From NCBI RefSeq assembly GCF_025465545.1, contig NZ_JAODMK010000050.1, forward strand, positions 1 to 39,014: a stretch of DNA of 39,014 bases, given 5' to 3'. This document shows positions 1 through 39,014 of the stretch, piece after piece (position 1 is the stretch's first letter; each line of letters begins with the position of its first letter). This DNA is from Naasia sp. (GTDB taxonomy: Bacteria; Actinomycetota; Actinomycetes; Actinomycetales; Microbacteriaceae). A model generated the notes under the pieces. That model did no database searches, was not told where the DNA came from, and saw only the letters and a program-made list of their open reading frames with translations. Position numbers and translations under genes: made by a program.

Positions 1-51
1 TCGGACCACCTGCCGTTCCTGGTGGACCTGCGCATCCCCTCGGGCGTCTGA
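1..51 (+). CDS. C-terminal end of an endonuclease/exonuclease/phosphatase-type protein (partial)
   Basis: Only the last 16 codons and a TGA stop are inside the window. They read S-D-H-L-P-F-L-V-D-L followed by a short tail. An Asp-His pair in an SDH(L/R)P context followed by V-D-L is the usual last catalytic motif of the endonuclease/exonuclease/phosphatase (EEP) superfamily, where the His acts in phosphodiester cleavage. Nothing else about substrate or location can be seen. The call rests on one short motif, so it could be any EEP member; the reading frame itself is clear because it ends cleanly before the next start region. Confidence 0.5.
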   Translation, partial: SDHLPFLVDLRIPSGV

Positions 52-69
52 GCGCTGCCGGAGGACACC

Positions 70-581
70 GTGACCGGAGCGGATCGACCGATGGTCGGTG
101 GGGACGGCCCTCTGGCGTGCACGGTCAGCGGGGTGTTCCACCGCGCCGTGGACCCGGCCCACCGTGCGGCCGCACTCGCCGCCTCGCGGGCGGCCGGCCG
201 CTACTCGCCTGCGGACGTGCCGACGCTCTATCTCAGCGCGTCGCCTGCCGGTGTCGCCGCAGCGATGATCGCCCACACCGGTGCGCGGAGCCCGACGCCC
301 GACGTGCTGACGGTCGAGGTGGTGGCCGACCGGATCGTCGATCTCCGCGCGCACGAGGCGCTGCGGACCCTCGGCATCGATCCGCGGACGCCGCCGCCGA
401 CTGGCAGGAGATCGTCGCCGCAGGCGGCTCGCCCCCGTCCTGGAGGGTCCGCGAGGCGCTCGAGCGGCGGGGTGCGCACGGCCTGATCGATCCGTCGCGC
501 AAGCGGCCCGACCTCTGGCACCTGGTGCTCTTCCGGTGGAACCGCCCCGGGGCGCCCATCGTCCGGGTGATCGCCGGCTGA
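70..581 (+). pseudogene. RES-domain-like protein gene with a frameshift
   Basis: A GTG at 70 preceded by GGAGG (about 60-64) opens a frame that reads well to about residue 109, with a G-R-Y-S-P motif and then L-Y-L-S-A-S-P. After the CCG run at 391-399 the sensible reading continues in another frame to a stop ending at 581, with P-S-R-K-R-P-D and L-V-L-F-R-W near the end. Adding one base in the CCG run would join both halves into a protein of about 170 residues. The order G-R-[YFW], L-Y-L-S, then G-L-x-x-P-S-R and L-V-L-F resembles RES-domain proteins, some of which are NAD+ phosphorylase toxins. The usual Glu after L-Y-L-S seems replaced (A-A-A-M-I-A-H). No antitoxin gene is seen beside it. 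The shift may be a real mutation or a read error in a GC repeat. Family call moderate, frameshift fairly clear. Confidence 0.5.
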
Positions 582-604
582 GGCTGTCGCTGCCCAGCGC
601 CCTC

Positions 605-3600
605 TCAGGCGGCGGGGAGCTCCCGGAGGCGCTGGCTGATCACGCCGGTGATGCCGTCGCCGCGCATGCTGACGCCGTAGAGCGCGTCGGCGATCTCCAT
701 CGTCCGCTTCTGGTGGGTGATCACGATCAGCTGCGACGACCTCCGCAGGTCCTCGAAGATGGTGAGCAGGCGCCCGAGGTTCGCGTCATCGAGCGCGGCC
801 TCCACCTCGTCCATGATGTAGAACGGGCTCGGCCGCGCCTTGAAGATCGCGACGAGCAGGGCGACCGCCGCCAGCGAGCGCTCGCCGCCGGAGAGCAGCG
901 AGAGCCGCTCGATCTTCTTGCCTGCGGGGCGCACCGACACCTCGACGCCCGTCGTGAGCAGGTCGGTGGGGTCGGTGAGCTCGATGCTTCCCGTGCCGCC
1001 GGGGAACAGCACCGGGAACACCTCGGCGAACGCGGCCTGCGTGTCCTCGAACGCGGACAGGAAGATCGACTGCATCCGCTCGTCGATCTCGCCGATGATC
1101 GTCAGCAGGTCCTTGCGGGTGTTCTGCAGGTCGCTGAGCTGATCGGTGAGGAAGGTGTGCCGCTGCTCGAGTGCGGCGAACTCCTCGAGTGCGAGCGGGT
1201 TCACCCGCCCGAGTTGGGCGAGCTTCCGCGCCGCCGCGTCGAGGCGCGTCTGCTGCTCCGCACGGTCGTATGGCCGAAGGGGCGTCTCCTCCTCCTCGAC
1301 ACCGGCCTCAGGCACGGGAACGCCCGGGCCGTACTCACGGACGAGGACGTCCTCGCCGAGGCCCAGGGCGGCCGCACGCTCCAGCAGAGAGGAGAGGTGC
1401 AGCTTCTTCTCGTAGAGCTGCAGCTCGAGCGCATGCACGTCTTCGGTGATCGTGTGCAGCCGGGCGCGCACCTCGGACTCGGAACGGCGCAGCTCGCCCA
1501 GCTCCCGGTTCCTCCCCACCCGGGCCGCCTCCGCGCTCGCCCGGGCCAGCCGGGCCTCCGCGACGGAGCGATCGATCGAGTCGAGCACCGCGGGCAGCGC
1601 AGAGACCACGGACTCCGCGGCCTGCATCTGGCGGCGGCGCAGCACCGCGCGCCGTGCGGCTTCCTCGGCAGCGGCACGCTCTGCCTCACGCCGGCGCTCG
1701 AGCGCGGCCACCCTCGCGTCCTCGGCGCGCACTCGCTCCCGGGCGGTCTCCACGGCGAGCCGCGCGGCCACCTCCCGCTCCCGGGCGGCCTCGACGGCGG
1801 CGGCAAGCGGAATCCGCGCCTCTCCCTCGAAGCGCGGGCGGGGCGCCGAGCGCGCCTCGTCGAGCTGCCGCTTGGCCTCGGCGCTCGCGTGCTCGGCGAG
1901 CGCGACCTGCTCGGCCGATTGGGAGCTGGCGCGCTCCAGGCGCTCGAGCTCGGAGTTCGCCGCCTCCGCCTGCACCCGGAGGCGGTTGAGCACCTCGGTC
2001 TGGGCGGTCACCTGCGCGTCGGCCTCGCGCAGGGCGCGGAGCGTCGCCGCGGCCCGATCCTTGGCGCCCGCCGCCTCTGCGCGGTTCTCGGCGATGGCGG
2101 ATCGGGTGCGCTCGAGGGCGTGGCCCACGTCCTCGAGACGGTCGGCGGCCGTGTCGCGCTGGGCGACGAGCTCGATGCGGCTCGGCGCCGAGCCCGAGCC
2201 GCCGCGGACCACGTGCGGCGTGAGCACCTCGCCCGCGCGGGTGACGACGGTGGTGGCAGGAGACGCGTCGCGGGCCCCCGGCCACACCATGTGGGCCGCG
2301 GCGAGGTCCTCGACGAGGGCGACGGAGGCGAGGAGAGCGAGCACGCCGGGCGGGCCCGTGACGACGTCCCTCGCGGGCACCGCCTGCACGCCGAGGCGGA
2401 GCACCGCCGGGGCAGCGGACTCCGCGCCCGTGGCGACCACCAGCTCGACGCGGCCGAGCCGCGACTGCCGGGCGTGCTCGAGCGCGGCGAGCGCCGACTC
2501 GGCGTCGTCGGCGAGGACCGCGTCGGCGAGCGATCCGAGTGCGGCGGCCACCGCCGCCTCCCAGCCGGGCTCCACGGTCAGCTGATCGGCGACGCGGCCG
2601 CGCAGTCCGGAGAGCCCGGCGCCGACCAGCTCGGCGGTGCCGTCCTTCACGTCGAGCGCGAGGGAGAGCGCAGCCACGCGGGCCGACAGTGCGTCCCGCT
2701 CACGCTCCTGGCCATGCAGAGTCTCCCTGAGTCGTTCGGCCTCGGCGGTCGTGCGCTCCACCTCGCCCTGGGCGGCCTGGTGCAGGATGCGGAGGTCCTG
2801 CCCGCCGCCGTCCTCGCCCGCGGCCGCCTCTGCCTCGAGACCCGCGAAGCGCAACCGGGCGGCGTCCCGGCGCTCGCGTGCGGAGTCGAGGGCGTTCTGC
2901 TGGCGCAGCACCTCGCCGCGCACCGCCGCGAGCCGCGACGCCGCGGCGTCCGCCCTGCCCGCGACCTGCGACAGGGTGAGGTCGTAGCGGGAGACCGCGG
3001 CGCTCTGCTCGGCGATCTGCCGATCCACGCGATCGAGGGCTGAGCGCGCGGTGCCGAAGTCGCTGCGTGCGTCGACGAGCGCGTCCTCGGCGGCGGCGAT
3101 GTCGGCGCGCAGGCGCTCTCCCTCCGCCTTCGCGTCCTCGATGTTCTGCTGCGTCACGCTCGGCCCGGCGCTCGGCAGCTCCTCGCCGGTGCCGAGCAGT
3201 GCGAGCCGCTGGTTGGCGAGCGTGTAGAGATTGCGAAGCCGCTCCTGAGCGGATTCGAGGGCGAACGCCACGTCGCGGGCGGCGTCCACCTCCTCGCTGG
3301 ACCCGGTCTCCGCGAGCTCGGCGGAGCGCCGGACGAGCTCATCGAGCTGGGCCTGCACGACCACGCGCTCCTCGCTGCGCTCCTGCTCGGTGCGGGTGAA
3401 GCCGGCCAGGGCGGTGCGCAGCGTGACCACATCGTCGGCCAGCAGCCGCGCGCGCGCGTCGCGCACCGTGGCCTGGATGGTCTGAGCCTCGCGCGCCACC
3501 TCCGCCTGCGAGCCCAGCGGCTTGAGCTGGCGACGGATCTCGCCGGCCAAATCGGAGAGGCGGGTGAGATTGGCCTGCATCGACTCGAGCTTGCGCTCGG

Positions 3601-4129
3601 TCTTCTCCTTGCGGCGGCGGTGCTTGAGGATGCCGGCGGCCTCCTCGATGAAGCCTCTGCGGTCGATCGGAGTGGCGTGCAGCACCGCGTCGAGCTGGCC
3701 CTGACCCACGATCACGTGCATCTCCCGGCCGAGTCCGGAGTCGCTCAGCAGCTCCTGCACGTCGAGCAGGCGGCAGCCCTCGCCGTTGATCGCATACTCG
3801 CTGCCGCCGTTGCGGAAGAGCGTGCGCCGGATCGTCACCTCGGTGTAGTCGATCGGCAGGGCGCCGTCCGAGTTGTCGATGGTGAGCGTGACCTCGGCGC
3901 GGCCCAGCGGGCCCTTCGTGGCGGTGCCCGCGAAGATGACGTCCTCCATCTTGCCGCCGCGGAGGGTCTTCGCGCCCTGCTCGCCCATCACCCAGGCGAG
4001 CGCGTCCACCACGTTGCTCTTGCCTGAGCCGTTCGGGCCGACCACGCACGTGACGCCACGCTCGAACGCGAAGGTGGTCGGCTGCGCGAAGGACTTGAAC
4101 CCCTTGAGGGTCAGGCTCTTCAGATACAC
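605..4129 (-). CDS. smc: Chromosome segregation ATPase SMC
   Basis: Encodes the 1174-residue SMC subunit of bacterial condensin, which with ScpA and ScpB extrudes DNA loops and organises the chromosome. Visible parts: Walker A G-P-N-G-S-G-K-S-N at residues 31-39; long Glu/Arg/Ala-rich coiled coils either side of a hinge at roughly 495-640; and near the C-terminus the signature L-S-G-G-E-R and Walker B Y-I-M-D-E-V-E-A-A-L-D. Length matches the family. The GTG start is chosen because G-G-A-G-G lies 4 bases upstream and the N-terminus M-Y-L-K-S-L-T-L-K-G-F-K-S-F is canonical. It follows the mutM-rnc block with two unrelated genes between. A possible -10 (TACCGT on the minus strand, about 4162-4167) lies in the 99-base spacer. 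Very sure. Confidence 0.98.
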   Translation of the reverse strand: MYLKSLTLKGFKSFAQPTTFAFERGVTCVVGPNGSGKSNVVDALAWVMGEQGAKTLRGGKMEDVIFAGTATKGPLGRAEVTLTIDNSDGALPIDYTEVTIRRTLFRNGGSEYAINGEGCRLLDVQELLSDSGLGREMHVIVGQGQLDAVLHATPIDRRGFIEEAAGILKHRRRKEKTERKLESMQANLTRLSDLAGEIRRQLKPLGSQAEVAREAQTIQATVRDARARLLADDVVTLRTALAGFTRTEQERSEERVVVQAQLDELVRRSAELAETGSSEEVDAARDVAFALESAQERLRNLYTLANQRLALLGTGEELPSAGPSVTQQNIEDAKAEGERLRADIAAAEDALVDARSDFGTARSALDRVDRQIAEQSAAVSRYDLTLSQVAGRADAAASRLAAVRGEVLRQQNALDSARERRDAARLRFAGLEAEAAAGEDGGGQDLRILHQAAQGEVERTTAEAERLRETLHGQERERDALSARVAALSLALDVKDGTAELVGAGLSGLRGRVADQLTVEPGWEAAVAAALGSLADAVLADDAESALAALEHARQSRLGRVELVVATGAESAAPAVLRLGVQAVPARDVVTGPPGVLALLASVALVEDLAAAHMVWPGARDASPATTVVTRAGEVLTPHVVRGGSGSAPSRIELVAQRDTAADRLEDVGHALERTRSAIAENRAEAAGAKDRAAATLRALREADAQVTAQTEVLNRLRVQAEAANSELERLERASSQSAEQVALAEHASAEAKRQLDEARSAPRPRFEGEARIPLAAAVEAAREREVAARLAVETARERVRAEDARVAALERRREAERAAAEEAARRAVLRRRQMQAAESVVSALPAVLDSIDRSVAEARLARASAEAARVGRNRELGELRRSESEVRARLHTITEDVHALELQLYEKKLHLSSLLERAAALGLGEDVLVREYGPGVPVPEAGVEEEETPLRPYDRAEQQTRLDAAARKLAQLGRVNPLALEEFAALEQRHTFLTDQLSDLQNTRKDLLTIIGEIDERMQSIFLSAFEDTQAAFAEVFPVLFPGGTGSIELTDPTDLLTTGVEVSVRPAGKKIERLSLLSGGERSLAAVALLVAIFKARPSPFYIMDEVEAALDDANLGRLLTIFEDLRRSSQLIVITHQKRTMEIADALYGVSMRGDGITGVISQRLRELPAA

Positions 4130-4228
4130 CGGGCCTCCGCAGGGGCTACGACGGGAAAGCCCTACGGTACCGCGCGCCCCGGACAGCCGGTGTCGTGCCG
4201 CGAGTCGGCGCGCCCGCGCGGCGGGCCG

Positions 4229-5005
4229 TCACAGGGCGAGGATCGTTCCGGCCGCGCGCAGGAGGACCTCGCCGACGCCGTAGGTGCAGTAGAGGCCCAG
4301 GGCGATCGCGAGCACATACTCGCGGATCGAGCCGGCCTTGCCGAGCAGCGGCAGCGCGATGTAGCCGTTCCGCTTCCACAGGTCGTTGAGGACCTGGGTC
4401 TTTCGCCACCAGGCGGGCGGCTTGATCTGGATCGGCCAGAGCGGGCTGGGGATGCCGCCGACGGTCAGCGCGTCCCCCACGAGATGCGCCACGTAGCCGA
4501 GGCCGATCGCCAGCGGGAACCAGATGCTGGAGTCGGCGGCGAAGACGAACACCACGAGGGCCGCGAGCAGGCCGAGAGCCCACGCGGTGCGCCAGTGCTG
4601 CACGAGGTCGCGCGCCTTGGCGGCGAAGGCGATGAGGGCCACCGTGGCGATCGCAGGGCCGATGGCCGTCTGGCCGAGGACGGGAACGACGATCTCCCAG
4701 CGCCCGATCGCGACCGCCGCAGCCGTCACTACGGCTGCGGCGAGGAGGGTGTGCGCGCCGTGGCGGTGGCCGCCGCTCGCGTCGCCGATGGCGTCGGTCA
4801 CGAGCGAGCCGAGCACGGGGACGGAGTGCGCGATGGTCGCGCTCCTGTGATCCGCGTCGGGCAGCAGGGCGGCGCCCGAGCACACCATGGCACCGGCGAG
4901 CACGCCCGCGGGGGTGAGCGGCAGGATCCCGGTGCCGAACGCGGGCAGCGCGGCGGTCACGGCCAGCCAGACGGCGGTGCCGCTCGTCGCGTGCGTGAAG
5001 CCCAT
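4229..5005 (-). CDS. Membrane-bound metal-dependent hydrolase (YdjM/DUF457 type)
   Basis: A 258-residue polytopic membrane protein. It starts M-G-F-T-H-A-T-S-G and carries L-L-P-D-A-D-H-R near residue 50, a second His-rich motif G-G-H-R-H-G-A-H-T and a third H-L-V-G-D-A-L-T. These His/Asp sets at the ends of hydrophobic segments are characteristic of the YdjM/DUF457 family, named metal-dependent hydrolases although the substrate is unknown. The frame stays open upstream, but the ATG at 5005 fits because the His motif right after the start is family-typical; upstream residues are low-complexity. Only a weak GGGAG lies before it. It is divergent from the GNAT gene and downstream of nothing obviously related. 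Family fairly sure, role unknown. Confidence 0.8.
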   Translation of the reverse strand: MGFTHATSGTAVWLAVTAALPAFGTGILPLTPAGVLAGAMVCSGAALLPDADHRSATIAHSVPVLGSLVTDAIGDASGGHRHGAHTLLAAAVVTAAAVAIGRWEIVVPVLGQTAIGPAIATVALIAFAAKARDLVQHWRTAWALGLLAALVVFVFAADSSIWFPLAIGLGYVAHLVGDALTVGGIPSPLWPIQIKPPAWWRKTQVLNDLWKRNGYIALPLLGKAGSIREYVLAIALGLYCTYGVGEVLLRAAGTILAL

Positions 5006-5132
5006 CACGCTCCCATCGTGCAGGCTTCGCCGCGAGAGCCCGCCCGCCGCGCCGCGGGCGGCTGCAGCCGGGACCTCCATGGCCCTCCGCCCAGCACCAC
5101 GCCGCCCCTGTGCTCGGCCGCCCCCTCGCAGG

Positions 5133-5138
5133 CATACT
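5133..5138 (+). promoter_or_regulatory. -10 box of a leaderless promoter for the GNAT gene
   Basis: CATACT followed by exactly 6 bases and then the GTG at 5145. In actinobacteria transcription begins about 7 bases after the -10 box, so the transcript would start at or beside the GTG. The same geometry is seen at eight other genes in this window. It supports this start over upstream in-frame codons. Confidence 0.6.
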
Positions 5139-5144
5139 GAACCG

Positions 5145-6218
5145 GTGGACGCCGAGATCGCCGAGCTTCCCCTGCCCGCCTCGCTCGAGGCCGAGGGAGG
5201 CGCCGCCTTCGCGGAGATGGTCGCCATGACGAACGCGGTGACGGCGAGCGTGCTGGGACGCTCCGACCTCGCCGGGGAGCCCGCAGCCGAGCTGGCAGAG
5301 GCACGCGACCCCTACTCCTCCGTCCGGATCGCGCTCGCTCGCCTCGACGGGCGCATCGTCGGCCGGTGCCTCGCGGTCGTGCCGCTCGAGGAGGGGTCCC
5401 GCACCGCGGAGGTCGAGGTTGATGTGCTGCCCGAGGCGAGAGGGCAGGGCATCGGATCGGCACTGCTGGCGTGGGGGGCGGAGGTCGCCGGGTCGGCCGG
5501 ACGGCAGGTCCTGCAGTGCTGGCCCTTCCACCGGGCGGTCGTCCCCGGCGAGGAGGTCCTGGTGCCGCCGACCGCGGCGGGCGCTGTCCCGGCGGCAGAT
5601 GCCGGCGCTCGCTACCTCTCCCGGCACGGCTGGCGCCTGGGTCAGGTCTACCGGGTGAGCCGAATCGAGTTGAGCGAGGCGCGGGCGGCGACCGTGTCGA
5701 CCGGCCGGGCGGCTCGGGAGGCGGCGAGCGACTACGACCTCCTCACCTGGACGGGCGCGACGCCACCCGAGCACCTCGACGACCTGGCGCTCCTGCACGC
5801 GAGGATGCCGATCGACGCCCCCCAGTCCGACCTCGCGGTCGACGAGCAGGAGTGGAACGCGGATCGGGTCCTGTCCCACGACGAGCGCAACTCGAGGGGC
5901 GGCATCCTCGTCGTCACGGCGGCGGCGCGGCACAGGACGAGCGGGCGCCTGGTCGCGTTCAGCACCGCGTACCTGGGGACGGACCGGAGCCGGCCCGCAG
6001 ACCAGGGCGACACCCTGGTGCTGAAGGAGCACCGCGGCCATCGCCTGGGAGTGCTCGTGAAGGCCGGGCTGCACGAGGAGATCGAGCGGGTCTCCCCCGA
6101 GACCCCGGCGGTGGTCACCTACAACGCTGAGGAGAACCGGCGGATGCTGGCGGTCAACGAGGCGATCGGCTTCCGGGCCGTCGGCTCGGTCGGCGTCTGG
6201 GAGAAGCGGACGCCGTAA
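5145..6218 (+). CDS. GNAT-family N-acetyltransferase with two tandem domains
   Basis: Encodes 357 residues that read as two GCN5-related acetyltransferase (GNAT) folds in a row. The first has the acetyl-CoA pyrophosphate loop A-R-G-Q-G-I-G-S-A-L-L (about residues 97-107). The second has a weaker loop H-R-G-H-R-L-G-V-L-V-K, then Y-N-A-E-E-N-R-R-M-L-A-V-N-E-A-I-G-F, the usual end of a GNAT domain where the Asn-rich strand meets the last helix. Tandem GNATs include mycothiol synthase (MshD), but length alone does not make this MshD; the acceptor is not evident. The GTG start is set by the leaderless -10 box at 5133-5138. The gene converges on mutM, and a long inverted repeat lies at its 3' end. 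Confidence 0.85.
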   Translation: MDAEIAELPLPASLEAEGGAAFAEMVAMTNAVTASVLGRSDLAGEPAAELAEARDPYSSVRIALARLDGRIVGRCLAVVPLEEGSRTAEVEVDVLPEARGQGIGSALLAWGAEVAGSAGRQVLQCWPFHRAVVPGEEVLVPPTAAGAVPAADAGARYLSRHGWRLGQVYRVSRIELSEARAATVSTGRAAREAASDYDLLTWTGATPPEHLDDLALLHARMPIDAPQSDLAVDEQEWNADRVLSHDERNSRGGILVVTAAARHRTSGRLVAFSTAYLGTDRSRPADQGDTLVLKEHRGHRLGVLVKAGLHEEIERVSPETPAVVTYNAEENRRMLAVNEAIGFRAVGSVGVWEKRTP

Positions 6219-6250
6219 AGGGGGTCTCCCAGCCCTCCCCTCCACGCGCC

Positions 6251-6305
6251 GAGGTGCCACGTGATGTCGCTATTCGGCCCCGGATCCATCACCAAGTGGC
6301 ATTTC
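6251..6305. repeat. Imperfect inverted repeat (REP-like element A) overlapping the 3' end of mutM
   Basis: Left arm 6251-6266 (GAGGTGCCACGTGATG) pairs with right arm 6287-6305 (CATCACCAAGTGGCATTTC), leaving a 20-base loop and a 3-base bulge. On the + strand transcript two mismatches become G-U pairs. It could end GNAT transcription, but no U-tract follows. The right arm contains the mutM stop, so the last mutM codons come from the repeat. Its centre shares a TCGCT(A/G)T...CCCCG motif with the hairpin at 25918-25975. Confidence 0.6.
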
Positions 6306-7245
6306 GACCTCCCGTGGGAGGAGTGGGGTCAGCGTGGTCGGGGCGGACCGCGCGCGGCAGGCGCTGGCACCACGGGCAGTAGTGGCTCGAGCGGTTCATG
6401 AAGCTCGTCCGCGCGATGGGCCTGCCGCAGCGCGCGCACTCCTTGCCCTGCTGCCCGTAGGCGTTGAGGCGCTGCGCGAAGTAGCCGGACGCGCCGTTCA
6501 CGTTCACGTACTGCGCATCGAAGCTGGTGCCGCCGTCCTCGAGGGCACGGGTGAGCACGAGCCGGAGCTCCGCGAGAAGGAGCTTCGCGCGGGGCCGGGA
6601 CAGGGTCGCCGTGGGGGCCTCGAAGTGCAGCCGCGCCGCCCAGAGCGCCTCGTCGGCATAGATGTTGCCCACCCCGCTCACCAGCGTCTGGTCGAGCAGT
6701 GCCCGCTTGACGCCGGTGTTCTTCCGCGCGAGCGCGGCGAGGAACCGGCGCTCGTCGAATGCGGGGTCGAGCGGATCACGCGCGATGTGAGCGACCTGGG
6801 ATGGGATGCGGGTGTCCTCCGAGCCCCGGCCGGCCGGAGCCGCATCGGCAACGGGGACGAGGTCGTCGACCGCCATCGAGCCGAAGATCCGCTGGTCGAC
6901 GAAGGCGAGCGACAGCGGTCCGTGGACCGGCGATCCGATCTCGATCCGCACCCGGAGCAGGCGGTCGTCGGGTGCATCGACGGCGCGGAGCAGCACCTGC
7001 CCGCTCATGCCGAGATGCGCAACGAGCGCACGGTCGGTGCCGGTGAGCGGGAGCCAGAGGAACTTGCCGCGTCGCACGGCCGCCCCGATGCGGGTGCCGG
7101 CGAGCTCGTCGCCGAAGGTGTCCGCAGTGCCGACGTGGCGGCGGAGCGAGCGGGTGTCGAGCACGCGCACCCCGGTGATGCGGGCGCCGGTGACGGCGGG
7201 CTCGAGCCCGGCTCGGACCGTCTCCACCTCGGGCAGCTCAGGCAT
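6289..7245 (-). CDS. mutM: Formamidopyrimidine-DNA glycosylase / AP lyase (Fpg)
   Basis: 318-residue base-excision repair enzyme that removes 8-oxoguanine and formamidopyrimidines and nicks the abasic site. The mature N-terminus P-E-L-P-E-V-E-T-V carries the catalytic Pro2 and Glu3; Lys61 sits in R-R-G-K-F-L-W-L; V-G-N-I-Y-A-D-E-A-L is the DNA-binding helix region; and the C-terminal zinc finger C-A-R-C-G...Y-C-P-W-C has all four Cys. A tail of about 25 residues after the finger is longer than usual, and its last codons lie inside the inverted repeat at 6251-6305. Lies 29 bases downstream of rnc and is probably co-transcribed with DUF177-rpmF-rnc. Very sure. Confidence 0.97.
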   Translation of the reverse strand: MPELPEVETVRAGLEPAVTGARITGVRVLDTRSLRRHVGTADTFGDELAGTRIGAAVRRGKFLWLPLTGTDRALVAHLGMSGQVLLRAVDAPDDRLLRVRIEIGSPVHGPLSLAFVDQRIFGSMAVDDLVPVADAAPAGRGSEDTRIPSQVAHIARDPLDPAFDERRFLAALARKNTGVKRALLDQTLVSGVGNIYADEALWAARLHFEAPTATLSRPRAKLLLAELRLVLTRALEDGGTSFDAQYVNVNGASGYFAQRLNAYGQQGKECARCGRPIARTSFMNRSSHYCPWCQRLPRAVRPDHADPTPPTGGRNATW

Positions 7246-7274
7246 CGGACTCCGGAAAGGGGGGAAGGATCGGA

Positions 7275-7979
7275 TCAGGAGGACGCGTCGGAGTGCCGGC
7301 GCTTGCGCACCAATGCCTTCCAGGCGTGGAGCGCTGCGGCCATCTCGGCCTGCTTCTTGCTGGTGCCCTCACCCGTCGCGGTGATGAGGTCGCCGACTGT
7401 CACCGTGGCGGTGAAGGTGCGGGCGTGATCCGGACCGGCCGAGGCGATCGAGTAGACGGGCAGGCCGGCCCCCCGTCGGGCCGCGACCTCCTGCAGGCTC
7501 GTCTTGGGGTCCATCGCTTCGCTGAAGCGCTCGGGGTCGTCGAGCAGCGGCTGAACGAGTCGGAGCACGAACGCGGTGGCCACGTCATCGCCGCAGGAGA
7601 GGTACACCGCCCCGATGACGGCCTCGACGGCGTCCGCGAGGATCGAGGACTTGTCGCGGCCGCCAGTCTGCTCCTCACCCTTGCCGAGGCGCAGGAAGGA
7701 GCCCAGCCCCATCGCGCGCGCGATCTCCGCGAGCGCGACGGTGGAGACGACGCTCGACCGGCGCTTCGCCAGGTCTCCCTCGTCGAGGCTGGGGTACTCG
7801 GTGAAGAGCTCGACCGTGACGGCCTTGCCGAGGATGGCGTCGCCCAGGAACTCCAGGCGCTCGTTGTTCGGCAGTCCGCCGTGCTCGTACGCGTACGAGC
7901 GATGGGTCAGGGCCAGCTCGAGCAGCGCGGGGTCGAGGTCGACCGCGAGCCGCTCGACCAGGACGCTCCGGTCGGGCAT
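7275..7979 (-). CDS. rnc: Ribonuclease III
   Basis: 234-residue endonuclease that cuts double-stranded RNA, mainly in rRNA precursor processing. The catalytic signature N-E-R-L-E-F-L-G-D-A-I-L occupies about residues 39-50, and the second acidic pair is in I-L-A-D-A-V-E-A-V-I-G-A. The double-stranded RNA binding domain spans about 155-228 and ends with G-T-S-K-K-Q-A-E-M-A-A-A. It follows rpmF by 22 bases and precedes mutM, the usual actinobacterial order. ATG start at 7979 gives the normal length. Very sure. Confidence 0.97.
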   Translation of the reverse strand: MPDRSVLVERLAVDLDPALLELALTHRSYAYEHGGLPNNERLEFLGDAILGKAVTVELFTEYPSLDEGDLAKRRSSVVSTVALAEIARAMGLGSFLRLGKGEEQTGGRDKSSILADAVEAVIGAVYLSCGDDVATAFVLRLVQPLLDDPERFSEAMDPKTSLQEVAARRGAGLPVYSIASAGPDHARTFTATVTVGDLITATGEGTSKKQAEMAAALHAWKALVRKRRHSDASS

Positions 7980-8001
7980 GGTGCCGCCCGGGGCGCGCGA
8001 C

Positions 8002-8205
8002 TCAGACGTCGGCGACCTTGCGGCCCTTGTACTCCAGGTACAGCTCGGTGCCCTGGGAGTCCTCGACCACCTTGGCGCGGTGCGGGAGGCTGTAGACGAC
8101 CTTGCCGTTCTCGATGGTCTTCACCAGGGCCGGCACGGAGGCCTTCCACTGCGAACGGCGCGAGTGCGTGTTGGAGCGCGACTTCTTCCGCTTGGGAACC
8201 GCCAT
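8002..8205 (-). CDS. rpmF: 50S ribosomal protein L32
   Basis: 67-residue basic ribosomal protein of the large subunit. The start [14 protein letters not shown] is canonical L32. The usual zinc-binding Cys pairs are absent (no Cys in the protein), so this is the zinc-independent form; many actinobacteria keep both kinds. It starts 3 bases after the DUF177 stop, as in most bacteria, so the two are surely co-transcribed and probably translationally coupled. Very sure. Confidence 0.97.
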
Positions 8206-8208
8206 GGC

Positions 8209-8748
8209 TTATCTCTCTTCTTCTGTCGAAACGTCTGTCTGCTCGCGCAGGGCCGCAAGCGCCGCCCACCGCTCATCGAGAGGGGCTTCGCGCTCGTCGT
8301 CCGCGAGCACCAGGGTCACGCCTTCGGCGAGCTCGATCTGGTCGGTCTCGCCGGCGATCTCCGGCTGGAACGGCAGTGACAACACCACCGCGTCCCTCAC
8401 GACCTGTTCAAGATCGACCTGGTCGCCTTGAACCTCGTAGTCATCGGAAGGAACCTCAGAAGAATACGCGAAAAGCTCCTGGAATTCGACTTCGATGGGC
8501 ATCTCGAAGTCGGTGAGGGTGCGCGCGCTCTGCGCGTCGGCCACCGTGTCGACCTCGCCGGTCACAAGAATCCCCTCGTGGACGGACTCCAACCGGACGC
8601 GAATCTCCATGTGCCGTCCCTCGGCGACCCAAGCGAGTCCCTCCCCCAGCTTCTCGGGCACGTCGAGGCTGAGGTGCTTCTCGCGCTGCTCCCCCGGGCG
8701 GTTGACGATGTCCCGGACGTTCACGAGATACGGGTTCTTGGCGGTCAC
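8209..8748 (-). CDS. YceD/DUF177 family protein
   Basis: 179-residue acidic protein of the DUF177 (YceD) family, nearly always encoded just before rpmF. In plants and bacteria the family is linked to 23S rRNA accumulation, but the biochemical role is not settled. Family features seen: the opening N-P-Y-L-V-N-V-R-D-I, a central stretch of alternating hydrophobic and acidic residues, and a C-terminal L-D-E-R-W-A-A-L motif. The GTG at 8748 is fixed by a -10 box (TAGGAT) 6 bases upstream, so the mRNA of the DUF177-rpmF-rnc-mutM operon would be leaderless. Confidence 0.9.
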   Translation of the reverse strand: MTAKNPYLVNVRDIVNRPGEQREKHLSLDVPEKLGEGLAWVAEGRHMEIRVRLESVHEGILVTGEVDTVADAQSARTLTDFEMPIEVEFQELFAYSSEVPSDDYEVQGDQVDLEQVVRDAVVLSLPFQPEIAGETDQIELAEGVTLVLADDEREAPLDERWAALAALREQTDVSTEEER

Positions 8749-8754
8749 GGCAAA

Positions 8755-8760
8755 ATCCTA
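8755..8760 (-). promoter_or_regulatory. -10 box (TAGGAT) of the leaderless DUF177-rpmF-rnc-mutM operon
   Basis: TAGGAT on the minus strand, then TTTGCC, then the GTG at 8748. The 6-base gap places the transcription start at the start codon. No Shine-Dalgarno sequence is present. No convincing -35 was found. Confidence 0.65.
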
Positions 8761-8818
8761 CGCGCCGCAGAACGGCCGGTCGGTGCGGCCCTTCCCCTTG
8801 GAGCGGGACGGGAGGACG

Positions 8819-9535
8819 ATGCAGGGCATGAGCGAGGCGCCGCCCGGTGCTGCCGGTCCGCCCGTCGGCGACGGTGCGGCGGAGGCCGTCCCCGCTGTGC
8901 GCGCCCAGCTGCTCGCGACCGAGCACTGGGGACTGCTCGCCGCACGCTCGACCGCCCAGAGCGAGGTCCTCACCCGGATCGGGATGCTGCTCACCCTGGT
9001 CTCCGCCGGGCTGGTCAGCCTCGCGCTCGTCGGCCAGGCGACGCGGTTCCGCGGCGACTTCCCGGCCTTCGCCGTCACCGTCCTCGCGCTCGTGACCGTG
9101 GTCGGCGTGCTGACCCAGATCCGGGTGCAGAACGTAGCCCTGGAGGACCTGATGTACGTCCTCGCGATGAACCGAATGCGCGCGGCCTACGTCGACCTCG
9201 ATCCGGGGGTCGCGCGATACTTCCTCGCGTCGCAGCACGACGATCAGGCGGGCGTCGCCCGCACCTACTACTTCCTCGGCCGCCGATCCGCCTTCAGTCA
9301 GGTCGCCGGCAGCTCCATGATCTTCACCATGGTGGTCGACGGCGGCCTGGTCGGCCTCCTGGCCGCCTCGATCGCGTCGGCATCGGGAGGCGGGATGCCG
9401 ATTGCGGTCACCACGGGGGGAATCGTCGGCTTCCTGTACCTGGCCCTCTCTGTGGTGATGGGGGGCCGCAGCTACTTCAGGATCATGCGGACCTACCGGC
9501 CCCTGAATCCGACCGCACCCGAGCGACTCGACTGA
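8819..9535 (+). CDS. Unrecognised small membrane protein
   Basis: 238 residues with about four hydrophobic segments: roughly 54-73, 82-99, and two more in the C-terminal third around 160-180 and 190-210. Between segments 2 and 3 lies a soluble stretch containing M-N-R-M-R-A-A-Y and R-T-Y-Y-F-L-G-R-R. It starts at ATG 8819, close behind GGAGG at 8811-8815; the ATG at 8828 is an alternative with a longer spacing. I recognise no enzymatic motif and give no function. It is divergent from the DUF177 operon and converges on the aminotransferase with a 24-base gap. It marks the left edge of the accessory stretch. Confidence 0.7.
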   Translation: MQGMSEAPPGAAGPPVGDGAAEAVPAVRAQLLATEHWGLLAARSTAQSEVLTRIGMLLTLVSAGLVSLALVGQATRFRGDFPAFAVTVLALVTVVGVLTQIRVQNVALEDLMYVLAMNRMRAAYVDLDPGVARYFLASQHDDQAGVARTYYFLGRRSAFSQVAGSSMIFTMVVDGGLVGLLAASIASASGGGMPIAVTTGGIVGFLYLALSVVMGGRSYFRIMRTYRPLNPTAPERLD

Positions 9536-9559
9536 CGTCCGCCGAACGTCCGGAGTGGG

Positions 9560-10891
9560 TCAGAGGGAGTCGAGGGCCTCGTCGAGGATCGCGAGGCCGC
9601 GCTCCGCCTCGTCCCTGGTGATCACGCAGGGCGGAACCACATGGATGCGGTTGTCCGCGCTGAAGGGCAGCATCCCCCGCTGCAGCAGGCCCGCCTTGAT
9701 CGCGCCGATCGCAGAGGGGCCGAGCGGCTGCCGGGTGTCGCGGTCCTCGACCAGGTCGAGGGCCCAGAAGACCCCGACGCCGCGCACCTCGCCGATCACC
9801 TCGTGCTTCTCGGCGAGCGCCCGCAGTCCGGGCCCGAGCACGTCGCGACCGATGGTCGTCGCGTTCTCCAGGATGCCCTCGTCGCTCATCGCGTCGAGCG
9901 CCGCCACGATGGAGGCCATCGCCAGCGGATGCCCGGAGTAGGTGAGCCCACCGGGGAACACCCGCTCGTCGAACTCCTCGGCGATCCACGGCGGGAGGAT
10001 GACGCCGCCGGCCGGAACGTAGCCGGAGTTGACGCCCTTCGCGAAGGTGATGAGGTCGGGCACGATGCCGTCCGGATTCACCCCGGCGTTCTGGAAGGCG
10101 AACCAGTCGCCCGTGCGGCCGAAGCCGGCCATGACCTCGTCGAAGATGAGCACGATCTTGTACTTGTCGGCGAGCGCCCGAACGCCGGTGAGGTAGCCGG
10201 GCGGCGGCACGAGCACGCCGGCGGTGCCGGGGATCGTCTCGATCAGGATCGCCGCGATCGATGCCGCGCCCTCGGCCTGGATGACGCGCTCGAGCGAGTG
10301 CAGCGCGCGCTCGGTCTCCTGCTCCACGCTCTGCGACCAGAACTCGCTGCGGTAGGCGAACGGCCCGAAGAAGTGCACGTGTCCGCGCGAGTACTCGTTC
10401 GGCACGCGGCGCCAGTCACCGGTGGCCGAGATGGCAGCGCCGGTGTTGCCGTGGTAGGAGCGGTACATCGAGAGCACCTTGTCGCGGCCGGTCACGAGGC
10501 GCGCCAGCCGGATGGCGTTCTCGTTGGCGTCCGCTCCGCCGTTGGTGAAGAAGACCTTGCTGAACTCGCCGCCGGCGCGCGCCAGGATCCGGCCGGCCGC
10601 CTCGCCGCGGGCCAGGTTGGCGTGGGCGGGCGCGACGGTGGTCAGCAGGTCCGCCTGCGCCTTGATGCCGGCGATCACCCTGGGGTGCTGGTGCCCGATG
10701 TTCACGTTCACGAGCTGGCTGGCGAAGTCGAGGTAGCGGTTGCCGTCCGCGTCCCACACTGTGCTGCCGAGGCCGCCCGCGATGGCCATGGGCTTCAGCG
10801 CGCCCTGCGCGGACCAGGAGTGGAAGACGTGGGCGCGGTCGAGGTCGAGCGTGCGCTGTCCCTCGTCGGTGTCGGTGGGCGCGAGAGTCAT
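9560..10891 (-). CDS. Class III (PLP) aminotransferase, probably beta-alanine type
   Basis: 443-residue PLP-dependent aminotransferase. The class III signature L-I-F-D-E-V-M-A-G-F-G-R-T-G, with the Asp that binds the PLP ring nitrogen, is followed by I-T-F-A-K-G-V-N-S-G-Y with the PLP Lys. S-Y-H-G-N-T is the usual phosphate/substrate loop. The ATG at 10891 is chosen because AAGGA lies 8 bases upstream; the frame stays open further upstream without a matching ribosome site. As last gene of the nitrilase-hydantoinase-LLM operon it would receive beta-alanine (or beta-aminoisobutyrate) and give malonate semialdehyde with pyruvate or 2-oxoglutarate as acceptor. The class is sure; the substrate is inferred from neighbours only. 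Confidence 0.88.
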   Translation of the reverse strand: MTLAPTDTDEGQRTLDLDRAHVFHSWSAQGALKPMAIAGGLGSTVWDADGNRYLDFASQLVNVNIGHQHPRVIAGIKAQADLLTTVAPAHANLARGEAAGRILARAGGEFSKVFFTNGGADANENAIRLARLVTGRDKVLSMYRSYHGNTGAAISATGDWRRVPNEYSRGHVHFFGPFAYRSEFWSQSVEQETERALHSLERVIQAEGAASIAAILIETIPGTAGVLVPPPGYLTGVRALADKYKIVLIFDEVMAGFGRTGDWFAFQNAGVNPDGIVPDLITFAKGVNSGYVPAGGVILPPWIAEEFDERVFPGGLTYSGHPLAMASIVAALDAMSDEGILENATTIGRDVLGPGLRALAEKHEVIGEVRGVGVFWALDLVEDRDTRQPLGPSAIGAIKAGLLQRGMLPFSADNRIHVVPPCVITRDEAERGLAILDEALDSL

Positions 10892-11134
10892 GGTGCATGT
10901 CCTTGGTCGGTTCGAGGTGCGGGGACCGGGAGGGGGATTCTCCCGGTCCGTCGCGGGGAAAGTGCAGGAGTGCTCGTTGCCGCCCTCGTTGAGGGTGACC
11001 TCGATCGGAGAGAAGTCGGTTCCGATCACATCATCGCCCTCGTCGATGAGCTCCTTCAGCGCCGTGTCGAGTACTCGTTGGAGGATGCCGTCGCGGCGCC
11101 GACAGGAATCGACACAGCACGCTCTTGCCGCTCA
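10892..11134 (-). other. 240-base spacer with a possible broken small gene
   Basis: This spacer inside a tight operon is longer than its neighbours (25 and 88 bases). An ATG overlaps the upstream LLM stop as ATGA (11135-11132) and reads M-S-G-K-S-V-L-C-R-F-L-S. After about 12 codons the plausible reading moves to another frame, with L-D-T-A-L-K-E-L-I-D-E-G-D-D-V-I-G-T-D-F. That frame runs without a stop into the aminotransferase. One extra base near 11095-11105 would explain this. I recognise no family. It may be a frameshifted small protein of the operon, or chance. Confidence 0.3.
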
Positions 11135-12148
11135 TGCCCTGGCCACGATGGTGTCGCGCAGCGCCGGGATGACGGTCTCTCCGTACACCCGGAGGGTCTC
11201 CTCCTTGTTGTCGTGCTGGAGGTAGCCGGCGAACTGGTGCACGCCGAGCGCCTTCAGGCGCTCGAGCTTCTCGATGTGCTGCTCGGCGGTGCCGAGGAGG
11301 CAGAAGCGGTCGACGATCTCGTCCGGCACGAACTGGGTGTGCGTGTTGCCCGCCCGGCCGTGCTCGTTGTAGTCGTACGCCTGGCGGCCCGCGATGTAGT
11401 CGGTGAGCGCCTGCGGGACGGCTCCCGCAGTGCCGTACTTGGCGACGATGTCGGCGACGTGGTTGCCGACCATCCCGCCGAACCAGCGGCACTGGTCGCG
11501 CATGTGCTCCCAGTCGTCGCCGATGTAGAAGGGCGCGGCCACGCAGAACTTGACCGACATCGGGTCGCGTCCCGCCTTCTCCGCGGCGTCGCGGACGGTG
11601 CCGATCATCCACTCGGCGATGTCGACGTCGCCGCACTGCAGGATGAACCCGTCGCCCACCTCGCCGGCGAGCTTGAGGGCGAGCGGTCCGTAGGCGGCCA
11701 CCCAGACCTCGAGCTCGCTGCCGACGCTCCACGGGAACCGCAGGGTGGCGCCGTTGTACTCGACCGAACGGGAGTTGGCCAGCTCCCGGATCACGTGCAC
11801 CGACTCCCGGAGCTCCTTGAGGGTCGTGGGCTTGCCGTTGGCCACCCGCACGGCCGAGTCGCCCCGGCCGATGCCGCACACGGTCCGGTTGCCGTACATC
11901 TCGTTGAGGGTCGCGAACACGCTGGCGGTGACGGTCCAGTCGCGGGTGGCGGGGTTGGTGACGAACGGCCCGACCTTGATCCGCCGCGTCTCCGCGAGGA
12001 TCTGGCTGTAGATCACATACGGCTCCTGCCAGAGCACGTGGGAGTCGAAGGTCCAGACGTGGCTGAAGCCGTGCTGCTCCGCGAGCTTGGCGAGCCCGAC
12101 CGTCCGCGAGGCGGGTGGATTGGTCTGCAGAACCGCTCCGAACTCCAT
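11132..12148 (-). CDS. LLM-class flavin/F420-dependent oxidoreductase of the pyrimidine operon
   Basis: 338-residue luciferase-like (LLM) TIM-barrel oxidoreductase. It shows the family pattern: T-F-D-S-H-V-L-W-Q-E near residue 33, G-P-F-V-T-N-P-A-T-R-D (strand 3 and cofactor rim), C-G-I-G-R-G-D-S-A-V-R and V-W-V-A-A-Y-G-P-L-A-L. It fits the group I know as TIGR03842 (CPS_4081 type), distinct from the RutA uracil monooxygenase, though this needs a profile search. It sits between hydantoinase and aminotransferase in one operon, where a uracil/thymine reductase is needed; with F420 genes within 15 kb, F420H2-dependent reduction of the pyrimidine ring is my inference. An FMN-dependent role cannot be excluded. 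Ribosome site GAGAGGGAGAGG precedes the ATG. Confidence 0.85.
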   Translation of the reverse strand: MEFGAVLQTNPPASRTVGLAKLAEQHGFSHVWTFDSHVLWQEPYVIYSQILAETRRIKVGPFVTNPATRDWTVTASVFATLNEMYGNRTVCGIGRGDSAVRVANGKPTTLKELRESVHVIRELANSRSVEYNGATLRFPWSVGSELEVWVAAYGPLALKLAGEVGDGFILQCGDVDIAEWMIGTVRDAAEKAGRDPMSVKFCVAAPFYIGDDWEHMRDQCRWFGGMVGNHVADIVAKYGTAGAVPQALTDYIAGRQAYDYNEHGRAGNTHTQFVPDEIVDRFCLLGTAEQHIEKLERLKALGVHQFAGYLQHDNKEETLRVYGETVIPALRDTIVARA

Positions 12149-12162
12149 CAGCCTCTCCCTCT

Positions 12163-12226
12163 CAAGTGCCCGTTGCGGCGGGAAGTGCCCGCTGTATCGG
12201 TCACTTCGCGCCGGAACGGGCCATTC
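12163..12226. repeat. Long imperfect hairpin between hydantoinase and LLM genes (element B)
   Basis: Left arm 12163-12190 and right arm 12199-12226 are complementary at 22 of 28 positions with an 8-base loop, GCTGTATC. It lies wholly between the hydantoinase stop (12237) and the LLM ribosome site. No U-tract follows, so it is more likely an RNA-stabilising or processing hairpin, or a REP-like mobile element, than a terminator. A 9-base direct repeat AAGTGCCCG occurs at 12164 and 12183. Confidence 0.7.
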
Positions 12227-12236
12227 ACAGTCGGCA

Positions 12237-13682
12237 TCAGATGAGGTACTGGGAGAGGCCGCGCTTGATGTACTTGCCGTCCCCCTTCGCGCCGAGGTAG
12301 GAGCCGCCGTCCACCACGACCTTGCCGCGGGAGATCACGGTGTCGACGTGGCCGTCGATCTCGAAGCCCTCCCATGCCGAGTAGTCCATGTTCATGTGGT
12401 GGGTGCGGCCAGTCTGCTCGCCGCTCGCGTCGATGCCGAGTCCGATCGAGGTGTGCCCGTTCGGGTCGTAGACGACGACGTCGCCGTCGGCTCCCGGCTG
12501 GATCACGCCCTTCCTGCCGTACATGCCGAACATCCGGGCCGGCGTGGTGGAGGTGATCTCCACCCAGCGCGACAGCGAGATCTTCCCGTCGACGACGCCC
12601 TGGTAGAGCAGGTCCATGCGGTGCTCGACGCTGCCGATGCCGTTGGGGATCTTCGAGAAGTCGCCGACCCCCATGTCCTTCTGGCCCTTCATGCAGAACG
12701 GGCAGTGGTCGGTGGAGACCATCTGGATGTCGTTGGTGCGCAGGCTCTGCCACATGTGGTGCTGATGGCCCTCCGCCCGCGAGCGGAGAGGGGTGGAGCA
12801 CACCCACTTCGCGCCCTCGAAGCCGGGCGCCCCGAGCTGCTCCTCGAGCGAGAGGTAGAGGTACTGCGGACAGGTCTCGCCGAACACGTTCTGGCCGTTG
12901 TCGCGGGCGGCCGCGATCTGCTCGACCGCCTGCTTGGCCGACACGTGCACAACATAGAGCGGCGCACCGGTGAGGTTGGCCAGCATGATCGCGCGGTGGG
13001 TGGCCTCCTCCTCCGCCTGCCAGGGACGGGTGAGCCCGTGGTAGTACGGCGACGTGTTGCCGGCGGCGAGCGCCTGCTGCACGAGCACGTCGATGACGGC
13101 GCCGTTCTCGGCGTGCATCATCATCATCGCGCCGTTCTCCGCGCCCTTCTGGAAGGCCCGGAGGATCTGTCCGTCGTCGGACAGGAAGACGCCCTTGTAG
13201 GCCATGAAGAGCTTGAAGCTCGTCACTCCCTCGGCGATGAGCTCGTCCATCGCCGAGAGCGAGCTGTCCTGCACGTCGGACAGGATCTGGTGGAAGCCGT
13301 AGTCGATGGCGCAGTTGCCCGCCGCCTTCTGCTGCCACAGGTTGTACTGCTCGACCACGTTCTGGTCCGGGTACTGCACGACGAAGTCGACGATGCTCGT
13401 GGTGCCGCCCCAGGCCGCGGCCCGGGTGCCGGTCTCGAAGGTGTCGCTGGCGTTGGTGCCCCCGAACGGCATCTCCATGTGGGTGTGCGCGTCGACTCCG
13501 CCGGGGATCACGTACTTCCCCGCCGCGTCGATCACGGCGTCGACGTTCGCCTCGAGGTCGAAGCCGAGGAGCGTCGAACCGGGCGCGAGGACCGCCGCGA
13601 TGGTCTCCCCCTCGATCAGGACGTCGGCCTGGGCGGTGCCGGTCGCGTTGACGACCGTGCCGTTCTTGATCAGAGTCTTCAT
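12237..13682 (-). CDS. hydA: Dihydropyrimidinase / hydantoinase
   Basis: 481-residue cyclic amidohydrolase that opens the ring of 5,6-dihydrouracil (to N-carbamoyl-beta-alanine), dihydrothymine or hydantoins. Metal ligands are visible: D-A-H-T-H-M near residue 60, the carboxylated Lys in V-T-S-F-K-L-F-M-A-Y-K-G near 150, H-V-S-A-K near 183, and S-T-D-H-C-P-F with the catalytic Asp near 315. Length and motif spacing match bacterial D-hydantoinase/dihydropyrimidinase. It starts 25 bases after the nitrilase stop with GGAG upstream. The neighbouring N-carbamoyl hydrolase and aminotransferase favour dihydropyrimidinase over a stand-alone hydantoinase. Very sure of family. Confidence 0.95.
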   Translation of the reverse strand: MKTLIKNGTVVNATGTAQADVLIEGETIAAVLAPGSTLLGFDLEANVDAVIDAAGKYVIPGGVDAHTHMEMPFGGTNASDTFETGTRAAAWGGTTSIVDFVVQYPDQNVVEQYNLWQQKAAGNCAIDYGFHQILSDVQDSSLSAMDELIAEGVTSFKLFMAYKGVFLSDDGQILRAFQKGAENGAMMMMHAENGAVIDVLVQQALAAGNTSPYYHGLTRPWQAEEEATHRAIMLANLTGAPLYVVHVSAKQAVEQIAAARDNGQNVFGETCPQYLYLSLEEQLGAPGFEGAKWVCSTPLRSRAEGHQHHMWQSLRTNDIQMVSTDHCPFCMKGQKDMGVGDFSKIPNGIGSVEHRMDLLYQGVVDGKISLSRWVEITSTTPARMFGMYGRKGVIQPGADGDVVVYDPNGHTSIGLGIDASGEQTGRTHHMNMDYSAWEGFEIDGHVDTVISRGKVVVDGGSYLGAKGDGKYIKRGLSQYLI

Positions 13683-13707
13683 TTTCCGGTGCTCCGTTGC
13701 GCAGGAT

Positions 13708-14556
13708 TCAGGGGGCGGTGATGGCGACGTAGGAATCGGGGCGACGGTCCCGGTAGAACTGCCAGTCGTCGCGCATCTGCTGCACCATGTCGAGGTCGAG
13801 ATCCCGGATCAGGATCTCCTCGTGCTCGCCCGAGCCGCGCTCCCCCACGAAGTTGCCGCGCGGGTCGATGACCTGGCTCGTGCCGTAGAAGTCGACGGCC
13901 AGCTCGCCGTATTCGTTGTCCTCGCGTCCCACGCGGTTCGGCTGCAGGACGAAGTACCCGTTGGCGACGGCGGCCGCAGGTCCCTCGACCTCCCACAGCC
14001 GGTTGGACAGACCCGGCTTCGTGGCGTTCGGGTTGAACACCATGTGGGCGCCGTTCAGCCCGAGCTCGCGCCACCCCTCCGGGAAGTGGCGGTCGTAGCA
14101 GATGTACATGCCGACCTTGCCCACTGCGGTGTCGAACACCGGGTAGCCGAGGTTGCCCGGTCGGAAGTAGAACTTCTCCCAGAACCGGTCGAGGTTCGGG
14201 ATGTGGTGCTTGCGGTACTTGCCCAGGGTCGTGCCGTCGGCGTCCACGAGGACCGAGGTGTTGTAGTAGACGCCGGTGATGTCCTCCTCGTAGATCGGCA
14301 GGATCATCACGACGCCGAGCTCCTTCGCGAGCGCGGCGAAGCGCTGCACGATGGGCCCGTCGGCGGGCTCGGCGTAGCGGTAGTACTTCTTGTCCTCGGT
14401 GATGCCGAAGTAGGGACCGTAGAACAGCTCCTGGAAGCAGATGATCTGCGCCCCCTGCGCTGCCGCATCCCGAGCGAAGCCCTCGTGCTTGTCGAGCATC
14501 GACTCCTTGTCGCCGGTCCAGGTGGTCTGGGTGATCGCAGCACGAACGACGGTCAT
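13708..14556 (-). CDS. Nitrilase-family N-carbamoyl-beta-alanine amidohydrolase (beta-ureidopropionase)
   Basis: 282-residue carbon-nitrogen hydrolase of the nitrilase superfamily. The Glu-Lys-Cys triad is clear: F-Q-E-L-F-Y-G, K-Y-R-K-H-H-I-P and M-Y-I-C-Y-D-R-H-F-P-E-G-W-R. The set F-Q-E-L-F..., K-H-H-I-P-N and Y-D-R-H-F-P-E is typical of beta-ureidopropionase rather than of nitrile hydrolases. It would release beta-alanine, CO2 and NH3 from N-carbamoyl-beta-alanine made by the next gene. First gene of the operon; GAGGAG precedes the ATG by 6 bases. The activity fits both motifs and context, but N-carbamoyl-D-amino acid hydrolase remains possible. Confidence 0.88.
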   Translation of the reverse strand: MTVVRAAITQTTWTGDKESMLDKHEGFARDAAAQGAQIICFQELFYGPYFGITEDKKYYRYAEPADGPIVQRFAALAKELGVVMILPIYEEDITGVYYNTSVLVDADGTTLGKYRKHHIPNLDRFWEKFYFRPGNLGYPVFDTAVGKVGMYICYDRHFPEGWRELGLNGAHMVFNPNATKPGLSNRLWEVEGPAAAVANGYFVLQPNRVGREDNEYGELAVDFYGTSQVIDPRGNFVGERGSGEHEEILIRDLDLDMVQQMRDDWQFYRDRRPDSYVAITAP

Positions 14557-14615
14557 CGGGTTCTCCTCGCAGTGGGGCCGCCCGGACGCGCGTGGCGCAC
14601 AGCCGGGTGATGGGG

Positions 14616-14647
14616 ATTATTCGGGGTGCACGTTTCTCGTTCGTTTC
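14616..14647 (-). promoter_or_regulatory. Putative promoter and operator of the pyrimidine operon
   Basis: An AT-rich island in an otherwise GC-rich spacer. On the minus strand AATAAT (14616-14621) could be the -10 box, giving a leader of about 50 bases before the nitrilase. Just upstream GAAACG occurs twice, 11 bases apart (14631-14636 and 14642-14647), where a regulator could bind between -35 and -10. No clear -35 was seen, and no regulator gene is next to it. Confidence 0.4.
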
Positions 14648-14670
14648 GCCGAATGACGGTGCGGTAACAG

Positions 14671-14699
14671 CGGGCGCCCGGCCGGCCGGCCGGCGCCCG
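14671..14699. repeat. GC-only hairpin in the divergent spacer
   Basis: CGGGCGCC (14671-14678) and GGCGCCCG (14692-14699) are a perfect 8-base inverted repeat around 13 bases of repeated CGGCC. It lies in the 374-base spacer (14557-14930) between the divergent nitrilase and transporter operons. No T-tract follows on either strand, so it is not a normal terminator. Confidence 0.5.
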
Positions 14700-14813
14700 G
14701 CCAGCACCGCCGAAGAGCCCGATGGTGCGCACCCTCCGAATGCTAGGGCTCGGGGCTCCCGGAGGCACCACTTCTTCTGCACGCCTGGCGGCCGGCCGGC
14801 CCCGCGGCGCGCG

Positions 14814-14930
14814 TAGACTCGACGGGACCCCTGGGCCTGCTCTGGTCCGGTGCGTCGGTTCGGGAGTTGAGCCGGCAGGTCGATCCGCGGGCGTCGGCGC
14901 CCGCAGTCCGACCGCCACTCCTGGAGCCTC
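14814..14930 (+). promoter_or_regulatory. -10 box and about 105-base structured leader before the transporter operon
   Basis: TAGACT at 14814-14819 is a good -10 box. The leader that follows has two hairpins: CGGTTC/GAGCCG (about 14856-14874, one G-U pair) and GCGGGCG/CGCCCGC (14887-14893 with 14898-14904, loop TCGG), then the ribosome site GGAG before ATG 14931. Unlike the leaderless genes here, this one has a long folded leader, so control by RNA structure is possible. It does not match a riboswitch class I can name. Confidence 0.4.
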
Positions 14931-15914
14931 ATGCACCTGCGCCTCGCCTTCCCCCTCCTTCCGCTCACCGCCGTCGCAGTGCTCGCCGGCTGCGCGAGCC
15001 CCGGAGCGGGAGCAGCACCGACTCCCCCCGCCACGACCGCCGCTGCTGCGGTGGCCGTGGACAACTGCGGGACGCCCGTCACCTTCCCTGCCGCACCCTC
15101 CCGCGTGCTCACGATCAAGTCGACCTCCACCGAGATGCTGCTCGCGCTCGGCCTGGGCGATCGCATCGTCGGCACCGCCTTCCAGGACGGCCCGCTGCCC
15201 GAGAACCTGGCCGCCGACGGAGCTTCGCTCGTCTCGGTCGCCGATCAGGTGCCCACGGAGGAGGCGGTGCTCGGGCTCGAGCCGGACCTCGTCTACGCGG
15301 GCTGGGAGTCGAACTTCTCGGCAGACGGGGCCGGCGAGCGCGACGAGCTCCAGTCTCTCGGCATCGCCACTTATGTGTCGCCCGCGGCATGCAAGGAGCC
15401 CGAGTACAAGCCGAAGAAGCTCACCTGGGACTCGATCTTCGGCGAGATCCGCGAAGTAGGTGACATCTTCCGCGTGCCGGAGCAGGCGGAGAAGGTGGTG
15501 GCCGCGCAGCAGGCGGAGCTCGCCACGGTCGCTCCGGACGCCGAGGGGCGGACCGCCCTCTGGTGGTCCTCCGGAGACGACACCCCCTACGTCGGCGCCG
15601 GGACGGGCGCGCCCCAGCTGATCCTCGACACCCTCGGGCTCACCAACATCGCCGGGGATGTGCAGGACACCTGGACGCCCCTCGGCTGGGAGTCGATCGT
15701 GGCGGCGGACCCCGACGTGATCGTCCTGGTCGACGCCTCGTGGAACACGGCCGACAGCAAGATCGCGACGCTGCAGACGGATCCGGCGACGAAAAACCTC
15801 TCGGCGGTCAAGAACTCCCGCTACCTTCTGGTGCCGTTCCCGGCGAGCGAGGCCGGAGTGCGGAGCGCGGACGCGACCGTCGACCTGGCCGCCCAGCTGG
15901 CAGACCTGTCCTGA
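14931..15914 (+). CDS. ABC transporter substrate-binding lipoprotein (putative Fo/F420-0 transporter)
   Basis: 327-residue lipoprotein: signal peptide ending L-A-G-C (lipobox, Cys near residue 21), then a linker of Ala/Thr/Pro. The mature part is a class III (BtuF/FecB-like) binding protein: P-S-R-V-L-T-I-K-S-T-S-T-E-M-L-L-A-L-G-L near the front, L-E-P-D-L-V-Y-A-G-W in the middle and A-A-D-P-D-V-I-V-L-V in the second lobe. It would sit on the outer face of the membrane and hand a ligand to the next two gene products. Relatives beside F420 genes have been named putative F420-0 binding proteins by phylogenetic profiling. Vitamin B12 or siderophore remains possible; the cofD coupling favours a deazaflavin. 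Confidence 0.82.
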   Translation: MHLRLAFPLLPLTAVAVLAGCASPGAGAAPTPPATTAAAAVAVDNCGTPVTFPAAPSRVLTIKSTSTEMLLALGLGDRIVGTAFQDGPLPENLAADGASLVSVADQVPTEEAVLGLEPDLVYAGWESNFSADGAGERDELQSLGIATYVSPAACKEPEYKPKKLTWDSIFGEIREVGDIFRVPEQAEKVVAAQQAELATVAPDAEGRTALWWSSGDDTPYVGAGTGAPQLILDTLGLTNIAGDVQDTWTPLGWESIVAADPDVIVLVDASWNTADSKIATLQTDPATKNLSAVKNSRYLLVPFPASEAGVRSADATVDLAAQLADLS

Positions 15915-15924
15915 GGCCCCTGCA

Positions 15925-17001
15925 GTGACGGCGACGGAAGAGGCGGCGGGACCGGGAGTCACCGGCGCGACGCGGGCGCTCGCGGCGCTCCGCGGCTCAC
16001 GGCTCACCCTCGCCGGCGTCGGCCTGCTCGGCGTCGTGCTCCTCGGCGCCTCGATCGCCGTCGCGGTCACGATCGGCCCCGCCGACATCGGGGTCGGCGA
16101 GGTGTTCCGGTCGCTCTCGTCCCACCTCGGCATCGGGTCCACTCCGCTCAGCGCACTGCGCGACGGCATCGTGTGGGAGCTCCGCCTGCCCCGGCTGCTC
16201 ACCGCCGCCGCGGTCGGCGCCGGCCTCGCCCTGAGCGGCGCCGTGATGCAGGCGATCACCCGCAACGCCCTCGCCGATCCGTACCTCCTCGGCCTCTCCT
16301 CGGGCGCCTCGCTCGGGGCCGTCGCCGTGCTGCTGCTCGGCGTGGGGCTGCTGCTCCCCGTCGCCGCCTTCCTGGGGGCGATGCTGGCGCTGCTGGCAAC
16401 GCTCGCCCTGGCGCGGTCCGCGGGGGCGATCACGCCCGCCCGGACGGTGCTCGCCGGGGTCGCGGTGTCCTCGCTCGCCGCCGCGATCACCAGCCTCGTG
16501 ATCTTCTGGACGGCGACCGGCGACTCCTACCGTGAGATCCTCGGCTGGCTCCTCGGCTCGCTCGCCGGCGCTCGCTGGCCCGCCGTGGCCATCGCGGTCG
16601 TCGCGCTCGCCGTGGTCGGTGTGCCGCTCCTCGCCGGAGCACGGGTGCTCGACGCCTTCGCGTTCGGCGACACGTCCGCGGCCGCGCTCGGGGTGAACGT
16701 CCCCGGGGTGCGCTGGACACTTCTCGGCGGCACCGCGCTGCTCACGGGCGCGATGGTGTCGGTCAGCGGGTCCATCGGCTTCGTCGGCCTGGTGCTCCCG
16801 CATGCCGTGCGGCTGCTCACCGGGCCGGGACATCGCGCACTGCTGCCGCTGTCCGCCCTCGCCGGGGCCATCTTCCTGGTCTGGGCGGACACCGCGGCGC
16901 GGAGCCTCTTCGATCCGCGCGAGCTGCCCGTCGGCGTGGTCACCGCGATCCTCGGCGCCCCCGTGTTCGCCCTTCTCCTCGCTCGTCGGACCCGCACGTG
17001 A
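15925..17001 (+). CDS. BtuC/FecCD-type ABC transporter permease (putative Fo/F420-0 transporter)
   Basis: 358-residue membrane protein with about ten hydrophobic segments. The FecCD/BtuC signature R-L-P-R-L-L-T-A-A-A-V-G-A-G-L-A-L-S-G and A-D-P-Y-L-L-G-L-S-S-G-A-S-L-G are present, as is G-S-I-G-F-V-G-L-V-L-P-H, the loop that meets the ATPase. Starts at GTG 15925, 10 bases after the binding-protein stop; its last codons overlap the ATPase start by 4 bases (GTGA). The fold is an importer type, so uptake rather than export is the expected direction. Confidence 0.88.
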   Translation: MTATEEAAGPGVTGATRALAALRGSRLTLAGVGLLGVVLLGASIAVAVTIGPADIGVGEVFRSLSSHLGIGSTPLSALRDGIVWELRLPRLLTAAAVGAGLALSGAVMQAITRNALADPYLLGLSSGASLGAVAVLLLGVGLLLPVAAFLGAMLALLATLALARSAGAITPARTVLAGVAVSSLAAAITSLVIFWTATGDSYREILGWLLGSLAGARWPAVAIAVVALAVVGVPLLAGARVLDAFAFGDTSAAALGVNVPGVRWTLLGGTALLTGAMVSVSGSIGFVGLVLPHAVRLLTGPGHRALLPLSALAGAIFLVWADTAARSLFDPRELPVGVVTAILGAPVFALLLARRTRT

Positions 17002-17807
17002 GCGACCTCTCCGGCGAGCGGGTGACCCTCACCGCGGGCGGTCGGCTGCTGCTCGACGGGATAGACGTGGCCGTCCGCGCCGGCAGCGTCACGGCGCTGA
17101 TCGGCCCGAACGGCGCCGGGAAGTCCACCCTGCTGCGCGCCCTCGCCGCCCTCGAGGCGCCCGCCTCCGGCACCGTGCGGTTCGGCACGGTGGACGCGGC
17201 AACTCTCAGCGGCGTCCGGCGGGCCCGCATCGCGGCCCTCGTCGAACAGGACGCGAACACCGACCTCGACCTCCGGGTGGAGGACGTCGTCGCCCTCGGC
17301 CGCCTGCCGCACGAGGGCGTCTGGGGCGGGCCCCTGAAGGAGCGCGAGCGCATCGTCGAGGAGAGCCTCGACGCGGTCGGCATGAGCGGATTCCGCGGTC
17401 GCCGCGTCCCCTCGCTGTCCGGCGGCGAGCGCCAGCGCGTGCTGCTCGCCAAGGCGCTCGCCCAGCGCACGCCGCTGCTCCTCCTGGACGAGCCGACCAA
17501 TCACCTCGACATCGCCGCGCAGCTGTCGACGCTCGGGCTGCTCCGTCGGCTGGCCGCGGGCGGAGCGACCGTCCTCGCCGCCCTGCACGACCTCGGGCTC
17601 GCCGCCGCGTTCGCCGACGACGTCGTGGTGCTCGCGGGCGGCCGGGTGGCGGCATCCGGTCCGGTCGCCTCGACCCTCACTCCCGAGCTGATCCGCGACG
17701 TCTACGACGTGGACGCGGTGATCCTTCCGCACCCCACGAGCGGGCGGCCGGTGCTCGCCCTGGACCTGCCCGAAATCGCCGGGGCCGAGCGGGAGGGAAG
17801 CCGATGA
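16998..17807 (+). CDS. ABC transporter ATP-binding protein (putative Fo/F420-0 transporter)
   Basis: 269-residue ABC ATPase of the iron/B12 importer class. Walker A G-P-N-G-A-G-K-S-T is near residue 36, the Q-loop Gln in V-E-Q-D-A-N near 79, the signature L-S-G-G-E-R-Q-R-V near 138, Walker B L-L-L-L-D-E-P-T-N-H-L-D near 160, and the switch His in L-H-D-L-G-L near 195. All catalytic residues are intact. Overlaps the permease by 4 bases and cofD by 4 bases (ATGA), so the three transporter genes and cofD form one translationally coupled unit. Confidence 0.9.
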   Translation: MSDLSGERVTLTAGGRLLLDGIDVAVRAGSVTALIGPNGAGKSTLLRALAALEAPASGTVRFGTVDAATLSGVRRARIAALVEQDANTDLDLRVEDVVALGRLPHEGVWGGPLKERERIVEESLDAVGMSGFRGRRVPSLSGGERQRVLLAKALAQRTPLLLLDEPTNHLDIAAQLSTLGLLRRLAAGGATVLAALHDLGLAAAFADDVVVLAGGRVAASGPVASTLTPELIRDVYDVDAVILPHPTSGRPVLALDLPEIAGAEREGSR

Positions 17808-18802
17808 CGCGCATCACCGTGCTCGCGGGCGGGGTGGGCGGCGCCAAGTTCCTCCGCGGGCTGCGGACCGAGGCCGCGCGGCGCTGGCCGGACGGGGCAG
17901 GCGGCACCAGCGCTGAGCTCACGGCCGTGGTGAACACAGGAGACGACGCGTGGCTCGCAGGTCTCCGCATCACCCCCGACCTCGACTCGATCCTCTACGC
18001 CCTTGCGGGAGTCAACGACGAGCAGCGCGGCTGGGGGCGGGCCGGTGAGAGCGAGCGGGTCAGCGCGGAGCTGCGCGCCTACGGGGTGGGCTGGCCCTGG
18101 TTCACGCTCGGCGACCTCGATCTGGGCACCCACATCGCGCGCACCTCGTGGCTCCGGGAGGGCGCACCGCTCGGCGAGGTCGTCACCCGGCTCTCCTCCC
18201 GGTGGCCGCTCGGAGTGCGCCTGCTGCCGATGACGGAGCAGGAGGTCGAGACCCAGGTGGAGGTCGAGGACGGAGGCCGCACTCGCCTGATGCACTTCCA
18301 GGAGTGGTGGACGCGCTACCGGGCCTCGCTGCCCGCGCTCCGGTTCGTCCAGCCGGGCGTCGATCGCGCGGAAGCGGCCCCCGGAGTGATCGAGGCGATC
18401 GCGTCCGCCGACGTCGTCGTGTTCGCGCCGTCGAATCCCGTCGTCTCGATCGGCACCATCCTCGCGATCCCGTCGCTGGCCAGAGCGGTGCGCGACACCC
18501 GCGCTCCCGTCGTCGGCGTGTCCCCGATCGTCGGCGGCGCTCCGGTGCGCGGCATGGCCGACGCCTGCCTTGCCGCCATCGGCGTCGAGACCGGCGCCGC
18601 AGCGGTCGCCCTCCACTACGGCTCGCGCGCGTCCGGCGGCCTCCTCGACGGCTGGCTCATGGACACAGTGGACGAGAGCGAGGCGGAGAGCATCAGGGGC
18701 GCCGGCATCGCCGCGGCCGCCCGCCCGCTCCTGATGACGGACCTGCCCGCGAGCGCCGCGATCGCCGGCGCCGCTCTCGACCTGGCCGACTCCCTGCGCT
18801 AG
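17804..18802 (+). CDS. cofD: 2-phospho-L-lactate (or phosphoenolpyruvate) transferase CofD/FbiA
   Basis: 332-residue enzyme of coenzyme F420 biosynthesis. It moves the phospholactyl (or enolpyruvyl-phosphate) group from the guanosine diphosphate carrier made by CofC onto Fo, giving F420-0 or dehydro-F420-0. The start I-T-V-L-A-G-G-V-G-G-A-K-F-L-R-G and V-V-N-T-G-D-D-A-W-L-A-G-L are the nucleotide and Fo binding motifs of the family; F-A-P-S-N-P-V-V-S-I-G and S-P-I-V-G-G-A-P-V-R-G are also diagnostic. ATG at 17804 overlaps the ATPase stop. Its stop shares the bases CTAG (18799-18802) with the stop of convergent cofC. Very sure. Confidence 0.96.
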   Translation: MTRITVLAGGVGGAKFLRGLRTEAARRWPDGAGGTSAELTAVVNTGDDAWLAGLRITPDLDSILYALAGVNDEQRGWGRAGESERVSAELRAYGVGWPWFTLGDLDLGTHIARTSWLREGAPLGEVVTRLSSRWPLGVRLLPMTEQEVETQVEVEDGGRTRLMHFQEWWTRYRASLPALRFVQPGVDRAEAAPGVIEAIASADVVVFAPSNPVVSIGTILAIPSLARAVRDTRAPVVGVSPIVGGAPVRGMADACLAAIGVETGAAAVALHYGSRASGGLLDGWLMDTVDESEAESIRGAGIAAAARPLLMTDLPASAAIAGAALDLADSLR

Positions 18803-19437
18803 CCCGATTGCCCCGTCCTCGGTCCCAGGGCCTGCAGGGCACGGGCGGTGAACAGGCCCACGCCGCGCTGCCGGGCGGCGCCGAGATCCGCGAGGGTGTC
18901 CACATCCCGCCTCAGCCCCGAGACATCCCGGAGAGCGAGCTCGACGTACCCCGCTCGCCGGTGAGCCAACCGCGAGCCTGTGCCGAAGCGGGGCCGGTGC
19001 TGCACGCCCGGTCGCGCGGTGCTGAGCACCGTGCCGCGACCGTCGGCGTCGGGGACGATCGCGCGCGGGACGCGGCCCGCCGCGGTCAGCGCCGCGGCGA
19101 GCTGCTCGGGCCGCAGAGCCGGCAGGTCACCGAGCAGGAACGCGACGCCGAGCGCCCGGGAGCGGACTGCCGCTCCACCCGCGGCCAGGGCGGGGAGCAG
19201 TCCCGAGGAGGCGGGCTCGGTCACCACTCCGGCGCCGAGGTCGCGGAAGCGCAGCGCGTCGGCCCGGGGAGTCACGACGACCACCTCCCGCACGCCCGCG
19301 GCGGCCAGCGCCGCGCGCACCGCATCGAGGGCGAACGCGAGGGCCAGCTCCTCTCGCAGCGAGGGCGCGACGTCCAACCGCGACTTGCCCTGCGCACGGC
19401 CCTTCACGGGCACGACGACGGCCCAGTCGAGGCTCAC
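18799..19437 (-). CDS. cofC: 2-phospho-L-lactate / phosphoenolpyruvate guanylyltransferase CofC/FbiD
   Basis: 212-residue nucleotidyltransferase that activates 2-phospholactate or, as shown for mycobacterial FbiD, phosphoenolpyruvate with GTP for the CofD reaction. V-V-V-P-V-K-G-R-A-Q-G-K-S-R-L near the start is the family GTP/metal motif; F-L-L-G-D-L-P-A-L holds the metal Asp near residue 107; R-F-G-T-G-S-R follows later. The GTG at 19437 is chosen since the core begins at once; it overlaps the stop of a 27-codon upstream ORF as GTGA. It converges on cofD with shared stop bases, so no terminator fits between them. Very sure. Confidence 0.94.
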   Translation of the reverse strand: MSLDWAVVVPVKGRAQGKSRLDVAPSLREELALAFALDAVRAALAAAGVREVVVVTPRADALRFRDLGAGVVTEPASSGLLPALAAGGAAVRSRALGVAFLLGDLPALRPEQLAAALTAAGRVPRAIVPDADGRGTVLSTARPGVQHRPRFGTGSRLAHRRAGYVELALRDVSGLRRDVDTLADLGAARQRGVGLFTARALQALGPRTGQSG

Positions 19438-19517
19438 CTTGAGCGGACGAGCCGGACGGCGTGGACCCCGACCGGCAGGGACGAGCGGCTGGGGTCGCCA
19501 GGAGGTCGGGAGATCAT
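19434..19517 (-). CDS. 27-residue leader ORF coupled to cofC
   Basis: An ATG at 19517 lies 7 bases after a minus-strand TAGGCT box, the same spacing as the leaderless genes here. The frame runs 27 codons (rich in Arg, Ser, Pro and Val) and its TGA overlaps the cofC GTG. cofC has AAG directly against its GTG, too close for a good ribosome site, so ribosomes finishing the small ORF could start cofC. I recognise no family; the peptide may matter only through its translation. Confidence 0.4.
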   Translation of the reverse strand: MISRPPGDPSRSSLPVGVHAVRLVRSR

Positions 19518-19524
19518 CGCCGTC

Positions 19525-19530
19525 AGCCTA
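19525..19530 (-). promoter_or_regulatory. -10 box (TAGGCT) for the leader ORF and cofC
   Basis: TAGGCT on the minus strand, 7 bases before the ATG at 19517. It sits in the 198-base spacer between divergent cofC and iolC. No clear -35 was seen. If used, the transcript begins at the leader ORF, not at cofC. Confidence 0.5.
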
Positions 19531-19569
19531 GGCCGGGTCTCGCCGGTGGCGGGCGCCTCCCCGGCGGGA

Positions 19570-19585
19570 TATAAATGTTCTGACA
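19570..19585 (+). promoter_or_regulatory. Candidate -10 and IolR/GntR-type operator before iolC
   Basis: An AT-rich spot in GC-rich DNA. TATAAA (19570-19575) could be the -10 box, directly followed by TGTTCTGACA (19576-19585), which is close to a palindrome. From memory the Corynebacterium glutamicum IolR site is KGWCHTRACA; this sequence agrees at 9 of 10 positions on each strand. A GntR-type repressor bound here would block the promoter. No regulator gene is in the window. Confidence 0.45.
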
Positions 19586-19635
19586 AATGGCATCGGCGTC
19601 GGTCGAGCCCCGCACTCCTCGACGGAAGGCCGGCA

Positions 19636-20595
19636 ATGGCGCAGGAGCCGAACTTCGACCTCGTCACGATCGGGCGGGTGGGGGTCGACCTGTATCCGCT
19701 GCAGGACGGCGTTGGCCTCGAGGAGGTCGAGACCTTCGGCAAGTTCCTCGGCGGCAGCGCCACCAACGTCGCGGTGGCCGCCGCGCGACACGGCCTCCGC
19801 ACTGCGGTCATCACGCGGACCGGCAACGACCCCTTCGGCCGGTTCCTCCGCGCCGAGATCGACCGGCTCGGCGTCGACAACCGCTTCGTCGCACCGGTCG
19901 AGGGACTGCACACCCCCGTGACGTTCTGCGAGATCTTTCCGCCCGACAACTTCCCCCTCTACTTCTACCGGGAGCCGATCGCGCCGGACCTGATGATCCG
20001 CTCCACCGAGCTGGACTATGCCGCGATCACGGACGCGGGCATCTTCTGGGCCACGGTCACCGGGCTCTCCCGAGAGCCGAGCCGCGCCGCGCACTTCGCC
20101 GCATGGGCTGCACGCGGCCGGCGCCGCTTCACGGTCCTGGATCTCGACTACCGGCCGATGTTCTGGGAGTCCCGGGACGATGCCCACCGACAGGTCACGG
20201 AGGCCCTCCAGCACGTCACCGTGGCGGTCGGCAACCTCGACGAGTGCGAGGTCGCGACCGGCGAGTCCGATCCGAGCCGCGCCGCGGACGCCCTGCTCGA
20301 CCGAGGCGTGGAGCTCGCGGTCGTGAAGCAGGGGCCCCGTGGAGTGCTCGCGAAGACGCGATCCGAGACGGTGCAGGTTCCCGCCGCGCCGGTGCACGTC
20401 GTCAACGGACTCGGCGCGGGGGACGGCTTCGGCGGCGCCCTCTGCGCCGGCCTGGTCCGGGAGTGGCCGCTCGAGCGCACGATCCGCTTCGCCGGAGTCG
20501 CCGGCGCGATCGTGGCCGGCCGCAGGGAGTGCGCCACGGCGATGCCCACGACGGCCGAGGTCGAGGCGCAGCTCCAGGGGAACCGGCATGCCTGA
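19636..20595 (+). CDS. iolC: 5-dehydro-2-deoxygluconokinase (PfkB family)
   Basis: 319-residue sugar kinase of the ribokinase/PfkB family, probably the inositol-pathway kinase that phosphorylates 5-dehydro-2-deoxy-D-gluconate. Seen: G-R-V-G-V-D-L-Y-P, the G-G-S-A-T-N-V-A-V-A sugar loop near residue 38, D-L-D-Y-R-P-M-F-W (typical of IolC), V-G-N-L-D-E-C, and the C-terminal N-G-L-G-A-G-D-G-F with the catalytic Asp near 260. GGAAGG precedes ATG 19636. Overlaps the next gene by 8 bases, so they are coupled. The pairing with the Cgl0159-like aldolase supports IolC over another PfkB kinase. The rest of the iol pathway is not in the window. Confidence 0.87.
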   Translation: MAQEPNFDLVTIGRVGVDLYPLQDGVGLEEVETFGKFLGGSATNVAVAAARHGLRTAVITRTGNDPFGRFLRAEIDRLGVDNRFVAPVEGLHTPVTFCEIFPPDNFPLYFYREPIAPDLMIRSTELDYAAITDAGIFWATVTGLSREPSRAAHFAAWAARGRRRFTVLDLDYRPMFWESRDDAHRQVTEALQHVTVAVGNLDECEVATGESDPSRAADALLDRGVELAVVKQGPRGVLAKTRSETVQVPAAPVHVVNGLGAGDGFGGALCAGLVREWPLERTIRFAGVAGAIVAGRRECATAMPTTAEVEAQLQGNRHA

Positions 20596-21520
20596 CGCGT
20601 CGCTGCAGGACGGGTTCGACCGGCTGCGGAACGCCCGCGCGACGGCGCCCGACTCGATCTCCTCCACACTGTCCGGCCGCACGAGGCGGAAGCTCCTCCG
20701 CGGCGACGGCCGCCTCTTCATCGTGGCAGCCGACCATCCCGGGCGCGGCGCACTGGGCATCGGGTCGCGCGAGCTGGCCATGGGCGACAGATACGACCTC
20801 CTCGGCCGGCTCGCGCAGGCGCTGCGGAACCCCGGGGTGGACGGCGTGCTCGGCACCGCCGACATCCTCGAGGACCTCGCGATGCTCGGCCTGCTCGAGG
20901 ACAGGATCGCCGTCGGATCGATGAACCGCGGCGGCCTGCGCGGCGCCCGCTTCGAGCTGGACGATCGCTACACCGCGTACACGATCCCCCGGATCGTCGA
21001 GGACGGCCTCGACGCCGCCAAGGCGCTGGTGCGCATCGACCTCGACGACCCGGGAACAGCGGACACTCTGTCGGCGACGGCGGATGCGGTGTCCCAGGCC
21101 GCCTCGGCCCGCGTCCCGATCCTCCTCGAGCCGTTCCTCAGCCGCCGTGAGAGCGGCGCCGTCGTCAACGACCTCACGCCCGACGCCGTCATCCGCTCGG
21201 TCGCCATCGCCTCCGCCCTCGGCTCGTCCAGCGCGTACACGTGGCTGAAGCTGCCGGTCGTCGACGACATGGCGCGGGTCATGACGTCGACCACGCTGCC
21301 GACCCTCCTCCTCGGCGGCGACGGCGACGGCCGGCCGGACGAGATGTTCGAGTCATGGGACGCGGCGCTCCGACTGCCGGGCGTCCGCGGGCTCATGGTG
21401 GGGCGCACCCTGCTGTACCCGCCGGACGACGACGTCGATCGCGCCGTCGACATCGCGGCGCGCCTCGTGCACCCCTACCCCTCACCCGATCCCGCTTCCG
21501 GCGACCGCAGCAGCCGGTGA
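20588..21520 (+). CDS. Cgl0159-like (beta/alpha)8 aldolase of the inositol pathway
   Basis: 310-residue protein resembling Cgl0159 of the Corynebacterium iol cluster, a class I aldolase-like TIM barrel. Visible: F-I-V-A-A-D-H-P-G-R-G near residue 45, L-V-R-I-D-L-D-D-P near 155, P-I-L-L-E-P-F near 175, and Y-T-W-L-K-L-P-V-V with a Lys placed as a Schiff-base residue would be, near 220. With IolC upstream, the likely job is cleavage of 2-deoxy-5-keto-gluconate 6-phosphate into dihydroxyacetone phosphate and malonate semialdehyde; this is inferred from context and not shown for the family as far as I know. The ATG at 20588 lies within the end of iolC. Confidence 0.75.
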   Translation: MPDASLQDGFDRLRNARATAPDSISSTLSGRTRRKLLRGDGRLFIVAADHPGRGALGIGSRELAMGDRYDLLGRLAQALRNPGVDGVLGTADILEDLAMLGLLEDRIAVGSMNRGGLRGARFELDDRYTAYTIPRIVEDGLDAAKALVRIDLDDPGTADTLSATADAVSQAASARVPILLEPFLSRRESGAVVNDLTPDAVIRSVAIASALGSSSAYTWLKLPVVDDMARVMTSTTLPTLLLGGDGDGRPDEMFESWDAALRLPGVRGLMVGRTLLYPPDDDVDRAVDIAARLVHPYPSPDPASGDRSSR

Positions 21521-21758
21521 CAGGTGCGATGGAGAGCCCCTGGTCCGCCCCTCCGGCCGCCTGACAGCGGACGGCTGGGCGGCTCGGGACTCGACGCGGC
21601 TGGCCGCCCTGCTCGCGTCGATGGCGGAGCGGTACGGAGAGGTCTACGGCACGGTCGGGTCACCCTCTGCGACGTGACCGCCGACGCGGGGGGCTCGCCC
21701 TCTTCCGCTCGCGGGTCCTGAGCTCCCGCTAGCGCAACGGCGCGGAGGTCCGGTCCGC
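21521..21758. other. 238-base spacer between convergent genes
   Basis: Lies between the iolC-aldolase pair and the P450 gene. No intact gene is seen. On the + strand one frame from about 21522 to 21680 reads like protein (G-R-L-T-A-D-G-W-A-A-R-D, then M-A-E-R-Y-G-E-V-Y-G-T-V-G) but has no convincing start and ends in a stop; it may be a decayed gene end. No terminator with a T-tract was found. Confidence 0.3.
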
Positions 21759-22985
21759 TCAGCGAAAGCTGACGCGGAGCCCGCTCCTCACCTTCGCCGG
21801 CATCCGCGAGTAGGTCACCCGCAGGTCCTGGCCGGGCACGAGCTGCCACGGCGAGCGGAGGAACACACGGAGTCCGGCCTCGATCAGGCGATTCGTGGCC
21901 GACTCGCCGGGGCAGCGGTGATCCTCTGCGACGCGGCCCGCACCCTGGGCGACGATGTGCCGCGGATCCGCCGTCTCGAACCGCTCCGGCCAGAAGCGCT
22001 CCGGCTCCGGCCACAGGCGGGGGTCGTGGTTGGTGCCGTAAATGTCGAGCATCACCCAGTCCCGGTGCGCGAACTCGTGGCCGCTCCAGGTGAACGGGCG
22101 GCGGACCCTGCCCGCGATCACCGGGAAGAACGGGGTGCGGCGGCGCACCTCGTTGGCGAAATCCGTGAGGTCGCGGGGGCGGCCGCCGGCCAGCCGGGCG
22201 CGCGCCTCGGGGCGGCTCGCAAGGGCCAGCAGGGCGAACTCGACGAAGCGAACCACCGCGACGATCGGCCGGAGGAGGTTGACCAGCTCGACGGCGGCGA
22301 CGGCGGCAGGGAGCGGCGAGCCATCGTCGCCGATCCAGCGCGCCACGGCCGCCAGCGGCGACTGCACCGGCGGAACGATCCGGCCATCACGCACGGCGAC
22401 GATCAGCTCCGCCGCCCATCGCTCCGTGCGGTGGCGGCGAAGTCGGGCGGCCCAGTTCACCGGGCCGAAGGATCCGGCGCGCTCCACCATGGCCGCGAGC
22501 TCGGAGGCCCTGGCCCGGAACACCTCCCGGTCCGGATCCGGGATGCCGGCCCACCGGAAGGCGGTGCGCGCGAGGATCGGGCCGAGCTCATCGTGCAGGA
22601 CGATGGACCCGTCGCGCCGGCGTGCCAGCGCGGCCGCGAGCTCCTCCTCGAAGATCTCCCCCATCCGGTTCTCCCCGCCGCCGGTCAACAGGGCGAGGAA
22701 GCCGGCCTTGCGCTGCCGATGGGCGGCGCCCTCGAGCGTCTGCACGCTGCCCTCGTCCTGCAGCAGGTGGAACGTCGAGGCGGGCATCGCCCCCTCCCGA
22801 TCGAAGCGGTCGCCCTCGTAGAAGATCCGTGCGGCCTCTCCCCCGCGGATGCAGGTGATCGGCCTGCCCATCAGGCGGGTGCGGAAGCCGTCCGTCCCGA
22901 GCCGGTCGCAGGTGCGCGAGATGTAGTGGTACCCGTCGGCGACGAACGCCAGGGAGCTGTCGGGTGTGCTGAGCATCGGGAACAT
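21759..22985 (-). CDS. CYP152-type cytochrome P450 (fatty acid peroxygenase-like)
   Basis: 408-residue P450 of the CYP152 class, which use H2O2 to hydroxylate (alpha/beta) or decarboxylate fatty acids. The key mark is L-L-R-P-I-V-A-V in helix I near residue 235: CYP152 enzymes have Arg-Pro here, binding the substrate carboxylate, instead of the usual acid-Thr pair. The heme loop is H-R-C-P-G-E with the axial Cys near 357, and Y-G-T-N-H-D-P-R-L-W-P-E-P-E-R-F-W-P-E-R-F is also CYP152-like. GGAGG lies 4 bases before the ATG at 22985. A minus-strand TACCCT just upstream could be its -10. Hydroxylation versus decarboxylation (OleT-type) cannot be decided from the motifs. No redox partner gene is next to it, as expected for a peroxygenase. 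Confidence 0.88.
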   Translation of the reverse strand: MFPMLSTPDSSLAFVADGYHYISRTCDRLGTDGFRTRLMGRPITCIRGGEAARIFYEGDRFDREGAMPASTFHLLQDEGSVQTLEGAAHRQRKAGFLALLTGGGENRMGEIFEEELAAALARRRDGSIVLHDELGPILARTAFRWAGIPDPDREVFRARASELAAMVERAGSFGPVNWAARLRRHRTERWAAELIVAVRDGRIVPPVQSPLAAVARWIGDDGSPLPAAVAAVELVNLLRPIVAVVRFVEFALLALASRPEARARLAGGRPRDLTDFANEVRRRTPFFPVIAGRVRRPFTWSGHEFAHRDWVMLDIYGTNHDPRLWPEPERFWPERFETADPRHIVAQGAGRVAEDHRCPGESATNRLIEAGLRVFLRSPWQLVPGQDLRVTYSRMPAKVRSGLRVSFR

Positions 22986-23079
22986 GGCGCCTCCGTCGTC
23001 AGGGTATGCGCCGAGGCGGGGCCGTGCAGGGGCCTTGCGCCAGGACGCGATATCTCCCCGTCGACCGCGAGCGGCGCGG

Positions 23080-24102
23080 CTAGGCCATCGCGCGCAGCCG
23101 CGGGGCCAGGTCGCGCTCGAAGAGTTCCAGGAAGCGGCGCTGGTCGTCGCCCGGACCGTGGAACACCAGGTGGTTGAAGCCCCAGCGGATGTACTGGCCG
23201 ATCCGCTCGGCCACGTCGTCGGGGTCGCTGCCCACGATCCAGCGGGACGCGATCTGCTCGATCGGCAGCGCATCCGCGGCGCGCTCCATCTGCACCGGGT
23301 CGGTGATGGAATGCTTCTCCTCCGCGCTCAGCGACAGCGGCGACCAGAAGCGGGTGTTCTCCAGCGCCGCGTCGGCATCCGTGTCGTAGCTGAGCTTGAT
23401 CTCGATCATCCGGTCGAGGCTCTCGGGGTCGCGGCCCGCGGCCGCCGCGCCTTCCGCTACCGCGGGCAGGAGCTTGTCGACGTAGAGCTCTGCGCCCTTC
23501 CCCGAGGTGCAGATGAACCCGTCCCCCGCACGGCCCGCATACTTGGCGACCACCGGCCCGCCCGCCGCGATGTAGACGGGCACGCCGCCGTCGGGCCGGT
23601 CATAGATGCTCGCATCGTGGGTGCTGTAGAACTCGCCGTCGAAGTTGACGCGGTCGCCGCTCCACAGTTCGCGGATCAGCCGCACCGACTCCCGGAGCCG
23701 CGCGAACCGCTCCTTGAACTCCGGCCACTCCTGCTCGCCGGGGCCACGGAAGCCGGTGGCGATCTCGTTGAGCGCCTCACCGGTCCCGACGCCGAGCAGG
23801 ACCCGCCCCGGATAGAGCACGCCGAGCGTGGCGAAGGCCTGCGCGATGACGGCGGGGTTGTAGCGGAAGGTGGGGGTGAGCACCGAGGTGCCGAGCTGGA
23901 TCGTCGAGGTCCGCTCCCCCACCGCGGTCAGCCAGGCGAGCGCGAACGGGGCGTGCCCGCCCGTGTGCCGCCACGGCTGGAAGTGGTCACTGACGGTGGC
24001 GCTCTCGAAGCCGTGCTGCTCGGCCGCGACCGCGAACTCGACGAGGTCGCGGGGGCCGAACTGCTCGGCGGAGGCCTTGTAGCCGAGTTTGAGGGGAAGC
24101 AT
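23080..24102 (-). CDS. fgd: F420-dependent glucose-6-phosphate dehydrogenase
   Basis: 340-residue LLM-class enzyme that oxidises glucose-6-phosphate and reduces F420 to F420H2, the main source of reduced F420 in many actinobacteria. It is extremely like Mycobacterium tuberculosis FGD1: [12 protein letters not shown] at the start, catalytic His40, Trp44 and Glu109 at the same numbers ([16 protein letters not shown]), and the three phosphate-binding residues in T-S-G-K-G, E-K-H-S-I and S-R-W-I-V. A short extra stretch of about four residues near 120 is the main difference. Last gene of the LLM-cofE-fgd operon, 22 bases after cofE. Very sure. Confidence 0.96.
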
Positions 24103-24124
24103 TGCGGGTCCTTTCGGTGAGGGT

Positions 24125-24895
24125 TCAGGGGGCGGCGGAGGCGCTGCCGTCGCGGAATCCGGCGGCGTAGGCCTCGTCGCTGCCGGTGCGGAACATGTCC
24201 TGCTCGGCGGGCCGCACGAGCGCCCGGGCGCCGGGCGCGTCGAGCGAGGTCACCAGCCGGCCGAGGCCGCGCACCACGGCCACCGGCAGCGAGGCCGCCT
24301 TGCCCTTGACGAGGTCCGCGGCGGAGGCGATCTCGTCGGCGACCGCGGGCACGGTCACATCCAGTGCCCTGCCGCCGGCGTCGGCCGTGCCGCGCAGATC
24401 GTCGACCACGAGCACTCCGGCTGCACCGATGGCCGCGTCGGTCTGCCCCACCCGCCACGGCCGGCCCAGGGTGTCGCTGACGATCACCCCGATCCGAGTC
24501 CCCCGGTCCGCGAAGGCCCGGGCGATGGCCCGGGCCGAGGCGTCGGGGTCGACGGGGAGCAGGAGCACGTAGCCCTCCGGCACGTTGCTCGAGTCGACAC
24601 CGGCCGCCGCCTGCACGATGCCGAGCGGGTTCTCCACGATGCGGGTGACGCCGCCGGGATGCCGGCGGCTGGCGACCACCCGCACGGTCTCGGCGGTGAT
24701 GGCGTCCTCCCGGTCGGTCGCCGCGATCAGGCGACCCTCCGCCTTGGACACGATCTTGCTGCTGACCACCAGGATGTCGCCGTCCTGCAGATCACCGACC
24801 CAGCCGACGAGGAGGGAGGGCAGGTGGTCGCCGGCGGAGACCTCCGGAATGCCGGGGACCGCCCACACGGAGAAGCCGCCGTCTGCCGCGGTCAT
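24125..24895 (-). CDS. cofE: F420-0:gamma-glutamyl ligase CofE (single-domain FbiB)
   Basis: 256-residue ligase that adds the gamma-linked glutamate tail to F420-0 with GTP. Family marks: A-V-P-G-I-P-E-V near the start, [18 protein letters not shown] near residue 40, D-P-D-A-S-A-R near 125, [14 protein letters not shown] near 150. The frame is open far upstream, but the ATG at 24895, one base after the preceding stop, gives the proper N-terminus. The protein ends at [11 protein letters not shown] plus a short tail, exactly where actinobacterial FbiB usually goes on into an FMN nitroreductase-like domain; that domain is missing here. Confidence 0.94.
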
Positions 24896-24896
24896 C

Positions 24897-25895
24897 TCAG
24901 CGCACCAGCCGGGGCAGCACATCGCGCGCGAAGACGTCGATCCACTCGCGCTGGTTCCTGCCGGCGTTGTGCAGGTAGATGCGGTCCGCGCCGAGATCCG
25001 CGTAGCGCTGGATGGCGGCCCGGTGCACGTCCGGGTCTGCGGAGATGACCATCCGTCCCTCGAAGTCCTCGATCCGCACGAGCTTGGCGAGCTGCTCGAA
25101 CTCGAACGGGGAGCGGATGTCGCTCTTGGGGAAGCGCATCCCGCCGTTGGGCCACTCCCGCAGCGCGTTGGCGCGCGCCTCCTCGTCGGTCGGCGCCCAG
25201 GACAGGTGCAGCTGGAGCACCTTAGCGGTGGGGGCGGTCCTGCCCGACTCGCGGACCCCGTCGTCGAACCGTGAGAAGAGGCCGGCGATCTTCTCCACCG
25301 GGGCACCCACCGTGATCAGCCCGTCCGCCTGCCGGCCCGCCCGGCGGGCGGTCACGGGGCCTGCGGTCGCGATGAGCACGGGCGGGGGGACCTCGGGCAT
25401 CGTCCAGAGCCGGGTGGACTCGAGGCGGAAGTGGGGACCGGAGTGCTTCACATCCCGGCCGGCCCGGGAGGCCTGGAAGAGCTTGGTGATGAGGTCGACG
25501 GCCTCGAACATCCGGTTGATCCGCTCGGCCGCCTCCGGCCAGTATTGGCCCACGATGTGCTCGTTGAGGGCCTCGCCCGAGCCGATGCCCAGCCAGTGCC
25601 GCCCCGGATACATCGCGGCGAGCGTGGCGGAGGCCTGAGCGACCATCGCCGGATGCCAGCGGAAGGTGGGCGCGGTGACGCCGGGACCGAAGTCGCCGGT
25701 GGTGCGCTCGGCGACGGCGGTCAGCACGTTCCAGACGAAGGAGCTCTGCCCCTGCGCGGGGACCCACGGCTGGAAGTGGTCGGCGGCCATCACGCCGGAG
25801 AAGCCGCGGCTCTCGGCATAGGCGGCGAGCGCGACCGCCTCGGCCGGGGCGAACCGCTCGAGCATCGCCGCATAGCCGACGGAGAAGACGCTCAC
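24897..25895 (-). CDS. LLM-class F420-dependent oxidoreductase, G6PDH-like family
   Basis: 332-residue TIM-barrel oxidoreductase related to Fgd: A-A-D-H-F-Q-P-W near residue 37, [14 protein letters not shown], and [10 protein letters not shown] with the Glu equivalent to Glu109. It lacks the Fgd phosphate-binding Lys motifs, so glucose-6-phosphate is not the likely substrate. It fits the families I know as TIGR03557 or TIGR03885; I cannot tell which without a search, and the second may use FMN rather than F420. First gene of the operon; cofE begins one base after its stop. A hairpin lies just upstream. GTG start at 25895 with an AG-rich ribosome site. Confidence 0.85.
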
Positions 25896-25917
25896 TCCCT
25901 CATCCTTCCACCGCTCG

Positions 25918-25975
25918 CGACCTGCCGACTTCGGTCGCTGTCACCCGCCCCGATGTGACCGAACCGGGCAGGTCG
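25918..25975. repeat. Long imperfect hairpin between coaD and the LLM-cofE-fgd operon (element C)
   Basis: Arms 25918-25936 and 25957-25975 are complementary at 16 of 19 positions, with a 20-base loop. It follows the coaD stop by 16 bases and precedes the LLM start by 22. No T-tract on the minus strand, so termination would have to be atypical. The centre shares TCGCT(A/G)T...CCCCG with element A at 6251-6305. Confidence 0.65.
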
Positions 25976-25991
25976 GCGCGGAAGCGGGACG

Positions 25992-26504
25992 CTAATCCGC
26001 GGCGGGAACGAGGTCGACCGACGTGTGCGGCTGCAGGTACTCGCCCACCGCCGGCGGAACGTAGGGCGTGACGTCGCCGCCGAGCGCCGCCACCTGCCGC
26101 ACCAGCGAGCTGGACACGTGCGCGTGCGCGGGGTCCGGGAGCAGGAACACCGTCTCCACGTGCGCGAGGTTGCGGTTGACGATCGCCATCGGCGTCTCGT
26201 AGGCGACATCCACCTGCGAGCGGATGCCCTTCACCAGGACGGTCGCCCCGACATCGGTGCAGTAGTCCACCAGCAGCCCGACGCTCCAGGACGCGACCCG
26301 GATGTGCCCGCCGAGGCCGGCGTCCGAGATGCTCCGCTCCAGCAGGCTCACCCGCTGGCCGATCGGCAGCAGCGCACCCTTGTCCGGATTGTGCACGACG
26401 AGCACGTGCAGCTCATCGAAGAGGTTGGCCGCGCGTTCGATCACATCCAGGTGGCCGAGGGTGACAGGGTCGAAGGACCCAGGAACAACGGCGATCCTGC
26501 GCAT
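25992..26504 (-). CDS. coaD: Phosphopantetheine adenylyltransferase
   Basis: 170-residue enzyme of coenzyme A synthesis that joins 4'-phosphopantetheine and ATP to dephospho-CoA. Nucleotidyltransferase motif [13 protein letters not shown] at residues 8-20, K-G-I-R-S-Q-V-D-V near 92, and the end motif V-S-S-S-L-V-R-Q with the ISSS/T-type loop. Normal length. The ATG at 26504 lies 6 bases after TAGAGT, so it has its own leaderless promoter although it follows recG in the same direction. Very sure. Confidence 0.97.
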
Positions 26505-26510
26505 TGCGCC

Positions 26511-26516
26511 ACTCTA
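26511..26516 (-). promoter_or_regulatory. -10 box (TAGAGT) of the leaderless coaD promoter
   Basis: TAGAGT on the minus strand, then GGCGCA, then the ATG at 26504. Upstream GTAACG occurs twice in the 70-base spacer behind recG, which may mark the -35 region or a binding site. No Shine-Dalgarno sequence. Confidence 0.65.
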
Positions 26517-26574
26517 TCGGGGGCACGTTACCGGAGCGTTACAGAGACCGGCGGAAGTCCCGGGGCCCGCTCGC

Positions 26575-28743
26575 TCAGTTCTTGGCGAGGAACTCGCGGG
26601 AGGACTCGTCGAGCCGGCGAGTGATGGCCTCACGCAGGGCAGGATGCCCCGCGAGAATCGGGTCCTTCTCGAGCAGCTCGCCCGCGGCGATGCGCGCGTC
26701 GCCGATGAGGTCCGCGTCTGCGACCACCCGGAGAAGTCTCAGCGAGGAGCGCCCGCCCGACTGGGTGGCGCCCAGCACGTCCCCCTCACGGCGGAGCTCC
26801 AGGTCGATCTGGGCGAGCTCGAAGCCGTCGAGCGTGCTCGCCACCGCGTCCACCCGTTCCCGGGCGACGGAGCCCTGCTCGGCCGAGGTCACGAAGAGGC
26901 ACAGTCCCGGTACCCCGCCCCGGCCCACCCGCCCCCGCAGCTGGTGCAGCTGCGAGACCCCGAACCGGTCCGCGTCGAGCACGATCATCGTCGACGCGTT
27001 CGGCACGTCCACGCCGACCTCGATCACGGTCGTCGAGATGAGCAGGTCGATGCGCCCACCCGCGAAGTCCTGCATCACCGCATCCTTCTCGTCGGCGCTC
27101 ATCCGGCCGTGCATGGCCGCGACCCGGCGACCCGCCAGGGCCTCGACGGTCGCCACGAGCTGCATCGTCGACTCGACCGAAGCCGCCGGGCCCGCGGGCA
27201 CCTCGTCGGTCCCGGCGGCCTCGCCGTCGTCCTCGGCCGGATGCTTCGCATCGATCGCGGGACAGACGACGAACACCTGGCGTCCCTTCTCGATCTCCTC
27301 GGCGGCCCGCTGCCAGATCCGACCGGTCCAGCCGGGGTGATCGGCGAGCGGAACCACGAAGCTCTCGATGCCGGCCCGGCCGGCCGGCAGCTCGGTGATG
27401 GTGGACACGTCGAGGTCGCCGAAGACGGTCATCGCGACGGTTCGGGGAATGGGCGTGGCGGTCATCACGAGCACGTGCGGCGGCATGCCGCCCTTGGCGC
27501 GGAGGGCCTCGCGCTGCTCGACGCCGAAGCGGTGCTGCTCGTCGACGACCACGAGTCCGAGGTCGAAGAAGCCGACCTTGTCCCCGAGCAGGGCGTGGGT
27601 CCCGACCACGATCGACGCCTGGCCGCTGACCACGCGGAGCAGGGCGCGCTTGCGCTCGGACGCAGACAGCTGCCCGGTGAGGAGCGTCGGGACGAGCTGG
27701 GCGGCGAGATCGGGGCCCAGCGAGCGGACGATCGAGCGGAGGTGCTGGGAGGCGAGCACCTCGGTCGGCGCGAGGAGCGCTGATTGCCCCCCGGTGTCCG
27801 CCACCTGGAGCATCGCCCGCAGAGCGACGAGGGTCTTGCCCGACCCCACCTCGCCCTGCACGAGGCGGTTCATCGGGGCGGGCGCGGCCAGGTCGGAGGC
27901 GATCTGCGCGCCGACGACGTGCTGGTCCCCGGTGAGCTCGAACGGCAGCGAGGAGTCGAACCGGGCGAGCGCCCCGCTGGACTGGAGCGGCCTCGGGGTC
28001 GCGGCAACGGCTCGGGCGAACATCCGCTGCTCGAGCAGGGCGGCCTGCAGCACGAATGCCTCCTGCAGCCGCAGCGCGTCGCGCGCGGCCTTCCAGTCGC
28101 TGTCGCGCTTGGGCCGGTGGACCAGCTCGAGTGCGGCACCGAAGTGGATGACGCCGAACCGCTCGCGGAGGTGGTCGGGCACCGGATCCTCGATCGGGCC
28201 GAGACCGTCGAGGGCGAGGGCGACGGACTTGGCGATCTGCCAGCTGGCGACCGTGCTCGTCGCCGGATAGATCGGCACCGGCGCCTCGGCCCACGCATGC
28301 GCGGAGGGGCCCGAGAGGCCAGCCTGCTCCTCGTCCGGGAACAGGTCGTAGTCGGGATGCGCCAGCTGCAGCGCGCCCTTGTAGCGGCTGACCTTGCCCG
28401 CGAACACTCCGCGCAGCCCGGGCTTCAGCTGCTGAGCCCGCCAGCCCTGGTTGAAGAAGGTCAGGGTGAGGATGCCGTGGCCGTCGGAGATCGTCACCTC
28501 GAGGATCGATCCGCGCCGGGACGCCATGCTGCGCTCCTTCACGGAGCGGATCTCGGCGACGATCGTGACGTTCTCGTCCACGGGCAGCTCGGCCAGGGAG
28601 GTGAGTTCACCGCGCTTCGCGTAGCGTCGCGGATAGTGGCTCAGCAGGTCGCCGACGGTGGTCACGCCGAACGCCTTCGCGAACGCCCCTGCGGTGCGCC
28701 CGCCGAGCACGTCGCCGAGCTTGCGGTCGAGCGGGCTGGTCAC
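26575..28743 (-). CDS. recG: ATP-dependent DNA helicase RecG
   Basis: 722-residue helicase that remodels stalled replication forks and Holliday junctions. An N-terminal wedge/OB-fold domain (roughly 45-150, with L-T-L-T-F-F-N-Q-G-W) is followed by the helicase core: Walker A Q-G-E-V-G-S-G-K-T near 285, V-V-D-E-Q-H-R-F-G as the DExH box, M-T-A-T-P-I-P-R-T as motif III, and V-G-V-D-V-P-N-A and Q-L-R-G-R-V-G-R-G as motifs V and VI. Length normal. GTG start at 28743 is supported by a -10 box 6 bases upstream. A stretch of extra acidic residues near 490 (E-D-D-G-E-A-A-G-T-D-E) is a small actinobacterial-type insert. Very sure. Confidence 0.97.
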   Translation of the reverse strand: MTSPLDRKLGDVLGGRTAGAFAKAFGVTTVGDLLSHYPRRYAKRGELTSLAELPVDENVTIVAEIRSVKERSMASRRGSILEVTISDGHGILTLTFFNQGWRAQQLKPGLRGVFAGKVSRYKGALQLAHPDYDLFPDEEQAGLSGPSAHAWAEAPVPIYPATSTVASWQIAKSVALALDGLGPIEDPVPDHLRERFGVIHFGAALELVHRPKRDSDWKAARDALRLQEAFVLQAALLEQRMFARAVAATPRPLQSSGALARFDSSLPFELTGDQHVVGAQIASDLAAPAPMNRLVQGEVGSGKTLVALRAMLQVADTGGQSALLAPTEVLASQHLRSIVRSLGPDLAAQLVPTLLTGQLSASERKRALLRVVSGQASIVVGTHALLGDKVGFFDLGLVVVDEQHRFGVEQREALRAKGGMPPHVLVMTATPIPRTVAMTVFGDLDVSTITELPAGRAGIESFVVPLADHPGWTGRIWQRAAEEIEKGRQVFVVCPAIDAKHPAEDDGEAAGTDEVPAGPAASVESTMQLVATVEALAGRRVAAMHGRMSADEKDAVMQDFAGGRIDLLISTTVIEVGVDVPNASTMIVLDADRFGVSQLHQLRGRVGRGGVPGLCLFVTSAEQGSVARERVDAVASTLDGFELAQIDLELRREGDVLGATQSGGRSSLRLLRVVADADLIGDARIAAGELLEKDPILAGHPALREAITRRLDESSREFLAKN

Positions 28744-28749
28744 CCGACG

Positions 28750-28778
28750 AGGCTACCCTCGCGCGCCGACCGCGCGAG
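28750..28778 (-). promoter_or_regulatory. -10 box (TAGCCT) of recG with an upstream perfect hairpin
   Basis: TAGCCT (28750-28755, minus strand) ends 6 bases before the recG GTG, so recG mRNA would be leaderless. Just upstream, CTCGCGCG/CGCGCGAG (28758-28765 and 28771-28778) is a perfect 8-base inverted repeat with loop CCGAC, in the -10/-35 spacer. It could bind a regulator or end fadE transcription. Rest of the 134-base spacer: nothing seen. Confidence 0.55.
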
Positions 28779-28877
28779 GACCGCACCCCTCCGGCCAACC
28801 TGCACCGGCACGCGGTTGCGGTTTGGCCGGACGGTTGCGCATCAGCCCGATCCCGCGCGCCGGCGGCGCGGCTCGGG

Positions 28878-30587
28878 TCAGAGTTCGAAGGGGTAGCCGC
28901 CCGACTGGCGGACCGCGCGACCGATCTCGCGGGTGGCGGAGTCGGCGTTCGTCTCGAGGGAGCGCAGCTGGCGGCCGACCTCCCGGGCGGAGCTCTCCAG
29001 GAAGGTGGTCGCCACCGTGCGCTCGGCACCGCTCGCCGCCTCGCCGTCCCGGCCGATCACCGCGCTGAGGCGGGAGACGACCGCGACCTGGCCGTAGATC
29101 CCCGTCACGACGTTCGCGAGCCGCTTCTGCACGAGCTGGCGCTCCTGGATCCTCGAGCCGTGCTTGCGCAGGGCGGCCTCCGCGGCGCCGCGGAGCCGCG
29201 CGGTCTGCTCGGCGATCGCGCCGACGTGCCGGTCGAGCGACGGGGAGGCGCCCTCCAGCCGCTCGGGTCGCAGCCGCATCCCCACCCGCTCGCGCAGATA
29301 GGGGCCGAGCACGCCGACGGCCTTGGCCGGGTCGCTGATCCGGATGCCGGTCACGTCGGGCAGGTGCTCGGACAGTGCCTTCACCCCGTTCAGCGCGGTG
29401 AACGCGCGCATCACGTCGTTCGCGCCCTCGAAGATGGGGAAGATCCGGAAGTCGCGCAGCGCCTTCGCGAGCGGGTGCCCGCTCATGTACGCCTCGCCGC
29501 CGTGCAGCTGGAAGACCCGGTTCAGGGCGTGCCAGCCGGTGTCGCTGGCGAAGACCTTCGTCATCGCGGATTCGAGGGCGAAGTCGGCCTCGCCCCGGTC
29601 CACGAGCCCGGTGGTGAGGTAGCTCATCGACTCGACGGCGTAGATCTGCATCTGCAGCCAGGCGATCTTGTCCTCCACCAGCTCGAAGTCGATCAGCGCA
29701 CGGTCGAACTGCCGCCGGGTTGTCGTGTGCTGCAGGGCGAGCTCCTGGAAGCGCTTCATGCCTCCCGTGATCGATGTGCCCATCGACATGCGCCCGTTGT
29801 TGAGCGTGTTCATCGCGATGCGGAAGCCGTCGCCGGGCTCCCCGAGCACGTTGTCCGCCGGCACCCGGACATCCCTGAACCGGATCCGCTGCAGGCGATT
29901 GGCCCGCAGTCCCACGGTGTCGAAGCGCGGGCCGGTCTCGAGGCCCTCCGAGCCGCCCTCGACGATCAGGGCCACGTGGCCGAGGTCGCTGCGCGCGAAG
30001 ACCGTGAGCACGTCGCCGTCGCCGTTGCCGATCCAGCGCTTCTCCCCATTCAGGAGCCAGCTGCCGTCGGACTGGCGCTCCGCCCAGGTCTCCAGGTTGT
30101 AGGCGTCGGAACCGACGTTCGGCTCGGTCATGGCGAACGCCGCGAGCTTCCGGCCAGCTGCCAGGTCGGGGAGCCAGCGCTCCTTCTGCTCGACGGTGCC
30201 GTAGAGGTGCAGGGGCTTCGTGCCGATGGACTGGTGCACGCCCATCACGACCGAGAGGGTGCCGTCGACCCGCCCGAACTCCTCCATCACCCGGCAGTAG
30301 CCCGACTGACTGAGCCCCTGACCGCCGTACTCCGGGTCGACGAACAGGCCGAGCAGTCCTCGCTCGCCGAGGTCGCGGAAGGTGTCGTCGCCGATCCACC
30401 GCTCCTCCTCCGCCCGCTGCGCGTCGAAGGTCGACAGGCAGTCGCGTGCGGAGGCCACGAGGCGCTGGGTGTTCGCACGATCCTGGCCCTCCTGCAGCCG
30501 ATACGGCATCACGAGCTCGCTCGCCACACTGCCGAGGAAGAGCGACTTGCTGAAGGAGGGCTTCTGAGCCCGGTCGACTGCGGCCAT
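28878..30587 (-). CDS. Acyl-CoA dehydrogenase family protein
   Basis: 569-residue FAD-dependent acyl-CoA dehydrogenase, of the longer (VLCAD/ACAD9-like) kind with an extra C-terminal part of about 170 residues. Seen: F-A-M-T-E-P-N-V-G-S-D near residue 150 (FAD/substrate loop), W-I-G-N-G near 185, R-R-Q-F-D-R-A-L near 280, L-H-G-G-E-A-Y near 375, and I-F-E-G-A-N-D-V-M-R near 398, where the Glu is in the usual catalytic base position. It makes the 2-enoyl-CoA in fatty acid oxidation; chain length is not evident. ATG 30587 is chosen because CACAAT lies 6 bases upstream; the frame is open above. Lies between recG and rsmD, core genes otherwise often adjacent. Confidence 0.9.
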   Translation of the reverse strand: MAAVDRAQKPSFSKSLFLGSVASELVMPYRLQEGQDRANTQRLVASARDCLSTFDAQRAEEERWIGDDTFRDLGERGLLGLFVDPEYGGQGLSQSGYCRVMEEFGRVDGTLSVVMGVHQSIGTKPLHLYGTVEQKERWLPDLAAGRKLAAFAMTEPNVGSDAYNLETWAERQSDGSWLLNGEKRWIGNGDGDVLTVFARSDLGHVALIVEGGSEGLETGPRFDTVGLRANRLQRIRFRDVRVPADNVLGEPGDGFRIAMNTLNNGRMSMGTSITGGMKRFQELALQHTTTRRQFDRALIDFELVEDKIAWLQMQIYAVESMSYLTTGLVDRGEADFALESAMTKVFASDTGWHALNRVFQLHGGEAYMSGHPLAKALRDFRIFPIFEGANDVMRAFTALNGVKALSEHLPDVTGIRISDPAKAVGVLGPYLRERVGMRLRPERLEGASPSLDRHVGAIAEQTARLRGAAEAALRKHGSRIQERQLVQKRLANVVTGIYGQVAVVSRLSAVIGRDGEAASGAERTVATTFLESSAREVGRQLRSLETNADSATREIGRAVRQSGGYPFEL

Positions 30588-30593
30588 TCCGGC

Positions 30594-30599
30594 ATTGTG
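30594..30599 (-). promoter_or_regulatory. Possible -10 box (CACAAT) of a leaderless acyl-CoA dehydrogenase gene
   Basis: CACAAT, 6 bases before the ATG at 30587 on the minus strand. The hexamer is weaker than the others but the spacing is the same. Confidence 0.4.
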
Positions 30600-30719
30600 C
30601 TGAGACCGCCACCGCCCCTCCGAATCGGTTGTGCGCTTCCGCAAAAGGCTCCCCCACGAAGCCGGGCGGGACTGTCGGGATGCGCGAACGGGCCCGGAAC
30701 CCCGCGTCCGCCCGGCGGG

Positions 30720-30725
30720 TAGCCT
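30720..30725 (+). promoter_or_regulatory. -10 box (TAGCCT) of rsmD
   Basis: TAGCCT, then 8 bases, then the ATG at 30734. An earlier ATG in another frame is too close to the box. The mRNA would have at most one or two leader bases. The 146-base spacer to the divergent gene holds nothing else seen. Confidence 0.55.
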
Positions 30726-30733
30726 GGGATGCC

Positions 30734-31297
30734 ATGACGCGCATCATCTCGGGGGCGGCCGGATCGCTGCGGCTGCGGGTGCCCGGGTCGGGCACCCGGC
30801 CCACGAGCGACCGCGTGCGGGAAGGGATCTTCTCCTCCCTGGAGGCCCGGGGCGCGCTCGAGGGCGCGCGCGTCCTCGACCTCTACGCGGGCTCGGGCGC
30901 GCTCGGGCTGGAGGCGATCAGCCGCGGAGCGTCGACGCTCGTGCTCGTGGACAAGGCGCCTGCCGCCGCCGCGGCGTGCCGGGCCAACGCGGCCCTGGTG
31001 GCGAAGGCCGCCGAGATGGCCCCCGCGGCGCTCCGGGTCGTGCCCGCCAGCGTGCCGACCTTCCTCGCGGGCGACTCCGGCGTCTACGACCTGGTGTTCC
31101 TCGATCCGCCCTACAGCCTGCCTCCTGCTGAGCTGGTCCTGGCGCTGGAGCGCCTGGTGCCGCGGCTCGACGAGGACGCGACGGTGGTCCTCGAGCGGAG
31201 CTCCCGGCTCCCCGGGCCGCCTCTGCCCGACGGGCTCGTCGAGGAGCGGGCGCGCACCTATGGCGACACCGTGGTGGCCCTGCTCGGCCGAGCCTGA
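30734..31297 (+). CDS. rsmD: 16S rRNA (guanine966-N2)-methyltransferase RsmD
   Basis: 187-residue SAM-dependent methyltransferase that modifies G966 of 16S rRNA in the assembled 30S subunit. Motifs: T-R-P-T-S-D-R-V-R-E-G-I-F near residue 20, SAM loop L-D-L-Y-A-G-S-G-A-L-G near 48, and catalytic F-L-D-P-P-Y near 122. Normal length. The family often sits next to coaD and recG, as here. Start set by the leaderless -10 box. Converges on thiL with a 10-base gap. Very sure. Confidence 0.95.
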   Translation: MTRIISGAAGSLRLRVPGSGTRPTSDRVREGIFSSLEARGALEGARVLDLYAGSGALGLEAISRGASTLVLVDKAPAAAAACRANAALVAKAAEMAPAALRVVPASVPTFLAGDSGVYDLVFLDPPYSLPPAELVLALERLVPRLDEDATVVLERSSRLPGPPLPDGLVEERARTYGDTVVALLGRA

Positions 31298-31307
31298 CCG
31301 GTCGGCG

Positions 31308-32357
31308 TCAGCCCCGCTCGCGATTCCAGCCCTCGAAGGAGTCCCAGCCGAGCGCGATCCGCGGCGGCTCGGCCCCGTCGACGGAGACGCCGACGCCGTT
31401 CCGCACGACACCGATGCGCCGGAAGCCATCGGGCAGCTCCCCCGGCGGGAACGTCGCCAGGAGGGAGTGGTCCTCGCCGCCGGTGAGGACGAGCGCCGTC
31501 GCCTCGGCGACCAGTTCCCGGGCGCCGTTCCGGACAGCCTCGACGTCCGGCTCGAGCGCCGCCGAGGAGAGGTCGAGGGACACCCCGCTCGCCTCGGCGA
31601 TGCGGCTTGCATCGAGGAGCAGCCCGTCGGAGATGTCGATCATCGCCGTGGCACCGCCCTGCATGGCCAGCACGCCGGACGGGATGGGCGGCGCCGGAGC
31701 GAGCTGGGCACGGATCAGCTCGGGGTGCCGCTCCCGCAGGGCGGGCAGCGCCGCCGGATCGGGCCGCCCCTCCCCGTCGACCGCGGAGCCGAACAGCAGG
31801 CGCAGACCCGCCGCGGCGCGCCCGAGCGGCCCTGCCACGGCCACCACATCGCCGGGCCGCGCTCCGGAGCGGCGCACCGCCGCCCCCCCGCCGAGGTCGC
31901 CGAACACCGTGACCGCGATCGTCAGCGTGGGTGAGGCGGACAGATCACCGCCGACCACGCCGACGCCCGGCGCGAGCGCCGCACACGCCTCCCTCAGCCC
32001 GTCGGCGAGCTGCTCCAGGAACGCGACCGCCGTCTCCCCCGGCGCCGCGAGGGCGACCACGAGAGCGGTCGGCGCGGCCCCCATCGCGGCGATGTCGGCC
32101 AGGTTGGTGGCCGCCGCCTTCCAGCCGAGATCGAAGGGGCTGGACCAGGCAAGGCGGAAGTCCGGCCCGTGCACGAGCAGGTCGGTGGAGATCACGGTGC
32201 GCCCGTCGGGAGCCGCGACGACCGCCGCATCGTCGCCGGGTCCGAGCAGCTGCAGGTCCGCCGCAGGCAGTCGCGGAAGGATTCGCCGAAGAGCCGCCGT
32301 CTCCCCCACCGCCTGCAGCGTGTCCAGGGTGGCCGCCGCATCCTCGGGTCCGTTCAC
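31308..32357 (-). CDS. thiL: Thiamine-monophosphate kinase
   Basis: 349-residue ATP-dependent kinase that makes thiamine pyrophosphate from thiamine monophosphate, last step of de novo synthesis. Motifs: G-P-G-D-D-A-A-V-V near residue 39, S-T-D-L-L-V-H-G-P-D-F-R, A-A-T-N-L-A-D-I-A-A-M-G-A near 80, V-V-G-G-D-L-S near 120, and D-I-S-D-G-L near 220. All metal Asp residues are present. The GTG at 32357 is selected by a TAGCGT box 7 bases upstream. Divergent from the DUF3515 gene. Very sure. Confidence 0.95.
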   Translation of the reverse strand: MNGPEDAAATLDTLQAVGETAALRRILPRLPAADLQLLGPGDDAAVVAAPDGRTVISTDLLVHGPDFRLAWSSPFDLGWKAAATNLADIAAMGAAPTALVVALAAPGETAVAFLEQLADGLREACAALAPGVGVVGGDLSASPTLTIAVTVFGDLGGGAAVRRSGARPGDVVAVAGPLGRAAAGLRLLFGSAVDGEGRPDPAALPALRERHPELIRAQLAPAPPIPSGVLAMQGGATAMIDISDGLLLDASRIAEASGVSLDLSSAALEPDVEAVRNGARELVAEATALVLTGGEDHSLLATFPPGELPDGFRRIGVVRNGVGVSVDGAEPPRIALGWDSFEGWNRERG

Positions 32358-32364
32358 CGCACCA

Positions 32365-32370
32365 ACGCTA
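32365..32370 (-). promoter_or_regulatory. -10 box (TAGCGT) of leaderless thiL
   Basis: TAGCGT on the minus strand, then 7 bases to the GTG at 32357. It shares a 70-base divergent spacer with the DUF3515 promoter. Confidence 0.6.
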
Positions 32371-32415
32371 GCGCCCTCCTCCCGTCTCCTCGGCGGGGCC
32401 GGAGGCGGCGACCGG

Positions 32416-32421
32416 TAGCCT
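32416..32421 (+). promoter_or_regulatory. -10 box (TAGCCT) of the leaderless DUF3515 gene
   Basis: TAGCCT, then GTGGCC, then GTG at 32428. The earlier GTG at 32422 touches the box and cannot be on the transcript, which fixes the start. Confidence 0.6.
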
Positions 32422-32427
32422 GTGGCC

Positions 32428-32931
32428 GTGCCCGATCGCCGCCTGCCGCGACGTCTCGCCGGTTCCCTCGGGGCCGCGGCGCTGCTCGCGTCCGCCCTGG
32501 CCGGCTGCGCTCCGGCCGTCGACCTCGACCCCGCCGAGGATGCCGCCGACGTCGCCTGCGCGAGCATCGTCGTGCGGCTGCCCGCGTCGCTCGGCGACGC
32601 CGCCCGCCGAGACACCGACGCACAGGGCACCGCAGCGTGGGGGGATCCCGCCGCCGTGCTGCTGCACTGCGGCGTTCCGGTGCCCGGCCCGACGACCGCC
32701 CGGTGTGTGAGCGTCAACGGGGTCGACTGGGTGGAGGACGCCACGGACGCCCCGGTGTACACCTACACGACGTACGGCCGCGATCCGGCGACGAGCGTGA
32801 CCATCGACTCCGCAGCCGCGTCCGGCTACACCGTCCTCACCGACCTGTCCGAGGCGGTCAAGGCCGAGCCGGGCACGGACGCCTGCGTGGGCGCCGAGGA
32901 CGTGCAAGCACCGGCCGGCACCGGCTCATGA
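32428..32931 (+). CDS. DUF3515 family lipoprotein
   Basis: 167-residue predicted lipoprotein: basic start, hydrophobic stretch, lipobox L-A-G-C with Cys near residue 26, then an exported domain. The marks of actinobacterial DUF3515 are V-L-L-H-C-G-V-P, a second Cys in A-R-C-V-S-V-N-G-V-D-W, a further Cys near the end, and Y-T-T-Y-G-R-D-P. The conserved Cys likely form a disulfide outside the cell. Function unknown; the gene is commonly found between ddl and thiL, as here. Converges on ddl. Family quite sure. Confidence 0.88.
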   Translation: MPDRRLPRRLAGSLGAAALLASALAGCAPAVDLDPAEDAADVACASIVVRLPASLGDAARRDTDAQGTAAWGDPAAVLLHCGVPVPGPTTARCVSVNGVDWVEDATDAPVYTYTTYGRDPATSVTIDSAAASGYTVLTDLSEAVKAEPGTDACVGAEDVQAPAGTGS

Positions 32932-32952
32932 GAACGTCCCGGGCGTCGAGGG

Positions 32953-34038
32953 CTACTCGAGGGCGAGCTCGATCAGCTCGTCGATCAGCTCCGGATAGGT
33001 GAGCCCGGACGCGAGCCAGCACTTGGGGAACATCGAGATCGGGGTGAATCCCGGCATCGTGTTCACCTCGTTGACCACGAAGCCGGATTCGGTGAGGAAG
33101 AAGTCGACCCGGGCGAGGCCCTCTCCGCCGATCGACTCGAAGGCGCGTGCGGCGATCCGCTGCATCTCTGCGAGCTCGCCCTCCCGCAGATCCGCGGGGC
33201 AGACCAGCTCGACGCCGGGCGCGCCCAGATATTTGGCCTCGAAGTCGTAGAAGTCCCGCCCGGTCACCACGACCTCGCCGGCGACGGAGACGCGGGCCGG
33301 TGCGCCGTCGCGGCCGCCGAGCACGGCGCATTCGACCTCGCGGCCGACGATCTCCCGCTCCACGAGCACCTTCGAGTCCTCGGCGAAGGCCATGGCGACC
33401 GCGGCCGCGACGCCTTCGGGACCGGTCACCCGGCTGACGCCGACCGACGATCCGGCGCGGGCCGGCTTCACGAACTGCGGATAGCCGAGCCCCTCGATCC
33501 GGCGCTGCCAGAGCTCGCGGTCCGCCGTCCAGCCCCGCTTCGTCAGGGTCACCCAGGGTGCGACCGAGATCCCGGCCGCCTCCAGGACGGTCTTGGTGAA
33601 GTGCTTGTCCATGCCGAGTGCTGAGGCGAGCACCCCGTTGCCCACGTAGGGCAGGTTCAGCAGGTCGAGCATGCCCTGCACCGTGCCGTCCTCGCCGAAG
33701 GGGCCATGCAGGATCGGGAAGACGAGGTCCACCTCGCCGAGCGAGCGGGAGACGCCGTCCTCCACCACCGTCAGCTCGCGGCTGCGCGTGCTCTCCGGCC
33801 AGTGCACCCGGGTGCCGTTGTCGGCGACCTCGGGGAGCACCTCCACATCGAGGGCGAAGCGGGTCGAGTCGTCGTGCTCGAGCACGAACGCGCCATCCCG
33901 GGTGATCCCCACCGGCACGACCTCGTAGCGCTCCCGGTCGATCGCGCCGAGCACCCCACCCGCCGTGGCACAGCTGATCGCGTGCTCGCTCGAGCGTCCG
34001 CCGAACAGCAGCACGATCCGAAGCTTGGTTCGCGGCAT
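32953..34038 (-). CDS. ddl: D-alanine--D-alanine ligase
   Basis: 361-residue ATP-grasp ligase making the D-Ala-D-Ala dipeptide for peptidoglycan. Motifs: L-L-F-G-G-R-S-S-E-H near the start, H-G-P-F-G-E-D-G-T-V-Q-G near 107, P-A-R-A-G-S-S-V-G-V near 190, R-V-D-F-F-L-T near 305, and E-V-N-T-M-P-G-F-T with metal Asn and Glu near 325. Length and the extra loop before the ATP-binding part fit the actinobacterial/VanA-like type. Starts 3 bases after gpsA stops, with GGGGGAG as the ribosome site. Cytoplasmic. Very sure. Confidence 0.97.
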   Translation of the reverse strand: MPRTKLRIVLLFGGRSSEHAISCATAGGVLGAIDRERYEVVPVGITRDGAFVLEHDDSTRFALDVEVLPEVADNGTRVHWPESTRSRELTVVEDGVSRSLGEVDLVFPILHGPFGEDGTVQGMLDLLNLPYVGNGVLASALGMDKHFTKTVLEAAGISVAPWVTLTKRGWTADRELWQRRIEGLGYPQFVKPARAGSSVGVSRVTGPEGVAAAVAMAFAEDSKVLVEREIVGREVECAVLGGRDGAPARVSVAGEVVVTGRDFYDFEAKYLGAPGVELVCPADLREGELAEMQRIAARAFESIGGEGLARVDFFLTESGFVVNEVNTMPGFTPISMFPKCWLASGLTYPELIDELIELALE

Positions 34039-34041
34039 CCG

Positions 34042-35061
34042 TCACTCCCCCTGGGGCAGGTCATCGGTGGTCAGGTGCGGCGCGAGGTCCTTCGGCGCGA
34101 GGGTGCCGTCGAGCACCTGACCGACCTGCTCCACGATCGGCATGTGCACGCCCCGAGTGCGCGCGAGGGCGAGCACCGGCTCGACCGACGAGAGCCCCTC
34201 CGCGGTCTGCTGCATCGCCGCGACGACCTCGGCCAACGCGTAGCCCTGCCCCAGCAGCCGTCCCGCCCGGTTGTTGCGGGAGAGCGGCGACTCGCTGGTC
34301 GCGATGAGGTCGCCGAGTCCGGCGAGACCGGCCATCGTCTCCGGCTGCGCTCCGAACGCCGAGGCGAAGGCCGACATCTCGGCGAGCCCCCGGGTCAGGA
34401 TCGACGCCTTCGTGTTCTCGCCGTAGCCCACACCGTCGACGATGCCGATCGCGAGTGCGATGAGGTTCTTCAGCACCCCGCCGAACTCGGTGCCGATGAC
34501 GTCCGTGTTGACGAATGAGCGGAAGTACGAGTTGGTCGCGGTCGCCGCAATGGTCTGGGCTGTGTGCAGGTCCTCGGAGGCGACGACCGCAGCGGTGGGC
34601 ATCTCCTTGGCGATCTCGAGCGCGAGGTTGGGCCCCGAGGCGACGGCGATCCGATGACCAGGAAGGCCGAGCTCGCCGGCGAGCACCTCGCTCATCCGGC
34701 TTCCCGTGCCCGCCTCCACCCCCTTCATCAGGCTGACCACGATCGCCTGCGAGTCGAGGTGCTCTGCGACATCCCGGAGGTTGGCCCGCAGCGCCTGGCT
34801 CGGGATCGAGATGTAGACCTGCTCCGCGCCCGCAACGACGACGCCGAGGCGGGAGTCGGCCTTGAGGGTGCGCGGAAGATTGATTCCGGGCAGGTAGTCG
34901 CTGTTGCGCTTGCCTCGGGAGATCTCCTCGGCGAGCTCGGGTCGCCTCGCCCAGATGGTCACGTCGGCGCCGCCGTCGGCGAGCACCTTGGCGAACGTGG
35001 TGCCCCAGCTGCCGGCGCCGAGGACGGCGACCCGGGGGCCGGGAGGGGTCGGGTCAGTCAA
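34042..35061 (-). CDS. gpsA: NAD(P)-dependent glycerol-3-phosphate dehydrogenase
   Basis: 339-residue enzyme that reduces dihydroxyacetone phosphate to sn-glycerol-3-phosphate, the backbone for phospholipids. Rossmann motif V-A-V-L-G-A-G-S-W-G-T-T near residue 12, S-L-M-K-G-V-E near 113, S-G-P-N-L-A-L-E near 150, G-V-L-K-N-L-I-A-L-A with the catalytic Lys near 200, and L-A-G-L-G-D-L-I-A-T near 260. A TTG at 35061 inside the end of plsC is the best start: it gives normal length and an 8-base overlap. It makes the substrate of the plsC pathway just upstream. Confidence 0.95.
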   Translation of the reverse strand: MTDPTPPGPRVAVLGAGSWGTTFAKVLADGGADVTIWARRPELAEEISRGKRNSDYLPGINLPRTLKADSRLGVVVAGAEQVYISIPSQALRANLRDVAEHLDSQAIVVSLMKGVEAGTGSRMSEVLAGELGLPGHRIAVASGPNLALEIAKEMPTAAVVASEDLHTAQTIAATATNSYFRSFVNTDVIGTEFGGVLKNLIALAIGIVDGVGYGENTKASILTRGLAEMSAFASAFGAQPETMAGLAGLGDLIATSESPLSRNNRAGRLLGQGYALAEVVAAMQQTAEGLSSVEPVLALARTRGVHMPIVEQVGQVLDGTLAPKDLAPHLTTDDLPQGE

Positions 35062-35797
35062 AGCGGCCCGTCTCCGTCTGGCCGCTCTTGCGCGGGTCCC
35101 AGCGCACGGCCGGCGCCTTCTCCCCGCGCAGCCCCTCGAGGAGCACGGTGATGTCATCCATGACCGCCTCGGTGGCTTCGGCCAGGACGCTCGCGTCGAT
35201 GGGTCTGCCCTGGAAGCGGGACAGGTCGACCGGGTCGCCGAATCGCACCGTGATCTTCGCTCTGGGGAACACCCTGAGCTTCTTGCCGTAGCGCGCCAGA
35301 AGGTTCTGGGTGCCCCAGTGCGCGGCCGGGATCACCGGGATGCCGTGTTCGAGGGCGACACGGACGGCGCCGCTCTTGCCGCGCATGGGCCAGAGGTCCG
35401 GATCACGCGTGAGGGAGCCCTCCGGGTAGACGACGACACAGCCGCCGGCGGCAACCACCTTCGCCGCCGCTTCGAGGCTCGCCCGACTGCCCGTACCCCC
35501 GGCGCGCTCGACAGGAAGCTGACCGGTCGAGCGCAGCACCGCACCCACCAGCGGGATCTTGAACAGGGAGGACTTGGTGAAGAAGTGCGGGGCGCGGCCG
35601 ATGTGCCAGGCGGCCCACCCCATGACGATCGGGTCGATCTCGCTGTAATGGTTCGGCGCCAGCACGAATGCGCCGGTCTCGGGCACCTTCTCGCCGTCGA
35701 GGATCCGCAGGCGGGTGACGAGCCGGAACGGAGGAAGCACGAGGGCGATGACCGGCCAGAAGGCGGACGGCCGCGTCTTCTCCGGCTTCCGTCGCAC
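35054..35797 (-). CDS. plsC: 1-acyl-sn-glycerol-3-phosphate acyltransferase
   Basis: 247-residue acyltransferase that makes phosphatidic acid at the membrane. The HX4D motif is N-H-Y-S-E-I-D near residue 45, the second block is F-F-T-K-S-S-L-F-K-I-P near 70, and the third is Y-P-E-G-S-L-T-R-D near 130. The frame is open upstream, but the GTG at 35797 is 6 bases after GATAAT, and M-R-R-K-P-E-K-T is a typical basic start. Overlaps gpsA by 8 bases, so supply and use of glycerol-3-phosphate are coupled. Very sure of family. Confidence 0.94.
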   Translation of the reverse strand: MRRKPEKTRPSAFWPVIALVLPPFRLVTRLRILDGEKVPETGAFVLAPNHYSEIDPIVMGWAAWHIGRAPHFFTKSSLFKIPLVGAVLRSTGQLPVERAGGTGSRASLEAAAKVVAAGGCVVVYPEGSLTRDPDLWPMRGKSGAVRVALEHGIPVIPAAHWGTQNLLARYGKKLRVFPRAKITVRFGDPVDLSRFQGRPIDASVLAEATEAVMDDITVLLEGLRGEKAPAVRWDPRKSGQTETGRFD

Positions 35798-35803
35798 CGG
35801 ACC

Positions 35804-35809
35804 ATTATC
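35804..35809 (-). promoter_or_regulatory. -10 box (GATAAT) of the leaderless plsC-gpsA-ddl operon
   Basis: GATAAT on the minus strand, then GGTCCG, then the GTG at 35797. It gives plsC its own promoter within the murA-plsC run. Confidence 0.6.
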
Positions 35810-35849
35810 CCTGTCGCCAGGACTGCGCGCCGCACGGCTGCGCGTGCGT

Positions 35850-35869
35850 GCCGTCCGGGGAGGGACGGC
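35850..35869. terminator. Hairpin after murA, possible weak terminator
   Basis: GCCGTCC/GGACGGC, a perfect 7-base stem with a 6-base loop, 44 bases past the murA stop and 40 before the plsC -10 box. No T-tract follows, so it may only weaken read-through. Confidence 0.35.
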
Positions 35870-35913
35870 GCGGAGGGCGCCGTGTCCTCCGGCGCTCCCC
35901 CGCGCTCCTCGGG

Positions 35914-37284
35914 TCATCCCTCGACGGTGAAGCGGGCGCCGAGCGCCTCCAGCTTGGCCAGGAAGTTCTCGTAGCCGCGACTGATGATGCCCACGTTGCT
36001 CACGGTCGACCGGCCCTCGGCGGTGAGCGCCGCGATCAGGTGGCTGAACCCGCCGCGGAGGTCGGGGACCACGATGTCGGCGCCGTGCAGCGGGGTGGGG
36101 CCGACCACCACGGCGGCCTGCTCCAGGTCGCGGCGGGGAACCCGGCGGGCGGTGCCCACCAGGCCGGTCTTGTGCACGGTGATGTCGGCACCCATCTCGA
36201 TGAGGGCATCGGTGAAGCCGAAGCGGTTCTCGTAGACGGTCTCATGCACGATGGACGCGCCCTCGGCCTGGGTGAGCGCCACGATGAGCGGCTGCTGCCA
36301 GTCGGTCATGAAGCCGGGGTGCACGTCCGTCTCCACGACCACGGGCTTCAGCGGGGTGCCCGGGTGGTAGAACCGGATGCCATCGTCGTAGATGTCGAAC
36401 TTGCCCCCGACCTTCCGGAAGATGTTGAGGAAGGTCATCATGTGCTCCTGCTTGGCACCGCCGACGAACACGTCGCCACCGGTGGCCAGCGCGGCCGATG
36501 CCCAGCTCGCGGCCTCGTTCCGGTCGAAGATCGCCCGGTGCGTGTAGCCGTCCAGCTTGTCGACGCCCTCGATGAGGATCACGCGGTTGGGCTCGACCGA
36601 GATGATCGCGCCCATCTTCTGCAGGATCGCGATGAGGTCCATGATCTCGGGCTCGATCGCCGCATTGCGCAGCTCGGTGATGCCCTTGGCGCGGGTGGCG
36701 GTGAGCAGGACCTGCTCGGTGGCGCCGACGCTCGGGTATGGCAGCTCGATGTGGGCGCCGCGCAGCCCATGGGGTGCGGTGATGCGGATGCCGCTCGGCA
36801 GCTTGTCGACGACGGCGCCGAAGCGGCGCAGGGCGTCGAGGTGGAAGTCGATGGGCCGGTCGCCGATGCGGCAGCCGCCGAGGTCGGGGATGAACGCCTC
36901 GCCGAGCTGGTGCAGCAGCGGCCCGCAGAACAGGATCGGGATGCGGCTCGAGCCGGCATGCGCGTCGATGTCCGCCATGTGCGCGCTGCGCACGTTGGTC
37001 GGGTCGAGGATCAGGTCGCCGGGCTCTGCGCCCTCGGTGACGGTGACCCCGTGCACCTCGAGCAGCCCGCGGACCACCCGAACGTCGCTGATGTCCGGAA
37101 CGCTGCGCAGGAGGCTCGGCGTCTCGCCGAGGAGGGAGGCGACCATGGCCTTGGTCACGAGGTTCTTCGCACCGCGGACCTCGATCCGACCCTTGAGCGG
37201 GATGCCGCCATCGATGGCGAGTCGGTCCACGGTGAGGCCCACGCTCTCACCGGCCCGGGAAGCTTCCTTGACGAGACTGTTCAC
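35914..37284 (-). CDS. murA: UDP-N-acetylglucosamine 1-carboxyvinyltransferase
   Basis: 456-residue enzyme of the first committed step of peptidoglycan synthesis, adding enolpyruvate to UDP-GlcNAc; target of fosfomycin. It has the substrate Lys-Asn pair in R-G-A-K-N near residue 40 and the catalytic Cys in L-G-G-C-R-I-G-D-R-P near 137, so it should be fosfomycin-sensitive in type (Cys, not Asp). An N-terminal lead of about 20 residues precedes the core. GTG 37284 is chosen for AAGGA 4 bases upstream. It follows leuD by 32 bases. Very sure. Confidence 0.96.
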   Translation of the reverse strand: MNSLVKEASRAGESVGLTVDRLAIDGGIPLKGRIEVRGAKNLVTKAMVASLLGETPSLLRSVPDISDVRVVRGLLEVHGVTVTEGAEPGDLILDPTNVRSAHMADIDAHAGSSRIPILFCGPLLHQLGEAFIPDLGGCRIGDRPIDFHLDALRRFGAVVDKLPSGIRITAPHGLRGAHIELPYPSVGATEQVLLTATRAKGITELRNAAIEPEIMDLIAILQKMGAIISVEPNRVILIEGVDKLDGYTHRAIFDRNEAASWASAALATGGDVFVGGAKQEHMMTFLNIFRKVGGKFDIYDDGIRFYHPGTPLKPVVVETDVHPGFMTDWQQPLIVALTQAEGASIVHETVYENRFGFTDALIEMGADITVHKTGLVGTARRVPRRDLEQAAVVVGPTPLHGADIVVPDLRGGFSHLIAALTAEGRSTVSNVGIISRGYENFLAKLEALGARFTVEG

Positions 37285-37316
37285 GAGATCCTTACTTCCG
37301 GTGTCCGGTCCGCGAT

Positions 37317-37916
37317 CTAGCTGCGGGCCGGGAGCGTTGTGGGCCGCCAGCTCTCGCGGCGTCCCTCGAATTCGGCGATGCGCGCCTCGTCGCGCAGGGT
37401 CAGGGCGATGTCGTCGAGACCCTCGAGCAGCCTCCACCTGGTGTAGTCGTCGATGTCGAACGGCACGACGATCTCTCCGAGGGAGACGCTCTTCGCAACC
37501 AGATCGACGGTAACCGCTATTCCCGGATCCGCTTCGACCCCGGCCCAGAGTTTCTCCAGATCGTCCTCGGAGATGGTCCCGGTGACAAGGCCCTGCTTGC
37601 CCGAATTGCCGCGGAAGATGTCCCCGAATCGGGGGCTCAACACGACCTTGAAGCCGAAATCGCGCAGCGCCCAGACGGCGTGTTCGCGGCTGGATCCTGT
37701 TCCGAAGTCCTGCCCGGCGAGCAGGACCGACGCGCCGGCGTAGGCCGGCTCGTTGAGGATGAAGTCCGGATCCTGGCGCCAGGCGTAGAAGAGCGCGTCC
37801 TCGAAGCCGGTCTTCGTGACTCGCTTGAGGAAGTTGGCAGGGATGATCTGGTCGGTGTCGACGTTGGAGCGGCGCATCGGCACCGCGATCCCGGTGTGCG
37901 TGGAGAACCTGTCCAT
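37317..37916 (-). CDS. leuD: 3-isopropylmalate dehydratase small subunit
   Basis: 199-residue small subunit of isopropylmalate isomerase, which moves the hydroxyl group from 2- to 3-isopropylmalate in leucine synthesis. Motifs: N-V-D-T-D-Q-I-I-P near residue 19, and [11 protein letters not shown] near 68 with the substrate-binding Ser/Arg. Starts in an ATGA overlap with leuC, so the two subunits are made together. Very sure. Confidence 0.97.
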
Positions 37917-39014
37917 CAGGCACCCACCGTCGGCTGCAGCTGTGCGGCCGGGCCGTCCTGCTCGAGGTCCCACGGGCTGGAGAGCGTGCCGCGGATGGCG
38001 GTCGCCGCCGCGACGAGCGGGGAGACGAGGTGGGTGCGTCCGCCCTTGCCCTGGCGGCCCTCGAAGTTGCGGTTGCTGGTGGAGGCGCAGCGCTCCCCCG
38101 GGGCCAGCTGGTCCGGGTTCATGCCGAGGCACATGGAGCAGCCCGCGAAGCGCCACTCGGCGCCGAACGCCTCGATGATCTTGTCGAGCCCCTCCGCCTC
38201 CGCCTCGAGCCGCACCCGTGCCGATCCGGGAACGACCATCACGCGCACCCCGGGCGCCTTCTGCTTGCCCTGGATGACGGACGCGAACGCCCGCAGGTCC
38301 TCGATGCGGCTGTTGGTGCAGGAGCCCATGAACACCGCGTCGACCGCGATCTCCTTGAGGGGCGTGCCGGCGGCGAGGTCCATGTACTGGAGCGCGCGCT
38401 CGGCGGCGGCCCGCTCGTTGGGGTCGAGGATCGCCCGCGGGTCGGGGACCGACTCGGAGAGGGAGACGCCCTGGCCGGGGTTGGTGCCCCAGGTCACGAA
38501 CGGCTCGAGCCGGTCGGCATCGAGGTAGACCTCGGCGTCGAACACCGCGTCGTCGTCGGTGACGAGGGTCCGCCAGTAGTCGACAGCGGCATCCCAGTCG
38601 GCGCCCCGCGGAGCGTGCGGCCGCCCCTTCAGGTAGTCGAAGGTGACGTCGTCCGGGGCGATCATGCCGGCGCGGGCGCCCGCCTCGATCGACATGTTGC
38701 AGACCGTCATCCTGCCCTCCATCGAGAGGCTGCGGATGGCGCTGCCACGGAACTCGAGCACGTAGCCCTGGCCACCGCCGGTTCCGATCTTCGCGATCAC
38801 GGCCAGGATGATGTCCTTGGCCGTCACTCCCGGACGGAGTGTGCCGTCGACGGTGATGGCCATCGTCTTGAAGGGCTTCAGCGGGAGCGTCTGGGTGGCC
38901 ATGACATGCTCCACCTCGCTGGTGCCGATGCCGAAGGCCATGGCGCCGAACGCGCCGTGTGTCGACGTGTGCGAGTCTCCGCACACCACGGTTATGCCCG
39001 GCTGGGTCAGGCCG
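37916..39014 (-). CDS. leuC: 3-isopropylmalate dehydratase large subunit (partial, 5' end outside window)
   Basis: The C-terminal 365 codons or so of the iron-sulfur large subunit of isopropylmalate isomerase. [11 protein letters not shown] is at the window edge; the [4Fe-4S] Cys ligands are in [11 protein letters not shown] and [21 protein letters not shown] is the active-site end motif. The beginning (about 115 residues) lies beyond position 39014. The leuC-leuD-murA run probably forms one transcript. Very sure. Confidence 0.97.

Follow-up and report, generated by a model that had tools for sequence, protein, structure and literature searches.

We report that the luciferase-like oxidoreductase (LLM) of a Naasia sp. 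operon is, with a probability of roughly 0.84 in our estimate, the F420H2-dependent first enzyme of reductive pyrimidine degradation, standing in for the flavin/iron-sulfur dihydropyrimidine dehydrogenase that forms the textbook first step of this breakdown. The pathway is known; a version with an F420-type first enzyme would be new. In the literature searched, neither a description of an F420-linked uracil/thymine reductase of family TIGR03842 nor an activity for one was found.

The operon and its F420 neighbours

The window (the whole stretch of DNA analysed, 39,014 nucleotides) had been predicted to carry a leftward operon of four genes, and all four open reading frames were found in place on the minus strand. 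The gene set claimed, consisting of a CN-hydrolase carbamoylase, a dihydropyrimidinase, an LLM and a class III aminotransferase, was matched by NCBIfam and Pfam profiles. Intergenic gaps along the operon are 25, 88 and 240 bp, the aminotransferase start being taken as ATG at 10891 (443 aa), not as the mechanical GTG at 11029.

The first gene (13708 to 14556, minus strand) encodes a CN-hydrolase carbamoylase (Pfam CN_hydrolase, 215 bits), probably a beta-ureidopropionase. The superfamily fits this assignment and no specific model scores above its cut-off, the closest NCBIfam model being N-carbamoylputrescine amidase (aguB; 241 bits, cut-off 410). Its best solved relatives are N-carbamoylputrescine amidohydrolase (2e-53), CG3027-PA (5e-51), which we take to be the fly beta-alanine synthase, and beta-ureidopropionase (5e-47); with solved D-carbamoylases at 4e-29 versus the latter, an amino-acid system of D-hydantoinase and D-carbamoylase was rejected. 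The next product (12237 to 13682, minus strand) is a dihydropyrimidinase or D-hydantoinase scoring 553 bits (cut-off 393) with TIGR02033, a single model for both enzymes whose score does not tell the substrates apart; the best solved relatives are likewise D-hydantoinase (5e-141) and dihydropyrimidinase (9e-140). It is followed by the LLM (11132 to 12148, minus strand), our proposed F420H2-dependent uracil/thymine reductase, and by a class III aminotransferase (9560 to 10891, minus strand), probably acting on beta-alanine (3-aminoisobutyrate). The aminotransferase matches PRK06062 with 720 bits (cut-off 472), as computed on the longer frame 9560-11029, and its best solved relative is taurine:2-oxoglutarate aminotransferase (1e-105).

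In the proposed pathway, the LLM would reduce uracil or thymine with F420H2 to the dihydropyrimidine, the dihydropyrimidinase would open the ring of dihydrouracil, and the CN-hydrolase would take off the carbamoyl group to leave beta-alanine (or 3-aminoisobutyrate if the base is thymine), which the aminotransferase would convert to malonate (or methylmalonate) semialdehyde. The last three steps follow what is known of the respective enzyme families.

The operon's neighbours in the window are F420 genes. A putative F420-0 (or FO) importer (14931 to 17807, plus strand) comprises a binding protein (TIGR03868, 453 bits, cut-off 392), a permease (TIGR03869, 492 bits, cut-off 437) and an ATPase that stays below its cut-off (TIGR03873, 307 bits against 372). 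As predicted, cofC, cofD, cofE and fgd are present, each above the cut-off of its own model: cofD, for 2-phospho-L-lactate transferase (17804 to 18802, plus strand; TIGR01819, 331 bits, cut-off 257), cofC, for 2-phospho-L-lactate guanylyltransferase (18799 to 19437, minus strand; TIGR03552, 134 bits, cut-off 105), fgd (23080 to 24102, minus strand; TIGR03554, 642 bits, cut-off 420) and cofE, for F420-0:L-glutamate ligase (matched part 24188 to 24871, minus strand; TIGR01916, about 224-227 bits, cut-off 181). A profile search of the Naasia genome gave no match to CofH, which counts against our reading; FO or F420-0 is therefore probably taken up from outside.

Family, fold and conserved residues of the LLM

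The LLM belongs to the Pfam family Bac_luciferase and, by a match over residues 2-330 of 338 (588 bits, cut-off 295), to TIGR03842 (F420_CPS_4043). This model is a hypothetical equivalog only, a point against our interpretation. The nearest solved relatives of the LLM, by sequence profile as well as by fold, are F420 enzymes: Mer leads the solved matches in the profile search (3e-46), the best FMN-type luciferase following at 1.3e-13, and the fold is Mer-like, the first 22 rows of a Foldseek search against the PDB all being F420 enzymes. FMN enzymes come close behind in that search (rank 23, 5e-16), which again counts against F420 use.

Residues V63, D97 and Q171 are invariant: all 112 sequences compared, a count that leaves out the Variovorax sequence L113, carry them. 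In alignment they fall in the Mer columns of the cis-peptide, position D and position C, respectively, these sites being named in the accessible part of PMC11094777. V63 would accordingly supply the hydrophobic residue of the non-prolyl cis-peptide column in all 112. The LLM thus resembles Mer in fold, in full-length sequence similarity, in the motif GPxVTNP on the F420 side, in the Asp at position D and in the carboxamide of the position C column. It differs in the column of Mer's catalytic Glu6, occupied in the same sequences by V (94), T (15) or C (3) and never by an acidic residue, which speaks against our reading. Mer proper was rejected on this ground and on the scores with TIGR03555 and PRK02271 (135 and 139 bits, cut-offs 349 and 276). 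Alignment A1 consists of the window and 17 of the 25 loci L005-L029, leaving out L012 (its own locus), L013, L014, L018, L020, L024, L026 and L028. RutA was rejected too: the LLM is absent from the eight matches to TIGR03612 in its own genome (E 0.001), the best of which, at a different locus, reaches 85.5 bits (cut-off 498).

That the LLM reduces uracil/thymine with F420H2 was the core of the original prediction, and it is supported by the tie to F420 genes and by the F420-enzyme relatives. Its activity, F420H2 as its cofactor and a pyrimidine base as its substrate are inferred, the step from uracil to dihydrouracil being proposed from gene context.

Linkage to pyrimidine genes

We examined 80 named actinobacterial loci, the best 80 of at least 584 confirmed relatives and so the nearest relatives only. 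Dihydropyrimidinase adjoins the LLM in all 80, and in 77 the genes of beta-ureidopropionase, dihydropyrimidinase and LLM are consecutive on one strand; the first is missing in the remaining three, two of which (L053 and L089) lie near the start of their contigs. In 57 of the loci, the aminotransferase gene follows downstream in the same orientation. In Nocardia (L094) the operon continues with genes for a semialdehyde dehydrogenase (TIGR01722, 658 bits) and a permease (PF02133). A PF00383 deaminase gene beside an NCS1 permease was seen at a single locus of the 80 (L101), and for that reason we give it little weight.

Linkage extends over the phylum. It was counted in 28 other TIGR03842 genomes drawn evenly from it, with one locus each, so that second above-cut-off matches in G130 (contig C52) and G106 (contig C26, partial) are left out. 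Dihydropyrimidinase lies within about 9 kb of the LLM in 21 of the 28 and a carbamoylase nearby in 26, belonging to either of two unrelated families (CN-hydrolase 14, M20 type 12). Other neighbours are the aminotransferase (18/28), methylmalonate-semialdehyde dehydrogenase (7/28), an NCS1 symporter (14/28) and an NMT1-type ABC importer (8/28), and the order of genes differs among loci. Some loci count against our reading: dihydropyrimidinase is missing from the stretch read in seven (one of them, L130, a contig of 3.4 kb), the G045 locus has neither dihydropyrimidinase nor carbamoylase, and the sole carbamoylase found in G031 is an M20 gene 8 kb off on the opposite strand.

Absence of the classical dehydrogenase

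The predicted absence of a classical dihydropyrimidine dehydrogenase held in a search of the genome, where the best PreA match reached 117 bits (cut-off 335). PF01180 picked out two full proteins there, one PyrD each of class 2 and class 1B, plus one weak fragment (20 bits). No PreA-type enzyme above the cut-off was present in 149 genomes of the phylum, Naasia included, nor any standard dihydropyrimidine dehydrogenase in four named genomes carrying the operon. Even at 1e-30, the PreA profile matched in only 3 of 29 TIGR03842 genomes (G000, G042, G058).

Co-occurrence with F420 synthesis

Among 60 relatives, cofE is present in 22 of 22 TIGR03842 genomes versus 15 of 38 others, and TIGR03842 occurs in none of the 23 relatives devoid of cofE. 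The two genes are at most 40 kb apart in 19 of the 22, and dihydropyrimidinase is near the LLM in all of them; this LLM family co-occurs with hydA and cofE in all 22. An above-cut-off dihydropyrimidinase accompanies the LLM in 22 genomes and stands alone in one (Fisher p 2e-15, kinship not corrected), namely G196, whose match stops 3 bp short of the end of its contig. A second dihydropyrimidinase, distant from the LLM, is present in G149, while the weaker match in G204, a genome without cofE, stays under the cut-off at 350 bits.

The sample of 149 genomes agrees, with cofE above cut-off in 28 of 29 TIGR03842 genomes versus 56 of 120 others. The sole exception, G119 (220 contigs), has a partial cofH match. 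Neither in this sample nor among the 60 relatives did we see the operon family widespread in genomes without F420 synthesis genes.

Alternative explanations

It is unlikely, in our judgement, that an F420-dependent LLM in an operon of unchanged logic acts on some other cyclic ureide or N-heterocycle, which a hydantoinase then opens. The aminotransferase and methylmalonate-semialdehyde dehydrogenase neighbours fit beta-alanine and 3-aminoisobutyrate, the products of uracil and thymine, and NCS1 nucleobase symporters near half of the phylum-wide LLMs also speak against another ring. Such a ring could nevertheless be meant, because dihydropyrimidinase and hydantoinase share one model. The Met of a Variovorax LLM at the Q171 position (see below) suggests other substrates among relatives, and an F420 LLM is predicted for yanthine in Chloroflexota (accessible part of PMC12507026).

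We regard it as very improbable that the LLM uses a flavin (FMN), as a RutA-like oxygenase would, and lies near F420 genes by coincidence. The luciferase-like superfamily does include FMN monooxygenases, RutA among those, and FMN-type luciferases turn up in the profile search and just behind the F420 enzymes by fold. However, F420 enzymes are far ahead by sequence profile, the LLM lacks a match to the RutA model at E 0.001, it co-occurs with cofE, and the product of RutA would need no dihydropyrimidinase. We give hardly any credence to the idea that uracil is reduced by the class 1B PyrD with its PyrK-like partner, a pair encoded on contig C27 next to amidase and ABC importer genes, while the LLM does something else. 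This PyrD scores above the cut-off of the dihydroorotate dehydrogenase model (321 bits against 269) and, with the 117 bits given above, below that of PreA; at E 1e-12 none of the 80 loci carrying the operon contains a homologue of it, PreA-profile matches are rare in TIGR03842 genomes as stated, and we rejected the pair as uracil reductase.

Comparison with known systems

Our preferred reading, an F420H2-dependent uracil/thymine reductase, shares its dihydropyrimidinase, carbamoylase and aminotransferase steps with the Pyd pathway, which starts with PydA/PreAT using NAD(P)H or clostridial PydAc using ferredoxin (PMC7332683, as far as accessible). Intermediates and overall first reaction are probably equal, whereas the first enzyme there is a DHODH-type FMN/Fe-S protein and here a luciferase-like barrel with another electron donor, proposed to be F420H2. 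The Chloroflexota yanthine reductase, a luciferase-family and putatively F420-dependent enzyme that is only predicted (PMC12507026, as far as accessible), is comparable by its description: an F420 LLM would replace a DHODH-type reductase ahead of a cyclic amidohydrolase, with a purine-derived ring and different partner genes. Also likened to TIGR03842 by description is SSGG-03002/NpsU of the mureidomycin and napsamycin clusters, a putative F420/FMN oxidoreductase genetically required for C5-C6 bond reduction of the uracil moiety; its authors obtained no activity in vitro, according to the accessible part of PMC10714638. It serves antibiotic tailoring, in contrast to the catabolism proposed here.

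Possible wider role and plasmid-borne loci

We somewhat favour a wider view, in which TIGR03842 would be a second, unrelated F420H2 dihydropyrimidine dehydrogenase and the missing first step in many Actinomycetota, pyrimidine degradation would be a main reason for some Alphaproteobacteria to carry F420 synthesis, and F420 LLM, cyclic amidohydrolase and carbamoylase would form a reusable module by which N-heterocycles are reduced and opened, uracil in this operon and different rings in Variovorax and Chloroflexota. If this is true, the LLM would, in addition, offer a simple enzymatic route to dihydropyrimidines.

Evidence from outside the phylum comes from plasmid records only. At 1e-40, the plasmid collection gave 14 records, ten being Leisingera plasmids of two species, and surroundings were read on four, one each from Streptomyces, Paracoccus, Leisingera and Variovorax. 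The Paracoccus plasmid bears cofGHDCE, npdG, TIGR03842 and an ABC importer; hydantoinase and carbamoylase are both missing from the surrounding 15 kb, which counts against our reading. On the Leisingera plasmid, genes for an NCS1 symporter, HydA, an M20 hydrolase (carbamoylase), the aminotransferase and PntBA stand back to back with, and divergent from, cofG-H-D-C-E, npdG and TIGR03842. On the Variovorax plasmid the LLM is more distant (33%) and has Met in the column of Q171; npdG, cof genes and genes for an amidohydrolase and a CN hydrolase accompany it.

Operon and proposed pathway

The leftward four-gene row of the original prediction was confirmed by ORF positions and profile matches, and comprises, on the minus strand and in this order, genes for a CN-hydrolase-type carbamoylase (BUP; 13708-14556), a dihydropyrimidinase (HYD; 12237-13682), the TIGR03842 luciferase-like oxidoreductase (LLM; 11132-12148) and a class III aminotransferase (AMT; 9560-10891). 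In the proposed pathway, LLM would reduce uracil or thymine with F420H2 to the dihydro base, and the dihydropyrimidinase, carbamoylase and aminotransferase steps, assigned from family knowledge, would follow. The closest solved relative of the aminotransferase is taurine:2-oxoglutarate aminotransferase (1e-105), taurine being a sulfonate analogue of beta-alanine. Judged from sequence, the operon would be a new variant of the known pyrimidine degradation pathway, its reductase activity being proposed; independent comparative evidence supports the putative role of LLM as F420-dependent first enzyme.

The literature searched yielded no description of a catabolic uracil reductase that depends on F420; preprints and most subscription journals lay outside this search, and earlier publication is possible. 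As precedents, an F420-dependent LLM yanthine reductase has been predicted (PMC12507026), SSGG-03002 is reported to reduce a uracil moiety of mureidomycins and showed no in vitro activity (PMC10714638), the classical dihydropyrimidine dehydrogenase has a ferredoxin-dependent form (PMC7332683) and the pyrimidine pathway of M. smegmatis is incompletely identified (PMC4617892). A term search of an F420 phylogeny (PMC6279831) did not locate the TIGR03842 family, and neither "uracil" nor "hydantoin" was found in an F420 review (PMC8498797).

Linkage of LLM to pyrimidine genes

The nearest named relatives of LLM are actinobacteria, mostly Microbacteriaceae. In the best 80 loci of at least 584 relatives, dihydropyrimidinase always adjoins LLM (80/80), a CN-hydrolase lies upstream in 77, and 57 have the aminotransferase next on the same strand; an NMT1-type ABC binding protein (57), methylmalonate-semialdehyde dehydrogenase (MMSDH; 28) and an NCS1 permease (5) also occur. 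In 49 of these 80, the operon is preceded by a divergent gene for a GntR/MocR-type protein (GntR plus class I/II aminotransferase domain; e.g. locus L030, 6261-7679), possibly the pathway regulator; in the window, an importer binding-protein gene occupies its place.

Since these 80 loci are close kin, LLM surroundings were also read in the 28 other TIGR03842-passing genomes of the phylum-wide sample, about 9 kb on each side where the contig permits. Dihydropyrimidinase is near LLM in 21 and a carbamoylase in 26 (CN-hydrolase 14, unrelated M20 type 12; in G031 it lies 8 kb away on the opposite strand), accompanied by aminotransferase (18), NCS1 (14), ABC importer (8) and semialdehyde dehydrogenase (7). 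Neither dihydropyrimidinase nor carbamoylase was found near LLM in G045 and G141, the latter contig being 3.4 kb. Gene order varies: BUP-HYD-LLM-ABC-AMT (L030), BUP-HYD-LLM-AMT-MMSDH-NCS1 (L094, Nocardia), BUP-HYD-MMSDH-LLM-ABC (L119), HYD-AMT-M20-NCS1-LLM (L118), ABC-BUP-AMT-HYD-LLM (L122) and LLM-BUP-AMT-HYD-MMSDH (L142). That these functions have been brought together time and again, with one or the other of two unrelated carbamoylases, points to a common pathway rather than a single inherited block.

Downstream of the Microlunatus flavus operon (L101, 16367-18216), a PF02133 permease gene overlaps a PF00383 deaminase gene; the pair could supply uracil by cytosine uptake and deamination.

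Search for a classical first enzyme

The Naasia genome (2.76 Mb, 53 contigs, 99% complete; the window is contig C23) bears out the predicted absence of classical dihydropyrimidine dehydrogenase. Besides one weak fragment, its DHO_dh matches are two full proteins: a class 2 PyrD scoring 481 bits against a cut-off of 433, and, next to a PyrK-like gene, a class 1B PyrD (321 bits, cut-off 269). The latter was rejected as dihydropyrimidine dehydrogenase, its PreA score, the best in the genome, being 117 bits (cut-off 335). No protein of this genome passed the RutA cut-off. PreA passed in 0 of 149 genomes sampled across the phylum, in a search that placed 2 of 14 control genomes above cut-off, and reached at most 49.5 bits in four named operon carriers (Mycobacterium sp. 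D16Q13, Nocardia neocaledoniensis, Microlunatus flavus and PHSC20C1).

On Naasia contig C27 (L004, 7383-17806), this class 1B dihydroorotate-dehydrogenase-like gene and its PyrK-like partner neighbour an AtzE-like amidase, an ABC importer, a TcuA-like flavoprotein and an ornithine-cyclodeaminase-like gene. The cluster looks catabolic, and the genome already carries a class 2 PyrD.

Linkage of LLM to F420 genes

Profile matches verified cofC, cofD, cofE and fgd in the window. An F420-0-type importer cassette is divergent from the four-gene row, followed by cofD and cofC (importer to cofC, 14931-19437), and fgd, which can serve as F420H2 source, lies with cofE at 23-25 kb. CofH had no match in the genome at E 0.001. 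The cell therefore probably takes up FO or F420-0, in agreement with the importer adjoining the operon; since CofC and CofD are present, the cargo may be FO rather than F420-0.

In the phylum-wide sample, cofE is above cut-off in 28 of 29 TIGR03842 genomes and in 56 of the remaining 120 (p 2e-7 by Fisher test, kinship uncorrected), the sole exception, G119, being in 220 contigs, 96% complete, with a partial cofH match. Among 60 relatives, both traits come and go inside one family. TIGR03842 occurs in 22, each of which also has cofE (above cut-off in 21 and, at 1.6e-46, below cut-off in G199), and in none of the 23 cofE-less genomes; 15 have cofE without TIGR03842. Dihydropyrimidinase is above cut-off in the same 22 and in G196, where the match extends to the contig end. 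It lies within 4 kb of LLM in 22/22, and cofE within 40 kb in 19/22. The anticipated co-occurrence of this LLM family with hydA and F420 genes was seen in these samples.

A plasmid of Leisingera aquaemixtae carries genes for an NCS1 symporter, hydA (614 bits), M20 hydrolase, omega-aminotransferase and pntAB back to back with cofG, cofH, cofD, cofC, cofE, npdG and TIGR03842 (506 bits). Paracoccus alcaliphilus carries cofGHDCE-npdG-TIGR03842 with an ABC importer; neither a hydantoinase nor a carbamoylase lies within 15 kb. In both stretches, LLM is the sole annotated candidate F420 user besides npdG.

A Variovorax plasmid from linuron-contaminated soil (L113, 5414-15973) carries an LLM 33% identical to that of the window alongside amidohydrolase, CN hydrolase, npdG and cofGHDCE, perhaps the same module for a different ring compound.

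Fold and conserved residues of LLM

An AlphaFold2 model of LLM, made with 18 sequences, has a mean pLDDT of 85.7, with low values at 37-41 and 237-243. In a PDB search with this model, the first 22 rows were F420-dependent enzymes (several chains, few proteins), led by methylenetetrahydromethanopterin reductase, Mer (8e-24, TM 0.79), FMN enzymes appearing from rank 23 (5e-16). The sequence profile separates the two more clearly than the fold (Mer 3e-46 versus 1.3e-13 for the best luciferase).

Residues were mapped onto Mer of M. jannaschii as described in PMC11094777. In all 112 aligned sequences, V63 follows the cis-peptide column of Mer, D97 falls in the column of position D and Q171 takes the carboxamide position (position C) where beta-6 ends, the last being assigned by alignment column, as residue 178 of the M. 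jannaschii enzyme is Gln in that source and Asn by count in the aligned chain. At position A, where Mer has the catalytic Glu6, TIGR03842 LLMs have V, T or C (acidic in 0/112). The cofactor side and a ring-binding residue are thus retained and the acid of Mer lost. W222, F223, N229, H230, R255, Y258, D259, Y260 and H263 are likewise invariant (112/112); our guess is that this block might form the uracil site.

A further LLM of the window (24897-25895, minus strand) adjoins cofE and fgd; it passes TIGR03557 (277 bits, cut-off 210), and its top score is to TIGR03885 (303 bits, under the cut-off of 399).
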